DNA of 64,000 bases from Syntrophus gentianae (GTDB lineage Bacteria; Desulfobacterota; Syntrophia; Syntrophales; Syntrophaceae): the NCBI RefSeq assembly GCF_900109885.1, contig NZ_FOBS01000013.1, forward strand, positions 1 to 64,000, written 5' to 3'. The position numbers and the translations under genes were made by a program. The notes beneath the pieces are model-generated. The model saw nothing but the letters and a program-made list of their open reading frames with translations. It ran no database searches and was not told the DNA's origin. Below are positions 1 to 64,000 of the stretch, one piece after another; within the stretch, counting starts at the first letter, position 1; each line of letters begins with the position of its first letter.

Positions 1-188
1 CGTCGGTTTTCGACTATCTGGAGGTATTCGTATGGACCGGTTTTCTTGACTCTGGCAAACATGGGGAGACACCTTTCTTGACACCCCATGAATATGAAAT
101 ATGCTCTGCTATGTCAAGAATATTCAACCTATCATTTGGCACCACATTTTTGAGATGGCCCCGATTTTTTCAAAGAGCGATACAGTGA
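1..188 (+). pseudogene. IS3-family transposase C-terminal remnant (cut by window edge)
   Basis: One frame is open from position 3 to a TGA at 186-188. It begins with SVFDYLEVF and later reads TPHEYE. These resemble the C-terminal end of IS3-family OrfB transposases, where FDYIEVFYN is followed by a short basic stretch and then a TPxEFE motif. The expected basic stretch between the two motifs is missing or altered, and extra residues follow the usual end, so this is probably a decayed copy. Only the last part is visible, and no terminal inverted repeat could be identified. It could also be chance similarity, because only two short motifs match. Confidence 0.4.
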
Positions 189-469
189 ATTCAGAAGGTT
201 AGAGATCCCAATGGGCACAAAAGCCCAATTAACTGTAAAAGAAAAGTAAGAGTCTACAACACACGAATAAAAGAAAGAAGCGGTCTTCCGCCCGATGAAA
301 TTTCGGTTGTTGGCGGAAAACAAAGATGATATCTTTTATTTCTTAAAATTTCTCACCCCATTCAAAGAGAATTCCAACGATATGGCAGAGGCGGTTCAGG
401 CTTACCCGGGAATCCTCTCAAGGAGAAATTTCATTTCCTGCCTGACGGGTTGAACTAAAGGGATAAATT
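189..469. other. AT-rich leader region of the aroF-pheA pair
   Basis: No convincing gene is present. A short hairpin (TGGGC, loop, GCCCA near 211-225) lies about 250 bases before aroF. The last bases carry an AAAGGGA ribosome-binding site six bases before the aroF ATG. No leader peptide rich in aromatic residues and no T-box was recognised, so any attenuation is not supported. Confidence 0.4.
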
Positions 470-1294
470 ATGGACAATCTAAAATTGGTGGCCGGAAACG
501 GCAAGGAACGAAGCAAAATCGAGGTAGGAAATGCCGTATTCGGCGAAGGTCTGGTGATTATCGCAGGTCCGTGCAGCGTGGAAAGCGAAGATCAGATTCT
601 GGAAACGGCACTGGCGGTCAAGGCGGCCGGCGCCGACATCCTCCGCGGCGGGGCATTCAAACCCAGGACCTCGCCCTATGCCTTTCAGGGATTGGGACTG
701 CAGGGTTTGAAATATCTTGCCAGGGCAGGAGAAGCCGCGGGTCTGCCGATTATCACGGAGGTGCTGGATACCCGGGATGTTTCCTGGGTTGCCGAATTTG
801 CCCAGATGCTGCAGATCGGCGCCCGGAACATGCAGAATTTCTCCCTGCTTAAGGAAGTGGGAAAATGCCAGCGGCCGGTTCTGCTGAAACGCGGCATGTA
901 CTCCACCCTTGAGGAGTGGCTCAATTGCGCCGAATATATCATGAATGAGGGAAACCCCCAGGTTGTGCTCTGTGAGCGGGGGATTCGCTCTTTTGAAACG
1001 TATACGAGAAACACCCTGGATTTGAGCGCAATTCCGGCAGTCAAGGAACTCAGTCACCTGCCGGTGATTTCGGATCCTACCCATGGCACGGGGAAGGTCA
1101 GCCTGATCAAACCCATGTGCCTGGCTTCCGTCGCAGCCGGGGCCGACGGCATTACCGTGGAAGTTCACCGAAACCCAGCCGAGGCCTTAAGTGATAAGGA
1201 TCAGGCGCTGACCCACAGCCAGTTTGAAGAAATCGCGAAGGAAGTTCGACTTCTGGAACGCTACATGAAGGAGAGGAAAGATGAATTTAGCTGA
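470..1294 (+). CDS. aroF: 3-deoxy-7-phosphoheptulonate synthase (DAHP synthase, type I-beta)
   Basis: This enzyme condenses phosphoenolpyruvate with erythrose 4-phosphate, the first step of the shikimate pathway in the cytoplasm. The 274 residues form the compact class I DAHP/KDO8P synthase barrel. Visible motifs are AGPCSVES near residue 32, [15 protein letters not shown] near 60, [32 protein letters not shown] and SDPTHGTGK. There is no N-terminal ACT or chorismate mutase extension, so this protein carries no obvious feedback domain of its own. It overlaps the following pheA by 14 bases, which points to coupled translation and to supply of chorismate for phenylalanine. The start has an AAAGGGA site. 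Confidence 0.95.
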
Positions 1295-2345
1295 AATACG
1301 GGCCGAGATCGATCAGACGGATATGCAGATCATCAAGCTCATCAACCAACGGATGGAATATGTGTTGAGAGCAGGCAAACTGAAACAGTTCATCCTGGAC
1401 CCTGCCCGCGAAGAACAGGTTTTAAAACAAATGCTGACTCAGGCCCGGGGACTGATCCGTCCGGAATTCGTCACGACGGTGTATCAGTCGATTATCTCGG
1501 AAAGTAAGCTGTTGCAGGAAAGAAACCTTAAGTTGGTGGGCTTTCAGGGAGAACATGGCGCCTGGGGTGAACTGGCCGTTCGCCGCTATGCCGAAGATAT
1601 GATTCCGATTCCCTGCCTGGAGTTCGCCAATGTCTTTGAAGGCGTCCGGGATCGGGAGCTGGACTTCGGAATGGTGCCGGTGGAAAATTCCCTGGAGGGT
1701 GCCGTAACCGAAGTCAATGATATCCTCGTGGAGACGGAACTGATCATTGCCGGGGAGGTTGTGGTTCCGGTGCGCCAGTGTCTGCTAGCCCTGCCCGGTG
1801 CAGACTACCGGGAGATCAAGGTGGTTTATTCCCATCCTCAGGCCCTGGCACAGTGCCGCAGCTTTCTGTCACGGAATAAACTGGAGCCGCGCCCCTTTTA
1901 CGATACGGCCGGGGCGGCGCGCTGGCTGGCCCAGGAACGGCCGAGCTCCACCGCGGTCATTGCCAGTCCGATTGCCGCTGAACTCTATGGTCTCGATATT
2001 ATCAAGGAAGATATCGGGGACAATACGGACAATTTTACCCGTTTTCTTCTTATTTCCCGGGAACCCAGTGTCACTCCCGGGAATAAATGTTCTCTGGTGT
2101 TTTCCACGCAGCACCGCGCCGGTGCTCTTTTCGAAGTCCTACAGGTATTTGCCGAAAACGAGATCAACTTGACGAGAATTGAATCCCGTCCTGTCCGGCG
2201 GAATCCCGGCGCCTATGCCTTTCTCCTGGATTTTCTGGGAAGAGAGGACGATCCCGTCGTTCAAGGGGCGCTGGAAAAAATTCAACAGATGACGCCCATG
2301 TCCCGGATATTGGGTTATTATCCTGAAGCACTGCCGGCCCGTTGA
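1281..2345 (+). CDS. pheA: Bifunctional chorismate mutase / prephenate dehydratase
   Basis: The protein converts chorismate to prephenate and then to phenylpyruvate in phenylalanine synthesis. Residues 1-85 form an AroQ-type chorismate mutase helix bundle ([20 protein letters not shown]). Residues about 90-270 are the prephenate dehydratase domain, with [24 protein letters not shown] and the DNFTRFLL motif. Residues about 275-350 are an ACT domain carrying the ESRP signature known to bind phenylalanine for feedback inhibition. Its 354 residues match the usual fused P-protein length. The overlap with aroF indicates one transcript, and feedback control of the pair probably resides here. Confidence 0.95.
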
Positions 2346-2385
2346 ATCCCGTCGGCATGTTGCCCCCATTAAAGGCGATCGGGGA

Positions 2386-4092
2386 TCAGACGGGTCTGGT
2401 TGAGTCTTTTCTTCGATATTTCGTCACGCCCTGATTCTGGCGCCGAGAATCCCCTTTGCGTCGGACCTTGTCCCTTCGGTCAATCTCAATTTCAACAGAC
2501 CGGCCGTTGACCGTCAGGGACTGCAAGGCCTGCATGACCTTCCCGGCAAACCGGTTGTCTGCCGCAAGCACAGAGGAGTTGTTCATCACTTCAATCCTGT
2601 CGAAGCGAAGCCCCGGCAAACCCGCCGCATGGCAAAGATCGCGCATCAGGCCTTTCTGGCTGATGCCGTCTTTTTTGCCGGCATGAATCAGGAAGCTGGT
2701 AAATTTCTGGTGAGCCGATGAATAAGGTTTTCCGGCCTCGCGAATCTTTTTCCTTTCCGGCTTTTCGACGACATTCAGGTCCGGGGCGTTCCGGTAAGAA
2801 GCCAAAAAACGATTGAACTCCATAGAGACAAAACGTTTGATCAGTTCCTCCCGATCAAGGGTCCCCAGGGTTCTGGAGATGACAGGCAGGAAAGGATCGA
2901 TCTGCTCCGGATCGATCTCAGCCTGCTTGACGGCCTCCATGTGGTTGAGCAGTCGCTTTTTACAGATCTCATGCCCTGAAGGAATACGGCCTTCCTCGAA
3001 ATTCTTTTTGAGATTCCGCTCGATTCCCCGGATTTTGTACCTTTCCCGCGCACTGATGAGGGCAATGGAGATTCCCCTCTTTCCCGCCCGGCCCGTGCGA
3101 CCGCTTCGATGGGTATAGCCGGAGAGTTCGTCGGGGAGATTGTAATTGATCACGTGGGTCAGATCGTTGACATCCAGGCCCCGGGCCGCCACGTCCGTAG
3201 CCACCAGCATCTGGATGTTCCTGCTGCGGAATTTACGCATCACATGGTCCCGCTGACTCTGGGAGAGATCACCGTGTAGGGCATCGGCGTTGTAGCCATC
3301 CCCGATCAACTTTTCGACAATGTCCTGTGTTTCCAGCCGGGTCCGGCAAAAAATAATGCCGTAGATATCCGGATTGATATCGGCAATGCGCCTCAGGGCC
3401 TGATAACGGTCCCGATCTGAAACAACATAGTAAATATGATGCACATTTTCCGCACCGGAATTCCGGTGGCCCACCGTGATTTCAAGGGGATTCTCCATGT
3501 AATTCTTAGCAATCGCAGCCACTTCCCCCGACATGGTTGCCGAAAAGAGCAAGGTATTCTTCAAATCGGGAGTTTCGGCCAGGATCGCGTTCAGTTCTTC
3601 CTGAAAACCCATCTGCAGCATCTCGTCCGCTTCATCCAGAACCACCCAGCGAAGGGTGGAAAGATCGACGGACTGTCGGCGGATCAGGTCATAGAGACGA
3701 CCCGGCGTGGCCACGATCATCTGCACCCCTCTTTGCAGTTCACGGATCTGATTGACGATGCTCGCCCCTCCATAAACCGCTGCGATCCGTAAGCCCGGTA
3801 CATACCGTCCCATCAGGGTCAGATCTCCGGCCACCTGAACACAAAGCTCCCGGGTCGGGCAGAGGACCAGAGCCTGCGTCTGCTTCTGTTGAACATCCGT
3901 CAACTGGATCAGCGGAATGCCGTAGGCCGCTGTCTTTCCTGTACCGGTTTGGGCAAGTCCGACAAGATCGGCCCGGTGTTTCAGAATCAGGGGAATCACC
4001 TTCTCCTGCACCGGCGTCAGGAAAGAAAAACCCAACCCGTCCAGCCCTTTCAGAATATCCGCATTAATCTCAAGTTCAGCAAATGTCTTCAT
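2386..4092 (-). CDS. deaD: ATP-dependent DEAD-box RNA helicase, DeaD/CsdA-DbpA type
   Basis: A 568-residue RNA helicase that unwinds structured RNA and acts in ribosome assembly, mRNA turnover or cold adaptation. The order of motifs is canonical: Q-motif region (FSFLTPVQ), Walker A AQTGTGKT, PTREL, VLDEADEML, LLFSATMS, ATDVAARGLDV and HRSGRTGRAGK. After the helicase core, the segment from about residue 460 to 545 matches the DbpA-type RNA-binding domain. The basic tail supports RNA contact. It sits next to a cold-shock protein gene on the same strand, which favours a CsdA-like cold-shock role over DbpA-like 23S rRNA specificity, but this is an inference. A very strong hairpin lies in its leader. 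Confidence 0.9.
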   Translation of the reverse strand: MKTFAELEINADILKGLDGLGFSFLTPVQEKVIPLILKHRADLVGLAQTGTGKTAAYGIPLIQLTDVQQKQTQALVLCPTRELCVQVAGDLTLMGRYVPGLRIAAVYGGASIVNQIRELQRGVQMIVATPGRLYDLIRRQSVDLSTLRWVVLDEADEMLQMGFQEELNAILAETPDLKNTLLFSATMSGEVAAIAKNYMENPLEITVGHRNSGAENVHHIYYVVSDRDRYQALRRIADINPDIYGIIFCRTRLETQDIVEKLIGDGYNADALHGDLSQSQRDHVMRKFRSRNIQMLVATDVAARGLDVNDLTHVINYNLPDELSGYTHRSGRTGRAGKRGISIALISARERYKIRGIERNLKKNFEEGRIPSGHEICKKRLLNHMEAVKQAEIDPEQIDPFLPVISRTLGTLDREELIKRFVSMEFNRFLASYRNAPDLNVVEKPERKKIREAGKPYSSAHQKFTSFLIHAGKKDGISQKGLMRDLCHAAGLPGLRFDRIEVMNNSSVLAADNRFAGKVMQALQSLTVNGRSVEIEIDRRDKVRRKGDSRRQNQGVTKYRRKDSTRPV

Positions 4093-4146
4093 ATCGTCTT
4101 TTCTTCAGCAACCTTTTTAAAATTCGTACGGAGCAAAGAGCTTCCG

Positions 4147-4197
4147 TCTGACACAACAGGGGACAAGGCCCTGCGCCTTGTCCCCTGTTGTGTCAGA
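4147..4197. repeat. 23-bp perfect inverted repeat in the deaD leader
   Basis: Arms at 4147-4169 and 4175-4197 are perfect complements with a 5-base loop (CCTGC). The element lies 55 bases before the deaD start and downstream of the cold-shock gene. On the minus strand it is not followed by a T-run, so it is not a standard intrinsic terminator. It could be a transcript-stabilising or translation-controlling hairpin, a processing site, or a mobile palindromic repeat. Confidence 0.85.
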
Positions 4198-4331
4198 TCC
4201 GTCTTTGTTCCAAGCTGTCTTTCTTCGGCTAACGATGCCGGCTCACTTGTCGGCACCCGGACGCAGATATCCTGCGCCTCTTGCTGCCTCCTTAAAGCCG
4301 ACCTTGCTATCCTTTGAAGCGTAACCCGGTA

Positions 4332-4532
4332 TTACAGTAATTCAACATTGTCCGCAGCGGGCCCCTTGTTGCCCTTGACAACATCGAACCGGACTCGGGC
4401 TCCCTCCTCAAGGGCTTTGTACCCATCCATCTTGATAGCGGAAAAATGAACAAATACGTCATTTCCATTGTCCTGTGCGATAAAACCAAACCCCTTGGAC
4501 GCGTTGAACCATTTTACTGTTCCTTCTGACAT
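4332..4532 (-). CDS. Cold-shock protein, CspA family
   Basis: A 66-residue single OB-fold cold-shock domain that binds single-stranded nucleic acid and acts as an RNA chaperone. RNP-1-like KGFGFIA and RNP-2-like DVFVHFSAI are both present, with the N-terminal GTVKWFN motif and the usual length. The start has an AAGGAG site about ten bases upstream. It lies upstream of the DEAD-box helicase on the same strand, separated by about 240 bases containing a small imperfect hairpin (4234-4256) and the 23-bp palindrome. Which Csp paralogue it corresponds to cannot be told, so no symbol is given. Confidence 0.95.
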
Positions 4533-4634
4533 CTTTAACTACTCCTTTTTGTGGTTTCCTTTCTGAAAACCCATTCAATTAATTAGGTCCGGATGCTCCG
4601 TAGAACACTCGAACCGGCAGCCCGCTTAATGCAA

Positions 4635-4674
4635 CAAAAAAACCGCACTCCCTTTATCAAAGGGTTGTGCGGTT
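4635..4674 (-). terminator. Intrinsic terminator of the first chemoreceptor gene
   Basis: On the minus strand an AACCGCAC/GTGCGGTT stem continues into a CCCTTT/AAAGGG inner stem and is followed by a T-run. It lies about 100 bases after the stop of the receptor gene ending at 4775. The outer stem is identical to that of the terminator after the second receptor. Confidence 0.85.
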
Positions 4675-4774
4675 ATCTTTGCTGGATGTTATTTAATATC
4701 AAACGGACACTGCACAAACATGTAGCCTTTTAACATGTGTATAACGGAAATGCAACTTCTTTTTTCTCTTTATC

Positions 4775-6421
4775 TTAAAAATCTTTGAATCCGTCGTCTT
4801 CCATGGGAATGATCTCTTCGGGAGAAACCGTCCGCGTCTTGCCTGGAGTCAACAGTTTCCTGCCTTTCAAATTTGGTTTGAAATTCGAAAGCAAGCCCTT
4901 TTTTACGCCGCTTCGTCCCGCACTATCAGATCCGCCTCCCTGAAGCAGAGACATGGAGGCGCTCCGCTTCCCGGCTGCGGGCGCTTCATGTGCAGACCCA
5001 CCTACAATCTCGACCAAATCTGCCACATAGCCCTTCATCTGTTCCGCCTGGGCGTTCAGTTCCTCCGAAGCGCTGGCCGATTCTTCCGCATTGGCCGCCG
5101 TCTGCTGCGTGACTTTATCCATTTCCGCAATGGCGATATTGATCTGGGAAATGCCGTGGGCCTGTTCGGAAGATGCGGCGGCAATTTCTCTGACCAGTTC
5201 CATAACCTTCCGGGCTGCGCCCATTTGTTCCTGGAAGGCGCTCTGAGTCTGATGCGTTGACTCGTCTCCTTTGCGGATGGCCTTGATGGTATTTTCAATC
5301 AGGCTGCTTGTATTCTTGGCGGCATCAGCGGATCTCATCGCCAGGTTTCTGACCTCTTCGGCCACCACGGCAAATCCTGCCCCCGCCTCGCCGGCCCGGG
5401 CGGCCTCCACCGCGGCATTCAAGGCCAGCAGATTGGTCTGGAAGGCAATCTCATCAATTGTCTTGATAATTTTGTTCGTTTCTTCACTGGACTTTACGAC
5501 CTCCGAGATCGCTTCCACCAGGTGGCCCAACTCTTCATTGGTGTGAGTCTGATACTTGCCCATTTCGTCCATCAAGGCTGTGGTTTGATTGGCATTATCG
5601 GCATTCTGCTTCGTCATGGAAGACATTTCTTCCAGGGAAGAGGACGTTTCTTCCAGGGAAGCGGCCTGTTCCGAGGACCCTTCCGCCAGATGCTGACTCG
5701 AGGCAGCAACCTGCGATGCCGCCGCAGAGACCTGCTCCGCCCCGTCGGAAAGCCCCGAAACAACCTGATTGATCGGCCGGGTAATGGAAATAGCCAGGAA
5801 GAGCCCAAGTCCGATGCCCAGACCGATACCGACGATGGTGATGATGACGGCAAGCAGCACGGCACGATTGGCAATACTACTGTTGTTTTCTGCCCTTTGC
5901 TTGGCCTGGTCCGAATTCGCCTTGCTCAACCCTTCCAGGTCGGTCGTGATCTGTTTACCCAGAGGTGCTGCCTGCTGAATGGTACCTATTGCCTCATCTT
6001 TTTTACCCGCGTTTACGAGGCTGAACATTTTGTCGCAGACGGCAAGGTACTGTTCATGATTCTTCAGGACATTTTTAATGACATTGCGGTCTTCTTCCCG
6101 GGTAATCGTCTTTTCGTATTGGCTGAGTAAGTCCTTGATCTTTTTATCCATCTCCTTGACTGTTGCGGAAACGCTGCTGATGTCCTTATCCAGGATAAAC
6201 TTGTTCACCAGACTGTAGATCATCGTGACCCGGAGATTCATATAGGTCTCATTCACCTTGCCGATCAAATCCAGTCCAACGGTATTTTCCTTGTATAATG
6301 CTGTATCGGCGTTTTCAATCTTCTTGATCTGCGTAATGCCGATCATCCCGATGATCAGGGCAATCAATGCCACCGCCATAAACCCGCCAATCAATTTGGC
6401 ACTCAACTTCATCCTTTTCAC
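4775..6421 (-). CDS. Methyl-accepting chemotaxis protein, copy 1
   Basis: An inner-membrane chemoreceptor that passes ligand signals to the CheA/CheW array. TM1 spans about residues 10-30, followed by a periplasmic four-helix-bundle sensor (about 35-180), TM2 (about 188-210), a HAMP domain starting ITRPINQ, and a long signalling hairpin whose tip reads [22 protein letters not shown] flexible 70-residue tail ends in GFKDF. The GTG start at 6421 is chosen because AGGAGG precedes it by six bases and the paralogue starts identically. An upstream ATG at 6463 would add 14 residues. It is a tandem duplicate of the next receptor, most diverged in the sensor. Confidence 0.92.
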
Positions 6422-6620
6422 AACTTTCCTCCTAAGTTTTATTTGTAAAAAACCAATCGCCAATCATTATGGTTGTTTGTTTTGTTCGCTGAAGCTTGCA
6501 AACTTACTTATCAATAAACATGCCATTACAGATGGCCGTAGAAAGCTCTTGAGGTAAACATACCCCTCGAAAGAGGATGCGTTTTTTACAGTGCCCCTTT
6601 GAGATCTTCAAAAATACAGA

Positions 6621-6660
6621 AAAAAAACCGCACAATCCCCAAAAAGGGACGTGCGGTTTT
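6621..6660 (-). terminator. Intrinsic terminator of the second chemoreceptor gene
   Basis: The same AACCGCAC/GTGCGGTT stem as the neighbouring terminator is followed by a T-run on the minus strand. It lies about 45 bases after the stop at 6702. The loop region differs from that of its partner. Confidence 0.85.
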
Positions 6661-6701
6661 ATTAAACAAGAAAGCGAAAACAAGCTTTCTTGTACGTTGG
6701 C

Positions 6702-8345
6702 TTAAAAATCTTTGAATCCTTCATCTTCCAGGGGGATCACCTCTTCGGGAGAAACGGCCCGTGCCTTGCCCGACGTCAACAGCCCCCGGCTTTTTGAAGG
6801 TGCTTTCATAGCCGACAAAAACGACTTTTTCGCACCACTTCGCCCTGCTTTTCCAGACATGCCCGCCTGCAGCATGGCCGCAGAGGGTCTCCTGCTTCCT
6901 GATCCCGATGCCTCGTGGGAGGAACCACCCACAATCTGGACCAAATCTCCCACATAGCCTTTCATCTGCTCCGCCTGGGCGTTCAGCTCTTCCGAGGCAC
7001 TGGCAGATTCTTCCGCATTGGCCGCCGTCTGCTGCGTCACCTTGTCCATTTCTGCAACAGCGATATTGACCTGGGAAATGCCATGGGCCTGCTCAGAGGA
7101 TGCCGCTGCAATCTCTTTGACCAGTTCCGTGACCTTCTGGGCCGCGTCCGTGGTTTCACTGAAGGCCTCCTGAGTCAGATTGGTTAATTCATTTCCCCTC
7201 TGAATAGCCTTGATGGTGTTTTCAATAAGCGTGCTGGTGTTTTTCGCGGCATCGGCAGATCTCATCGCCAGATTTCTTACCTCTTCGGCTACCACAGCAA
7301 AACCTGCCCCCGCCTCGCCGGCCCGGGCGGCTTCCACCGCGGCATTCAGAGCCAGGAGATTGGTTTGGAAGGCAATTTCGTCAATGGTCTTGATGATCTT
7401 TGCTGTCTCTTCGCTGGATTTGACAACTTCGGAGATGGCTTCTACGAGGTTACCGAGTTGGACATTCGAGTTGGATACAATCTGATCCACGTTTTCCATC
7501 ATGGCTTTGGCCTGAATGGCGTTATCAGCATTCTGCTTGGTCATGGACGACATCTCCTCCAGGGAGGAAGATGTTTCCTCCAGCGAGGCAGCCTGTTCCG
7601 ATGACCCCTCCGCCAACAGCTGACTTGAGGAGGCAACCTGGGATGCTGCCGCGGACACCTGCTCCGCACCGTCGGAAAGTCCCGAGACAACCTGGTTGAT
7701 CGGACGGGTAATGGAAATAGCCAGGAAGAAGCCGAGTCCGATGGCCAGCGCGATTCCAACAATGGTGATGACAACGGCCAGCCATACCGCACGATTGGCA
7801 ATTCCGCTGTTGTTATCGGCCCTTTGTTTGGCCTGTTCCGCATTCATTTTGATCAATTCAGCCAGATCTGCCGTGATCTGTTTTCCCAAAGCCCCTGCAT
7901 TCTGAACCGTAGCCGCGGCTTCCGCCTCATTGCCCGCCATTGCTTCGGCGAACATCTTGTCACTGGCGACAACGTACTGGTCGAGATTCTGGCGGATTCT
8001 AACCATCATCTTGCGTTGGTCCTCGGAAGCGCCTTTTTCGAGCTGTTCCAAAAGCCCGACAATCTCTTTACTGAGTTCCTTGACCTTTGCGGAATGGGCG
8101 CTGATGTCTTTATTCGTGATGAACTTGTTCACGAGACTGTAGATCACATTGATTCTCATGTTCAGATAGGCGTCATTCATCTTGCCAATCATCTCCACGC
8201 CCAGGGTGTTTTCCTTGTACAAAGCCGTATCGGCACTTTCCATCTTCTTGATCTGCGTGATGCCGATCAACCCGATGATCAGGGCGATCAACGCCACCGC
8301 CATAAACCCACCAATCAACTTGACGCTCAACTTCATTCTTTTCAC
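6702..8345 (-). CDS. Methyl-accepting chemotaxis protein, copy 2
   Basis: A paralogue of the downstream receptor with the same layout: TM1 near residues 10-30, a four-helix-bundle sensor, TM2 near 190-210, HAMP, a signalling domain with the [21 protein letters not shown] tip, and a disordered tail ending in GFKDF. The TM1, HAMP and tip segments are nearly identical between the copies. The sensor (about residues 45-180) and two segments of the cytoplasmic rod differ clearly. The start is GTG at 8345 with an AGGAGG site. Each copy has its own terminator, so they are probably separate transcription units. The ligand cannot be predicted. Confidence 0.93.
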
Positions 8346-8985
8346 ACCTTACCTCCTGATTTCTTCCGTAGTTAAATGATTAAGTCCATAAAGTAACCAA
8401 AGAACCTGATGACTCTATGTCATTTTCTGGCTTTTCAAGACCTATGCCATAGGCCAGATTCCTGCCAGTCCATCACCGACAAGAAGCTGCCAGTTCATTC
8501 CGGGATTGTCATGACGATGAAAAAAAGGGGGAAAAGCGAGAGAAGTCGTGAAAAGGATCATAAATTGAGAACAAAGCTCAGAGGGTCATCCCGATCCTTT
8601 CAGGAGTTGTTTCGTTGATCCGCATTATGCGATTTTTCTATATTTGGGGAGGGATTATTCAAATTTTGACAGGAAACTGTCTTTTTCTGCTTCATCCAGT
8701 TCCGGCCGCTGAAACGGTATAACGGGTTTGTTCAGGATTTTGCGGCAAGCCAAAAGCTTTTACATTTTCAACATATTCGAATCGTCACCCCCTGTCCGTA
8801 TGCAGCGCTGAATCTTTTTGAATTCTGACGTGCTGTATCGCAAGGCCAAATTATATCAATTTTGACATAGTCAAATCCTCAACAACAACTCAAAATCCCC
8901 GGATGGTTCAGTTTGATAAGGTGCAAACCTCCACCCTGCTCGTGTGAACGTTGAGCTGACCGCTTGCATCCGGTACCCTGTCTTT
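8346..8985. other. 640-bp region without a convincing gene; possible folded RNA
   Basis: No reading frame here has credible protein features. Between 8550 and 8601 the arms AAAGGATC and GATCCTTT enclose two smaller stems (TGAG/CTCA and GGG/CCC), a layout that could fold as a three-way junction. A GG-N10-GC element on the minus strand near 8452-8468 weakly resembles a sigma-54 site ahead of the receptor. Both are low-confidence readings by eye. Confidence 0.3.
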
Positions 8986-9210
8986 TCACAGAGGCCGGAT
9001 GGCAACAAATTCCACGGAATCTCTCAAAGCATCAACGACTTGCCGATGGAGGCGGGAAGGAAAGCGGACACAGAAGCCGCAATCGGAACTGATATGTCGG
9101 GGGACAGGAATCAACTTGTAGGAAATATTTTTTGCCTTCAATATTTTTTCCGCTTTCAAGGCGTAACTGACGGAATGGAACAGCACCACTTCATACGCTT
9201 CAGTCGTCAT
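8986..9210 (-). CDS. DUF3343 family small protein (putative Se/S carrier-like)
   Basis: This 74-residue protein matches the DUF3343 pattern: an aromatic/hydrophobic first strand (VVLFHSVSYALKAEKIL), then YKLIPVPR and SSDCGFCVRF. The family is described as putative selenium or sulfur carrier-like, and it often neighbours selenium or cysteine-desulfurase genes. No such partner is visible here. The Cys in SSDCG is the likely functional residue. The gene stands alone, divergent from the thioredoxin-fold gene at 9397. The function remains putative. Confidence 0.75.
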   Translation of the reverse strand: MTTEAYEVVLFHSVSYALKAEKILKAKNISYKLIPVPRHISSDCGFCVRFPSRLHRQVVDALRDSVEFVAIRPL

Positions 9211-9396
9211 CTCTTACACAAACCTCTTTGTCAATCCCGCCACTGGTTGTTTCAGGGAAAATGAGTCCACCAAGACCGGAATTCCTTCCTTACCGCAAAA
9301 AGGGGGATTTTTATATTTCAAAATAGGGTAAATCGGGCTATAAATAACCGTTCGTTTAAACATTGCACCACCTTTCCAAAGAAGGAGAGATCTCTG

Positions 9397-10158
9397 TTGC
9401 TGACTACCCCGGAAATATGGAATGGGTTTCGGTATCTCCTGACGCCCACTCCAGCCTCCATCCTTAACGCCCCAAGACCTGAATTTTACGGTTTAAAGGA
9501 ACGCCTTTTTTTCACCATCGGTAAAGCGACTTTTCCGCGTCTATCGAGTCACAGGATCCTCGGAATACTTTTGATCATTCTGGGATATCTCCTCATGAAC
9601 ATGACCTTTTCCTGCTGGGCGGCAACGGTCGGCAGCGCAGAGAAGTCCCGGATCCCCACCATTGGGACAGGCCCTTATAAACTGTACATTTTTACCGATT
9701 ATTTCTGCGGTCCCTGCCAGGCCCTGGAAGCGGAACTGGATTCCATGCTCCAGGAGCTGATCGAGCGGAACTCGGTTAAAATCACTTTTGTCGATCTCCC
9801 TATTCACAGGGGAACAGTCCTGTTTAATCGTTATTATCTCTATGCCGCCCATACCGCCGGCTCCGGCAGGGATCTTCTCCGCATCCGGCGGGAATTGTTT
9901 GCTCTTGCCGGACTCCAGCCCCCTGCCGATGAAAAAAAAATTATCAGCAGATTTGAAAATCGGAACATCGCCTTTCAAGTCTATGAGCTAAAACCGGTTT
10001 ATCGGGAACTAAACCGTATCATCAAAGAGTTCAATATCCATTCAACGCCGACCTGCGTCGTTCAATACAGTTCCACCGATATCCGAACTTACAGCGGGAT
10101 CGCCCAGATCAGGCAAGGCATGAACGTACTGCTCGCAGCAACCGCCCGGTCAAAGTGA
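9397..10158 (+). CDS. Membrane-anchored thioredoxin-fold (DsbA-like) protein
   Basis: A 253-residue protein with a hydrophobic segment at about residues 52-72 and then a thioredoxin-like domain beginning YIFTDYFCGPCQALE. The CxxC (CGPC) is the expected redox centre. The remainder resembles the DsbA insertion fold, ending with STPTCVVQY, close to the cis-Pro TPT region typical of these proteins. It probably acts on the periplasmic side as a thiol oxidoreductase. The TTG start at 9397 has a GGAGAG site, but a later start just before the hydrophobic segment would give a simpler signal anchor. The partner is unknown. Confidence 0.75.
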   Translation: MLTTPEIWNGFRYLLTPTPASILNAPRPEFYGLKERLFFTIGKATFPRLSSHRILGILLIILGYLLMNMTFSCWAATVGSAEKSRIPTIGTGPYKLYIFTDYFCGPCQALEAELDSMLQELIERNSVKITFVDLPIHRGTVLFNRYYLYAAHTAGSGRDLLRIRRELFALAGLQPPADEKKIISRFENRNIAFQVYELKPVYRELNRIIKEFNIHSTPTCVVQYSSTDIRTYSGIAQIRQGMNVLLAATARSK

Positions 10159-10231
10159 CCTCTTTGACCGGGGCCCCCTCGCCAGCCCCTCTCTTCTCCG
10201 ATGGCCGGCAGGCGGATGAAGAAAAGTAGAT

Positions 10232-11011
10232 TCAAGCCTGACAGCCCGGACAGAACCAGGTTCCCCGCCCCAGAAGACGCTTTCTGTGAATAATTCCCCC
10301 GCAGCGCAGGCACGTCACCCCTTCACGGCTGTAAACACGGAGTTCGTTCTGATAGTCACCCTTATTCCCAAAGAGATCCCGCCAGTCGGAGATGGATGTT
10401 CCCCGACAGTCGATGGCTTTCGACAGGACGGTTCCCATCGCCTTCTCCATTTCCCGCCAATCGTCAGGAGAGAGGCTGGCCGTCTCGCGCCAGGGACTCA
10501 ATCCCACTCGATGGAGAATCTCACAGGCATAGATGTTCCCGATCCCCTCGATGATCTGCTGATCCATGAGAAAAGATTTCAGTGGGCGCCTCCGGTTGCG
10601 GCCCTCTGCGATGAGGAATTCCGCACATCCGGGAGCCAGGGCGTCAACAACCTCGTCTTGCTTTATCGCCTCCTCCCTCAGGGAAAGGGTGGCAAAACGC
10701 CGGGGATCCACAAGCATGACCTGGTTTGAGGACAGATCGAAAACAAAGCGACTATGTGGCGGCGGCACTGCCCGTGTTTCCTGCCAGATTAAACGGCCCG
10801 TCATTCGCAGATGGATTTCCAGACTCTTACCATTATCCATTCCGATAACAATCCGTTTCCCCCGACGGTTCACGGAAATCACCCTCTGTCCTTTCAGGTT
10901 GCCCGGCATTTCTATCTTGCCATCCAAAATGAACGTCCCTGTGATCTCCAAGCCGATGATCTTAGTCCGCAGTTGTCTGCAGAGCGTTTCTACTTCTGGA
11001 AGTTCAGGCAT
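10232..11011 (-). CDS. mutM: Formamidopyrimidine-DNA glycosylase
   Basis: A base-excision repair enzyme that removes 8-oxoguanine and formamidopyrimidines and nicks the abasic site. The N-terminal PELPEVE carries the catalytic proline (after Met removal) and glutamate. The conserved HLRMTGRL segment is at about residue 68, and IGNIYACEIL belongs to the helix-two-turn-helix. The C-terminal zinc finger has four cysteines (CLRCGG ... CPGC). Its 259 residues are slightly short of the usual 270. It is a single gene convergent with the thioredoxin-fold gene. Confidence 0.95.
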   Translation of the reverse strand: MPELPEVETLCRQLRTKIIGLEITGTFILDGKIEMPGNLKGQRVISVNRRGKRIVIGMDNGKSLEIHLRMTGRLIWQETRAVPPPHSRFVFDLSSNQVMLVDPRRFATLSLREEAIKQDEVVDALAPGCAEFLIAEGRNRRRPLKSFLMDQQIIEGIGNIYACEILHRVGLSPWRETASLSPDDWREMEKAMGTVLSKAIDCRGTSISDWRDLFGNKGDYQNELRVYSREGVTCLRCGGIIHRKRLLGRGTWFCPGCQA

Positions 11012-11419
11012 AAAACAACGCTTTCATGATGATGAGATCCTGATTTTTTGATTTAACCGGTATTCGGCTTCTTTATATATGCCAGAAGGAACAACAGGGC
11101 AACAAGTTATGGGGAGAACAGACGCAGGGGCCCCTTATTTTGTAAAAAAATGCCGTAAAATCCGAGAGTTTACACAGCAGGAAACCGTATTTTGTTCAAT
11201 GCAGCTTGGCAAGAAAGAAGGCGTATCCTGAATCGTTTTCCTTCCCGCCAGCCTGACCTTAAGGGGGAATCAATAGTCGTATCCGATAGATGCACAATAG
11301 ACATCCCCTTGATAAAACAGTTGCTTTTTATGCGGTTATCTTATAGAGCACTGACGGCAAAAGTTGTGGCCTCATACCCGAAGTCGGATTGAGGACTTCA
11401 ACGAAGGAGGAAGCACCGG
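11012..11419. other. Intergenic region before the phosphate-transport pair
   Basis: About 400 bases without a credible gene. It contains the divergent upstream regions of mutM and of the DUF47 gene. An AAGGAGG site lies just before the DUF47 start. No clear pho box was recognised. Confidence 0.4.
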
Positions 11420-12040
11420 ATGAGAATTATTCCCCGCGAGGAAAAATTTTTCGACCTCTTCGAAGATCTGGCGGTCAAGATCGAAGAGGGCGGTATTCTG
11501 TTTCTGGATATCCTGGATAATTATCACGAGGCCGAACCCAAGATTGTCCGGCTCAAGGAAATCGAACATGAGGCCGATATCATCACGCACCGGACCTACG
11601 AGAAAATGCACCGGACTTTTCTCACCCCTCTGGACCGGGAAGACATCTATGCCCTCGTCAATAAGATGGACAGCATTCTGGATATCACCGAAGCCTGCGC
11701 CATTCGAATGTCTCTCTACAAGATCAAGGAACCGGCGCCGGAGCTGAAGGATCAGGCCCGGATTCTCAATAAAGCGATCTCCAAGGTGAAAGAGGTCGTT
11801 CATGCCCTGAGGGACATGAAAAATGCCCGGATGATCATCGATGCCTGCGTGGAGATCAATACGGCCGAGAATGAAGGCGATGTCGTGCTGAGAACGGCCG
11901 TCACCCGGCTTTTTGAACATGAAAAGGATGTGGTTGAGCTGATCAAGTGGAAGGAAATATTCGAACGGATTGAAGAGGCCATTGATGTCTGTGAGGACGT
12001 TTCCAACATTGTTGAGGGAATTGTCCTGAAAAATGCTTGA
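11420..12040 (+). CDS. PhoU-like DUF47 protein (Pit accessory protein)
   Basis: A 206-residue all-helical protein of the DUF47/PhoU_div family that pairs with PiT phosphate permeases and probably gates or regulates them. Typical features are the N-terminal FFDLFEDLA, the acidic motif LKEIEHEADIITH, and TPLDREDIYALVNKMDSILD. Acidic motifs of this kind bind metal ions in PhoU proteins. An AAGGAGG site precedes the ATG by about ten bases. The gene overlaps pit by eight bases, so the two are translationally coupled. Confidence 0.93.
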   Translation: MRIIPREEKFFDLFEDLAVKIEEGGILFLDILDNYHEAEPKIVRLKEIEHEADIITHRTYEKMHRTFLTPLDREDIYALVNKMDSILDITEACAIRMSLYKIKEPAPELKDQARILNKAISKVKEVVHALRDMKNARMIIDACVEINTAENEGDVVLRTAVTRLFEHEKDVVELIKWKEIFERIEEAIDVCEDVSNIVEGIVLKNA

Positions 12041-13034
12041 TTCGCTTGCCTTTGTCATTTTTCTGGTTGGAGTGGCCCTGGTTTTTGACTTCATCAACGG
12101 TTTTCACGATTCCGCAAACTCCATCGCCACCGTCGTCTCCACCCGGGTTCTGCTTCCCAAGTATGCTGTGCTCTGGGCGGCTTTTTTCGATTTTTCTGCA
12201 GTCTTTTTTATCGGCGTCCCTGTGGCCAAGACCATCGGCACGGGGATCATCCATCCGGATATCATCAATAACCTGTTGATCTTTTCCGCTCTGGGTGCGG
12301 CCATCATCTGGAACCTCATCACCTGGTACTTCGGACTGCCCAGCAGTTCCTCCCACGCCTTGATCGGCGGCCTGATCGGCGCCGGTGTCGTCAAGGGGGG
12401 AACAAAAGTCCTAGTCTGGACGGGAATTACCAAGGCCACCCTTTTTATTATCATCTCGCCCGCTCTCGGGATGATCCTCGGGCTTGTCCTGATGATCCTT
12501 GTCCTGAACCTCTTCCGTAAGGCCAGCCCTGCCAAGATGGACCATATCTTCCGGAAGATGCAGCTCCTCTCCGCAGCCGCATACGGAATGGGGCACGGCA
12601 TGAACGACGCGCAGAAAACCATGGGCATCATTGCCATTGTCCTGTACAGCCGGGGGCTGCTCGGACCGGTCTTCCACATCCCCTTCTGGGTTGTCCTTCT
12701 CTGTTACACGGTCATTGCTTTGGGAACGGTTTCCGGCGGGTGGCGAATCATAAAAACCATGGGGACTCGGATCACCAAGCTTCGTCCCATTGGCGGCTTC
12801 TGCGCAGAGACAGCAGCGGCGATCTCCATCATCGGCGCCTCCATTGCAGGCATTCCCGTGAGTACCACCCATACGATCACCGGAGCAATCGTCGGTGTCG
12901 GCTCCACGTTCCGGCTCACTGCCGTTCGGTGGGGCATCGCCGGAACGATCATCTGGGCCTGGATTCTGACCATTCCGGTATCGGCCTTTATCTCCGCCCT
13001 TCTTTACTTTCTTTTGAAACCTTTACTCCAGTAA
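12033..13034 (+). CDS. pit: PiT-family inorganic phosphate transporter
   Basis: A low-affinity, cation-coupled phosphate permease of the inner membrane. It has the two PiT signature repeats, FINGFHDSANSIATVVSTRV near the N-terminus and AAYGMGHGMNDAQKTMGII in the second half. The motifs GLPSSSSHALIGGLIGAG and GIPVSTTHTITGAIVGVG are also present. About ten hydrophobic segments are visible in 333 residues, in line with bacterial short-form PiT proteins. Coupling to the DUF47 gene supports a regulated phosphate uptake module. Metal-phosphate transport by the same protein is possible. Confidence 0.95.
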   Translation: MLDSLAFVIFLVGVALVFDFINGFHDSANSIATVVSTRVLLPKYAVLWAAFFDFSAVFFIGVPVAKTIGTGIIHPDIINNLLIFSALGAAIIWNLITWYFGLPSSSSHALIGGLIGAGVVKGGTKVLVWTGITKATLFIIISPALGMILGLVLMILVLNLFRKASPAKMDHIFRKMQLLSAAAYGMGHGMNDAQKTMGIIAIVLYSRGLLGPVFHIPFWVVLLCYTVIALGTVSGGWRIIKTMGTRITKLRPIGGFCAETAAAISIIGASIAGIPVSTTHTITGAIVGVGSTFRLTAVRWGIAGTIIWAWILTIPVSAFISALLYFLLKPLLQ

Positions 13035-13734
13035 GACTGGGGACGATTTTCTTCCATCAAGTTCAACGGGATTGTCAATCCCTCCGTCTATAACGGATAC
13101 CGCTGCGCTGCCTTTCTCCCGCCCTTTTCTTTTCCCTTTTTTTCACCTCGCAAATGGTGAAAATCCAGGTTTTCATGCCGTTTCTACCAGAACGTCATCG
13201 TTCCGGTAGAGCTGTTCATACCTGTGACAGACCGACTGCAGGAGAGAAGCAAGTATCGATCTGTCACAGGACAAGGCCGGAAAAGCCAAAGAGGGCAATA
13301 CTGCAGAGCTTTTCGCCCACTTTCCCCATCGGAAATCCCTGCTCGATATCCAGCCGTTTGAGGTCCGGAATAAGGGTTAGGCGTGACCGCAGACTGCGGG
13401 CAAAGGCGCCTATGTATATAAAAAGAAGCGATAAGCTCTTTTCCATCGGGATCGGGAATTGAAAGAAAAAAAGCTGGCACTGGAATTGCTAAATGATAAG
13501 CAGAGCCGAATCTTGAACAGGCGCTGCGGACATGAAAAGTTTATAGCGTGGACCGAGAAACAGTCCGTTTTATGGATGCACCCCCAAGAGGGGTGCTTTC
13601 ACAAGACACAACAAGCTTCAGGAACTCTTAGACAGGCCATGCCGTCAACATGGCTATGGAGATCTGAGCCGCAATAAACCCAGTGATCGTGTCACAGGTT
13701 GAAGCGGTTCAGTCTTCATAAAGATCATTCCTCC
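13035..13734. other. 700-bp gene-poor region
   Basis: Several short reading frames occur on both strands, but none shows protein-like composition, a good ribosome-binding site or a recognisable domain. The stretch contains the 11-bp inverted repeat at 13221-13270. It may be the remains of lost genes. Confidence 0.4.
13221..13270. repeat. 11-bp inverted repeat CCTGTGACAGA / TCTGTCACAGG
   Basis: The arms at 13221-13231 and 13260-13270 are perfect complements separated by 28 bases. The element lies in a gene-poor region, so it could be a protein-binding site, a structured RNA or a relic of a mobile element. Confidence 0.7.
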
Positions 13735-14049
13735 ATGAATACAGATGATTTTGAGACCATTCTTAATGAGGATACAACAACGCGCTCGGGGGCTTTCCGC
13801 TTGTGGGTCGCCGTCCTGCTTGATGCCGTTTTGACTTTGAAAGGTGAACGGGTCGGGTCAAGGGAACTGGCAAAGTCTTTCATTTTCGACGCGGGAAATG
13901 TCTTTTTGGATCTTATCTGCGGTGAAATGAACATCGAGCCGTCTCTTTTCCGAAAGCACCTTGAACAAGAGCTTCTGGCTTCCCAAAGGATCGCAATCTG
14001 GAGAAGTCAGTCCCGACAACAGAATGCCCAGGTATCCTCTATTCCTTAA
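13735..14049 (+). CDS. Hypothetical protein
   Basis: About 104 residues from the ATG at 13735. The first two thirds look like a real helical protein (AFRLWVAVLLDAVLTLKGER, then FLDLICGEMNIEPSLFRKHL), with a pattern seen in small proteins that end in a helix-turn-helix-like segment. The last 20 residues look less protein-like, so the end may be frameshifted. No clear ribosome-binding site precedes it, and a TTG at 13699 is an alternative start. No family was recognised, and it has no operon partner. Confidence 0.4.
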   Translation: MNTDDFETILNEDTTTRSGAFRLWVAVLLDAVLTLKGERVGSRELAKSFIFDAGNVFLDLICGEMNIEPSLFRKHLEQELLASQRIAIWRSQSRQQNAQVSSIP

Positions 14050-14404
14050 AGAAGAAGGGTATCATCTGCTGCGGTCGTCAAAGACGCATCCCGTAAGAAT
14101 GACAAAAACCGTTCTCTGTCGATCTCAGCGGAGCTGTATCCTTGCCCTTGCCCTCCAGTAACTTACCAAAATCCCTTTCGCCTGGCCTGTCAGCCATAGG
14201 CGTTTCCTGATGTTGTCTCGATTATCAGCGATCGATCAGCCCCCATCTCTTGATTCCTTTTCCCACCATTGTTGAACAGTCCTCTACCTGGGACTGAGCC
14301 TCCACAATTGGAAATATGTTGCACAGGATTTGTTTTCACACTATATTTCGCAGAGTCATGAACATTGAAGAAATGTAGAAATCTTGTCATAAGGAGGAGA
14401 AGAG
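14050..14404. other. Intergenic region upstream of a 50-residue gene
   Basis: No convincing gene is seen. The right end carries an AAGGAGGAG ribosome-binding site for the small gene at 14405. The region probably contains its promoter, but no clear hexamer pair was found. Confidence 0.35.
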
Positions 14405-14557
14405 ATGGAAGAGGAAGAACTGGAGATTGTTCTGAAATTGCTGGAAGAAAACGGTCTGATGGAGGCTCTTGCAGACTGTAAAAAGCAAGGCGTCGATCCA
14501 AAGGATATCGTTCGCGACCTGATCGCCAAGTCGGAGGAACTGGAGGAGGGATGGTAA
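14405..14557 (+). CDS. Small acidic hypothetical protein (50 residues)
   Basis: A 50-residue reading frame starts at ATG 14405, with AAGGAGG seven bases upstream, and ends at TAA 14557. The protein is strongly acidic and helical (MEEEELEIVLKLLEENGLME, then DPKDIVRDLIAKSEELEEGW). It has a single Cys at position 25. A strong intrinsic terminator follows at 14591, so the gene forms a complete transcription unit. No family was recognised. Its size and charge fit a small regulatory or adaptor protein, but this is only a guess. Confidence 0.7.
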   Translation: MEEEELEIVLKLLEENGLMEALADCKKQGVDPKDIVRDLIAKSEELEEGW

Positions 14558-14590
14558 TCACCGAAGCCGGGATAAAGGTTGAAGATGGTT

Positions 14591-14618
14591 AAGGCGGACA
14601 ACAATGTCCGCCTTTTCT
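14591..14618 (+). terminator. Intrinsic terminator after the 50-residue gene
   Basis: AAGGCGGACA and TGTCCGCCTT form a perfect 10-bp stem around a four-base loop, followed by TTCT. It lies 33 bases after the stop codon at 14557. Confidence 0.85.
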
Positions 14619-14718
14619 ATCGGTTCATCCAGCTGAAGCGGGTAATCATGGACTCGGCAATAAAAAAGAACAGGCCAGACCACCATCGATCCAGCCTATT
14701 CTCGTCCATCTGCTTTTT

Positions 14719-15444
14719 TTATTTCCGGAATCTTCTCCGAATCGCCAGAAGACCGGCCAATCCGGGAGCAAAGAGCAGAACGGCCCCGGGAAGCGGCACG
14801 GGATTCGCGGTTACTTGCAGATTTTCGATAGCCCACGATTCGTCATTGCCGCCCTGCCACCCGGCACCGCTGGCGAAGAACTCGATCGTCAGGGTGGATG
14901 CGCTGTGGGCGATCGAGAGAGCGGATTCCGGCCCCATGTCGAAGGCGCGTTCCCCATAATTGCCCCACCACCCACGATGGGTCAAGGGATCAATCACGGT
15001 TCCCCCGTAAGTGACGGTTCCACTCGCGTTGGCCGCAGTGATCTGGAGAATGGAGGTCCCGTCAATTTTTACATTGAACCAGTCGGGCGACGGATTACCA
15101 TTGCTGCTGTCCCAGGAATCAATGAAAACGAAGAGAAAGTTGATGTCGATCGCAGTGTGGGCAGGCAGGTTGCTCAGGGTGAGAATCGTGCTGCTTGCGG
15201 GATTCCCCGTGGCCGAGTTGCGCAGTAAATTGCCGGAAAAGCCGCTAACCGTGCTGTAGCCCTGCACACCTTCTGTGGTGATAACACCGGACAGACCACC
15301 TGTTACACCTGAATAAAACGTCTCAGTACCGTCGAAGTCGTTCGAGTAGGCAACAATCGCAGCGGCAGCGGATGAAACGGTTCCGACAATCAATGCAACG
15401 GTGAGGGAAAAAATAATACGCATGTGACATCTAAGGCCTTTCAT
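14719..15444 (-). CDS. VPLP-type CTERM-anchored exported protein
   Basis: A 241-residue secreted protein. The signal peptide spans about residues 8-29 (IIFSLTVALIVGTVSSAAAA). A beta-rich body of about 185 residues follows. The C-terminus has a VPLPGA motif, a hydrophobic helix and a basic RRRFRK end. That arrangement is the PEP-CTERM-like sorting signal recognised by exosortase and found in bacteria with exopolysaccharide-linked surface proteins. The body has no recognised domain, although its strand pattern resembles a carbohydrate-binding sandwich. The start is backed by AAGGAGGG seven bases upstream. No exosortase gene lies in this window. Confidence 0.85.
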   Translation of the reverse strand: MKGLRCHMRIIFSLTVALIVGTVSSAAAAIVAYSNDFDGTETFYSGVTGGLSGVITTEGVQGYSTVSGFSGNLLRNSATGNPASSTILTLSNLPAHTAIDINFLFVFIDSWDSSNGNPSPDWFNVKIDGTSILQITAANASGTVTYGGTVIDPLTHRGWWGNYGERAFDMGPESALSIAHSASTLTIEFFASGAGWQGGNDESWAIENLQVTANPVPLPGAVLLFAPGLAGLLAIRRRFRK

Positions 15445-15700
15445 AAGTAAACCCTCCTTCTTGTCAGGTAATTACAATCCTTTGTAAACACGTAAACATT
15501 GTTGATGCCGTTTCATACGTCCCAATTTTCCCATATTGAATTTATAATAACTGGGCTGAAAAATATCAATACCGGGAAAATGGTATTTTTTCTAAGGATT
15601 AGGCGTAAGGAAGGGCATTAAAAGGCGAAGAATCGCAACTCGGCAGGCCTCCTGTTGCCTGCGGGCTCTCGTTGTTTGTCTCGATGGGAATGTTGCGCCC

Positions 15701-16684
15701 TCAGGCCATCAGAAGGGTGACATCTCCGGAAAATATCCTCTGCAGCGTCCCATCGGGTTCTTTCAGAATCAGGACCCCGTTTTCATCCACTTCCTGCACC
15801 ACACCGGTATAACGCCGTCCCGATAGATCCACGGCGATGCGACTTCCCACAATATCCGTCAGGATCTTCCAGCGGGAAAGGATGTGGTCAAAATTCCCCC
15901 GACAGAAAAGGGTATAGGTTTGATCCAGCGCCTCCAGCCAGGCCTGAAGAAGAGGAATCCGGGGATAGGGCTCCCCTTTCTCGATGAGAAGGGACGTTGC
16001 CGGCGTCCGGAGGTCGGGAGGAAAGGATTCCTTGGGGATATTGACATTCAACCCCAAACCGATAACGGCAAAATCCAGCAAGTCCATCTCCGTTCCGATT
16101 TCCGTGAGGATTCCGGCCAGTTTCCGGCCATTCACGAGAATATCGTTGGGCCATTTGATGCGGATGGGCAAACCGGTCCGACTCTCCAGGGCCTCGGCGG
16201 TCGCCACGGCCGTCATAAGCGTCAACTTCGGGGCTTCACTGAGAGAAAGAGAGGGGCGGAGGATAACGGTTGCGTAAATTCCCTGACCGGACGGTGAAAA
16301 CCAGGTTCTCCCACGGCGGCCCCTTCCCTGGGACTGCCCTTCGGCGATTACCAGGGCGCCCTCCGGTGCGCCTTCGTAAGCCAGCGTCTTGGCCTGGTTG
16401 TTGGTGTTGTCCGTTTCCTGGAAATGAAAGATCGGCCCCTGACCGATCAGGCGGGAATTGAGACCTTCCCGGATTTCTCCGGCCAGAAGGCAATCGGGGA
16501 TTCTGCGCAGGGCATACCCCTTTCGGGGGGACGATTCAATCTCATACCCCTCTTCTTTCAGCCTGCTGATCTGTTTCCAGATGGCGGAGCGGGAAATCGC
16601 CAGCCGGGTACTGACCTTCTCTCCGGAAACGAACTGTCCCTGTTCTTCTTTAAGGTATTGGAGCAACCGTTCCTTGGTGTTCAT
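15701..16684 (-). CDS. birA: Bifunctional biotin ligase / biotin operon repressor
   Basis: BirA activates biotin to biotinyl-AMP, attaches it to carboxylase carrier proteins, and represses biotin genes when biotin is plentiful. The N-terminal winged helix (about residues 1-65) includes VSTRLAISRSAIWKQISRLK. The ligase domain has GRGRRGRTWFSPSGQGIY and KWPNDILVNGRKLAGILTE. The C-terminal SH3-like domain ends the protein. The start at 16684 (MNTKERLL) is preferred over 16714, because the upstream ATG abuts the BirA operator and the likely promoter. The gene is divergent from bioB, and autoregulation is likely. Confidence 0.93.
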   Translation of the reverse strand: MNTKERLLQYLKEEQGQFVSGEKVSTRLAISRSAIWKQISRLKEEGYEIESSPRKGYALRRIPDCLLAGEIREGLNSRLIGQGPIFHFQETDNTNNQAKTLAYEGAPEGALVIAEGQSQGRGRRGRTWFSPSGQGIYATVILRPSLSLSEAPKLTLMTAVATAEALESRTGLPIRIKWPNDILVNGRKLAGILTEIGTEMDLLDFAVIGLGLNVNIPKESFPPDLRTPATSLLIEKGEPYPRIPLLQAWLEALDQTYTLFCRGNFDHILSRWKILTDIVGSRIAVDLSGRRYTGVVQEVDENGVLILKEPDGTLQRIFSGDVTLLMA

Positions 16685-16692
16685 CGCGCGCT

Positions 16693-16721
16693 GAAATACC
16701 ATCGTGGCCCGCATTTGTCAA
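16693..16721 (-). promoter_or_regulatory. Candidate birA promoter inside the BirA operator
   Basis: On the minus strand, TTGACA (complement of 16716-16721) is followed after 17 bases by TATTTC (complement of 16693-16698). Transcription would start within a few bases of the ATG at 16684, so the mRNA may be nearly leaderless. The -35 box lies inside one operator half-site. Confidence 0.5.
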
Positions 16722-16746
16722 CCCGTTTCCATTTACCGGTTGACAA
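16715..16746. promoter_or_regulatory. BirA operator between birA and bioB
   Basis: TTGTCAACC at 16715-16723 and GGTTGACAA at 16738-16746 form a perfect 9-bp inverted repeat with a 14-base spacer. This matches the known form of bacterial BirA sites. Each half contains a TTGACA-like hexamer facing outwards, so binding of biotinyl-AMP-BirA should cover the -35 regions of both divergent genes. The site also argues against the upstream birA start. Confidence 0.92.
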
Positions 16747-16801
16747 AGCACCGCTCCTCTGATAGGCGATGTCTCTCATCAAGCCACGGGAGAACATTTT
16801 C

Positions 16802-17785
16802 ATGATACTCGATTCCACTGTAAATACACTGGCACAGAAAATCTTCGACGAGGGACCCAATGCCCTGTCCTTTGAGGAGGCCTGCGCCCTGACGAAGCTG
16901 CCGGCCCAATCCACTCCGGATCTTTTCCTGGCTGCCTGCAAAATCCGGCAACATTATCAAAATGATAACATCGTGCGCTGCTCCATCCTCAACGCCAAAT
17001 CAGGGGCCTGCGCCGAAAACTGCGCGTTCTGCTCCCAGTCGGCCCATCACCGGACGGACGTGGTCAAACGGCCGCTGCTGTCCGCGGAGGACATGGTTTC
17101 GGAAGGTCTCCGGATGGATTCGGCGGGGGCGACCCGCTTCTCCATGGTCACCAGCGGCACCAAGTTGAACGAGGCCGAAATTGAAACGGTCGCCCAGGCG
17201 GCATCAACCCTTACGAAGTCAACCCCCCTCACCGTCTGCGCCTCTCTGGGGCAACTGACGGCTTCCTCCGCGGAGCGCCTGAAGACGGGCGGCGTCACCT
17301 TTTATCATCACAACCTGGAAACGGCGCGGAGCTATTTTCCCCAGATCTGCACCACTCACGACTATGAAGAAGACATCGAGACACTCCGCATCGCCAGGAA
17401 AGCGGGGCTCCGTCTATGCTGCGGCGGCATCTTCGGCTTGGGAGAATCGTGGGAGCAGCGGGTGGAAATGGCCTTTACCCTGAGGGAACTGGATGTGGAT
17501 GGAATTCCCATCAATTTCCTCAATCCCCTACCCGGAACCCGGATGGAAAACCAGCCGCTCCTGTCACCCATGGAGGCCCTGCGCGTGGTCGCCCTTTACC
17601 GCTTCATCCACCCCGCCAGACCGCTCCTCATCTGCGGCGGGCGGGAAATCACGTTAAGGGACTTTCAATCCTGGGTTTTCCTCGCAGGGGCCAGCGGCAT
17701 GATCGTGGGCAACTACCTGACGACCCAGGGGCGGGATATCGGGATGGATCAAGACATGATTGCCACGGTACAGGAATTTTCATGA
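16802..17785 (+). CDS. bioB: Biotin synthase
   Basis: A radical SAM enzyme that inserts sulfur into dethiobiotin, the last step of biotin synthesis. The CxxxCxxC cluster motif is in SGACAENCAFCSQS at about residues 60-73, with the following SAHHRTDV stretch typical of BioB. The 327 residues match the family. The ATG at 16802 is chosen because a GGGAGAA site lies seven bases upstream; the earlier ATG at 16769 has none. Expression should be repressed by BirA at the operator 56-87 bases upstream. Its stop overlaps the next ATG (ATGA), so the methyltransferase gene is probably co-transcribed. Confidence 0.95.
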   Translation: MILDSTVNTLAQKIFDEGPNALSFEEACALTKLPAQSTPDLFLAACKIRQHYQNDNIVRCSILNAKSGACAENCAFCSQSAHHRTDVVKRPLLSAEDMVSEGLRMDSAGATRFSMVTSGTKLNEAEIETVAQAASTLTKSTPLTVCASLGQLTASSAERLKTGGVTFYHHNLETARSYFPQICTTHDYEEDIETLRIARKAGLRLCCGGIFGLGESWEQRVEMAFTLRELDVDGIPINFLNPLPGTRMENQPLLSPMEALRVVALYRFIHPARPLLICGGREITLRDFQSWVFLAGASGMIVGNYLTTQGRDIGMDQDMIATVQEFS

Positions 17786-18993
17786 GCCCCAGACATTTTC
17801 CCCTCTGGAGAAAATCCAGTCGGATCCTGGTGACCTGCCCGAAGGGAATCGCATCGTACCTTAAAAAAGAAATCGAATCCCTGGGTTTTCCGGTGGAATT
17901 GGAGCGGGAAGCCGCCATCTTGACCAGTGGCACCCTGGGAGATACCCTGCGGCTGAATCTTTCTCTGCGCACGGGGCACCGTGTTCTCTATCTTCTGGCC
18001 GAAGGCGAGGCCAACGGCCCCGATGATCTCTACCGCTGGATTCATGGTCTCTCCTGGGAGAATATTCTTCACGAAGACGGCTACCTCTGCATTACTTCCA
18101 CCGTAGATCACCCCTCCATTCGGGATACCCGTTTTGCCAACCAGAAATGCAAGGACGCCATTGTCGACCGCCTGCAGCGAATCTGCGGCCGGAGGCCGGA
18201 TTCCGGTCCGGCGCGGGACCGGGCGGTCGTGCATCTGTTCTGGAAGGGTCAGAGAGCCCAGCTTTATCTGGACACCTCCGGAGAACCCCTGTCCCGACGG
18301 GGATACCGGAAGATACCCGTCAAGGCACCCATGCAGGAGACCCTTGCGGCGGCCATCGTCCTTGCGACGGGTTGGAACGGGCAAGGCCCCTTTGTCAATC
18401 CCATGTGCGGCAGCGGAACCATTGCCATCGAAGCCGCCCTGATCGCCCTGAACCGCGCACCGGGCCTCTTGCGGAGCAACTTCGGCTTCCGGCATCTCAA
18501 GGGATTCCCGGCGCCGGTTTGGAAGGAGTTGCGGAAGAAGGCCCAGGAAAAGGCCGTACGCCATTTTCCCGGGCAGATTATCGCCACGGATATGGACCGG
18601 CGGGCCATTGCCGCCGCGGAACAGAATGCAGCAAACGCCGGCGTTCAAAATTGGATCCGCCTGGCGGTGTGCGATTATTCGGAAACGGATATCCCCCCGG
18701 AACAAGGGATCCTGATCATGAATCCTCCCTACGGCGAGCGTCTGGGAAATGTGAAGAAACTGGAGCGGACATACGCAGGCATGGGCAACTTCCTCAAAAC
18801 TTCCTGCGCCGGCTACCGGGGATTCATCTTTACGGGAAATGTCGAGCTGGCCAAAAAGGTCGGATTGAAAACCCGGCGGCGTATGCTCTTCTTCAATAGC
18901 GGCATTGAATGCCGCCTTCTGGAATATGAGCTTTACGAAGGAACCTACAAGGATTGGAAGACGGGTACGGAACAGGAAAAGGCGACTTCATAA
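17782..18993 (+). CDS. THUMP-domain 23S rRNA (guanine-N2)-methyltransferase, RlmL N-part type
   Basis: A 403-residue RNA methyltransferase. A THUMP-like RNA-binding region covers about residues 50-160. A Rossmann methyltransferase domain follows, with NPMCGSGTIAIEAALIALN as the SAM-binding motif and the catalytic NPPYGERLG (N/DPPY) motif typical of N-methylation of guanine. Length and layout match the stand-alone half of E. coli RlmL/YcbY that makes m2G2445. The C-terminal RlmK-like half is absent. The ATG at 17782 overlaps the bioB stop by four bases, although no functional link to biotin is known. Confidence 0.88.
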   Translation: MSPRHFPLWRKSSRILVTCPKGIASYLKKEIESLGFPVELEREAAILTSGTLGDTLRLNLSLRTGHRVLYLLAEGEANGPDDLYRWIHGLSWENILHEDGYLCITSTVDHPSIRDTRFANQKCKDAIVDRLQRICGRRPDSGPARDRAVVHLFWKGQRAQLYLDTSGEPLSRRGYRKIPVKAPMQETLAAAIVLATGWNGQGPFVNPMCGSGTIAIEAALIALNRAPGLLRSNFGFRHLKGFPAPVWKELRKKAQEKAVRHFPGQIIATDMDRRAIAAAEQNAANAGVQNWIRLAVCDYSETDIPPEQGILIMNPPYGERLGNVKKLERTYAGMGNFLKTSCAGYRGFIFTGNVELAKKVGLKTRRRMLFFNSGIECRLLEYELYEGTYKDWKTGTEQEKATS

Positions 18994-19157
18994 CGAAAGT
19001 TGACCGAAGCGATCTATGGACATCGTTTCGGAATTTCACCCTGTCTTGCAAATTCCGGAGAAATGCGGTAACAGACCCTTCCCACATACAATGAATGCAT
19101 TCTTGTTTGATAGCTGGAATCTGTTGACAGGAATTTAGGGGAGCGTGCCCGTCGATT

Positions 19158-19970
19158 ATGATGAAAAATTCTCCTGAGTGCCGTCCCATCGGGGTTTTTG
19201 ATTCCGGGGTCGGCGGGTTGACCGTTGTTCGGGCCTTGATGGAAAGGCTTCCCTTTGAAAACATCCTTTACTTTGGCGATACAGCACGGGTCCCCTATGG
19301 CGTAAAATCCGTGGAAACCATCAACGCCTATGCCCGGCAGATAACGGAATTCCTGCTCCGGAAGGAAGTCAAACTCCTCATTATCGCCTGCAACACAATG
19401 GCTGCCGTTGCCCGTTCCACCGTCGAATCCCTTTCGGTCGTTCCCGTCCTGGATGTCATCGAAGCCGGCGCCCACCGCGCCGTAGCGGAAACGCGGACGC
19501 ATTCCGTGGGGGTCATCGGCACGCCCACAACAATCAACAGCAATGCCTACGCCCGGGCGATCTGCCGGCTTGCGCCGGAAACCCACATCTTTTCCCAGGC
19601 CTGCGCCCTCTTTGTCCCCCTGGTGGAAGAGGGTTGGCTGGATCACCCCGTTACCCGCCTGACCGCTCAGGAATACCTGCGTCCCGTACTGGCCGAGCAC
19701 ATCGATACGCTGGTCCTCGGCTGCACCCATTACCCGCTGATCAAGGCACTGCTGCAGGATGTGGTCGGTCCGGACATCCACCTGGTAGACTCCGCCGAAG
19801 CCATGGCCGACGTAACCGCCGATCTTCTTCATAGCCGGCATCTTACAAATCCCGAACGGATACCGCCGGAATACCGTTTTTACATCACGGACGTTCCCCT
19901 CCGATTTCAGCAGATCGGAGAACGTTTTCTCGGTCGCTCCTTGCCCGGCATTGAACGAATCTCTTTGTAA
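19158..19970 (+). CDS. murI: Glutamate racemase
   Basis: Converts L-glutamate to D-glutamate for peptidoglycan. The protein has GVFDSGVGGLTVVRAL at the N-terminus, the first catalytic cysteine in IACNTMAAVA (about residue 75) and the second in LGCTHYPLI (about residue 190). Length is 270 residues, normal for the family. A weak AGGGGAG site lies about 14 bases upstream. The next gene encodes an L,D-transpeptidase, so two cell-wall genes lie side by side, though a 170-base gap with hairpins separates them. Confidence 0.95.
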   Translation: MMKNSPECRPIGVFDSGVGGLTVVRALMERLPFENILYFGDTARVPYGVKSVETINAYARQITEFLLRKEVKLLIIACNTMAAVARSTVESLSVVPVLDVIEAGAHRAVAETRTHSVGVIGTPTTINSNAYARAICRLAPETHIFSQACALFVPLVEEGWLDHPVTRLTAQEYLRPVLAEHIDTLVLGCTHYPLIKALLQDVVGPDIHLVDSAEAMADVTADLLHSRHLTNPERIPPEYRFYITDVPLRFQQIGERFLGRSLPGIERISL

Positions 19971-19975
19971 ACGGG

Positions 19976-19999
19976 CTTTTTCCTTAAAAAAGGAAAAAG
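19976..19999 (+). terminator. Possible weak terminator after murI
   Basis: CTTTTTCCTT and AAGGAAAAAG form a perfect 10-bp A/T-rich stem around AAAA, six bases after the murI stop. It lacks a trailing T-run, so its strength is doubtful. A second imperfect hairpin (about 20085-20118) lies between it and the next gene. Confidence 0.4.
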
Positions 20000-20141
20000 G
20001 CGGTGCACCCGATTTCCGGGCAACAAAATGAATCCTTCAAAGTACAAATGGGTGGTGCTATATTTGCAGAAAATGAAGGTCTTTTGAAAAGGGGTATCTA
20101 CCCTTTCTAAATACCCTTTTGAAGGTCAGGAGAAAAATAAC

Positions 20142-21845
20142 TTGATTCATTCTACAGGTAAGACGGTTTCTGTTGTCCTTTTATCCCTGATGCTTCTGGT
20201 GACCGCTTTGGGTCAGAACGGCTTATTCGCCGGCGGATCAGGGGATGAAATGCCCATCGCCATCCAAAGCAGACTGACAGCAGCGGCTGCTCGAAAGCTT
20301 GCCATAACCGGCGGAGAGACCCTTTTCTCCCCCAGGGAGTTAAAGAAGTTTTATTCCCGCCGTGGATTTCGCCCGGCATGGATTGGCCAGGAAGGTCCCC
20401 TGCCTATAACAGATTCCCTGCTGAGCGCTCTTAGAAAAGCCTCCCGTCATGGGCTGCAGCCGGAAGATTATCATCTTGCCTCGATCGAAGCTCTACTTTC
20501 CAGATCCAAAGGATTTTTTGGAAGAAAATCCCTTTCCGTCGAGGAGAGCGAGAACCTTGAGTTGCTCCTGACCGATGCCTTCTTTCTCTATGCAGCCGAC
20601 CTTGCCTCCGGCAAGATGAGAGGAGAAAAGAGAAAAGCCCACTGGTATCTTCGGGAACGGGTTGCCCCCGATCTGACCGAAGCCCTGGAAGAGGCCCTGG
20701 AATCGGGGCAGATGCAGCCGGTTCTGGAAAGCCTCGCGCCGATATCTCCCTCTTATATTCGTCTGCGAACGGCCCTGTTGAAATACCGGGAAATTGACCG
20801 CCGGGGAGGATGGTCCGTTCTACCGGCCGACACAGCAGGCCTGAAAAAGGGAAATCGAAACAAGCGCGTTGTCCTGTTGCGCAAACGCCTTCAGATATCG
20901 CGAGACCTTTCTTATGCGGAAGATTCTGAGGGTTCGGAGGATAAAGACCTCTTCGACGACTCTCTCGAGGAAGCGGTCCGGTCCTTTCAGCAGAGGCACG
21001 GTTTGACCGTCGACGGCATTGTTGGCTCCGGAACTCTGGAGTCCTTGAATGTCCCCGCCGCTCGAAGGGTCCGCCAGATCGAAATCAACCTGGAACGCCT
21101 GCGCTGGATGCCCGACCAACTCGGGAATCAACTGGTCGTCATTAATATCCCGGAGTTCAGGTTAAGGGTTCTTGAAGATGAGAAGGAGTTGATGACCAGC
21201 CGGATTGTCGTCGGCAAACACTTTCAGAATACTCCGGTCTTTGACAGCCGCATCACCCATTGCATCTTGAATCCCTATTGGTATGTCCCCCGCAGCATCG
21301 CCCTTGATGAAGTGTTGCCCCTGATCCGGCAATACCCTGAATATTTCAACTGGGAAAAGATGAAAGTTCTTGCCGGTTCGAAAGTGATCCCTCCCTGGGA
21401 AGTCAACTGGGAGAAGGTATCGGCTTCCAATTTCAAGTACCAGTTGCGTCAGGATCCGGGGCTGAAAAATCCTCTCGGCAGGATTAAATTTGTCTTTCCC
21501 AATTCCTTTGATGTTTACCTCCACGATACCCCGGACCGTTATCTCTTTGAATGGGCGGAGCGAAGTTTCAGCCATGGCTGCATTCGGGTGGAAAAGACGA
21601 CCGAGCTGGCCGTCACCCTTCTTCACGGGAAGCCATCCAGGGAAGCCCTGCTTTCCACGATGGAATCGGGTGAAATGAAAACGATCCGTCTTCCGCGGCC
21701 GGTCGAAATCCAGGTTCTCTATTTCACGGCCTGGGTCGATGACGATGGATCGGTGCAGTTCCGCAGGGACATCTACAAGTATGACGAACCTCTGCAGCTT
21801 GCCATGGAAAAGGCCGTTCATCGATCCGGAACGGGGAAGAATTAA
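20142..21845 (+). CDS. L,D-transpeptidase, YcbB/LdtD-like
   Basis: A 567-residue periplasmic enzyme that forms 3-3 crosslinks in peptidoglycan. An N-terminal hydrophobic segment (about residues 7-30) is the signal or anchor. A scaffold region follows, then a peptidoglycan-binding domain (about 240-310, with VRSFQQRHGLTVDGIVGSGT) and a YkuD catalytic domain (about 325-500). The catalytic motif is SFSHGCIRVEK, with Cys as nucleophile and an upstream YLHDTP histidine. The domain order and a large insertion within the catalytic domain match LdtD rather than short YkuD enzymes. TTG start with a CAGGAG site. Confidence 0.9.
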   Translation: MIHSTGKTVSVVLLSLMLLVTALGQNGLFAGGSGDEMPIAIQSRLTAAAARKLAITGGETLFSPRELKKFYSRRGFRPAWIGQEGPLPITDSLLSALRKASRHGLQPEDYHLASIEALLSRSKGFFGRKSLSVEESENLELLLTDAFFLYAADLASGKMRGEKRKAHWYLRERVAPDLTEALEEALESGQMQPVLESLAPISPSYIRLRTALLKYREIDRRGGWSVLPADTAGLKKGNRNKRVVLLRKRLQISRDLSYAEDSEGSEDKDLFDDSLEEAVRSFQQRHGLTVDGIVGSGTLESLNVPAARRVRQIEINLERLRWMPDQLGNQLVVINIPEFRLRVLEDEKELMTSRIVVGKHFQNTPVFDSRITHCILNPYWYVPRSIALDEVLPLIRQYPEYFNWEKMKVLAGSKVIPPWEVNWEKVSASNFKYQLRQDPGLKNPLGRIKFVFPNSFDVYLHDTPDRYLFEWAERSFSHGCIRVEKTTELAVTLLHGKPSREALLSTMESGEMKTIRLPRPVEIQVLYFTAWVDDDGSVQFRRDIYKYDEPLQLAMEKAVHRSGTGKN

Positions 21846-21955
21846 AATTGGCTTAAAGCGAGAGTGCCGTCCTGATTCCCGGGAGGCGCCGCTCTTCTCT
21901 ACCGTCCTTTGGGAAAAACGCTCACCGATAGCCGGACACGGCTTTTTTGAGAACG

Positions 21956-24016
21956 ATGGACCTTACGGAAGTACTTCATAAATACAGAGAACAGCTGGCC
22001 CGGCAAATGGCGGAATGCCTTCATCGAGACGTCAGCAACCGTTACTCCGATCGTCCCTTTGAGGAGCTTCTCATCACCACCTCGCAGGCCTCCGAGGCAA
22101 ATATTGCTGTCCTCGTGCAGCAGGACTACTCCAAGCTGGACGGATTTATCGCCAAAATCAGCAGGAAACGGCTGGAAGAAGGGTTTTCCCTCTCTGAAGT
22201 TCAGCATGCCTTTGAAATCTACCGGATCCTCCTAGCGCCGATTCTCGTAAAAGAGCTGGAAGGCGATGAACTGCTCCGTGCCTTGCAGAGTCTCAACGAT
22301 TGCATGAGTTACACCATCTACCGGTTCAGCGACTATTACCTGGCTCAGGCCGAAGAGGCGTTGTTCAGGGCCAAGGAAGAGGCGGAAGCGGCAAACCTCG
22401 CCAAGACGGAATTTCTGGCCAGCATGAGCCATGAAATACGCACACCGATGAATGCGATCATCGGCATGGCGGAGCTTCTGCTGGAAACCCCCCTCTCGAT
22501 CGAACAGCAGCGTTATGTGGAGGTCTTCAGAAATGCCGGGGAAAACCTTCTGAACATCATCAATGACATCCTTGATCTTTCCAAGGTGGAGGCCGGTCGC
22601 CTGGAACTTGAGAATACGAATTTTGATCTGAGCGAGGTCATCGAAAGGACGATTGAGGAATTGGCCATCCGGGCTCATAAAAAAAAGCTGGAGCTGGCCT
22701 GTCATCTTCTACCCGATGTCCCTGTCAAGCTGATCGGGGATCCTGTCCGACTGCGGCAGATTCTGGTCAATCTGATCGGAAATGCCATCAAGTTCACGGA
22801 GAAGGGCGAGGTTGTGGTGCATGTCAGGAAACATCCGGAAGGGAGCGCGAACCTTCCGGAGAAGAGTGCCGACAAGCCTGCGATGATCGACCTTCTCTTT
22901 TCCGTCGCGGACACGGGCATCGGCATTCCCCGGGATAAATTTGAGGAAGTCTTTGAAAAATTCACCCAGGTCGATTCGTCTACAACCCGCAGGTACGGCG
23001 GAACCGGCCTCGGGCTTTCCATCTCCAAACGCCTGATTGAGCTGATGTCGGGACACATCGGTCTTGAGAGTGAAGAGGGCCGGGGGACCACCGTTTCCTT
23101 TACCGCCCGGTTCGGCATCCAGGAGGACCAGGAAAGGACGGTGGAAGTTGCCGAATCCTATGAGGGAAAGATCATGGGGCTCAAGACCCTCATTGTGGAC
23201 GATAACGCCACCAACCGGATGATTCTGCGGGAGATCCTCTCGGCGTGGGGAGGCATGCCGACCGAGGCGGAAGACGTGGAAAGCGGGCTGGCCGAAATGC
23301 AGGATGCCTGGGAATCAGAGATGCCCTACGATCTGGTCCTGCTTGATTACCATATGCCCGTCCTTGATGGGATGTGCATGGCGGAACGTATTCAAAAGGA
23401 CCCGGTCCTTGCCGGCATGACCGTCATCATGCTCACTTCGGACCTGGGACGGGGTGATCCCAAGAGATTTCGGGATCTGGGCATCCGGGGCCATCTCATG
23501 AAGCCGATCAAACGCGCCGACCTCAAAATGGTCATCCTGAACGCCTTGAGCAAGGCAAAAGCAGCTGGGATCCGGAAGTCCACGGCCCCGACGCCCGCCG
23601 TTCCCAAGGTAGAGAGAACGCTGGACATCCTGCTGGCAGATGATTCTCCGGACAATTGCCTGCTGCTGCGATCCTACCTCAAAGGCCGGCCTTACCGGCT
23701 GGAAATTGCCGAAGACGGGGCCATCGCCGTGGAAAAATTCAAGACAGGCCGGTACGCCCTGGTCCTCATGGACATCCAGATGCCGGTCATGGATGGTTAT
23801 GACGCAACCCGGGAAATCCGGAAGTGGGAAAGGGAAAATCAGCTTGAGGAAACGCCGATTGTCGCCCTGACTGCCCATGCCTTTCAGGAAGACCGCGAAA
23901 AGAGCCTGCTTGCCGGCTGCACGGGACATTTGACCAAACCCATCAAGAAAGCCACTTTTCTGGAAGCCGTTGCAGAATACACAGGAGGGAGAAGAACCGA
24001 TGACACAGGAGCCTGA
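21956..24016 (+). CDS. Hybrid sensor histidine kinase with RsbRD-like N-terminus and two receiver domains
   Basis: About 686 residues with no membrane segment, so it is cytoplasmic. Residues 1-140 resemble the RsbRD/RsbR N-terminal sensor fold ([20 protein letters not shown]). A short coiled coil leads to the H-box [16 protein letters not shown]-box, DTGIGIP and GGTGLGLSI. Two receivers follow: the first with LIVDDNATN and [11 protein letters not shown], the second with LADDSPDN and [11 protein letters not shown]. No HPt domain is fused; it is the next gene. The ATG at 21956 is used, with TTG at 21947 as an alternative. It probably feeds the PP2C-type partner switch encoded opposite. Confidence 0.9.
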
Positions 24017-24320
24017 TAAAAAAATTACCGTTCGGATTGATCCCGATCTTGCCGATCTTATTCCCGGTTTTCTTGAAAGCCGGCGCCAGGACGTTGCCGC
24101 CATTCTCAAGGCGCTGGAGCAGAATGACGCGGAAACGATCCGAATTCTGGGGCACAACATGAAAGGGTGTGGCAGCGGATACGGCTTCGACGCGATCACC
24201 GATCTGGGAAGATCTCTTGAGCAGGCGGCAAAAGACGGGGACAGAGAAAAAATTCAGGAAACGACCCAGGAATTGTCCGTCTACCTCGAATCCCTTCATG
24301 TGGTCTATGAGGAAGGGTGA
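24000..24320 (+). CDS. Stand-alone HPt phosphotransfer protein
   Basis: A 106-residue helical protein with the HPt signature [15 protein letters not shown], where the histidine receives phosphate from a receiver domain. The ATG at 24000 has an AGGAGGG site about ten bases upstream and overlaps the kinase gene by 17 bases. It should shuttle phosphate between the hybrid kinase receivers and a downstream response regulator. The nearest candidate is the receiver-PP2C protein at 25201-26424. An earlier start at 23970 lies inside the kinase and has no site. Confidence 0.9.
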
Positions 24321-24382
24321 ACAATCGGCAAAGGCAGAAGGGTTTTCACCGCCATTCATCCCGCACCGGGGACGTTTTGATC

Positions 24383-24838
24383 TCAGTCGGGAGAGACAGG
24401 GGCCTTCCCCTCTTGCCTCAGGTATTTGCTCATGGTCAGGACATTGAGTCCACTGACCGTTTCGTAACGGACCTCGTCCATGAGGGCGTGCATGATGAAA
24501 AGGCCCATGCCGCTTTCCGGAAGCGTTTCCCGCTGCTCGGGATCAAAGTTCAGAAGACGGACATTGGCCGGCTCCATACTTTTTCCCCGGTCACAGATCT
24601 GAAAGGATATCCGGTCCGGGAAAAGAAGGATGTTGACTTCCACGGGATTTCCCGCCTCATTGTTATAGGCGTGTTTCGTCACGTTGGTCACCGCTTCTAC
24701 GACACAGAGTTCAAGATGATAGCAGCTGATTTCGTCGAGTGACAAAGCATTGGCGATCCCTCGCACGGCCCCCCCAACCAGGGTAACATTTTCCAGTTTG
24801 CTTTCAATAATCAGCTTCATAATTCCGGCTCTTTTCAT
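24383..24838 (-). CDS. RsbW/SpoIIAB-type anti-sigma serine kinase
   Basis: A 151-residue GHKL ATPase of the HATPase_c_2 type. The N-box helix ELCVVEAVTNVTKHAY and the MGLFIM box are present. Proteins of this kind phosphorylate a STAS antagonist and bind a sigma factor or another target. The gene follows the STAS gene by six bases on the same strand, the usual pairing. No sigma factor is encoded in the window, so the target of this switch is unknown. Confidence 0.88.
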   Translation of the reverse strand: MKRAGIMKLIIESKLENVTLVGGAVRGIANALSLDEISCYHLELCVVEAVTNVTKHAYNNEAGNPVEVNILLFPDRISFQICDRGKSMEPANVRLLNFDPEQRETLPESGMGLFIMHALMDEVRYETVSGLNVLTMSKYLRQEGKAPVSPD

Positions 24839-24844
24839 TTTTCC

Positions 24845-25189
24845 TCACAGCCGTCCGGCTAGTGCTCCGACAGCCGCATCTTCTGACGGCAGGATATCGA
24901 AAACACGATTCATACGGGTCAGACGGAAAAGGCTCATGACGGTTTCCTTCACGGAGCAGATCACCAGATCGCCGTCATTGCCGATTTTTTTTAGACTGGA
25001 TACAATGGCGCCCAAGCCACTGCTGTCAATAAAGTCCACTTCTGCGAGATTAAGGACAATCCTCCGGTTTCCGGCACCGATCCATTCGCTCATTTTTTCT
25101 TTGAATTCCGTTGCGGTTGCCGCGTCGATCCTTTTTTCCAAAGGCCGTACGATCAGGACGTCTCCCATCTTGTTCTGGTGTAGTTGCAT
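24845..25189 (-). CDS. STAS-domain anti-sigma factor antagonist
   Basis: A 114-residue SpoIIAA/RsbV-like protein. The phosphorylated serine is expected in VDFIDSSGLGAIVSSL, about residue 58. In its unphosphorylated form it should bind the RsbW-type kinase and release that kinase's target. It lies between the PP2C phosphatase and the kinase genes, giving the complete phosphatase-antagonist-kinase set. An AAGGAAGGGG site precedes the ATG. Confidence 0.9.
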   Translation of the reverse strand: MQLHQNKMGDVLIVRPLEKRIDAATATEFKEKMSEWIGAGNRRIVLNLAEVDFIDSSGLGAIVSSLKKIGNDGDLVICSVKETVMSLFRLTRMNRVFDILPSEDAAVGALAGRL

Positions 25190-25200
25190 AGACCCCTTCC

Positions 25201-26424
25201 TTAAGCTGTGATGATCTCTGTTATATTTTGCTTTTTGAACTCAATTCCCAGGAGACTTATGTCGTCCTGAAGCTGTGCTCCATGAACCAACGTCTCAATG
25301 GCCTGGACAATCTCGTCCAACATGGAGCCAATGGACCGCCCGTGCAGGTTCTTTACAAGGGTATGAAACCGCTCCTCCCCGAAAATATCCCCTTGGTCAT
25401 CGGTAAATTCAAACACTCCATCCGTATAAAGGAGAATCTTGTCCCCCGGGGACAAGACCTTCGTTTCCTCTTCAAAGGGCAGGATTCCATCGAGACCGAT
25501 GATCGTCCCCCCTTTTCCCAGCAGTTCCAAGGTTCCATCGGCGTGGAGAAGAATAGGGGGCGGATGGGCGGCGTTGCTGTAGACCAGATGACCCGTCCGG
25601 ACATTGACAATGAGATAGATGATGGTCAGAAACCTCTCAAAGCGTTCCCAGGGATATTCCTCATCCAGGGCCTTCAAAACCTCCCCGGGGGATACAACCT
25701 CGGAATCGGGGGAGAAACCGGGTCTTTTCCGAATGGTGTAACCCATATGGGGTTGAAGCACCTGGGAAATGGAAAAGGTTACCAAGGCGGGGGGAACCCC
25801 GTGTCCACTGACATCGATCATGTATAATCCGAGATGATCCTCATCAAGGCGAAGCACGTTGAAGATGTCGCCGCCGATTTTTTCGGAAGGTCTGAATTTC
25901 CAGGCGATGTCGAGATTTTCAACCTGCGGCAGGCTCCGGGGCAACAGGGTCTTCTGGATTCCGGCAGCCGCCTGGAGATCCTCGTTGAGTTTGTTCTGCT
26001 TCTCCGTCAATTCGGCATTGGTCGAAATCAATTCGTCGGTAAGATGGCGGATCTTAAGCTGATTCTTAATGCGGGCAATGACTTCCCCCATGTCAAAAGG
26101 TTTGGTAATGTAATCGGCGCCGCCGATGGCGAGCCCTTCGATCTTGGCTTTCGTCTCGGACCTGCCGGACAGAAAGATAACGGGGATATCCCGGGAACAG
26201 GGGTCGGCCTTGATTTTTTTACAAACCTCAAACCCATCGATACCGGGCATGATGATATCCAATAGAATAAGGTCCGGTTGAAACTTCCTGATCTGCCGCA
26301 GGCAATCCTCACCGTTTTCCGCTTGCGCTATTTCATAACCGGACTTCGTAAGCAGACTGGTAAGCAGGACCCGAATATCCGGGCTGTCATCTACAATTAG
26401 GATTTTATCTTTCATTCCCCGCAT
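25201..26424 (-). CDS. Response regulator with PP2C (SpoIIE/RsbU) phosphatase output
   Basis: 407 residues. The receiver domain (about 5-120) has ILIVDDSPD, the phospho-acceptor Asp in LILLDIIMPG, and the conserved lysine in ITKPF. A coiled-coil linker of about 40 residues leads to the PP2C domain (about 175-395), with IGGDIFNV and MIDVSGHGVPPAL supplying metal-binding aspartates. Phosphorylation should activate dephosphorylation of the STAS protein. Its start overlaps the end of glgP (ATG at 26424 or 26415), so expression is coupled to glycogen phosphorylase. The hybrid kinase and HPt proteins are likely upstream partners. Confidence 0.9.
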   Translation of the reverse strand: MRGMKDKILIVDDSPDIRVLLTSLLTKSGYEIAQAENGEDCLRQIRKFQPDLILLDIIMPGIDGFEVCKKIKADPCSRDIPVIFLSGRSETKAKIEGLAIGGADYITKPFDMGEVIARIKNQLKIRHLTDELISTNAELTEKQNKLNEDLQAAAGIQKTLLPRSLPQVENLDIAWKFRPSEKIGGDIFNVLRLDEDHLGLYMIDVSGHGVPPALVTFSISQVLQPHMGYTIRKRPGFSPDSEVVSPGEVLKALDEEYPWERFERFLTIIYLIVNVRTGHLVYSNAAHPPPILLHADGTLELLGKGGTIIGLDGILPFEEETKVLSPGDKILLYTDGVFEFTDDQGDIFGEERFHTLVKNLHGRSIGSMLDEIVQAIETLVHGAQLQDDISLLGIEFKKQNITEIITA

Positions 26425-28892
26425 TTTACGGCGTCTGCTTTCCAGATGAGTCCCGCATATTCGGAAATGGCTCGATCGCTGGAGAATTTCCCTGACCGGG
26501 CGACGTTGAGAATCGCCTTTTTTGTCCAGGAGGCCTGACTCTGGTACTCCTCCTCGATTTTGTCCTGAATCCGTATGTACGAGAGGAGATCCGGCAGGTG
26601 GAAATAGGGATCTTCCTCATGCAGAATTCGAGAGTAGATCCACTGAAACAGCCCCGGCTCCGAGGGGCAGAAGATATTGTCGCGAAAGGCGTCGATCACC
26701 ATGCGGATTTCCGGATAGCTTCGGTAATATTCCGTTGGACGGTACGTGTTTCCCCGCTGCATCTCCTCAATTTCTCCGGCTTTCAGTCCGAAGATGAAGA
26801 TGTTTTCCTCTCCTGCCTCCTCAAGCATCTCCACGTTGGCGCCATCCAGCGTTCCCACGGTCAAGGCGCCATTCAGCATGAATTTCATGTTTCCCGTTCC
26901 CGAGGCCTCCGTGCCGGCCATGGAGATCTGCTCGCTGAGATCTGCGGCCGGGATGATCTTCTCCGCCAGTGAAACCCGGTAATCGGGCAGAAAAACGACC
27001 CTCAGGATGTCCTGCAGTCTCTTGTCGGAATTGATGACCTGTCCCACGTTATGAATCAATTTGATCATCTGCTTCGCCACCCAGTATCCGGGCGCGGCCT
27101 TGCCGGCAAAGATATAGGTTTTGGCGACCGTGGGCGTTTTTTCTCCCCGGACAATCTGAAGATATTCATAGATGATATGGAAAATCTTCAGCAACTGCCG
27201 TTTGTATTCATGAATCCTCTTGACATGAACATCGAAAAGCGAATCGGGATTCACGGACACCCAGGCGGTCCTCGAAATGATTCTGCCCAGAACCTCCTTG
27301 TTGGTCCGCTTGATCCTGCGGAATCGATCCTGGAAGTCCTCGCTCTCGGCATAGGACTCCAGCCGTTTAAGCTGTCCCAGATCGGTGATCCAGGAATCGC
27401 CGATCGTTTCGGAGATCAACTGAGCCAGTTGCGGATTGGCCTTGAGGAGCCAGCGCCGCTGGGTGATGCCATTGGTGACGTTCACGAATCGTTCCGGCCA
27501 CAGGACATGGAAATCAGCAAAATTATTCTTTTTCAAGATTTCCGTATGGAGAGCGGAAACGCCGTTGATGGAATGCGAACCGACCATGGCCAGATGGGAC
27601 ATTCGAACCATCTTGTTTTCACCTTCCTCGATGAGCGACATCCGCCGGACCAGGTCGAGATTGTCGGGATGGAGATCGGCGACCTGCTTGAGAAAGCGCG
27701 CGTTGATTTCATAGATGATCTGGAGATGGCGGGGGATCACCTGCTCCAGAAGGTTCACCGGCCATTTCTCCAGGGCTTCGGAAAGAATGGTATGATTGGT
27801 GTAGGACAGGGTTTTCCTGGTCATCTCCCATGCTTCATCCCAGGGCAGGGCGTATTCGTCCACGAGGAGCCGCATCAGCTCCGCCACCGCCAGGGAGGGA
27901 TGGGTGTCGTTCATCTGAATGGCCACCGAATCGGGGAAGTCGTCGAAATCGTCGTGCTCCTTGAGATACCGGCGGACGATGTCCCTCAGGGAACAGGCCA
28001 CCAGAAAGTATTCCTGTACCAGGCGGAGCTCCTTCCCGGATTTGAGGGTGTCCAGGGGATAAAGCATTTTGGTGATGGTTTCGGAAGAGACCTTCTGCTC
28101 CACCGCCCGGAAATAATCGCCTTCGTTGAAGATCTGGATGTCAAAATCCGTTGATGAGCCTGCCCCGTAGAGGCGAAGCCAGTTCACCGTTTTTCCCCCG
28201 TAGCCGACAACGGGGATGTCAAAGGGAATCCCCATGATCACCTTCCAGTCGAGCCACATGGGATTGTATTCGCCGGCGCGGTCCTGGAAGTGTTCTATCC
28301 GGCCGTAAATGGGAACGATACATTTTTCGTCGGGGCGCTTGATCTCCCATGGGCTGAATTCAGCCAGCCAGTTGTCCGGTTTCTCCTTCTGATAGCCGTT
28401 ATCAACTTCCTGCTTGAAGAGACCGTATTCGTAATGGATCCCGTAACCGAACCCGGCAAGATTAAGCGTTGCCATGGAATCGAGAAAGCAGGCCGCCAAC
28501 CGCCCCAATCCGCCATTTCCCAGCCCGGCGTCTTTTTCCTGATCCCGAACCTCTTCGATGTCAATGCCCGTTTCCTCCAGAACTTCCCGGCAAAGGTCAA
28601 AGAGGCCGAGATTATGGAGGGTATCGCCCAGCAGTCTTCCAATCAGAAATTCCATGGACAGATAATAGACTCTCTTCGCTTTGGCAACCTGATAGATACG
28701 CTCCGTTTCCAGGATTCTTTCCGTCATCCTGTCCCGCAGAGAGAAAGCCGTTGCAAGAAAAAGGTCCCGACAGTCCTTTGACGGAGTTTCCTTGCACAGG
28801 GAACAGCGAAGGTGATAATCCATCGATGTCTTCAGGGCTGATTTGGTATTGGCATTGTTCAGGTAGTTCGAATTCATGGAGGGGACCCTCAA
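26412..28892 (-). CDS. glgP: Glycogen/alpha-glucan phosphorylase
   Basis: Releases glucose 1-phosphate from glycogen or maltodextrin using phosphate. The pyridoxal-phosphate lysine lies in EASGTGNMKFMLNGALT near residue 670, and the N-terminal YYLSMEFLIGRLL and GLGNGGLGRLAACF motifs are present. Its 826 residues match the standard GlgP family rather than the short MalP-like forms. It heads an operon with the receiver-PP2C, STAS and RsbW-type genes, with a 13-base overlap to the first. This suggests that carbon-reserve use and the partner switch respond to the same conditions. Confidence 0.95.
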   Translation of the reverse strand: MRVPSMNSNYLNNANTKSALKTSMDYHLRCSLCKETPSKDCRDLFLATAFSLRDRMTERILETERIYQVAKAKRVYYLSMEFLIGRLLGDTLHNLGLFDLCREVLEETGIDIEEVRDQEKDAGLGNGGLGRLAACFLDSMATLNLAGFGYGIHYEYGLFKQEVDNGYQKEKPDNWLAEFSPWEIKRPDEKCIVPIYGRIEHFQDRAGEYNPMWLDWKVIMGIPFDIPVVGYGGKTVNWLRLYGAGSSTDFDIQIFNEGDYFRAVEQKVSSETITKMLYPLDTLKSGKELRLVQEYFLVACSLRDIVRRYLKEHDDFDDFPDSVAIQMNDTHPSLAVAELMRLLVDEYALPWDEAWEMTRKTLSYTNHTILSEALEKWPVNLLEQVIPRHLQIIYEINARFLKQVADLHPDNLDLVRRMSLIEEGENKMVRMSHLAMVGSHSINGVSALHTEILKKNNFADFHVLWPERFVNVTNGITQRRWLLKANPQLAQLISETIGDSWITDLGQLKRLESYAESEDFQDRFRRIKRTNKEVLGRIISRTAWVSVNPDSLFDVHVKRIHEYKRQLLKIFHIIYEYLQIVRGEKTPTVAKTYIFAGKAAPGYWVAKQMIKLIHNVGQVINSDKRLQDILRVVFLPDYRVSLAEKIIPAADLSEQISMAGTEASGTGNMKFMLNGALTVGTLDGANVEMLEEAGEENIFIFGLKAGEIEEMQRGNTYRPTEYYRSYPEIRMVIDAFRDNIFCPSEPGLFQWIYSRILHEEDPYFHLPDLLSYIRIQDKIEEEYQSQASWTKKAILNVARSGKFSSDRAISEYAGLIWKADAVKCGE

Positions 28893-28966
28893 TTCTTATT
28901 GTTTAAAAAACATTTTGAGGAGACTTGGAGAACTTGTCAATCAAAAAGGAGACAGATGGGCTTAAT

Positions 28967-30910
28967 TTATCCGCACGCTGCGGCCGGCCGGTTCCGAATC
29001 AGTTCCTCAACGACGGCAGGTTCCGCAAGGGTGCTCGTATCACCCAGATCGTCAAGGGAATTTGCGGCGATTTTGCGGAGGATCCGCCGCATGATCTTGC
29101 CCGACCGGGTCTTGGGCAGGCCGGGGGCCCACTGGAGAACATCCGGCACGGCGATGGCCCCGATTTCCTTCCTGACCCACCGCAGGAGTTCCTCCCGCAA
29201 CGGCTCCGCAGGGGATCGATCCGCCTTCAAGGTCACATAGGCATAGATCCCCTGACCCTTGATCTCGTGGGGAAATCCCACCACGGCGGCCTCCGCCACA
29301 GCGGGATGAGCCACCAGGGCACTTTCGACCTCGGCCGTTCCCAAGCGGTGCCCCGAGACATTGATGACATCGTCGACCCGGCCCGTGATCCAGTAGTCGC
29401 CGTCTTCATCCCGGCGCGCGCCGTCACCCGTAAAGTAGGCCCCCTTGTACAGAGAGAAGTAGGTCTGAAGGAACCGGGAGTGGTCGCCATAAATCGTCCG
29501 CAGCATGGCCGGCCAGGGTTCGGTGATGACGAGATTGCCGTCTCCCGGTCCCTCGAGGAAATTGCCGGCGGCATCGACGATGGCCGGCTTCACGCCGAAG
29601 TATGGCCGGAGGGCCGAACCCGGTTTGAGAGCCATGGCGCCGGGGAGAGGTGAAAGGAGGATCCCGCCGGTTTCCGTCTGCCACCAGGTATCGACAATGG
29701 GGCAGCGTTTTTCGCCGACCACATTGTAGTACCAGAGCCAGGCTTCCGGATTGATGGGTTCTCCCACGGTTCCCAGGAGGCGCAGACTCCTGCGGGAGGT
29801 TTTCCGGACCGGCTCATCGCCCTGGCGCATCAGGGCGCGAATGGCCGTCGGGGCCGTGTAGAGGATGGAAATCCCGTGCTTGTCCACAATGTTCCAGAAG
29901 CGGGACCAGTCCGGATAATGGGGCACGCCTTCGAACATGACCGTGGTGGCCCCGTTGGCCAGCGGACCGTAGATGATGTAGCTGTGCCCCGTCACCCAGC
30001 CGATGTCCGCCGTGCACCAGTAGATGTCGCCATCGTGATAGTCAAAGATATGCCTGTGGGTCAGGGCCGAAAAGACCAGATAACCACCGGTTGTGTGCAG
30101 CACGCCCTTGGGCTTTCCCGTGGACCCGGAGGTATAGAGAATAAAAAGCGGGTCCTCGGCATCCATCACTTCCGGGGGGCAGTCGGCCGAGGCGTTTTCC
30201 ATGAGTTCGCTCCACGAGAGATCCCTTCCCGGTGTCCAAGGGACATCGCCGCCCGTGTGCCGCACCACGATGACCCTTTCGACAACGGGGCATTTCTCTA
30301 CGGCTTTGTCGGCATTCTCCTTGGCGGGAATCCGCTGGCCGCCACGCAACCCTTCGTCGGCGGTGATCAACACCCGGCCCTGGCAGTCCCGGATACGTTC
30401 CGCCAGGGAATCCGCGGAAAAGCCGCCGAAGACGATGGAGTGGACGACGCCGATCCTCGTGCAGGCCAGCATGGCCACCGCCAGCTCGGGAATCATGGGC
30501 AGATAGATGGTGACGCGATCTCCCCGGCGCAATCCCAGAGATTTCAGGACATTGGCAAATCGGCAGACCTCTTCGAACAGCCGGCGATAGGAAAAGGATC
30601 TGCTTTCTGCAGGATCATCCCCCTCCCAGATAAGGGCGATCGCATCCCCGCGCCCGGCCAGATGGCGGTCCAGGCAGTTATAACTGACGTTCAGCTTTCC
30701 CCCGCAGAACCAGGAAATGCGGACATCCCCTTCAAAAGCGCCCTCTCTTACCTTCGTCCAGGGGCGAAACCAGTCGAGACATCCGGCCTGTTCCCCCCAG
30801 AACCCCTCGGGATCTGAGATCGACTGTTCATACATCCGCAGGTAGGTCGCGTTGTCTATCCAGGCCGCTTTTGCCCAGGAATCAGGGACAGGGAACAAAT
30901 CATGCGCCAT
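28967..30910 (-). CDS. acs: Acetyl-CoA synthetase, AMP-forming
   Basis: Activates acetate to acetyl-CoA through acetyl-AMP. The ATP-binding loop [15 protein letters not shown] is near residue 260, the WWQTETGG signature follows, and the C-terminal [10 protein letters not shown] contains the lysine that is reversibly acetylated in Acs. The start at 30910 is chosen because AAAGGAGG lies five bases upstream and gives the normal 647 residues. A longer frame to 31012 lacks a site. In a syntroph the enzyme may run in either direction, but the sequence does not say which. Confidence 0.95.
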
Positions 30911-31105
30911 AGCCGCCTCCTTTAAAGCATCTGGAAAGAGGAAATTCTTTGTTAACTCCTTTTGCACACCGGCAATGTGCCCCTCTTTATTCTTTCGAAG
31001 AGTCCTTGCCAAAGAGAGGAGACACTGGAATATATCTCATATATAGTTGAAATTATTCTTTAATTCAAGGTAATTTTCCTGAATTGGAAAATCGATGGGG
31101 CACGC

Positions 31106-31564
31106 TCAGGCAGGCCTGGAGGTCGAATGTCCAAGCATTTTATCTTTCAGGAGAATCGCGATCTGGGAGAGGACGCCGCCGACGGAATCAATGCTTACGT
31201 CCACAAGAGAAGCAGTTCTCGAAGCGACCCAGGATTGATGATACTCATCGCTCAACGCAAAAAGCACCACGGCGAGAATCGCCGTGAGGGCCCACCGCAA
31301 ACGCCATCTCTGAGAAGAGTTGCCACGGACGCCGTGAAAGAAGAGCAGTCCCAGAATAAAATATTCGGAGACATGTCCTGCCTTTCGAATCATCCCATGA
31401 AAGAGTTCGATATCCTGCTCCGGAAGCCCGGGAAAGAGGAAGTGCAGGAGCGGACCGATAAACCGTGAGGTATGATCCGCCGAAAAGGTTCCGGTGGACA
31501 TACCGAAGATCACGCCCATCCAGAGAAGAACGGGAAGCCAGTATTTGAGAGAAAAACCTTTCAA
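31106..31564 (-). CDS. VanZ-family membrane protein
   Basis: A 152-residue membrane protein with about four hydrophobic segments and the VanZ-like features DKxxH-type KAGHVSEYFILGLLFF and SDEYHQSW. VanZ gives low-level teicoplanin resistance in enterococci, but most family members are uncharacterised. The TTG start has AGGAGGG upstream. It lies 12 bases after the enoyl-CoA hydratase gene on the same strand, probably in one transcript. No functional link between the two is evident. Confidence 0.8.
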   Translation of the reverse strand: MKGFSLKYWLPVLLWMGVIFGMSTGTFSADHTSRFIGPLLHFLFPGLPEQDIELFHGMIRKAGHVSEYFILGLLFFHGVRGNSSQRWRLRWALTAILAVVLFALSDEYHQSWVASRTASLVDVSIDSVGGVLSQIAILLKDKMLGHSTSRPA

Positions 31565-31576
31565 TGGCCCTCCTGC

Positions 31577-32365
31577 CTATTTCCCTCGAAAAATCGGCTT
31601 TCTTTTTTCCAGAAAGGCCTTCGCCGCCTCAAGATGATCTTCCGTATCGCTGAGGAGGGATAACTGGGAAGAGATGTAGTCGAGGTGCGCCCTTAATGTA
31701 CTGGTCTGCGCCTGATAAACAGCCCTTTTCATCATCCGGACGGCCAACGGCGGCCTGCTCGCTATCTTCTCCGCCAGGACGAAGCTTTCTTCCAGGAGAC
31801 GGTCATGAGGGACAACCCGGTTCACAATGCCGAGCTGAAGGGCCTCATCGGGAGATATAATATCTCCGGTGAGCAGAAGCTCCAGGGCCTTGGCGATGCC
31901 GACGAGTCGCGGCAGGAAATAGGCCCCGCCGTCCCCCGGCACGACGCCCATCAGGATATAGGATTCGGCAAGCTTCGCCCTGTCCGAACAGATCCGCAGA
32001 TCGCACATGAGGGCCATGTCCAGGCCCGCGCCCATAGCGGCGCCGTTGATGGCCGCGATGACCGGTTTGTCCAGGTCCTCCAGGGTCAGGACGATGCGAT
32101 GAACCCCTTCCCAGAGATAGTTCTTCATGTCCCAGGAGCGGAGCTTCCCCTCGGCCATGTCCCGGATGTCTCCCCCGGAACAGAAGGTGTCCCCTTTCCC
32201 TGTGATCAGGACCACCCTCACCCCATCATCTCGTCCGGCCTCCTCCAGGTATTGGCGCCACAACCGGATCATCTCGGGGCTGAAGGCGTTTTTCGCCTCC
32301 GGCCGGTTCAGGGTTAAAAGGGCGCAATTTCCCTCAACGGCATAGAGGATGTGGTCTTCACTCAT
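31577..32365 (-). CDS. Enoyl-CoA hydratase/isomerase family protein
   Basis: A 262-residue crotonase-fold enzyme acting on acyl-CoA substrates. The oxyanion-hole motifs are visible: AFSPEM with TFCSGGDIRDM (about residue 65), and AAINGAAMGAGLDMALMCD (about residue 105). At the position of the second catalytic glutamate of hydratases the sequence reads LMGVVPGDGGAYFLPR. That is GDGG rather than the common PEGG, so an isomerase or other crotonase activity is possible. The start at 32365 has a GGAGAG site. The pathway cannot be set from the neighbours. Confidence 0.85.
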   Translation of the reverse strand: MSEDHILYAVEGNCALLTLNRPEAKNAFSPEMIRLWRQYLEEAGRDDGVRVVLITGKGDTFCSGGDIRDMAEGKLRSWDMKNYLWEGVHRIVLTLEDLDKPVIAAINGAAMGAGLDMALMCDLRICSDRAKLAESYILMGVVPGDGGAYFLPRLVGIAKALELLLTGDIISPDEALQLGIVNRVVPHDRLLEESFVLAEKIASRPPLAVRMMKRAVYQAQTSTLRAHLDYISSQLSLLSDTEDHLEAAKAFLEKRKPIFRGK

Positions 32366-32511
32366 GAGCTTTCTCTCCGGTGTGCGGCATTTTAGAATTT
32401 TCCTCTGATAATTTTTTCCTCCTATAGGACACCTCGCCATGTAATGCGAGAAATATCAGCAAATAATATTCAAATCCATTACCTCTCCTTTCCCGCAGGA
32501 GCGCACCTAAT

Positions 32512-32542
32512 AAAAAAGGCGGGGATGAAACCCCGCCTTTTT
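32512..32542. terminator. Bidirectional intrinsic terminator
   Basis: AAAAAAGGCGGGG, loop ATGAAA, then CCCCGCCTTTTT. The stem has runs of A and T on its two sides, so it can stop transcription in either direction. It lies 20 bases after the stop of the CTERM gene. Confidence 0.9.
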
Positions 32543-32561
32543 CGATCATTTCCTGCTTGTC

Positions 32562-33170
32562 TCACTTGCTGATCCGTCTTCGCCGGATTATCGAGACCCC
32601 GAGAAGTCCGGGGGCGAGAAGAAGGAGGGAAGGAGGCAAGGGAACAGGGGCAACACTGAAATTGTCCATGGCAAAGTGATTCCCGAAGCCGCAATACCCG
32701 ACTACGCCTTCGCCGCCATAAGAGTGGAAGGTCAGCGTATCAACGGCGCCTGACCAACTCGGGGAATACCATGCGGGGGCATAGGCGGAAACGACGAATT
32801 CGTCTGAACCAACCAAAGAATTTGCAAGGTAGCCGGTCACTGAAATGTGAAGGCCATTTTTCCAGGCAGCGGTATAATATGCCCCATTGAAGATGAACGG
32901 CGTATCGGCTGAGACGGATGCATCTTGAGCCTTATCATTATAAACCACATTCTTAAGGGACACCACGCCGGCGAGATAACCGCTTTTCTTATACTGAGAA
33001 TCCGTGGCATCTAGATTCTTAAAATGAGACCAGTGATAGCCGCCGTAACCGTCCGGGATAGATGTCAGGCTACCACTGAGGTCGTCAAAATTAACTTCAA
33101 AGGCTCTTGCCATCCCGGAGAGGGCAAACGACAAAACAAATACGCATAAAACAACCAGAAGCTTCTTCAT
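32562..33170 (-). CDS. VPLP-type CTERM-anchored exported protein (second copy type)
   Basis: A 202-residue exported protein with a signal peptide at residues 1-23 (LLVVLCVFVLSFALSGMARA). The body begins FEVNFDDLSG. The C-terminal sorting signal has VPLPPSLLLLAPGLLG followed by basic RRRRISK. The body of about 150 residues is beta-rich and unrelated in detail to the other CTERM protein at 14719. It ends AMDNFSVAPVPLP, and the DNF strand before the anchor is common in this group. AGGAGG precedes the ATG. It probably sits at the cell surface or in the matrix. Confidence 0.85.
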   Translation of the reverse strand: MKKLLVVLCVFVLSFALSGMARAFEVNFDDLSGSLTSIPDGYGGYHWSHFKNLDATDSQYKKSGYLAGVVSLKNVVYNDKAQDASVSADTPFIFNGAYYTAAWKNGLHISVTGYLANSLVGSDEFVVSAYAPAWYSPSWSGAVDTLTFHSYGGEGVVGYCGFGNHFAMDNFSVAPVPLPPSLLLLAPGLLGVSIIRRRRISK

Positions 33171-33547
33171 AAAACCTCCTGCCAGTTTTCTAGGGAAACA
33201 TCATGATCTATGATATCGGGACGCAGACTCCTTCACGATCGAATGCCGAAGGGGTATCTTGCTGAAATAAGGATGCAATAAGAAGTCCATTGGGAGTGAA
33301 ACATACTCGTAAAAATAAGACAATCAGGGATTTCTGGTATTTGCTTCTAAGGTTTAGTCCCAATGGATTAGACCAATAGCTTAGATATGACAGGTCATTA
33401 ATAATGAATTGCCTGATATAATCTAATATATTTTCCTGAAATTGAGGATTGGAATGACGATGGAAACCCTTTGTTTTTTAATGCCTATTACCGGCACCAA
33501 GGGGAGGATCGTTTACCGATCCTCCCCTTGGTGTTTACTAACCGGCT
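33171..33547. other. Intergenic region between glnN and the CTERM gene
   Basis: AT-rich sequence without a gene. It contains the promoter region of the CTERM gene and the strong hairpin downstream of glnN at 33495-33533. Confidence 0.45.
33495..33533. terminator. 16-bp perfect hairpin after glnN
   Basis: CACCAAGGGGAGGATC and its exact complement flank a seven-base loop, 15 bases after the glnN stop. There is no T-run on the minus strand, so it may act as a stabilising 3' hairpin or as a factor-assisted terminator. Confidence 0.7.
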
Positions 33548-35644
33548 CTACAGTTTGAAGAGAAGATCCATGTAGGTGGGGATGGGCCACATGTCGCTGG
33601 GAATCAGCATTTCCATCCCGTCGATATCGCTGCGCAAGGATTGCATCGCAGGAAATACCTTGTCACGGTAAGCCTCAGCCTGTTTGACGCAGCCGGTAAG
33701 CCCCTGGGCCTTTGTTACGGCTCCTTCAAGCATGGTCAGGTTCTTATAGGCCGATGAGAGCAGGGCGCCGAGCTGTTTCAGGAGGTCTTCCTGGACGGAT
33801 GCACCGACCGAAACAGCCTGAAAACTGGAAATGGAATCGGCCAGGAAAGTCCCGAACTCGATGCCGGCGGGAATGAGCTGTTTCTTGGCCATGTCGATGG
33901 CCACCAGAGCTTCGATATTGATTTGTTTTGCGTAGATATCGACGTAAATCTCGTAGCGGGAATGCAGTTCCTTTTCGGACAGGACTTCATATTTACTGAA
34001 AAGGCTGATGGCCTTATTCGTAACGAAGGCCTTCAAGGCATCGATGGAGTTTTTCACATTGGGCAGACCCCGCTTCTCCGCTTCTTTGACCCACTCATCG
34101 CTGTAATTATTTCCATTGAAGATGATCCGGTTATGCTTCGTGTAGATTTCCCGGATGATCGCTGCGGCCTCGGCATTCTTGTCCTTGGCCTTTTCGAGGC
34201 GGGTGGCGATCTCATCAAGGGCCTCGGCGGCGATGGTATTCAAGGCCACATTGACGCCTGCAATCGACTGCGCCGAGCCAACCATGCGGAATTCGAACTT
34301 GTTTCCCGTGAAGGCAAAGGGAGAGGTCCGATTGCGGTCCGTATTGTCCATGGGAATTTCCGGCAGGGTATCCACGCCGACTTTCATATACTGTGCGCCT
34401 TTGGCCGCAACCTTCTCGCCTTTGGAAAGCTTCTCCAGAATTTCCGTAACTTCTTCTCCCATGAAAATGGAGACAATGGCCGGGGGGGCTTCGTTGGCAC
34501 CGAGACGGTGATCGTTGCCGGCGGATGCGCAGGTCGCCCGGAGGATATCGGCATGAGTGTCGACAGCCTTGATCAAAGCGCTCAAGAGCAGCAGGAACTG
34601 GACATTTTCGCTGGGGGTGTTACCCGGCTCAAGCAGGTTGATCCCGTCATCGGTCGAGAGAGACCAGTTGTTGTGCTTGCCGGAGCCGTTGATTCCGGCA
34701 TAGGGCTTTTCATGGAGCAGACAGACCAGGTCATGGCGCAAGGCAACCTTCTGCATGGTCTCCATGACGAGTTGGTTATGGTCCGTGGCGATGTTCGTCG
34801 TGGTATAAAGGGGAGCCATTTCGTACTGCGCCGGCGCGACTTCGTTGTGCTGTGTTTTGGAGGTAATGCCCATTTTCCACAGCTCGGTATTGAGGTCCTG
34901 CATGTAATCGGAGACTCTGTCCTTGATGAAGCCGAAATACTGGTCCTCAAGTTCCTGCCCCTTGGGGGCCGAAGCGCCGAAGATCGTTCGCCCTGCCAGC
35001 ATCAGGTCGAGACGTTCCATATAAAATTCCTTGTCCACCAGGAAGTATTCCTGTTCGGGGCCGACGGTGGAGGTTACTTTGGTGGGAGTGACATTTCCCA
35101 GGGCCTTTAACACCCGCAGGGCCTGCTCGTTCACGGCCTTCATGGAACGCAGCAGGGGCGTCTTCTTGTCGAGGGCTTCGCCGTGATAGGAATAGAAGGC
35201 GGTGGGAATCGTCAGGGTGACGTTTCCGCTTTCGTCCTCCTTCAGAAAGGCGGGCGAGGTGCAATCCCAGGCGGTGTACCCTCTCGCTTCGAAGGTAGAA
35301 CGCAGACCGCCGCTCGGAAAGGAGGACGCATCCGGCTCTCCCTGAATCAGCTGCTTGCCGGAAAATTCCACAATTCCACTTCCATCTGCAGCGGGCGAAA
35401 TGAAAGAGTCGTGCTTTTCGGCGGTTATTCCCGTCAGGGGCTGGAACCAGTGCGTATAGTGCGTCGCCCCTTTCTCGACCGCCCAATCCTTCATGGCATT
35501 GGCAACGACATTGGCCACATCGGGCCTTAACGGCACGTCTTTTTCGATCGTTTCCTTCAGTGCCTTATAAACATCCTTGGGCAACCGTCCCTTCATCACT
35601 TTATCGCTGAAAACATTAGAACCAAAAATTTCGGCAAGCTCCAT
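33548..35644 (-). CDS. glnN: Glutamine synthetase, type III
   Basis: Makes glutamine from glutamate, ammonia and ATP. The 698 residues and the motifs [47 protein letters not shown] and [14 protein letters not shown] are those of the large GlnN-type enzyme, which differs from GlnA. The start at 35644 has AAGGAGAG five bases upstream, and an upstream extension to 35770 lacks a site. A 17-bp direct repeat lies about 90-140 bases upstream. The split glutamate synthase operon 11 kb away could complete a GS-GOGAT pathway. Confidence 0.95.
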
Positions 35645-35734
35645 AATTCTCTCCTTATTTTTACCTTTTTTAATATACTTGAGAATTCCAGCCTGACCAG
35701 TTGGACTTCCCTTTAACCGATGTGTTTCATGTAT

Positions 35735-35781
35735 GCACATTATTGTATCAACAATCGAGGGTGCGCACATTATTGTATCAA
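35735..35781 (-). promoter_or_regulatory. Direct repeat upstream of glnN, candidate operator
   Basis: The 17-base sequence GCACATTATTGTATCAA occurs at 35735-35751 and again at 35765-35781. The copies are 30 bases apart start to start, close to three helical turns, so two protein units could bind on one face. The element lies 91-137 bases before the glnN start. It does not match the NtrC consensus. Confidence 0.65.
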
Positions 35782-36433
35782 TATATTACTTGTTGTTTCC
35801 CACTTTTTCACTTCGGGACCTTAAGTTTTTCATTCAGATTTCCTTGGTCCGCGCCCGAAGACCTTCTTTAACATGCCGTAATATTTCGTTAATCCTGATG
35901 AGCCGCGGCCTGTTCAAAATTCTGCAGCATTTCTTAGACCGGAAAACCGACCTCCGACATTCGCGAGGGGTTCCATCCTGTCTTTCTTTCCCGACTTGTA
36001 AATTGCATCTTTCCTGCCACAAAACATGCAGTTGCCATAGCATGGAAAATGCCTTGGGATTCAAACTCCAGCCGGCAATAAAAGATTAGGAAATTACATA
36101 AGAAACTGCGATCTCGACAGGATCGCCACAGTTTTCCCCGACCCTATAGGGATGATCGCCTCATTGAATCTTCACAGTTTTCGTCTCTTCTCCCGTTGTG
36201 ACGGGTTGTCTTCCGGCAGAGCATGGGATCATGCAGGGATATCTGAAAAAGGATTCTTGCTCAGACATGGATTTCCAGGCGAAATACTTTCTGCAACATA
36301 ACATAATTGTTCCGGAATGAACATCCATAGATTAAAGAACAGCCATCGAAAAAGGTCAGGAAGCCCACATCGGCCTTGCCTGGTTCATTCAGGATATGAT
36401 AGAAAAATTCCATTGATGATCGGAGATAGGCCA
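35782..36433. other. 650-bp region upstream of the methyltransferase gene
   Basis: No convincing gene is seen on either strand. Reading frames here have poor ribosome-binding sites and low protein character. A frame in phase with the methyltransferase opens at 36317 but looks non-coding before 36434. Confidence 0.4.
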
Positions 36434-36985
36434 TTGATCGACCATAAAGACAAAGAGCAGAAGGCCCCTGATCCTCTGCTGGTAAGGTTCAGTCCTCTAC
36501 TGCAGGGACAGGAACTTGAAGGTCCCATCCTGGATCTGGCGTGCGGCAAGGGACAGAATGGTCTTTTCCTGGCCGGCTTGAACCTGCCGGTCATCCTGGC
36601 CGATGGATCGCCTGAGGCGCTGAACGAGGCCAGACGATCGGCGGAAGGAAAGGGTTTCAAGGTCCAATTCTGGGAAGTCGATCTGGAAGCGGGAGGGAAT
36701 CCACTCCCAGAGGACTATTACCGGGCCATCCTGGTTTTCCGTTACCTTCACCGGCCCTTGATCCCTTCTTTGAGACGGGCAATTCGCAAGGGTGGAATCC
36801 TCATTTATGAAACCTTCACGATCGAACAACCCAGGTACGGCCGCCCGCACAACCCGGATTATCTGCTGAAAGCCGGTGAACTGGCCGACTGGTTCAGGGA
36901 TTGGGAGATCATCCATTATTTTGAAGGCCTTTTAGAAAATCCGCCAAGGGCGATGGCCCAGCTTGTCTGCCGAAAGCCCGCCTGA
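36434..36985 (+). CDS. Class I SAM-dependent methyltransferase
   Basis: About 183 residues. The SAM-binding motif I is ILDLACGKGQNGLFLA, followed by the acidic loop VILADGSPEAL and the later ILIYETF strand. The fold resembles the TehB-like group of small methyltransferases that act on metalloids or small molecules, but the substrate is unknown. The TTG at 36434 is chosen because GGAG lies eight bases upstream. An ATG at 36317 would add 39 residues of unusual composition. It is a single gene. Confidence 0.75.
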   Translation: MIDHKDKEQKAPDPLLVRFSPLLQGQELEGPILDLACGKGQNGLFLAGLNLPVILADGSPEALNEARRSAEGKGFKVQFWEVDLEAGGNPLPEDYYRAILVFRYLHRPLIPSLRRAIRKGGILIYETFTIEQPRYGRPHNPDYLLKAGELADWFRDWEIIHYFEGLLENPPRAMAQLVCRKPA

Positions 36986-37291
36986 TCCTGATTCCAATAC
37001 TCTGCTGGAACAAAATTGTACCATAAGCGTCCGGAGAGGAGGAAGCTTTAAAAGATAACTTACAGATATCATGCAATATCGGTTGGTTAAGAGATCATTT
37101 TCAATGGGCATATATCTTGATGTAACGTCAAGCATGACAAACGATCCGACTTTGGATGCAGGCTGGAAATGATACGATGGCTCGTCCAAAATACCTGACG
37201 CGCGGACCTGTTCTCAAGGAGAACGTAATAGGATTGTTTCTTTACCCATAGAAATTCAGAATTACCTGAAGTGTCATCTGGAGAGGATGTT
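36986..37291. other. Intergenic region before the KaiC-like/PPDK fusion
   Basis: About 300 bases with no gene. A GGAGAGG site lies just before the ATG at 37292. No clear promoter pair was found. Confidence 0.35.
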
Positions 37292-39895
37292 ATGGAAAAA
37301 ATACCAGCCCGGGTCAGTACGGGGTTTGAAGGTTTGGATAAGGTCATCGACGGTCTGAGAATCGGCGACAATGTCGTCTGGCAGGTTGATTCCATCTCGG
37401 ACTACCGCTCCTTTGTCAAGCCTTTCGTGCAGCGCGCCCTTACGGAAAACAGGAAAGTTGTCTATCTGCGTTTTGCCCAGCATGAACCGCTGCTGGAAGA
37501 GAACAGGCGGATCACCCTCTATCACCTCGATGCGCAAAGCGGCTTCGAATCTTTTTCTTCGGAGGTATACAACATCGCAACCCGCGAAGGAGAGGGAGTC
37601 TTTTATGTTTTTGATTCCCTTTCGGATCTTCTGTCCGCCTGGGCCACGGATCTGATGATCGGCAATTTCTTCCGGATCACCTGCCCCTACCTCTACCAGC
37701 TCGACACCGTTGCCTATTTCGCCTTGCTGCGCGACAACCACTCCTATAGAACCGTCGCCAGGATCCGGGAAACGACCCAGCTCCTGCTGGATGTCTATAA
37801 TGTTGAAGACAGGATCTACGTCCATCCCCTGAAGGTCATGGGACGCCATCTTCCCACCATGTTTCTCCCGCACCTGATGAGTGGAAACCGCTTCACACCG
37901 GTAAGCAGCAGCGTCGATACGGGACAACTTGTCCGCTATTTTTCGGGAAAAGGACTGGAAAACGCAAAGAGAAATCTCGATTACTGGGATCGGCTTTTTC
38001 TTCATGTTCGAGATTTGCTGCAGGAAGAGATGGACGATGAAGAAAAAAGGGACATCCTCGATCATCTCTGCGAGATCATGATCGGGCGGGAGGAGAGGAT
38101 CCAGGAACTTGCCAGAAAGTATCTCACCCTGGAAGATCTCTGCAACATCAAAGCGCGGCTGATCGGGACGGGCTATATCGGCGGCAAGGCCGCGGGGATG
38201 GTGATTGCGCGCAACATACTGCTCCAGGATCCGTCTTTCGACTGGCAGCGCTATCTGGAACCTCACGATTCCTTCTTCATCGGTTCCGATGTTTTTTACA
38301 CCTACATCGTGGAGAATGGCTGGTGGAAGCAGCGCATGGAGCAGAAGACCGGGGAAGGCTATTTCGAAATCGCCCGGATTTTGCGGGAACAGATGCTGAA
38401 CGGCAGGTTTCCCGATGAAATCGAGGAGCAGTTCTGGCGGGTGATTGAATACTTCGGTCAGTCCCCTCTGATCGTCCGCTCCAGTAGTCTCCTCGAAGAT
38501 GCCTTCGGAAATGCCTTTGCGGGAAAATATGAAAGCCTCTTCTGCGTCAATCAGGGCAGTCCCGAGGAGCGCTACCGGCAGTTCCGGGAGGCGGTCCGCC
38601 GTATTTTCGCCAGCACCATGAATGAAGACGCCCTGGCTTATCGTCTGCAGCGGGGTCTTGAAAAGCATGACGAGCAGATGGCCATCCTGGTACAGCGGGT
38701 CTCCGGTTCCTATCGGAAGGAATTTTTCTTCCCCGATCTTGCAGGCGTCGGCATCTCCTACAACACCTTTGTCTGGAAGAAAGAAATGGACCCCCGGGCC
38801 GGTATGGTCCGGCTGGTGATGGGGCTGGGAACAAGGGCTGTGAATCGGGTTGAGAACGATTACCCCCGCGTTTTTCCTCTGGATGCCCCCTCCTTGCGCC
38901 CCCATTCCGGAGGCAGTGACATCAGGAGATATTCGCAACATGATGTGGATGTCCTCAACATCAACAGCAATGAATTTGAAACCATCCCGGCAAACACGGT
39001 CCTGTCGGGAGATATGGGAATCCAGTCCGAAATGGTCGGGATTCGGGATCATGAAAGTGAGCAATTATTAAAAGAGAGAGGGCGGGGCGGTGAAGAAAGG
39101 TGGATCCTGACCTTTGACAAGCTTCTCTCCGAGACCCCTTTCCCGGCCATCATGCAGAAAATGATGAAAACCCTTGAAGAGAAGTACGATTATCCCGTGG
39201 ATATCGAGTTTACAACCAACTTTACCGGCGATGGCGCTTTTATGGTCAATCTCGTACAGTGTCGGCCGTTGCAGACGAAAGGCCGGGGAGAGGGAGCCCG
39301 GGTTGACATCCCGTCCAAGCTGTCCCTGGAGCAGATCCTTTTCCAGACGGAAGGCAACTTTATGGGCAGCAGCATTGCCCAGCAGGTGAAGCGTCTCATC
39401 TATGTCGATTCCGAGGAATACAGCCGTCTTTCCCTTTCAGAAAAATACGATATTGCCCGGCTGATCGGCAGATTGAACAGGATCAGCAAGCGGGAGGACT
39501 GTCCCACCGTTCTCCTCGGTCCGGGCCGCTGGGGCACCACGACACCCTCGCTCGGCGTGCCGGTGAGGTTCGCTGAAATCAACAATTTCCTGGCGATTGT
39601 CGAAATTGCCTACACGACGGGCAGTCTTATGCCGGAACTGTCCTTCGGCACACACTTCTTTCAGGATCTGGTTGAAACGGATATTTTTTATGTGGCCCTC
39701 TTCCCGGAACAAGAAGAGTTTCTCTTCAATGTCGGAGTGATCAAGGAGGGGGAAAACCTGCTTCCGGCTCTACTTCCGGAAAGCGCCCGCTATGAAAAGA
39801 CGGTCATTGTCCGGGATGTGGAAAAGGAGAAATTCTCGCTTTACGCCGACATCGTCTCCCGCAAGGTCCTCTGTTACCGTTCGGTCATAAGGTAG
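37292..39895 (+). CDS. KaiC-like domain fused to PEP-synthase/PPDK N-terminal domain
   Basis: An 867-residue protein of unknown role. Residues about 1-240 follow the KaiC/RecA-like pattern (RVSTGFEGLDKVIDGLRIGD), but the usual phosphate loop is replaced by WQVDSISDYRS, so nucleotide binding there is doubtful. After a helical linker, residues about 295-670 match the ATP-grasp domain of PEP synthase/PPDK: GTGYIGGKAAGM, LIVRSSSLLEDAFGNAFAGKY and VNLVQCRPLQ. The central phosphohistidine domain and the PEP-binding barrel are missing. Instead a unique C-terminal region of about 190 residues follows, containing LLGPGRWGTTTPSLGVPV. It may transfer a phosphate or pyrophosphate to an unknown partner. 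Confidence 0.8.
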   Translation: MEKIPARVSTGFEGLDKVIDGLRIGDNVVWQVDSISDYRSFVKPFVQRALTENRKVVYLRFAQHEPLLEENRRITLYHLDAQSGFESFSSEVYNIATREGEGVFYVFDSLSDLLSAWATDLMIGNFFRITCPYLYQLDTVAYFALLRDNHSYRTVARIRETTQLLLDVYNVEDRIYVHPLKVMGRHLPTMFLPHLMSGNRFTPVSSSVDTGQLVRYFSGKGLENAKRNLDYWDRLFLHVRDLLQEEMDDEEKRDILDHLCEIMIGREERIQELARKYLTLEDLCNIKARLIGTGYIGGKAAGMVIARNILLQDPSFDWQRYLEPHDSFFIGSDVFYTYIVENGWWKQRMEQKTGEGYFEIARILREQMLNGRFPDEIEEQFWRVIEYFGQSPLIVRSSSLLEDAFGNAFAGKYESLFCVNQGSPEERYRQFREAVRRIFASTMNEDALAYRLQRGLEKHDEQMAILVQRVSGSYRKEFFFPDLAGVGISYNTFVWKKEMDPRAGMVRLVMGLGTRAVNRVENDYPRVFPLDAPSLRPHSGGSDIRRYSQHDVDVLNINSNEFETIPANTVLSGDMGIQSEMVGIRDHESEQLLKERGRGGEERWILTFDKLLSETPFPAIMQKMMKTLEEKYDYPVDIEFTTNFTGDGAFMVNLVQCRPLQTKGRGEGARVDIPSKLSLEQILFQTEGNFMGSSIAQQVKRLIYVDSEEYSRLSLSEKYDIARLIGRLNRISKREDCPTVLLGPGRWGTTTPSLGVPVRFAEINNFLAIVEIAYTTGSLMPELSFGTHFFQDLVETDIFYVALFPEQEEFLFNVGVIKEGENLLPALLPESARYEKTVIVRDVEKEKFSLYADIVSRKVLCYRSVIR

Positions 39896-39900
39896 CCCAG

Positions 39901-39942
39901 AAGTCACCGGCTGTCTTTTCATATCAAGAATGCCGGTGACTT
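39901..39942 (+). terminator. Hairpin after the KaiC-like/PPDK gene
   Basis: AAGTCACCGGC and GCCGGTGACTT form a perfect 11-bp stem around a 20-base loop, a few bases after the stop. There is no strong T-run, so the termination role is probable rather than certain. Confidence 0.55.
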
Positions 39943-40587
39943 ATCGATAGATTACCGGGCAATCGTCATGGTGTCCGGCCAGGGGTAATTTCTCGACTTT
40001 TCCCGATAAAGAAATTCTTCAAAGTAATTCTTCCAGAAAGTGAGCGCTCAGCCAAAATACAACAAATCCAACATTTCAGATACCACAGTGGAAACGAAGA
40101 TTTTCGGGATGCTTGAATGAATTCCGGTTGAAACTTACACCGCCTTGCCAGTCAATTCCCACCCTGCTTGTCTTACAACTGTCCTTCCTCCTATCAATCA
40201 AGATCGTGTCCTCAGGAAGATGTAACATTTCGATTGCAAATAAACAGTTGCCACCTTCGACTTTAAATTACAGGTTTCAACTGAAATAAATTCCGCAGTA
40301 AATGGGTATTGAATATTTTTAATATTAATCCTAATATTAGTATGCATTAAGTATGGTAGTGGCGATAAGGATCTTGGTCGATCTAAGTCACTCCAAGAGA
40401 GCTATTAAGTCACGGTCTCGTTAGACAAGCCAAAAAAGTAACGGAGAATTCCACTGGCAACTTGAATAGATAACGAATAATTAGCGGTTCAATGTGGTCC
40501 CACTGCTTAGCGTGATACTACGCCTGACGATCCTGCATACAGCCAGAATACATGGAAATCCGAATCTGCAAAAAAGGGGAGGATTCT
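39943..40587. other. AT-rich intergenic region before the lipoprotein pair
   Basis: About 645 bases without a credible gene. Around 40310-40345 there is a cluster of TAATATT-like repeats. The right end carries the GGGGAGG site of the first lipoprotein. Confidence 0.4.
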
Positions 40588-41277
40588 ATGAAATTCAGCT
40601 GTTGGCTTCCAATTATCCTCTTTGTGTTACTCACTGCCTGCGCAGCACCGCAGGTTCCCCTCACGGCGCAAGCGCGGGCTAGCATCCAGTCTGTAGAAAG
40701 TGTACTGATCGTGCCGGAGGAAAGCCTGACAATTGATGTCAAGTCATCAGGCTCCCCCCTCGGCCCCGGGTTGATCCCCGATCTTATGGCGGTAATTGCC
40801 ACCAGGAGCAAACTGTCTGAAGCCAAGTTGTCGGCCATACCCATCCTCCAACAGCTCAAAGAATACAACTTTAGGGCTGTTCTGCAGAACGCCTTCGCAG
40901 AGGAGGCGGCCAAATTAAAACCGCCCTTCGGGCCACCGACCCGCCTAGAGATCAATGATGTAGCCAGCGGCAAAAAGGTCAGTTTCAGCGAATCACGAGC
41001 TGGCTTAGTGATGTTTACCATCATCGACTACCGTCTCGAATCCGGCAGCCTGATTATTAATGCGCTTGTGGAAATGATCCCGAAAGCTGATCCTCTGATG
41101 CAGTATCGCCACAGCGCGAATAACAGCGATCCTCTTGATGAGGGAAATGTGATTTACCGGAAAACCTTTACCCACACAAAGGAATTTATCACAGCCCGCA
41201 ACGTGAGAAAAAACCTGACGGATGGGGCAACCAGCATTGCAAGGCAGATCTTTACCGACCTTAATCAAACACCCTAA
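40588..41277 (+). CDS. Putative lipoprotein
   Basis: About 229 residues with a type II signal peptide; the lipobox LLTAC puts the acylated Cys at about residue 18. The mature part is mixed alpha/beta, and no domain was recognised. The start at 40588 has GGGGAGG seven bases upstream. A second, unrelated lipoprotein gene follows after 44 bases in the same direction, so the two probably share a transcript and an envelope role. Confidence 0.75.
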   Translation: MKFSCWLPIILFVLLTACAAPQVPLTAQARASIQSVESVLIVPEESLTIDVKSSGSPLGPGLIPDLMAVIATRSKLSEAKLSAIPILQQLKEYNFRAVLQNAFAEEAAKLKPPFGPPTRLEINDVASGKKVSFSESRAGLVMFTIIDYRLESGSLIINALVEMIPKADPLMQYRHSANNSDPLDEGNVIYRKTFTHTKEFITARNVRKNLTDGATSIARQIFTDLNQTP

Positions 41278-41321
41278 CGAATCGTCACGGTCTCTCGAAT
41301 ACTGAAAAAAAGGAGAACATT

Positions 41322-42017
41322 ATGAGCTTCGTCAGCAGTAGACCCGCAATCTTGCTGGCTGTGTGCGTCGCGCTCCTTTTTGCCGGTTGCGCAATCACAC
41401 CAGAAATCGCCGCTCCTCCGCAGGAACAGGGAGCAGCCCTTGGTATTGGCGTGGTCCTCAACGCTAAGATACGGATGCTTGGAAGAGGCGGTCCCCCCCA
41501 TGAAATTATTTTTGCCAAGCTGGAGAACGGCAGCCTTTTGGGAGATGAAATCTTCCGTTCCAACCACATAAAGGATGGTCGGTTTTATCTACTCAATGCC
41601 AGCCCAGGAACCTATGCAGCAGTCGCCGCCTTCCAGACGGGAGGTTCCCCATTTGCTGGTGGTTCGCCGATGAAGGTAACGACCTTCTTCAACCGCGATG
41701 TTGTAGAGAAGAGTCGGACCCACGTGGATGCCAAGGGATTTGCCTTCATGGGCAGCTTCGATATTGCTGTCAGTTTCGGATATTCCCGTGGCGATGAGGT
41801 GCAGACGCACTACCGGAACATTATTAGTCCGGGCTCCCCAGCAAAGGGTGTAATGAGTAGCGTTTTGCAAAGTATGGGGGCGGAAACCATTTTGTGGGGA
41901 GAACTCTATAGCGTCGAGAAGGAAGACGCGGCGCGTAGCGACTTCCTCCAGAAAGCCCATGAGGATCTGGCCGGGAGTGGTTGGGAAGTATACCTAGAGC
42001 CGCCGTCGGCCCACTAG
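41322..42017 (+). CDS. Putative lipoprotein
   Basis: A 231-residue protein with a lipobox LFAGC at about residues 20-24. The region just after the Cys is rich in Pro and Ala. The body contains a carboxypeptidase-regulatory-like beta pattern (RFYLLNASPGTYAAVAAFQ), which resembles small beta-sandwich modules, but the match is weak. AAGGAG precedes the ATG by seven bases. It is the second gene of the lipoprotein pair, and its function is unknown. Confidence 0.75.
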   Translation: MSFVSSRPAILLAVCVALLFAGCAITPEIAAPPQEQGAALGIGVVLNAKIRMLGRGGPPHEIIFAKLENGSLLGDEIFRSNHIKDGRFYLLNASPGTYAAVAAFQTGGSPFAGGSPMKVTTFFNRDVVEKSRTHVDAKGFAFMGSFDIAVSFGYSRGDEVQTHYRNIISPGSPAKGVMSSVLQSMGAETILWGELYSVEKEDAARSDFLQKAHEDLAGSGWEVYLEPPSAH

Positions 42018-42465
42018 CCGTAGGCCAGTTTGGCAACAGCGCTGTCTACGAAGAAACAGCTGGTGAGGATTTCCCGCTTGTTTTAGGTTGGGTCGCAATG
42101 TCATGGTGAGTGAAATCCAGTTAATACACCTCAGTACTCAGACACCGTGCAATCACGGAAGCGGTAGGATTTATTTTTCTCCCACCGAGTCGAAGCAGGT
42201 GGAGTGCTGGTTGTCGAGAAACAGGTCAGCGAAGCCAGGTTATATAGAAATATAGTTCGGCAAGTAGAAAAGTGGCTAACAACATCATCAACTCGAGCAG
42301 CAAAAAGCGTTGCTCCTTCGTCGTCCCACTTTTTTCGCGGCCAGTTATGGTTAAAGTTTTATCAATCAATTCAGTTGTAAATCTTCACAATATTTCACTC
42401 ACCAGTTCATTGCTTTGTAGATGTTTTCAATCTCCGGGGAAATCCATTTTTCTTCTCGGAAATGT

Positions 42466-42680
42466 GGGGACACTTCCCGTATTTTTGTTTGACAACTGGC
42501 GCGGATCGATGAATACTTCAACTGGGCGTCCTTTGGGAAGCGAAGACTTCCTTTCGGAATTGGAAAATAAACTTTGCCGAAAGATATTACCAGGCAAGGC
42601 TGGTCGCCCCAAAAAGCAGAAATTAATATAATACGGGAAGTGTCCCTTTATTTCTATACGGGAAGTGTCCCTTTATTTCT
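42466..42680 (+). mobile_element. Remnant of a REP-associated tyrosine transposase with its palindromic repeats
   Basis: A frame ending at 42631 encodes STGRPLGSEDFLSELENKL and then PGKAGRPKKQK. This resembles the conserved C-terminal tail of Y1/REP-associated transposases (TGRPLGSExFxxxLE, then GRPxK). The catalytic HUH domain is missing, so only about 40 residues remain. The sequence GGGGACACTTCCCGTAT lies at 42466-42482. Its inverted copy occurs twice in a perfect 25-bp tandem repeat at 42631-42655 and 42656-42680. Such flanking palindromes are typical of the REP sequences mobilised by these transposases. Confidence 0.7.
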
Positions 42681-42871
42681 TTATTTCCCTCCTTTATTTC
42701 CCTATTTCCCCAGTATATCTTCATCTGATTTCCATGTCGCATCCTAATCTGACAATTCCGGTAAAACTATAAGCTGACTGACTATGATGAAATCGATAAA
42801 TTGGTCGGAACCCGGGGCGCTCGGAAAAGGGCTGGATTGCATCCTGTATAAAAAAACCGACCATTCGTGCG

Positions 42872-42900
42872 TTGACATGCAAGATGGTTCTTTTTATACT
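42872..42900 (+). promoter_or_regulatory. Sigma-70-type promoter of the scaffold/GGGtGRT operon
   Basis: TTGACA at 42872-42877 and TATACT at 42895-42900 are separated by exactly 17 bases. This is a near-consensus housekeeping promoter 66 bases before the scaffold gene start at 42967. It suggests high constitutive expression. Confidence 0.75.
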
Positions 42901-42966
42901 TCATCCTACGAAAAGTCAGTTCTTCTCAAGCCGATTCAGCGGCCATGATTGCCCGAAAGGAATGCC

Positions 42967-43659
42967 ATGGAACTCTCCCATGAAGTAAAAGAAATGATTT
43001 GTATCCGTCGCGGTCCCAATAACGGACCAGCGCCCATCCCCGAAGAGGGACGGTGGATTCAAGCTCGTGAAGTAAAAGACATCTCTGGCCTGACACACGG
43101 CGTCGGATGGTGCGCACCACAACAGGGCGCCTGCAAGCTGACCCTCAACGTCAAGGAGGGCATCATCCAGGAAGCTCTTGTTGAAACGCTCGGTTGCACC
43201 GGCATGACCCACTCCGCCGCGATGGCCGCGGAAATCCTTCCAGAGAAGACCATCCTCGAAGCCCTGAACACCGATCTGGTGTGTGACGCCATCAATGTCG
43301 CGATGCGGGAACTCTTTCTGCAGATCGTCTACGGGCGCACCCAGACCGCGTTCTCCGAGGACGGCTTGCCCATCGGCGCCGGCCTCGAAGACCTTGGCAA
43401 TGGGCTGCGCAGCGTAACCGGCACCATGTACGGCACCAGTGCCAAGGGTCCGCGTTATCTCGAAATTGCAGAAGGCTATGTGACTCGCCTGGCGCTCGAC
43501 GACAACGACGAGATCATCGGATACGAGTTCGTTAAACTTGGACCGATGATGGAACTTATCGGAAAGGGAGTCGAAGCGGGTGAAGCACTTAAGAAGTCCA
43601 TGGGAACCTATGGGCGTTTCGCCGAAGCCAAGCGAACAATTAATCCGAGGAAGGAGTGA
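42967..43659 (+). CDS. NifU-like iron-sulfur cluster assembly scaffold protein
   Basis: A 230-residue protein with an IscU/NifU_N-like core. Conserved cysteines lie in VGWCAPQQGACKLTL and ETLGCTGMTHSAAMAAEIL. It is longer than IscU (about 130), with an unusual N-terminal extension and a C-terminal tail of about 70 residues. In annotated anaerobes such proteins commonly neighbour GGGtGRT genes, as here. AAAGGA lies about six bases before the ATG at 42967, and an earlier start at 42949 is weaker. No cysteine desulfurase is nearby. It may serve a specialised cluster or metal-delivery role rather than general assembly. Confidence 0.82.
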   Translation: MELSHEVKEMICIRRGPNNGPAPIPEEGRWIQAREVKDISGLTHGVGWCAPQQGACKLTLNVKEGIIQEALVETLGCTGMTHSAAMAAEILPEKTILEALNTDLVCDAINVAMRELFLQIVYGRTQTAFSEDGLPIGAGLEDLGNGLRSVTGTMYGTSAKGPRYLEIAEGYVTRLALDDNDEIIGYEFVKLGPMMELIGKGVEAGEALKKSMGTYGRFAEAKRTINPRKE

Positions 43660-43665
43660 CGGACC

Positions 43666-44670
43666 ATGGCACTTTTTGAAGGTTATGAACGACGCATCCC
43701 GCAAATAACAGAGCTTCTGAAGAAGCATGGCCTGGCAAACATCGAGGCCGCTGACTCACTCTGCAAGAGCAATGGCGTCGACGTGAGCGCCATAGTCAGG
43801 GGCGTACAGCCAATCTGCTTCGAGAACGCCTGCTGGGCCTACACCCTGGGTGCAGCCATTGCCATCAAGAAGGGTCAGAAGAAGGCCGCAGACATCGCGA
43901 CCTCCCTCGGTGAGGGACTGCAGGCCTTCTGCATTCCTGGTTCCGTCGCTGACGACCGCAAGGTGGGGCTCGGCCACGGAAACCTTGCCAGCATGCTCCT
44001 AAAGGAAGAAACTCAGTGTTTCGCTTTCCTCGCGGGCCATGAGTCCTTCGCTGCAGCAGAAGGAGCCATTGGCTTGGCCAATAGTGCCAACCGCGCCAGG
44101 AAGACCCCCCTACGTGTTATCCTCAACGGCCTCGGCAAGGATGCCGCTCAGATCATCGCGCGCATCAACGGTTTTACCCACGTGCAAACGAAGTTCGACT
44201 ACGCCACCGGTAAGGTCGCCGTCGTCAGGGAAACGGCTTACTCCCAAGGTGATCGCAGCAAGGTGCGTTGCTACGGAGCGGACGACGTACGCGAAGGTGT
44301 TGCTATTCTCCACCTTGAAAAGGTCGATGTTTCAATCACAGGTAACTCAACTAACCCCACGCGCTTTCAGCACCCCGTCGCCGGTACCTACAAGAAGGAA
44401 TGCATCGAGCAAGGCAAGAAGTACTTCTCTGTAGCTTCCGGTGGCGGTACGGGCCGCACCCTGCATCCCGACAACATGGCTGCAGGTCCCGCTTCCTACG
44501 GCATGACTGACACCATGGGGCGCATGCACTCTGATGCGCAGTTCGCGGGTTCCTCATCCGTGCCCGCACACGTCGAGATGATGGGCCTTATCGGCATGGG
44601 CAATAATCCCATGGTCGGTGCTTCCGTTGCCGTTGCAGTAGCCATCGAAGAAGCCATGAAGAAAGGCTGA
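43666..44670 (+). CDS. GGGtGRT family protein
   Basis: 334 residues with the family's namesake motif in SVASGGGTGRTLHPDNMAAG at about residue 265. The start is six bases after the scaffold gene stop. Further conserved-looking segments are PICFENACWAYTLGAAIAI, GLGHGNLASMLLKEET, FLAGHESFAAAEG and a glycine/alanine-rich C-terminus. Two or three Cys could bind a metal or a cluster. The family is widespread in strict anaerobes and has no assigned reaction that I know of. Its fixed pairing with a NifU-like scaffold suggests it receives, stores or uses an Fe-S cluster. Confidence 0.85.
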   Translation: MALFEGYERRIPQITELLKKHGLANIEAADSLCKSNGVDVSAIVRGVQPICFENACWAYTLGAAIAIKKGQKKAADIATSLGEGLQAFCIPGSVADDRKVGLGHGNLASMLLKEETQCFAFLAGHESFAAAEGAIGLANSANRARKTPLRVILNGLGKDAAQIIARINGFTHVQTKFDYATGKVAVVRETAYSQGDRSKVRCYGADDVREGVAILHLEKVDVSITGNSTNPTRFQHPVAGTYKKECIEQGKKYFSVASGGGTGRTLHPDNMAAGPASYGMTDTMGRMHSDAQFAGSSSVPAHVEMMGLIGMGNNPMVGASVAVAVAIEEAMKKG

Positions 44671-44940
44671 GCCATTTTCCTCTTCTTGCGGATAAATGTA
44701 ACGAGGTCTGTAACCGTTCCGGCCTCATTGCTTTTTGTTTGCACGTATGTTGGTACCCACTTTGGCACACGCTAAAAGAAGGAAATTGACCAAAATTGAC
44801 CATGTCGCGGAGAGTGGCTATGGGACATTTCGAATAAGTGAAATTTGAATCCTTTGAGTGAGGTTCTCAGCATTTTTCCACTAACCAATTCTGCACATCA
44901 TCAAAATCTGCTAACCACGCACATTTCCCTCAAATCTCAC
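44671..44940. other. Intergenic region after the GGGtGRT gene
   Basis: No gene is seen. The stretch leads into the first copy of the 187-bp direct repeat, and faint similarity to the flank of the second copy (about 46580-46656) may extend the repeat leftwards. Confidence 0.35.
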
Positions 44941-45127
44941 TTTCAACAAATTATCTACTATCTCAGGATGCAATCTGGCTGCGTATAGGTAAATGAACTC
45001 GTGTATATTCCGATATTAAAGTTTGGAATCATGCCGGGCTACTGTGAACATTAGTGATTAGCTATAACCCTTTTTTCCGAGGTTCATTTGCCGCACCTTT
45101 CTCGACAAAGACAAAGGCTCGTTTCCG
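44941..45127. repeat. 187-bp direct repeat, copy A
   Basis: This segment matches 46657-46843 in the same orientation with roughly a dozen differences, about 93% identity counted by eye. It ends with the left arm of the terminator hairpin that is complete in copy B. The two copies bracket the cassette-like island. Confidence 0.9.
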
Positions 45128-45443
45128 TGAGACTCCCGTAGGAGTTGCAAACCTGACAGGTCTCCCCGGATAAGAACGTGAACTGTGACTATGCAACCGC
45201 AGCATTTACCGTATCTCCCGAATCCAGGGCTTTGTCATGTTGTGCTGACTTACCCGGAGTCTCAGCCTTGTATGCTGTTTCTGTTCGTCGGCTCATAGCT
45301 TTGCACTCCGGCTTCCTCCGGACGGTCCCTCGCGGTTCCGCCCTTGCCTTCGGCTAGTACTTGTGTCAATGTATAAACCATTGACAGGATTCACATACAG
45401 GGGACTTTCACCCCATAAGTTCACGCCCGTGCCGGGCGTACAC
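45128..45443 (-). mobile_element. Decayed 5' fragment of a group II intron (probably IIC-attC type)
   Basis: Read on the minus strand from 45443, the sequence starts GTGTACGCCCGGCACGGGCG and continues with GGGGTGAAAGTCCCC, the hallmark 5' end of bacterial group II introns. A reading frame starts ATG at 45295 (MSRRTETAYKAETPGKSAQH), is broken by TAG, and stays open in the same frame beyond it (SQFTFLSGETCQVCNSYGSL), so it is a dead start of the reverse transcriptase gene. No catalytic reverse-transcriptase domain or domain V is present. The 5' end abuts a hairpin, the known target type of group IIC introns. The fragment ends where repeat copy A begins. Confidence 0.7.
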
Positions 45444-45502
45444 AACAGGCTGGAGGTGACCGCCGCATATAGCGCGGCGGCACCTCAGCCTGAATGTTGA
45501 GC
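45440..45502 (+). repeat. attC-like integron recombination site, interrupted by the intron
   Basis: AAC at 45444-45446 starts a hairpin with stems AGGCTG/CAGCCT, AGGTG/CACCT and CCGCCGC/GCGGCGG. Single unpaired G and A lie on one arm only. GTTGAGC at 45496-45502 fits the R' consensus GTTRRRY. The matching R'' box would be split after AAC by the intron at 45443/45444, as described for introns that target the attC bottom strand. The spacer between boxes and stem is uneven, so a terminator-like hairpin is the alternative. Confidence 0.6.
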
Positions 45503-45573
45503 CTGGCGGCAAATGAATTGAATACACTGGGCATTCCACAAAACTTAAATACTAAGAAGAAGAAGAAGGGAAA

Positions 45574-46359
45574 ATGGAGATTACGAGAACGGGGTGCATT
45601 AAGCGAAAACAGTGGATCACAAAAGTAGCAAGTATGTTTATGATCGGATTGATGTTTGCTTCTTTTTCGGCATCATCATTCGCGGCAGGCGGTGTGTCAA
45701 GTGAGGCCAGTTCGGAAGGTATTGCCCAGACTGCCTATTCTCCAGACAATGGACCTGGCCCGGTGGTTATTGTCATTTCGGGGCAGACGGGTCCTGCTTC
45801 CTACCAATTTTATGCTGCAGGCCTGGCCCGGCTCGGTTACTATTCGGTCTTGGTTGCAGGGAAAGACATCCTTAACCCTGAGCACACTGGTCCCGCAAAT
45901 TTGACAAAAACAATTGAGCGGGCACTACAGTCCCCAAGTGCCGTGAAGGGCAAAGTCGCGGTAATCGGCTTTTCACTTGGCGGAGGAGGTACGTTATACA
46001 ACGCAGCGAACATGCCGAATCTCGTTTCTATGGTGGTGGCATATTACCCAGCCACCAAGCCCTGGGCGAACAAAATCGATTCGCTGGTCAGTCATTTCCA
46101 GGTTCCGGTACTGGTGTTGGCAGCTCAGCGAGACCGTTATAAAGAATGCTGTGTGATTGAAACTGCGCAGGCCATGGAAGTAGCCGCTAAAGCAAAAGGA
46201 CTACGCTTTGAACTGGTGGTTTACCCTGAAGCCAACCATGGATTCAATCTGGCGATCGGCGCCAGCGGCGAGCCTATGGGTGCATATCGTGAAGACGATG
46301 CCCGAGATGCATGGCGTCGCACTGTCAATATGCTTAAATTATACCACCCGTTGCCGTAA
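45574..46359 (+). CDS. Exported dienelactone hydrolase-like alpha/beta hydrolase
   Basis: A 261-residue protein with an N-terminal signal peptide (about residues 14-38, ending SASSFAAG) and an alpha/beta-hydrolase fold of the dienelactone hydrolase family. The nucleophile elbow is GFSLGGGG, the acid is probably in AAQRDRY and the base in EANHGFNL, giving a Ser-Asp-His triad. DLH itself uses Cys, so a different esterase or hydrolase activity is likely. The gene sits between two attC-like hairpins on the same strand, as expected for an integron gene cassette. Its ribosome-binding site (AAGGG) is weak. Confidence 0.8.
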   Translation: MEITRTGCIKRKQWITKVASMFMIGLMFASFSASSFAAGGVSSEASSEGIAQTAYSPDNGPGPVVIVISGQTGPASYQFYAAGLARLGYYSVLVAGKDILNPEHTGPANLTKTIERALQSPSAVKGKVAVIGFSLGGGGTLYNAANMPNLVSMVVAYYPATKPWANKIDSLVSHFQVPVLVLAAQRDRYKECCVIETAQAMEVAAKAKGLRFELVVYPEANHGFNLAIGASGEPMGAYREDDARDAWRRTVNMLKLYHPLP

Positions 46360-46444
46360 TCTCCACCAAACGACCGGCCGTTGGGACCACCAAGCAGCTA
46401 CAGCGAGTCTCTGATCGCCGAAGGAGTCGTTCGGGACCGCCAGC

Positions 46445-46510
46445 GCCCAACCCATCAGTCGAGCGGACCTGCGCTAAAAGCCTCGCAGCCCGCTCGCTGT
46501 TACGTTACAA
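46445..46510 (+). repeat. attC-like site after the hydrolase gene
   Basis: GCCCAAC at 46445-46451 fits the R'' consensus RYYYAAC. The stems CAG/CTG, CGAGCGG/CCGCTCG and CTGCG/CGCAG follow, with an unpaired T on one arm and an internal bulge. A four-base spacer on each side leads to GTT at 46504-46506. The R' box (GTTACAA) is degenerate. The site lies 86 bases after the hydrolase stop, the usual position for a cassette attC. Confidence 0.6.
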
Positions 46511-46656
46511 GCTTTCAATCCGTAATATTGTGCCAAAATAATGTGTCGCCCTTCACCCTTTGTAGAAATCACCGGGAAAATCCATTTTTTTTCTGATCAT
46601 TTTTGCACATTAACAGAAGAAACTTTCTACACAGACGCGTCCCCTTCAAAATTGGG

Positions 46657-46843
46657 TTTCAATAAATTATCTACTATCTCAGGATGCAATCTGTGCTGCG
46701 GATAAGTAAATGAACTCGTGTATATTCCGATATTAAAAGTTGGAATCATGCCGGGCTAATGTGAACATTAGCGATTAGCTATACCCTTTTTTTCGAGTTT
46801 CATTTGCCGCACCTTTCTCGCCAAAGACAAAGGCTCGTTTCCG
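46657..46843. repeat. 187-bp direct repeat, copy B
   Basis: This is the second copy of the repeat at 44941-45127, about 93% identical. Its right end runs into a complete 17-bp hairpin, of which copy A keeps only the left arm. This suggests that copy B is the original 3' region of the neighbouring operon. Confidence 0.9.
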
Positions 46844-46870
46844 GTAAACTTTTCCGGAAACGAGCCTTTG
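46828..46870. terminator. 17-bp perfect hairpin ending the glutamate synthase-like operon
   Basis: CAAAGGCTCGTTTCCGG and its exact complement flank a nine-base loop. It lies about 50 bases past the stop of the last gene of the minus-strand operon. T-rich sequence follows on both sides, so it may work in both directions. Confidence 0.8.
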
Positions 46871-46918
46871 TTGTCTGAGTTTATTAAAGGGGTCCTGTTT
46901 CAGCCAAATGGCTGCATT

Positions 46919-49594
46919 TTATGCGGTGCCACCACAGGACATTGCCGCTTGTTCGTCTTCGGTCTCACTGAGCCCATCATCGTTTTTTGCCTGGGCACCG
47001 GCCGCCGCCTGCGGGATGATTTTCCGGTACACCCCTTCAGGGGACCTTTTCTGGCCGTCAACCGTTAGAAGCCGCTCGATCGATATATCGAAAAGTCTTT
47101 CGTTCTCTTCAAGGTAAGGCAGGATCAATTTCCAGTCCACCTCGGTGATCGCCACAAACTGCCCGCCGTTGAGCTGTTCATCCACCAGCTTTTTCCGGGG
47201 ATCTCTCACATAGATCGCACCGCCTGACGCAAGGGAAAAGATGTTGGATCCCGGATAGGGCGATTCATATTCGCGGATCGACCCATCGTGATCATTGAAT
47301 CCGATGCCGTTCAGAATGACGAAACCGCCTCCATTGAGCGGATCGCCCGCCATGAAAGACTCCGCCAGATAGTCCAGGGCTGTCCCATTGATGACGACCC
47401 GCGGTTTACCGACGGCATTGATCAGGGGCCGTCCCGCAGCATTCCCCATGATGTATGCGGCGCCACCCTTGGCACCGTACATGAAGGTCTGGCCCACATC
47501 GCCGTAGACAACCAGCTTCCCGTCTTTCATGATCTGACAGAGCTGATCCTGGGCATTTCCATGAACATGTATCTCCAGGCCGTCGATGCCCGATGCCAGG
47601 TAATCACCCGAGGAATCATAGACGTCAATTCGCACATCCTTGACGACCGGGCCGAACCCGCAACCGGTAAATCGCTGGCCACGGTATCTGTAAACAATGA
47701 ACCTCTTCCAGCCAAGTTTGTAAGCGGCCACGATCAGCACCGCGTCACAGAGGTCACCTTCCGGCTCGAAGCGCTCTGCGTCGATAATGAGAGTTCGTTC
47801 GTTCTTCCTGGGTGCCCGCAGTTGATCCCGGGTCGTAAAATCGATCCTGCTGAAATCGGCCTCCGAGTTTTCCGTAATCAGCGGAGTCGTGGAAAAGATC
47901 TCATCCAGGTTGATCTTCAGGACATGCTGGACGGAACTTCTCTTGATCCTGCCCGTATCGAACCGTCGATCGTTTAGTCGGGTCAGGGCCTCAATCGCCG
48001 TTTGCTTGAACTCATCCCTTTCCAGGGCGTACCGTTTAACGGTTTCTACCGCAAACCGGAAACTGTCTGGTTCAAAACTTCCGATCTGATCCCGGATATA
48101 GGTGAATATTTTCTGTGCTGCCTCCGTAGGATCTTTTTCGGAAAACAGGACCGCCAGCTTTTGTTCGACCTCCTTACACGATTCCGTCACGGCCACCGGC
48201 TTGGAGAGGTCACAGATGAGCTTGTCTGTGGACGTTTCGATGACCTTTCCGAACTTGTCCGTACAGATGAGCTTCTTGTTTTCTGAACCGTCGCCGGCAT
48301 CCTGAAGGCTGAAGATGAAAGAACCGCCGTCCGTATAGCTGCCGCCGCGGGCATTCCAGTATTTATCGGCAATGGGACCGAAGCGCGGATCTTCCCTTTC
48401 CAGGGAGATGAGTGTGGCGTCGATAGCCTGCTTTTCGGAACAGATCAGACCGATGGAGACCTCTCCCTCCTGCAGGGCGAACACCTGGGGACGAAGCATG
48501 GCCGTATCCGTAATGCCGATCAGCTGAAACTGGCTGTTCCTGACGTCATTCCGGGCGATAATGAAGAACCAGGGTCCGTCGGGAGAGGCATTGACATGAT
48601 GGGTCTGAATGGCCTTGTACAGCTCCTGCTTTTCCGCGGGCAGCATGTCGAAATCCATCTCCGAGGTCGGCGCCATGGCCTCAATCAGGTATTCCAGGGG
48701 ATACTTGTAGACACGGCTCCACAGGTCGAGGAGCAGCGCAGCCTCTTCCGTATCGGTGAGAAACAGAGGGGTGTAGTTCCTTTGTTTGAGATATTCGTAA
48801 ATGGCTTGATAGTTTGCGAAATCACCGTTGTGCACCAAGGCCTCATTGAGCGCGCTGAAGGGGTGGCAGCCGCCGGGGTGCCAGACGCGGCCCCGGGTGG
48901 GATACCGCTGGTGGGCCAGCCAGACATGTGCCTTGAAGTCATCCAGCTTGTAGTAACGGACCACATTTTCCGCATAGCCGACGATTTTCAGGATCATCAT
49001 GTTCCGGCCATGGGACATGACAAAGGCCTTCTTTTCACCGAGAGAAGCGTAATACCGGGTGTTGATCCGGAAGCTGTTCTGATAGACGAACTCGTCCTCG
49101 GCATCCCGGCGGTCCAGGGAGGAGAAAGCATTGTCCTGAATGAACTGGTCCAGGACGTCGTCCTTGACGCGGACGAAATAGCGCAGAATGTCCGGAGGTC
49201 TGACTTCGAGGCCGATGCTGCGATAATCATCGATCGTGGCCAGTTTCTCGGACTTGTCAATCCGGAAGTACGGTTTGATGAATGTGTCTTCAATCTCCCC
49301 CGCCACCTCGGCTTCGATAAGGGCGATGTGGAGCATGTAATCCTCGTCGAGAACCTGCCGGGAGACCCCCAGGGCTTCAGGAACGAATCCCACCGCGCCG
49401 ATGCCTCCCCCTTTGCCGTTACCGCGGTTGTGCATCTGGGCGGACGGCTCAAAGATGTTCTTCCCGGTGACGGGGATGGAACTGATGAATCCCGTTACGC
49501 CGCAGCCACCTTCCTCCTCCGTGTTCGAGGGAAGATCAGGCACCTGGCTGCAAAGCGCAGTGCGTGAAAGCAATATTTTTTCAGCGTTATCCAT
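46919..49594 (-). CDS. Glutamate synthase-like glutaminase + GXGXG domain protein
   Basis: About 891 residues. The N-terminal third is a class II glutamine amidotransferase. The catalytic Cys is expected in EEEGGCGVTGFISS, after a leader of about 30 residues that would be removed. LAHQRYPTRGRVW and LVHNGDFANY are substrate motifs. The C-terminal third (about 600-850) is the GltB GXGXG beta-helix (GNAQDQLCQIM, YGDVGQTFMYGAKGG, GTALDYLAESF). The central FMN domain of GltB is absent and is encoded separately upstream. The ATG at 49594 has GGAG ten bases upstream. It is the last gene of a four-gene operon. Confidence 0.88.
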   Translation of the reverse strand: MDNAEKILLSRTALCSQVPDLPSNTEEEGGCGVTGFISSIPVTGKNIFEPSAQMHNRGNGKGGGIGAVGFVPEALGVSRQVLDEDYMLHIALIEAEVAGEIEDTFIKPYFRIDKSEKLATIDDYRSIGLEVRPPDILRYFVRVKDDVLDQFIQDNAFSSLDRRDAEDEFVYQNSFRINTRYYASLGEKKAFVMSHGRNMMILKIVGYAENVVRYYKLDDFKAHVWLAHQRYPTRGRVWHPGGCHPFSALNEALVHNGDFANYQAIYEYLKQRNYTPLFLTDTEEAALLLDLWSRVYKYPLEYLIEAMAPTSEMDFDMLPAEKQELYKAIQTHHVNASPDGPWFFIIARNDVRNSQFQLIGITDTAMLRPQVFALQEGEVSIGLICSEKQAIDATLISLEREDPRFGPIADKYWNARGGSYTDGGSFIFSLQDAGDGSENKKLICTDKFGKVIETSTDKLICDLSKPVAVTESCKEVEQKLAVLFSEKDPTEAAQKIFTYIRDQIGSFEPDSFRFAVETVKRYALERDEFKQTAIEALTRLNDRRFDTGRIKRSSVQHVLKINLDEIFSTTPLITENSEADFSRIDFTTRDQLRAPRKNERTLIIDAERFEPEGDLCDAVLIVAAYKLGWKRFIVYRYRGQRFTGCGFGPVVKDVRIDVYDSSGDYLASGIDGLEIHVHGNAQDQLCQIMKDGKLVVYGDVGQTFMYGAKGGAAYIMGNAAGRPLINAVGKPRVVINGTALDYLAESFMAGDPLNGGGFVILNGIGFNDHDGSIREYESPYPGSNIFSLASGGAIYVRDPRKKLVDEQLNGGQFVAITEVDWKLILPYLEENERLFDISIERLLTVDGQKRSPEGVYRKIIPQAAAGAQAKNDDGLSETEDEQAAMSCGGTA

Positions 49595-49611
49595 TATTTT
49601 CAAGCTCCGCT

Positions 49612-51093
49612 TTAATTACTGTAATCGATATGTTCCAGCAGATCCGTCCGGCCGACAAGCTCTTTAACGCTTCTCATGCCGAACTTCTGGAGGATCTCAA
49701 CCAGTTGGACATTCCAGGCATGGTAGAAATTGGTCAGACGCTGGGTTGCCCATTCCTCGGTAAAGAGGTCCGCCAGCTCGGAGTCCGTCGAGGCGATACC
49801 CCGGGCACAGCCCCGCCCCGATTCACAATTGCCGCAGCGGACGCATTCCAGGGAAACCAGCTCGGACGTCCCGACCACCGCCCCGTCCGCCCCAAGGCAG
49901 ATCGCTTTGGCCAGGTCATGGGCGGTCCGGATGCCTCCCGAGGCGATGAGGGTAACGGCGTCCCGGACGCCCTCATCCTTCAGGAAACGATGAACCTTGA
50001 CGATGCCGTATTCAATGGGCATGGCAATGTTTTTCTTGGCAATATCCGGCGCCGCGCCGGTGCCGCCGTAACCGCCGTCGATGTGGATAATATGCGCGCC
50101 GGCATAGTAGGAACCGACGGCCACCATGTCCACGTCATTGGGGGTGGATACCTTTACGGAAACCAGGGCCTGGGGATTCATCTCCTTGATCCAGTCGATG
50201 TGCTTCTTATGATCCTCGATGGAATAGACCGAATGAAAGGGAAAGGGCGAAAACAGGGAGGTGCCCTTGACCGCCTCGCGCATTTTGGCGACGCTCTCCG
50301 TATTCTTCTCTCCCAGCAGGTGTCCGCCAAGACCGGGCTTTGCACCCTGGGCGTATTTAAACTCAACGATCTTCACCCGCTGGATCGTCTCCTCACGGAC
50401 CCCGAAGAGACCGGTGGCCACCTGGGTAATCACGTGGTCATCATAGGGGAGGAGGTTCTCCGGATAACCGCCTTCACCGGTACAGGTAAAAGTATTCCAG
50501 ATTGTGGCATTGTGCGCCTTGGAAACCATCGTGGGGAGACTGACGGAACCGAAGGACATCCCGCCGCCATACATGGGGGTCGAGATGACCACGTTCGCCC
50601 GGCCGTCGTTTCTCCGGTTCAGCTCGATGGCCGTGGAGATTTCAGACTTGTCGACGTACGGCGGATTGGCGGGAAATTTGAACCGCAGCTTGTCGAAGCC
50701 GCCGCCGGAATTGCCGACGGTATACTCAAGATCCGTTCTCGTCGGCGGGTAGCCCGTCTCGGCCATGATCCAAGTCGCCGTGATGATATCCGCCGTCCAG
50801 CGGTAGTCTCCCAGCGTATCGTACATGGGATTGAGGGAGAGACTCAGGGCCTGGCGCGGGCACTTGCCAAGGCAGCAGAACTCCTTGCTCTCGCATTCAA
50901 AGCCAATGCATTTGTAGTCAATGGGCGGGTTTACCTTGTTGTGCCCCTCAACCCTTTCATGAACGCCGTAGGGGCATGTCCTGGCGCACGTGCCGCAGTT
51001 GATGCAGGCATCAGACCGAGTGATCTTGTACTTGGGCACCTGGTGCCTGAAACGCGAAGGCATTTCTTTAATGGTGACTGTCGATGGTTTCAT
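49612..51093 (-). CDS. gltB: Ferredoxin-linked FMN-binding glutamate synthase domain protein
   Basis: 493 residues. A ferredoxin-like region at about 25-85 has CINCGTCARTCPYG and a second Cys-rich segment CIGFECESKEFCCLGKCP. The rest is the FMN barrel of glutamate synthase: PMYGGGMSFGSVS, AQGAKPGLGGHLLG, the GGYGGTGAAPDIAKK flavin loop and LIASGGIRTAHD. The GltB-type 3Fe-4S cysteines occur in CVRCGNCESGRGC. The ammonia from the glutaminase subunit and 2-oxoglutarate would be joined here to make glutamate. It overlaps the upstream gene by four bases (ATGA). GltB from archaea is split in a comparable way. Confidence 0.85.
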   Translation of the reverse strand: MKPSTVTIKEMPSRFRHQVPKYKITRSDACINCGTCARTCPYGVHERVEGHNKVNPPIDYKCIGFECESKEFCCLGKCPRQALSLSLNPMYDTLGDYRWTADIITATWIMAETGYPPTRTDLEYTVGNSGGGFDKLRFKFPANPPYVDKSEISTAIELNRRNDGRANVVISTPMYGGGMSFGSVSLPTMVSKAHNATIWNTFTCTGEGGYPENLLPYDDHVITQVATGLFGVREETIQRVKIVEFKYAQGAKPGLGGHLLGEKNTESVAKMREAVKGTSLFSPFPFHSVYSIEDHKKHIDWIKEMNPQALVSVKVSTPNDVDMVAVGSYYAGAHIIHIDGGYGGTGAAPDIAKKNIAMPIEYGIVKVHRFLKDEGVRDAVTLIASGGIRTAHDLAKAICLGADGAVVGTSELVSLECVRCGNCESGRGCARGIASTDSELADLFTEEWATQRLTNFYHAWNVQLVEILQKFGMRSVKELVGRTDLLEHIDYSN

Positions 51094-52499
51094 AGTCTCA
51101 CTGCTTCTCTGTTTTTAAATAGTTTTCCAAAGGTGTCCTCGTCGACCTCTTCAAAGAAGATCGCCCGTCCGGTTTCGCCCCGCAAGCGGCGGGCTTCCCG
51201 GATTCCCATCGCCCCCATCACTTCGAGGAGCTGTGAATGCCAGGCGCCCATGAGGTTGACAATCCGCTGGGTAAGGATCGGTACGGGGATGTTTTCCAGT
51301 CCTTCCGGAAGAACAAGGAACTTTTCCGGCTCTTCATACAACCGGATGCCCAGGGCGATGAGCAGCGGCAGGTCTACTGCCGTCAAGTCCGCGCCACAGA
51401 TCATGGCCTTGGGGACATGCTCCGCCATGGCGATCCCACCGGAAAAGATCAGACTGACCTCATCGCGGATCCCTTCACTGACGAGCCGTAGATGGACAGC
51501 CCGGATGATGTCTTTGATCAGCCTCGGATGGGAGGAGGCATGACCATTGACTTCCAGGCCGCAGTAGTCGGCAACGATGTGGATGATCTCCGCCCCGCTG
51601 TGAACAAGCTGGGACACCGTGTCCTCTACATCTTTGCCTGCCGGAATCCGGATGATGACCGGAGCGCTGCTGATCCCTTTCATTTTGACCTTCACGGCCT
51701 GGTAATTGTTCAGGAGTTCACCGTCATATTGAAGGGCCGCCAGCCGCGCATTTTTCAGCAGGGCCGAGTACTGGTCGATTTCTTTATGTGTCAGCAAGGG
51801 AATGATGTTGTCGGCATACGGCTCAAAATCCTTTGTCAGGCCGGCAACAGGCAGAATGAGGAACGTGTCGAGCTCTGCTGCTGCCTTGGCCAGGGCAGCC
51901 TGGACATTCCCAGGCAGGTTCTCCGCCGGGAGATCAAAGACGATGGGAAGGGGAAGATGAACCGTATCGAAAATCCGCGACAGCAACTTCCCGTCGGCAT
52001 CAAAGACCAGGTGATTGAGTTTCCGGCCCAGCTCAACGGCGGTACTGATATATTCCCGTCCATGGATTCCATCCCGGGTCGGGCGGACGATTTCCGACAT
52101 GTCCGTCCACATGCCGTCAAACCCCATGCCGGTAAAAGGGCCTCTGTATCCGGCCCCGGAAACGGGTACTTTTCCGTCTTCGGCCTGCTTCCAGAGGGAA
52201 ATGAGCATGTTGGATTTCCAGTAAGAACCGTCGCTGTTCAGGAAGTCCTGGTTCAGGGATTTTTCCAGGGCTCCCCGGGGGCATTCCTGGATGCACCGGA
52301 AGCAGTTCCTGCAGACGGCGGTGTTGGGAGCCGCCATCTTTCGCGGATCGCCTATTTCCCGCTTATGGGCTTCATAGATGCATACTTTGGTGCACTTGCC
52401 GCAGTTGATGCAGTTTTCACCGCGCGTAATCCTGAACTTGAACAGGTATTCCAGGTCCAGGGGGGTCGCTTTTGTGGAAATGTGATATTTCTTTGGCAT
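51090..52499 (-). CDS. Degenerate paralogue of the FMN glutamate synthase domain protein
   Basis: 469 residues. It begins with two Cys clusters (CINCGKCTKVCIYE and CRNCFRCIQECPRG) that suit two 4Fe-4S centres. A GltB-like barrel follows, recognisable from LIFSGGIAMAEHVPKAMICGAD and a C-terminal NLMGAWHSQLLEVMGAMG shared with the neighbouring paralogue. It lacks the GGTGAAP flavin-phosphate loop and the 3Fe-4S cysteines of its neighbour, so catalysis by itself is unlikely. It may be an electron-transfer or structural subunit. Its stop overlaps the next start by four bases. Confidence 0.75.
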   Translation of the reverse strand: MPKKYHISTKATPLDLEYLFKFRITRGENCINCGKCTKVCIYEAHKREIGDPRKMAAPNTAVCRNCFRCIQECPRGALEKSLNQDFLNSDGSYWKSNMLISLWKQAEDGKVPVSGAGYRGPFTGMGFDGMWTDMSEIVRPTRDGIHGREYISTAVELGRKLNHLVFDADGKLLSRIFDTVHLPLPIVFDLPAENLPGNVQAALAKAAAELDTFLILPVAGLTKDFEPYADNIIPLLTHKEIDQYSALLKNARLAALQYDGELLNNYQAVKVKMKGISSAPVIIRIPAGKDVEDTVSQLVHSGAEIIHIVADYCGLEVNGHASSHPRLIKDIIRAVHLRLVSEGIRDEVSLIFSGGIAMAEHVPKAMICGADLTAVDLPLLIALGIRLYEEPEKFLVLPEGLENIPVPILTQRIVNLMGAWHSQLLEVMGAMGIREARRLRGETGRAIFFEEVDEDTFGKLFKNREAVRL

Positions 52500-52543
52500 A
52501 ATCGTTCTTCTTCTTTATGAAATGAAGTTTATAGAGGATGGAA

Positions 52544-54388
52544 TCAGGCGTTTCTCTCCACCATCTCCCAGTATTCATCACTTTTGTCGACCTTCTTCAG
52601 AAATTCCGTGATCTGAGCTTCCGGCCGGCCGAACTTGCCTTCAAGCCTTGTTTCCAGAGCATCCCAGAACCTCATCAGTTCGAGATTGGTCTGGCAGATC
52701 TCCTCGCAGGCCTTGCAGTGCATGCACATGAAGGCATTCTGCGCTTCCTCCCTGGTCACTTCTTTTCCTTCAATGAGTTTCTTGGCCAGCGCGACTTTCC
52801 CTTTTGCCGTGACCCCTTCATTGTGCGTGATCAGGTAGGCGGGGCAGACGGCAAGACAGTTGCCGCACTTGGCGCAGGCATGGGTGCTTAACTCGAAGTC
52901 AAGATGATCGATTTTCTCTTCCTTCCCGAAGAGCAGTGTGGCCGCTTTGCCAATGATCGGCGACAGGCTTGTCAGGAGATTCATGGACAAGCCAAAAACG
53001 GCCGGCGAGAAGACAAGGGAGGCAAGAGCCGTTGAGTTGACCGCAAAAAATTTCCCGGGATTCAGGATGTTGTTCGGATCCACCTTCGCCTTGTATGCTT
53101 TCAGCGCCTGTTGCCTCTCCGGGCTGTACAGGGCATTGATGAAGGCGGCATTCCAGAGGCCCAGGCCGTAAGGCTCGGCACCCAGGGAAACAGCCGTCTT
53201 GGTGAGCATGGAAACCAGGGGCATGTTGATCATGTATTTTTTCTTCCTCGAGTCACAGAGGAAAGTGGCCATGATCAGGGCCAGCTTCTCATCAAGAATA
53301 TAGGAGTCGACGCAGATTTCAACGCCGAATCGGTCTCCCAGTTTTTTAGCTCTTTCAATAAAGTCTGCCGCCGCGGAAATCGGGATAATAATTTCGCTCG
53401 CCAGAATCGTCGGCCCCAGACGCTTTGTCTTCATCCCGAAGAGGCGCTCATTCCACAGGTATCGGGCGGCATAGCGGGGCGCTGCCTCAATGACCCCCGA
53501 TTTGACGATGAATCTCTCGAAGCGTTCTTCATCCTCGGCACTGCCGAACTCAAAAAGAACGCCGGCACTCTTCTTGAAAATCTCGGCCCGGATGACCTCG
53601 TTGGTGTCGTTGAGATGATTTTCATCCAGGAAGCGGATGACGTTGGGATTGAGATTCTCCGCGTTCCTGCTTTTGACGAAGCGGTCGATGAAGGAGAAAG
53701 CCGCCCGGTCGTCCTTGAAATAAAGCAGATGGGCATAGGACGCCTCCGGGACATCCCGAAGTTTGAGCGTGGCCTCAACGATAATGCCGAACTCCCCTTC
53801 GGTGGACACAAAGAAGTGAAATTCGGGGTCGGAAGGGGAAAGGACCTTGAGTTCCCCGGCGCCGGTGATCACCTTCATGGAGACGATCTGCTTCGACAGG
53901 TGCCCGTACCTGAAGCTGTTGATTCCATAGCCTCCCGTTGAGATCCAGCCGGCAACGGTGGAAAACTTGCTGGAGGGGTACGTCATCAGACAAAGACCCA
54001 CTTTCTTCGCCATCAGATCGATATCGCTCCACCGGGCGCCCGCCTCAACGGTAACGGTCTTTTCCTTCGTATCAATCTCCAGGATTTTCCGGAAAGGAGA
54101 AAGGTCGATGACAATTCCGGCTTTCGTCGGGATCACGCCGCCAAAGCCCCATGATGCGGAGCCCCTGGGTATCACGGGGACCTTCTCCTTATTGGCAAAG
54201 GCCAGGACCTTTTTGATCTCGTCTGCGTTTTTAGGCTGAACGACAAAATCGGGTTGCGTTTCAAAAAATGTCCTGGTCATGATATCCGGAACATCACCAA
54301 TATCATGAGAGAACATCTCTCTTTCTTCCACCTTGTCGAGGATGTTGATATCGCCCGCGACCTTTCTGAATTCTTCTATCGATTTCAT
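52544..54388 (-). CDS. GlcD-like FAD-binding oxidoreductase with C-terminal iron-sulfur domain
   Basis: 614 residues. The FAD-binding PCMH domain covers about 35-220 (VPVIPRGSASWGFGG, AGWISTGGYGINSF), the FAD-oxidase C-terminal domain about 220-450, and a ferredoxin domain about 500-570 with CAKCGNCLAVCPAY and CMHCKACEEICQTN. This layout fits D-lactate, glycolate or other 2-hydroxyacid dehydrogenases. It is the first gene of the operon with the glutamate synthase-like genes. There is no GltD, so this protein may replace it as the electron input module. The substrate is unknown. Confidence 0.82.
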   Translation of the reverse strand: MKSIEEFRKVAGDINILDKVEEREMFSHDIGDVPDIMTRTFFETQPDFVVQPKNADEIKKVLAFANKEKVPVIPRGSASWGFGGVIPTKAGIVIDLSPFRKILEIDTKEKTVTVEAGARWSDIDLMAKKVGLCLMTYPSSKFSTVAGWISTGGYGINSFRYGHLSKQIVSMKVITGAGELKVLSPSDPEFHFFVSTEGEFGIIVEATLKLRDVPEASYAHLLYFKDDRAAFSFIDRFVKSRNAENLNPNVIRFLDENHLNDTNEVIRAEIFKKSAGVLFEFGSAEDEERFERFIVKSGVIEAAPRYAARYLWNERLFGMKTKRLGPTILASEIIIPISAAADFIERAKKLGDRFGVEICVDSYILDEKLALIMATFLCDSRKKKYMINMPLVSMLTKTAVSLGAEPYGLGLWNAAFINALYSPERQQALKAYKAKVDPNNILNPGKFFAVNSTALASLVFSPAVFGLSMNLLTSLSPIIGKAATLLFGKEEKIDHLDFELSTHACAKCGNCLAVCPAYLITHNEGVTAKGKVALAKKLIEGKEVTREEAQNAFMCMHCKACEEICQTNLELMRFWDALETRLEGKFGRPEAQITEFLKKVDKSDEYWEMVERNA

Positions 54389-54908
54389 TGGTTCCCTATC
54401 TCTTCAATTCTCAATCATATCGGGGAGTAAGTGCCCTTTATTTCCAAAGGTTATAATGCGACTCTGTACTACACCGTAAGCGCAAGATGAGTGCCACGAT
54501 CTGAACTCCGCTTTCGGGGTGGCCGGTAAAAAGATACTTTTACTCCCCGAGAGGGGAAAGAAATCAGGACCATTAATTCAAATAATAAAGAATACAGGGG
54601 AAAATTCAAATTCTTTTTGACTCTCAGCCGCAAAAAAAATCGATATTCTTACGCAATAAATCCATTTTTGAAGCGGCAGCAGACTTTGAAGGGGAAGAAA
54701 AAGGAACAAATTTGTAGAAATTCATCCATTAGAGAACAAAATTGTTACATAATGAATATCAATCACCAGGGACCCGACACTTGAATATGACTCGCCGATG
54801 GCATATATTGATACCGGAAAGAGCGGCAGAGCGGACAAGCTAAAAAAGCGGAAACGATGAGGATTTTTAAATGACCGATTTAAAATGGATATTTCCGGAG
54901 GTGACCTC
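54389..54908. other. Intergenic region between divergent genes
   Basis: About 520 bases without a convincing gene. It should contain the promoter of the minus-strand glutamate synthase-like operon and that of the plus-strand monooxygenase-fold gene. No clear consensus pair was picked out by eye. Confidence 0.4.
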
Positions 54909-55199
54909 ATGTTTATCGTCCTGATCAACTTCCCATCGATTAAAGCAGGTAAGGAAGCCGAGTTCGAGGAATGGTTTGCCTGGTCAAACCAACAGTTTGC
55001 CCGCTTTAATGGTTTTGTTGGCAGGCGGCTTTTAAAGCCCATCGGAGGCGGCCGTTATGCAGCGGTCGTAGAATTTGAATCTGAGGATAATTTCAGGGCA
55101 ATGCACGGAAGCGCCGAGCATGACGAAGCCGGCGACCGTGTCCGCCCTCTTTTGCAGGGCAGCCCGACCCCCCAGTTTTACGAAGTGATCGTCGAATAG
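54909..55199 (+). CDS. Antibiotic biosynthesis monooxygenase (ABM)-fold small protein
   Basis: A 96-residue ferredoxin-like alpha/beta protein with the ABM-type pattern: FIVLINFPSIKAGKEAEFEEWF, then FNGFVGRRLLK, YAAVVEFES, and a final FYEVIVE strand. Members are quinol or haem monooxygenases, or have no known enzyme role. A CGGAGGTGA site lies seven bases before the ATG at 54909, so the longer frame from 54885 is not used. It stands alone, and its substrate is unknown. Confidence 0.75.
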   Translation: MFIVLINFPSIKAGKEAEFEEWFAWSNQQFARFNGFVGRRLLKPIGGGRYAAVVEFESEDNFRAMHGSAEHDEAGDRVRPLLQGSPTPQFYEVIVE

Positions 55200-55292
55200 A
55201 AATAGGGAGAAGAAAGTCGGCAGAAGATCGGCGAAGCTCTCTTGAGAAGAGGTGCGCATTGTCTGCAGAGGAATCTCACGATGGATCTACCC

Positions 55293-56213
55293 TTATATCT
55301 TGAGGACGTTTTGAATGAACAGTCCTACCACGACGCTTATTCCGAAAAGGAGCCCCAGGATTTTAAAGACCTCCTGCTTCTCTTTTTCCTCTCTGAACAA
55401 AACGAGGATTCCCAGTCCGGCCCCTGCACATAGACCGGCGATCATCGATCCGTAGGTAATGGCGCCTTTGAGATACAGCTCCGTTATGGCGACAGATGCC
55501 GCACAGTTTGGTATCAATCCCACCAACGCCGCCACAAAGGGCTGCAGAAAGCTCTGTCCAAGAAACAATTTTCCGAAGGCTTCTTCCCCCATATAATAAA
55601 CGGCGCCGTTGATCAACAGGGAGATGGCGAAGATAAAAGCGAATATCTTCGTCGTATGAATCATCGGGTGGAGAAAAATCTCTCTGGGGTTGAAGTGCTC
55701 TGCAGAGGGACTTGTGCTGTGACCGCAGCAGGCTTCCTGGTCCAGGACGATTTCGTGATGGTGACTTACATCGTCCTGGCCCAGGGCACAAACGTTGATG
55801 TGGTCAAGGATGGTTTGATTACTCTTTCTAAAAAGCAAATCAAGAGAATAACCCGCAACCAGGCCAATCCCCATCTTTGTCAACAGGAGAGGCCAGATGA
55901 GTCCAGCCTTATCGGGACGGGCCAGAATAATCGGAATCGCCTCATCTGAGGTCGAAAGATAGACGGCCAGCAGGGTTCCGATCGTCAAAAGTCTCTGGGT
56001 GTACAGAGCCGTCGCAACGACGGAAATGCCGCACTGCGGCAGGCTGCCGGCCACGGCCCCCACGGTGGGACCTGCGGCTCCCGCTTTTTGGACAAAGGCG
56101 ATGATCCTGCTGCCGAACTTGTATTCAACAAGTTCTATCCCGATATAAATGACCAGCAGGAGCGGGACCATCGTGATCGTATCCTTGAAGGCGTCTAAGA
56201 AAACATCGTACAC
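55293..56213 (-). CDS. Putative 10-TM heavy-metal exporter (ArsP_2-like)
   Basis: A 306-residue permease with about eight to ten hydrophobic segments in two repeats, each with a CG/CA motif after a Pro (GSLPQCGISVVATALYT and GLIPNCAASVAITELYL). This is typical of the putative arsenic/manganese exporter family. A hydrophilic middle loop contains SHHHE, ACCGH and AEH, likely metal ligands. The GTG start has AAAGGTG upstream. It lies 18 bases after the Fur-family gene, so a metal-responsive export module is likely. The metal is not known. Confidence 0.82.
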   Translation of the reverse strand: MYDVFLDAFKDTITMVPLLLVIYIGIELVEYKFGSRIIAFVQKAGAAGPTVGAVAGSLPQCGISVVATALYTQRLLTIGTLLAVYLSTSDEAIPIILARPDKAGLIWPLLLTKMGIGLVAGYSLDLLFRKSNQTILDHINVCALGQDDVSHHHEIVLDQEACCGHSTSPSAEHFNPREIFLHPMIHTTKIFAFIFAISLLINGAVYYMGEEAFGKLFLGQSFLQPFVAALVGLIPNCAASVAITELYLKGAITYGSMIAGLCAGAGLGILVLFREEKEKQEVFKILGLLFGISVVVGLFIQNVLKI

Positions 56214-56231
56214 GGATTCACCTTTCCCGAT

Positions 56232-56669
56232 CTATGGATTATTGCAGCGGCACAAACGGCAGAGGCCACTGATACTGATATGTTCGATGGAAACACCCTG
56301 TTGATCGATCATCTTCTTTAATGGGCCGCTCAGGACGAAAGAGGTCATGCAGATCATTCTGCCGCAGGCCCGACAGATGAAATGGGGATGGGACGGCGAA
56401 AAAGCGTTCGCCCTTTCGTAATAGTGAATGCCCCGCCTGGACTCGAACTCCCGGATCATGCCTTTCCGGGTGAAGGAAGAGAGAATCCTGTACACGGTTA
56501 CCCTGTTAATCTTCTGTGGACTTCCAAGGCGCAGAAAAATATCATTTGCCGTGAGGGGAGAATCCGCGGAATTCAGAATATTGAGAACGGCCAGGCGTTG
56601 AGCTGTTTTGCGAAGGCCCGCCTCCCTGAGAGCTCCTACGGCAGCGGAGGATGACGTCTCTGCTTTCAT
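56232..56669 (-). CDS. Fur-family metalloregulator
   Basis: About 145 residues from the ATG at 56669. A winged-helix DNA-binding domain (GLRKTAQRLAVLNILNSADS, NRVTVYRILSSF) precedes a dimerisation domain with HPHFICRACGRMI and a terminal CRLCRC, the two CxxC pairs of the structural zinc site. The group (Fur, Zur, Mur, PerR) cannot be fixed by eye. A longer start at 56759 would add 30 residues, but a TTGCAA-type palindrome lies in that stretch, so it is probably the promoter. The downstream exporter suggests control of metal efflux or repression by that metal. Confidence 0.85.
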   Translation of the reverse strand: MKAETSSSAAVGALREAGLRKTAQRLAVLNILNSADSPLTANDIFLRLGSPQKINRVTVYRILSSFTRKGMIREFESRRGIHYYERANAFSPSHPHFICRACGRMICMTSFVLSGPLKKMIDQQGVSIEHISISGLCRLCRCNNP

Positions 56670-56687
56670 GGGACCGTCATACAATAG

Positions 56688-56704
56688 TTGCAACTCATTT
56701 GCAA
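56688..56704. promoter_or_regulatory. Candidate Fur-family operator TTGCAACTCATTTGCAA
   Basis: Two self-complementary TTGCAA hexamers are separated by five bases, giving a near-palindrome of 17 bases. It lies 19 bases upstream of the preferred Fur-family start, suggesting autoregulation of the regulator-exporter operon. Confidence 0.5.
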
Positions 56705-56966
56705 ATAGAATCCATCCTGGGAACATCTCCCGCAATTCCCGGCTGACAGGGTCCTTCATCGCCCCTTGATGAACTTGTTACTGCCGCTGTAACCGGCACC
56801 CCTGAGTTCGACCATTTCGAAACGAAAAATCCTTCCTCCAGCGGAGGGTGTCTCATTAAACATCTTATAATTTTAATGATTTTTCAACTTTATTGGGATA
56901 TAAAATAATGTCACTGACCAACTAATGATTCCAAATATCCATATCAACACGCAAGGGAGGTTTCTT

Positions 56967-57992
56967 ATGCAAATCGACATGCACTACGGAGCGATATACT
57001 ACCTGGCCAGTTTGGCTGGAATTGGAGAAGAGGAAGCAGAAAAAATTGCCTGGTCATCCCAGTTTGTCGATGATGCGGAGTTTGGAGGCACAGTGCAGTT
57101 CAGCGATGGCCAAGGCTGCATATGCAGCAACTCTGCACATCGGTATATCACAGACAACATGAGTGCTCATGGGAGACTGGTATGGATTCCTTACCATTTT
57201 GTTCCGGATACAAAAACCCAAGGTTCTTTTCTTGATAGATTGAAGTGCAAGCAAAACAGTGACCTGGCTGGGGCTGCGGTACAGGCGGCATTGGACGAGA
57301 CAGATTCCATTTCCCGGCCCTATCGTTTTGGTGTTGCGCTTCATGCATACGCCGATACCTGGTCGCACTACGAGTTTACCGGCCTCTGGTCTGACTCCAA
57401 CCTCATAGACCACGTTGAACCCGTCAATGTTGGTCAGAATTGGTGGGAGTCGTTGAAAGCCGATGCCGGCAGCGTTTACGCAACTCTGAAAGGGAGACAG
57501 GAAAGCGCCCTCGGACATCTCCTGGCTGACAAGTGCCCGGATCTTCCTTACCTCGTGTGGCGATATCGCGTCACCGCAGGATTGGGCCTGATCCCCAGAA
57601 ACAACCCGGAAGATTACCGGAAGGCCATGAGGGCCATATACTCATACATGATTTCGTACTCGGGATCCGCTTTGACCCCGGATATTCCCCAGGAGCACGA
57701 AAAAATCTTGAATGTACTGATTGAACAGCAGGAAGATGATCCCGGGAAGCGACTCTCGCAGTGGAGCAAGGCCATCTCCAGGAAATTCCACAGGGCACTC
57801 CCCGAGTATCAAGAGGAAAAGTGGATTGACGATGCCTTGGGAAAGAAATGGAAAAAGGACAAGTGCATCATTTCCGATGCCACCTATCATAGTTTTATCA
57901 AAAGTCATTACTGGCAGTTCTGCGAAGCACTCCGGAAACATTCGGACATTATTGTGTCACTATTAGCCAGGCAAGGATTGTATCTCGTTTAG
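56967..57992 (+). CDS. DUF6765-like protein of unknown function
   Basis: A 341-residue cytoplasmic-looking protein. It starts MQIDMHYGAIYYLASLAGIG and contains IAWSSQFVDDAEFGG, HRYITDNM and a His-rich segment GVALHAYADTWSHYEFTG. The Asp/His pattern resembles the metal sites of phospholipase C/P1 nuclease-type helical proteins, so a metal-dependent hydrolase is possible. The domain assignment (DUF6765) is from memory of the N-terminal pattern. GGGAGG lies six bases before the ATG at 56967. It is a single gene between the regulator and a radical SAM gene. Confidence 0.65.
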   Translation: MQIDMHYGAIYYLASLAGIGEEEAEKIAWSSQFVDDAEFGGTVQFSDGQGCICSNSAHRYITDNMSAHGRLVWIPYHFVPDTKTQGSFLDRLKCKQNSDLAGAAVQAALDETDSISRPYRFGVALHAYADTWSHYEFTGLWSDSNLIDHVEPVNVGQNWWESLKADAGSVYATLKGRQESALGHLLADKCPDLPYLVWRYRVTAGLGLIPRNNPEDYRKAMRAIYSYMISYSGSALTPDIPQEHEKILNVLIEQQEDDPGKRLSQWSKAISRKFHRALPEYQEEKWIDDALGKKWKKDKCIISDATYHSFIKSHYWQFCEALRKHSDIIVSLLARQGLYLV

Positions 57993-58048
57993 CGACGGAA
58001 CCGGGGGCTCGGTCACACTTGACCTGTCATTTGGGGATACAGGAAAGA

Positions 58049-58792
58049 ATGATTATCCGGGAGATTTTTGCCAAATCCGTCCTCTCCAAATCTCAGGTGT
58101 ACGACTATGCCCTCAATCCCTACGTGGGCTGCAGCCATGGATGTCGGTACTGCTATGCGGCGTTCATGAAACGGTTTACCGGTCACAAGGAAAAATGGGG
58201 AGACTTCGTTGATGTCAAGATCAATGCTCCAGAGCTGCTGGCCGGAGAAATCAAGAAGAAAGGGATGGGCAGGGTCTGGATCAGCGGTGTCTGCGATCCT
58301 TACCAGGCTGTAGAAAAGAAGTATCGGCTGACGCGCAGATGCATCGAGATCCTTTTGGAAAATTCCTGGCCGGTGACGATCCAGACGAAATCCTCTCTCG
58401 TCTTGCGGGATATCGAAATCCTGGAAAGGGGAAAAGACGTCGAAGTCGGCTTTTCCATCACAACGGCGGATGAAAGAATCCGGAATCTCTTCGAGCCTGG
58501 CGCCGCTCCGATTCAGGCAAGAATTTCCTCCCTGGATACTCTGCATTCCAGAAAAATTCGAACTTTTGCCATGATCGCCCCGCTTCTCCCTGGTGCTGAG
58601 GGATTGGATGAAGAACTATCGGGAAAGGTCGATTACGTCCTGATTGACCGGCTCAATTATTCCTATGCCAATCAGATTTACAGGGAAAACAAATTGGAAT
58701 GGGCCAAGGAGGATTCTTTTTTCTTTCAGAAGGCCCAGGCGTTGAAGGAAGGATTCGAAAGAAAGGGCATTCCTGTCGAAGTTCTCTTTTGA
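58049..58792 (+). CDS. Radical SAM protein, SPL-like
   Basis: A 247-residue radical SAM enzyme with the cluster motif CSHGCRYCYA at about residues 27-36 and a domain resembling spore photoproduct lyase (GVCDPYQAVEKKYRLTRRC, then EVGFSITTADERI). Many non-spore-formers carry this family, and its role there is unknown; DNA photoproduct repair is not assumed. The start at 58049 has CAGGAAAG a few bases upstream. It is convergent with the amidohydrolase gene. Confidence 0.85.
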   Translation: MIIREIFAKSVLSKSQVYDYALNPYVGCSHGCRYCYAAFMKRFTGHKEKWGDFVDVKINAPELLAGEIKKKGMGRVWISGVCDPYQAVEKKYRLTRRCIEILLENSWPVTIQTKSSLVLRDIEILERGKDVEVGFSITTADERIRNLFEPGAAPIQARISSLDTLHSRKIRTFAMIAPLLPGAEGLDEELSGKVDYVLIDRLNYSYANQIYRENKLEWAKEDSFFFQKAQALKEGFERKGIPVEVLF

Positions 58793-58862
58793 CCATACGC
58801 CAGCGGGGTAAGATACAAGATGCGGCAATGAAGGAAATCCTGCGCAGGCGGGCGTTGGTGAA

Positions 58863-59597
58863 TCATTGGGAACCGGAGGCGGAATCGAGTCCCGTCAGGC
58901 GGCGGAGATTGCCCCCGAGGATGCATTCCCTTTCCCGATCGGGAAGGGGCAGGGAGAGGACCTTCTGGAGTTCATTTTTCATCGTGCCGAAGGGGATGTC
59001 CGACCCGAAGAGAATCCGCTCGGCCCCCACTTCCTCGACGAAGCGCCGGATGGTCTGCGGTGCGGCCAGGGCTGTATCGAAAAAGATGTGCTCATTCTTC
59101 TTGAAGGCGGCGAGGAAATCCAGGGGATTTCCTCCCAGCATCCCCAAGTGGGGAATGATCAGGTTCAGTTTTCCGGAGCGCTTTGCCAGGGCTTCGGTAA
59201 AATTCAGCTCTTCCTCAACGATGAGGGGCAGCCCGACAGCCTCCGATTCCTCCAGAAATTCCGGCAGTTTTGGATCATCAAGGACCTTGTAGTTGGAGGA
59301 ACAATCCGAAATCCCCCGTGTCCAGTGCCATTTTCCCCCGTAAAAACCTTGCTCCCGGGGGATCGTCCGCAGGTCATCGGGGATGTAATAATAGGGGATA
59401 AACTGGGACACGCGGCGGGTTTCGCCCAGGAGTTCCCCGTTGATCCCTTCATCCGCCAAGGCCTGAGAGGGGAAAGGAAAGATCACGATCCGGTCAACAC
59501 CGCTCTGCCGGGCCTGCCGAAGCAGTTCCTCCGTCGTCACGGTCATGCCCATTTGTGCGGAAGCCCCCCAATGGGTGTGAGAATCAATGATTTCCAA
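58863..59597 (-). CDS. Metal-dependent amidohydrolase (amidohydrolase_2 type)
   Basis: A 244-residue TIM-barrel hydrolase with the N-terminal metal motif DSHTHWG, the glutamate stretch LIVEEELNF, the histidine in IIPHLGMLGG, and a late Asp in ILFGSDIPFG. The pattern fits the amidohydrolase_2 group, which includes decarboxylases and hydrolases of small metabolites. It starts 32 bases after the purF stop, so it probably belongs to the carB-purF operon. A link to nucleotide metabolism is possible but unproven. Confidence 0.82.
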   Translation of the reverse strand: MEIIDSHTHWGASAQMGMTVTTEELLRQARQSGVDRIVIFPFPSQALADEGINGELLGETRRVSQFIPYYYIPDDLRTIPREQGFYGGKWHWTRGISDCSSNYKVLDDPKLPEFLEESEAVGLPLIVEEELNFTEALAKRSGKLNLIIPHLGMLGGNPLDFLAAFKKNEHIFFDTALAAPQTIRRFVEEVGAERILFGSDIPFGTMKNELQKVLSLPLPDRERECILGGNLRRLTGLDSASGSQ

Positions 59598-59629
59598 TCG
59601 TCGCCATCCTGCAGCGTGGATGTGTCCTT

Positions 59630-61047
59630 CTATTCCAGACAGAGCTTCTGGATTTCTCCGGGCGGTTGCAGGGGATATTTACCGTTGTAGCAGGCCAGGC
59701 AGAAGGAATCGGGATTCATGTTGGCACTCTTTACCAGCCCCTCCAGACTCAGGTAATGCATGGAATCGAGACCGATGAACCGGGCGATCTCCTCTTCCAT
59801 ATCCCGATTGGCGGCAAGGAGTTCCCCTTTCGCGGAAAAATCGATTCCATAGGGGCAGGGGAAACGGGTCGGCGGACAACTGATCGCCATGTGGATGGAC
59901 TTGGCGCCGTTTTCCCGGAGATAACGGACCCGGTTGCGGCTGGTGGTCCCCCGGACGATGGAATCTTCGACGATCAGAATCTTCTTCCCCGCCATCAGCG
60001 GCTTCACGGGATTCAGCTTCACCCTTACGGCGAAGTCCCGCATGGGCTGGGTCGGCTGAATGAAGGTCCGGCCCACATAGTGGTTGCGGATCATCCCCAT
60101 TTCAAAAGGGAAACCGCTCTCTTCCGCATATCCCAAGGCGGCATAGTTGCCCGAATCGGGAAAGGGCATGACGAAATCGACATCGGGCCGGTATTCCTGA
60201 GCCAAGGCATGGCCGAACCGCTTCCGGCAGAGATAGACGTTCTGCCCGAAGATCTGGCTGTCCGGCCTGGCGAAATAAATAAGCTCAAAGATGCAGTGGG
60301 AATGAGGCATGAGAGGAAAGGGTTTCAGGCTGTGCACCCCCTGCTCATCGATCAGGACAATCTCACCCGGCTCGACGTCCCGCAGATACTGGGCGCCCAC
60401 CAGATCGAAGGCGCAGGTTTCCGACGCCACGACCCAGCCGTCATTGAGACGGCCCAAGGACAGGGGACGGAATCCGCGGGGATCACGAAAGGCGATAATC
60501 GAGTTCCGAGTCAGCATGACGATGCTGTAGGCGCCCTGAACCCTCTGGAGTGCGGCTTTCAAGGCCGGTTCGATGCCCTCCTTCAAGTGCGGCGCCATAA
60601 GGTGCACGATGACCTCACTGTCCATTGTGGACTGGAAGATGGAGCCTGAATCCTCCAGCTCCCGGCGCAGGGACTGGGCATTGATCAGATTACCGTTATG
60701 CCCCAGGGCGTAATATTCTTCCCCGTGATGAACCACGAAAGGCTGGGCGTTGGACAGGGTGGAGGATCCGGTCGTGGAATAGCGGACGTGCCCGATGGCC
60801 AAGGTGCCGGGGAGGCGGGCCAGATTCTCTTCATGGAAGACTTCGGAGGCGAGTCCCATGCCCTTGTGGGTCCGGACCGTGTGCCCATCCGACGCGGCAA
60901 TACCGGCGCTTTCCTGGCCCCGGTGCTGCAGGGCAAAGAGACCGAAAAAGGTGAGACGCGCGGCCTCGGGATGCCCGTACACGGCGAAAACGCCGCAGGC
61001 CTCACGAGGCTTATCTTCGACAAATGGATGATTAGATTCCATGGTTT

Positions 61048-61051
<4 letters not shown>
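59630..61051 (-). CDS. purF: Amidophosphoribosyltransferase
   Basis: Catalyses the first committed step of purine synthesis, PRPP plus glutamine to phosphoribosylamine. After an 18-residue propeptide the catalytic Cys is in [11 protein letters not shown]. The glutaminase part has [12 protein letters not shown]. The PRPP loop reads [17 protein letters not shown]. The late cysteines [15 protein letters not shown] and [13 protein letters not shown] show that this is the Bacillus-type enzyme with a 4Fe-4S cluster and a cleaved leader. The start overlaps the carB stop (ATGA). Pairing with carB joins purine and pyrimidine/arginine supply in one transcript. Confidence 0.95.

Positions 61052-64000
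<2,949 letters not shown>

Follow-up and report, generated by a model that had tools for sequence, protein, structure and literature searches.

When ammonia is scarce, nitrogen enters amino acids mainly by way of glutamate synthase. The reviewed electron donors of the enzyme are NADPH, NADH and ferredoxin (PMC8097209), and F420H2 has been proposed as the donor in methanogen and archaeal gene clusters with FrhB-like subunits, namely the F420H2-dependent glutamate synthases FGltS(I) and FGltS(II) (PMC3448663, PMC3087415) and the FrhB10 clusters of ANME (PMC9012536). No glutamate synthase of a GlcD type or of a FlpD/MetF type was found described in the literature outside subscription papers and preprints.

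The locus analysed here lies in a 64,000-nucleotide stretch of a Syntrophus gentianae contig (NZ_FOBS01000013.1; hereafter the window) and comprises four genes, g1 to g4. It resembles the NADPH-dependent enzyme GltBD (EC 1.4.1.13) in that it encodes a class II glutaminase, an FMN domain with [3Fe-4S] cysteines and a QGAKPG motif, a GXGXG domain, and a putative FAD input protein with two [4Fe-4S] clusters. It differs from GltBD in three respects: GltB corresponds to two separate proteins and a partial duplicate (g2), the proposed input subunit g1 is a GlcD-like protein of the VAO fold rather than a protein of the adrenodoxin-reductase fold like GltD, and g2 and g3 carry additional ferredoxin domains. 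The single-chain ferredoxin-dependent enzyme uses free ferredoxin and has no input subunit; the present core, by contrast, is divided between g3 and g4, carries ferredoxin domains as fusions and lies beside the conserved gene g1. Replacement of GltD by another electron-input flavoprotein, as deduced from gene context, is a feature shared with the F420H2-type synthases; as far as the input subunits go, to which this comparison is confined, the protein is FrhB/FpoF-like in those systems and GlcD-like here, and no FrhB-like domain was found among the four operon proteins (g1 is FAD_binding_4/FAD-oxidase_C). The four genes probably encode one glutamate synthase, with g1 as the electron input in place of GltD and g2 as a pseudo-synthase partner.

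Gene content and conservation of the operon

The operon consists of four open reading frames at positions 46919-54388, all on the minus strand and transcribed in the order g1-g2-g3-g4:

52544..54388, minus strand: g1, proposed electron-input subunit, a VAO/PCMH-type FAD protein (Pfam, Cys conservation, AlphaFold model)
51090..52499, minus strand: g2, degenerate FMN-barrel paralogue with a two-[4Fe-4S] domain (weak Glu_synthase match)
49612..51093, minus strand: g3, FMN glutamate synthase subunit (PF01645, E 7.7e-88; alignment to GltB chains)
46919..49594, minus strand: g4, class II glutaminase with GXGXG domain (PF13522, PF01493; reading frame open to TTG 49603)

Pfam places FAD_binding_4, FAD-oxidase_C and a C-terminal two-[4Fe-4S] domain in g1 (614 aa), a two-[4Fe-4S] ferredoxin domain and a weak Glu_synthase match (4e-8) in g2 (469 aa), an N-terminal two-[4Fe-4S] ferredoxin domain and a strong Glu_synthase match (7.7e-88) in g3 (493 aa), and GATase_6 and GXGXG in g4 (894 aa). 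Domains and coordinates thus bear out the order read by an initial annotation of this DNA: GlcD-like protein, degenerate FMN paralogue, FMN synthase protein, glutaminase/GXGXG protein. The two start/stop overlaps that it reported come down to one, the 4 nt shared by g2 and g3, which is the sole such overlap in the operon; g1 and g2 are separated by 44 nt, and g3 and g4 by 8 nt if g4 starts at TTG 49603 or by 17 nt if it starts at ATG 49594. The ATG, which has a GGAG ribosome-binding site, is the more likely start.

A scan with g2 as query yielded 53 loci, many of them with the order g1-g2-g3-g4. The order was counted in 45 distinct loci, which belong to several phyla of bacteria and archaea (Syntrophales/Deltaproteobacteria, Dehalococcoidia, Syntrophomonas-labelled bins, Methanomicrobia, Thermoplasmata and Methanomassiliicoccales), many of the loci being metagenome bins, in which the labels Opitutia, Syntrophomonas and Dehalococcoidia may reflect mis-binning. 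Purifying selection acts on each of the four genes, with dN/dS values of 0.04-0.17 against the nearest relative, a Syntrophus; together with the 45 loci, this indicates that the operon is not a chance assembly. The oxidoreductase gene is therefore a conserved neighbour of the synthase genes, in keeping with the pairing that the initial annotation drew from gene order. In the archaeal copies the genes mostly overlap, by 4-20 nt in many cases, and in relatives the operon is often accompanied by genes for GSIII, GlnA, Amt, GlnK, carA and GDH. The pairwise divergences of the four proteins are correlated (r 0.97-0.99 overall, 0.78-0.90 within the bacterial clade), as are those of g1 with g2, g3 and g4 (r 0.98 overall, 0.78-0.85 within the bacterial clade), a mirror-tree correlation that is also expected from shared descent. 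An order kept across phyla, overlapping archaeal genes and matched divergence make it very likely that g1-g4 form one complex, as had been suggested from gene spacing in the window.

The synthase core and the g2 paralogue

The features that identify the core are the following:

50332..50349, minus strand: g3 QGAKPG flavin/2-oxoglutarate-site motif, residues 249-254 (aligned to GltB)
49807..49845, minus strand: g3 C417, C420, C423 and C429 at the GltB [3Fe-4S] site (aligned to GltB C-x5-C-x4-C)
49502..49504, minus strand: g4 Cys34, putative N-terminal nucleophile following a propeptide (EGGCGV)
47165..47641, minus strand: g4 GXGXG domain, residues 655-813 (PF01493, E 5.6e-13)
52041..52121, minus strand: g2 near-invariant loop FDGMWTDMSEIVRPTRDGIHGREYIST, residues 127-153 (invariant alignment columns)

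The g3 protein aligns with the FMN domain of the solved GltB chains 2vdc, 1ea0 and 1llw, from the Azospirillum and Synechocystis synthases, and both its AKPG motif and its four [3Fe-4S]-site cysteines are present in 42/42 orthologues. Cys34 of g4 is found in 32/32 orthologues, and the VHNGD motif is conserved as well. All the core features of a GOGAT are present: the class II glutaminase cysteine, the FMN/2-oxoglutarate site with the [3Fe-4S] cysteines, and the GXGXG domain. Formation of glutamate from glutamine and 2-oxoglutarate is the activity predicted for the operon.

Glutaminase, GXGXG and FMN modules are also brought together in MgsABC and GlxBCD, and the operon could in principle make another product, in the manner of N-methylglutamate synthase or of some other amidotransferase. 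This is most improbable in view of the genes for GS, Amt, GlnK and carA that lie close to the operon and of the neighbourhood that it has in common with a GltD-fusion glutamate synthase, described below. Moreover, the genome (3.7 Mb, 99.99% complete) yielded no second full Glu_synthase protein in family searches, leaving the operon as its sole complete glutamate synthase by these searches.

In a joint alignment of g2 and g3, neither the QGAKPG-bearing segment nor the 3Fe-4S cysteines were found in g2. What g2 has kept is of another kind: its eight ferredoxin cysteines are invariant among orthologues, and its near-invariant loop WTDMSEIVRPTRDGIHGREYIST is present with either of the front ends considered below, the core motif being found in 102/108 loci with a relaxed pattern and the loop in 76/109 with a strict one. 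The loop is unordered in the isolated model (pLDDT < 50 at 132-148) and presumably folds on g3 or g4. With g2 as query, Foldseek returned generic FMN barrels only (TM 0.44 to GltB), matches that say nothing about function. Judged by these losses and retentions, g2 looks like a pseudo-enzyme retained as a partner and Fe-S wire, and its role is probably that of a non-catalytic partner or relay.

The GlcD-like subunit g1

Three regions of g1 are relevant to its function:

53840..54253, minus strand: FAD-binding domain, residues 46-183 (PF01565, E 1.2e-34)
53051..53662, minus strand: substrate-domain equivalent, residues 243-446 (PF02913; residue counts)
52685..52882, minus strand: two-[4Fe-4S] domain, residues 503-568 (PF13183; Cys conservation)

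The eight Fe-S cysteines of g1 are invariant among orthologues. The AlphaFold model (pLDDT 86) was compared with solved structures by Foldseek/VIA over residues 1-457; the nearest fold is that of mouse LDHD (8jdp; Z 37.5, 2.6 Å over 428 residues), followed by the D-lactate dehydrogenase of Porcellio, LctD and D-2-hydroxyglutarate dehydrogenase. With its PF01565 and PF02913 matches and this Z value, g1 has the VAO/PCMH FAD fold. Its score against the glcD equivalog model TIGR00387, 131 bits, is below the cut-off of 567.9. Like LctD/EtfAB and mouse LDHD (7qh2, 8jdX), g1 has this fold, the FAD domain and the carboxylate-binding Arg; unlike them, it is devoid of the GHAGDGNxH and EH residues and ends in a two-[4Fe-4S] domain, and no Etf genes are adjacent.

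The initial annotation had put forward a 2-hydroxyacid as the donor, which would make g1 a true dehydrogenase of lactate, glycolate or 2-hydroxyglutarate feeding the glutamate synthase. Its nearest relatives in sequence as well as in fold are indeed D-lactate dehydrogenases (LctD 7qh2, mouse LDHD 8jdX) and D-2-hydroxyglutarate dehydrogenase. In mouse LDHD, Arg347, His398, His405, Glu442 and His443 are each essential (PMC10589216). When 40 g1 orthologues were aligned, the position of Arg347 (R315 in g1) was found to be Arg in 40/40, the position of His398 (363) to be Y, Q or T in bacteria and H in 14/14 archaeal-type orthologues, the position of His405 (370) to be A, G, T, V or R, that of Glu442 (406) to be P in 39/40 and A in the other, and that of His443 (407) to be Y in 40/40. 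The metal ligands and the catalytic His of D-2-hydroxyacid dehydrogenases were thus not found in bacterial g1, which retains of the five essential residues only the carboxylate Arg. By contrast, both canonical GlcD paralogues encoded in the same genome retain HxxGDGNxH and EHG.

Energetics point in the same direction. The lactate/pyruvate couple lies at about -190 mV. The FMN of GltB, at about -240 mV (PMC8097209), has a potential below it. That g1 is a true 2-hydroxyacid dehydrogenase feeding the synthase is therefore very unlikely, and the donor is probably not a D-2-hydroxyacid handled by the known metal/His mechanism. Nor is it probably NAD(P)H, since no Rossmann-type NAD(P) domain is encoded in the operon.

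There is in g1 an invariant set of its own: W148, W312, R315, F317, P326, Y407, G410 and W412. Loss of the LDHD residues and possession of a set of its own mark g1 as a distinct subfamily whose active site probably works but is of a different kind. Because the carboxylate Arg is retained, a carboxylate substrate is possible; a first guess would be a small carboxylate oxidized in a different active site that includes Arg315, Tyr407 and the basic residues 320/322. Part of the invariant set is also found in proteins of 1023-1026 aa, termed GlcD-FeS-CCG, which occur elsewhere in the order and outside the operon.

Alternatively, g1 might act on no organic substrate at all, its FAD being reduced by ferredoxin, flavodoxin or Etf, so that g1 would be an adaptor between a carrier and the synthase, and the whole would resemble a ferredoxin-dependent synthase equipped with an adaptor. 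The canonical substrate residues are gone, and FlpD, the alternative front end, belongs to the MvhD family, whose members are protein-to-protein electron adaptors in Hdr complexes (PMC2702500). However, the invariant non-canonical pocket set W312, R315, F317, Y407, G410 and W412 is what a working active site would display, and the longer GlcD-FeS-CCG proteins outside the operon have part of it. The adaptor role is accordingly rather unlikely. Tentatively, and with somewhat less than an even chance, g1 may be a metal-free GlcD-like dehydrogenase through which a metabolite new to nitrogen assimilation powers glutamate synthase with no need of NAD(P)H, F420 or free ferredoxin; it would then be one among several front ends that can replace each other on a modular core containing the conserved pseudo-synthase g2.

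Co-occurrence of genes is silent on the direction of electrons. From the gene content, conservation, exchange of front ends and residue losses observed I infer complex formation, electron direction, the path through the clusters and the role of g2 as follows. The overall reaction would be glutamine + 2-oxoglutarate + 2 electrons + 2 protons -> 2 glutamate. The donor would pass two electrons to the FAD of g1, from which they would travel singly through the two [4Fe-4S] clusters of g1 to the ferredoxin domains of g2 and g3, and thence to the 3Fe-4S-type cluster and FMN of g3. Glutamine would be hydrolysed by g4, the GXGXG domain helping to move ammonia to g3, which would bind 2-oxoglutarate and FMN and reduce the 2-iminoglutarate formed with the ammonia derived from g4. 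The g2 protein, a FMN barrel without flavin site, would give g3/g4 structural support and act as their Fe-S wire. The g2-g3-g4 core would be modular, other lineages docking FlpD with MetV/MetF, and sometimes Hdr, at the same point.

Exchange of the front end

The g2-g3-g4 core is commoner than the g1 operon: a close g3 was detected in 59/247 sampled genomes of the phylum, and in most of these relatives the slot before g2 is occupied by FlpD (MvhD-like), often with MetV and MetF. In the phylum sample, g1 precedes g2 in the window's genome and in five others; most phylum relatives, unlike the window's genome, use another front end. The FlpD-MetV-MetF-g2-g3-g4 operons of Thermodesulfobacteriota and Planctomycetota have the same core in the same order (identity about 60-70% for g3 and about 40-45% for g2) and differ in having an MvhD-type FlpD and MetV and/or MetF instead of g1. 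Hdr genes lie near some of the FlpD-type loci.

When 112 loci were sorted by the content of this slot, g1 was found in 46 (45 after removal of one duplicate), FlpD and/or MetV/MetF in 58, neither in 2, and the two together in none, 6 loci being too short. In a tree of g3, the bacterial g1 type forms one clade (SH-aLRT 100) beside the FlpD/MetF types and the archaeal g1 types are mostly deeper; L042, a long branch, was left out of the argument. These positions imply at least two events in which a front end was exchanged or lost, whichever the direction. One archaeal locus, L047, has no front end in 7.9 kb upstream; its g3 is without ferredoxin domain and the ferredoxin domain of its g2 is reduced. 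Since the g2 proteins of L047 and L060 retain one partial Cys motif, the loss of the domain in them is partial; it was read from directly read reading frames, L052 being without a readable upstream region. The losses in L047, a single good case, are as expected if the ferredoxin domains of g2 and g3 serve the front end.

A third version of the synthase occurs in other Syntrophales (L064-L068). It consists of a separate glutaminase, a FMN protein that shares about 31% identity with g3, and a GltD fused to GXGXG, has no g2, and is expected to perform the same chemistry. It sits in the same carA-GSIII-X-PPDK_N neighbourhood, and two genes of the window belong to the families that flank the operon in relatives:

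33548..35770, minus strand: glutamine synthetase type III, GSIII (tblastn 52% to L013 GSIII)
37271..39895, plus strand: PPDK_N-domain protein (tblastn 58%; PF01326 in relatives)

In a sample of 60 genomes from the order, the GXGXG-GltD fusion occurs in 26 and the g1 type in 6, with an overlap of 0 (p=0.027, phylogeny ignored). No other observation speaks as strongly for a replacement of GltD by g1 as this mutual exclusion in the order. A slot in which g1 never meets FlpD/MetV/MetF, and a neighbourhood shared with the GltD-fusion synthase, never both in one genome, together make it very probable that g1 takes the place of GltD as electron input, in agreement with the initial annotation.

The GltD that the same annotation reported missing is absent from the operon, where no Fer4_20 with a pyridine-nucleotide FAD domain was found in the four genes, and no GltD adjoining a synthase gene was found in the genome; GltD-like proteins are nevertheless encoded elsewhere, three Fer4_20 proteins in all, the best being the NfnAB pair. 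GDH is encoded too. A GltD-like protein acting in trans could thus link NADPH to the core, or GDH could be the main source of glutamate. In the first case the core would be an ordinary split synthase driven by ferredoxin or NADPH, with NfnAB or a GltD-like protein as donor and g1 co-transcribed off the electron path, and the ferredoxin domains on g2 and g3 would suit such a donor. This is quite unlikely, given that the strict exclusivity of g1 and FlpD/MetV/MetF in one slot argues for a direct redox link, and that the ferredoxin domains are lost or reduced where no front end is seen.

If, as favoured here, g1 is the electron input, swappable GlcD-like or FlpD/MetV/MetF modules would link nitrogen assimilation to differing redox pools, GltD being a further front end in relatives with a different core. 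The organisms affected, which are syntrophs, dehalococcoids, sulfate reducers and methanogen-related archaea, all live close to the energy limit. Hypotheses that can be tested also follow for two as yet unassigned protein families: the GlcD-like proteins of the g1 type, and the pseudo-synthase g2.

Genes around the operon

Three other features of the window are listed here.
37271-39895, + strand: PPDK_N-domain protein of ~860 aa, a recurring neighbour of glutamate synthase and type III glutamine synthetase (GSIII)
42949-44670, + strand: NifU_N-like protein (236 aa), followed by a GGGtGRT-family protein (PF14057)
45175-45339, - strand: match to group II intron D1-D4 (RF02001, 127 bits)

The PPDK_N-domain protein is found repeatedly next to GSIII and either kind of glutamate synthase; besides the window, it occurs at loci L013, L017, L018, L020, L022, L025, L026, L030, L043 and L067. 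The intron match looks like a fragment, and no long reverse-transcriptase ORF lies near it.

Long relatives of g1

Two GlcD-FeS-CCG-like proteins of 1023-1026 aa carry non-canonical motifs like those of g1, the GlcD-like FAD/Fe-S protein.
L071 917-3997, - strand
L072 3260-6331, + strand

The motifs WxxR, KRLGP and [AP]Y..G are common to all three proteins, and both long genes adjoin one encoding a protein similar to an outer-membrane FadL-type porin.

Front ends of the g2-g3-g4 core

The archaeal FMN synthase subunits (g3) of L047 and L052, from Crenarchaeota and Heimdallarchaeota bins, lack the N-terminal ferredoxin domain; no front-end gene was found in the 7.9 kb examined upstream at L047. 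The gene order FlpD-MetV-MetF-g2-g3-g4 is seen at L107-L157, L034-L037, L043, L056 and L069, with Hdr genes close by in part of these loci. That a methylene-THF reductase should adjoin glutamate synthase is an unexpected pairing, and this operon appears to be the usual form of the glutamate synthase core in Thermodesulfobacteriota.
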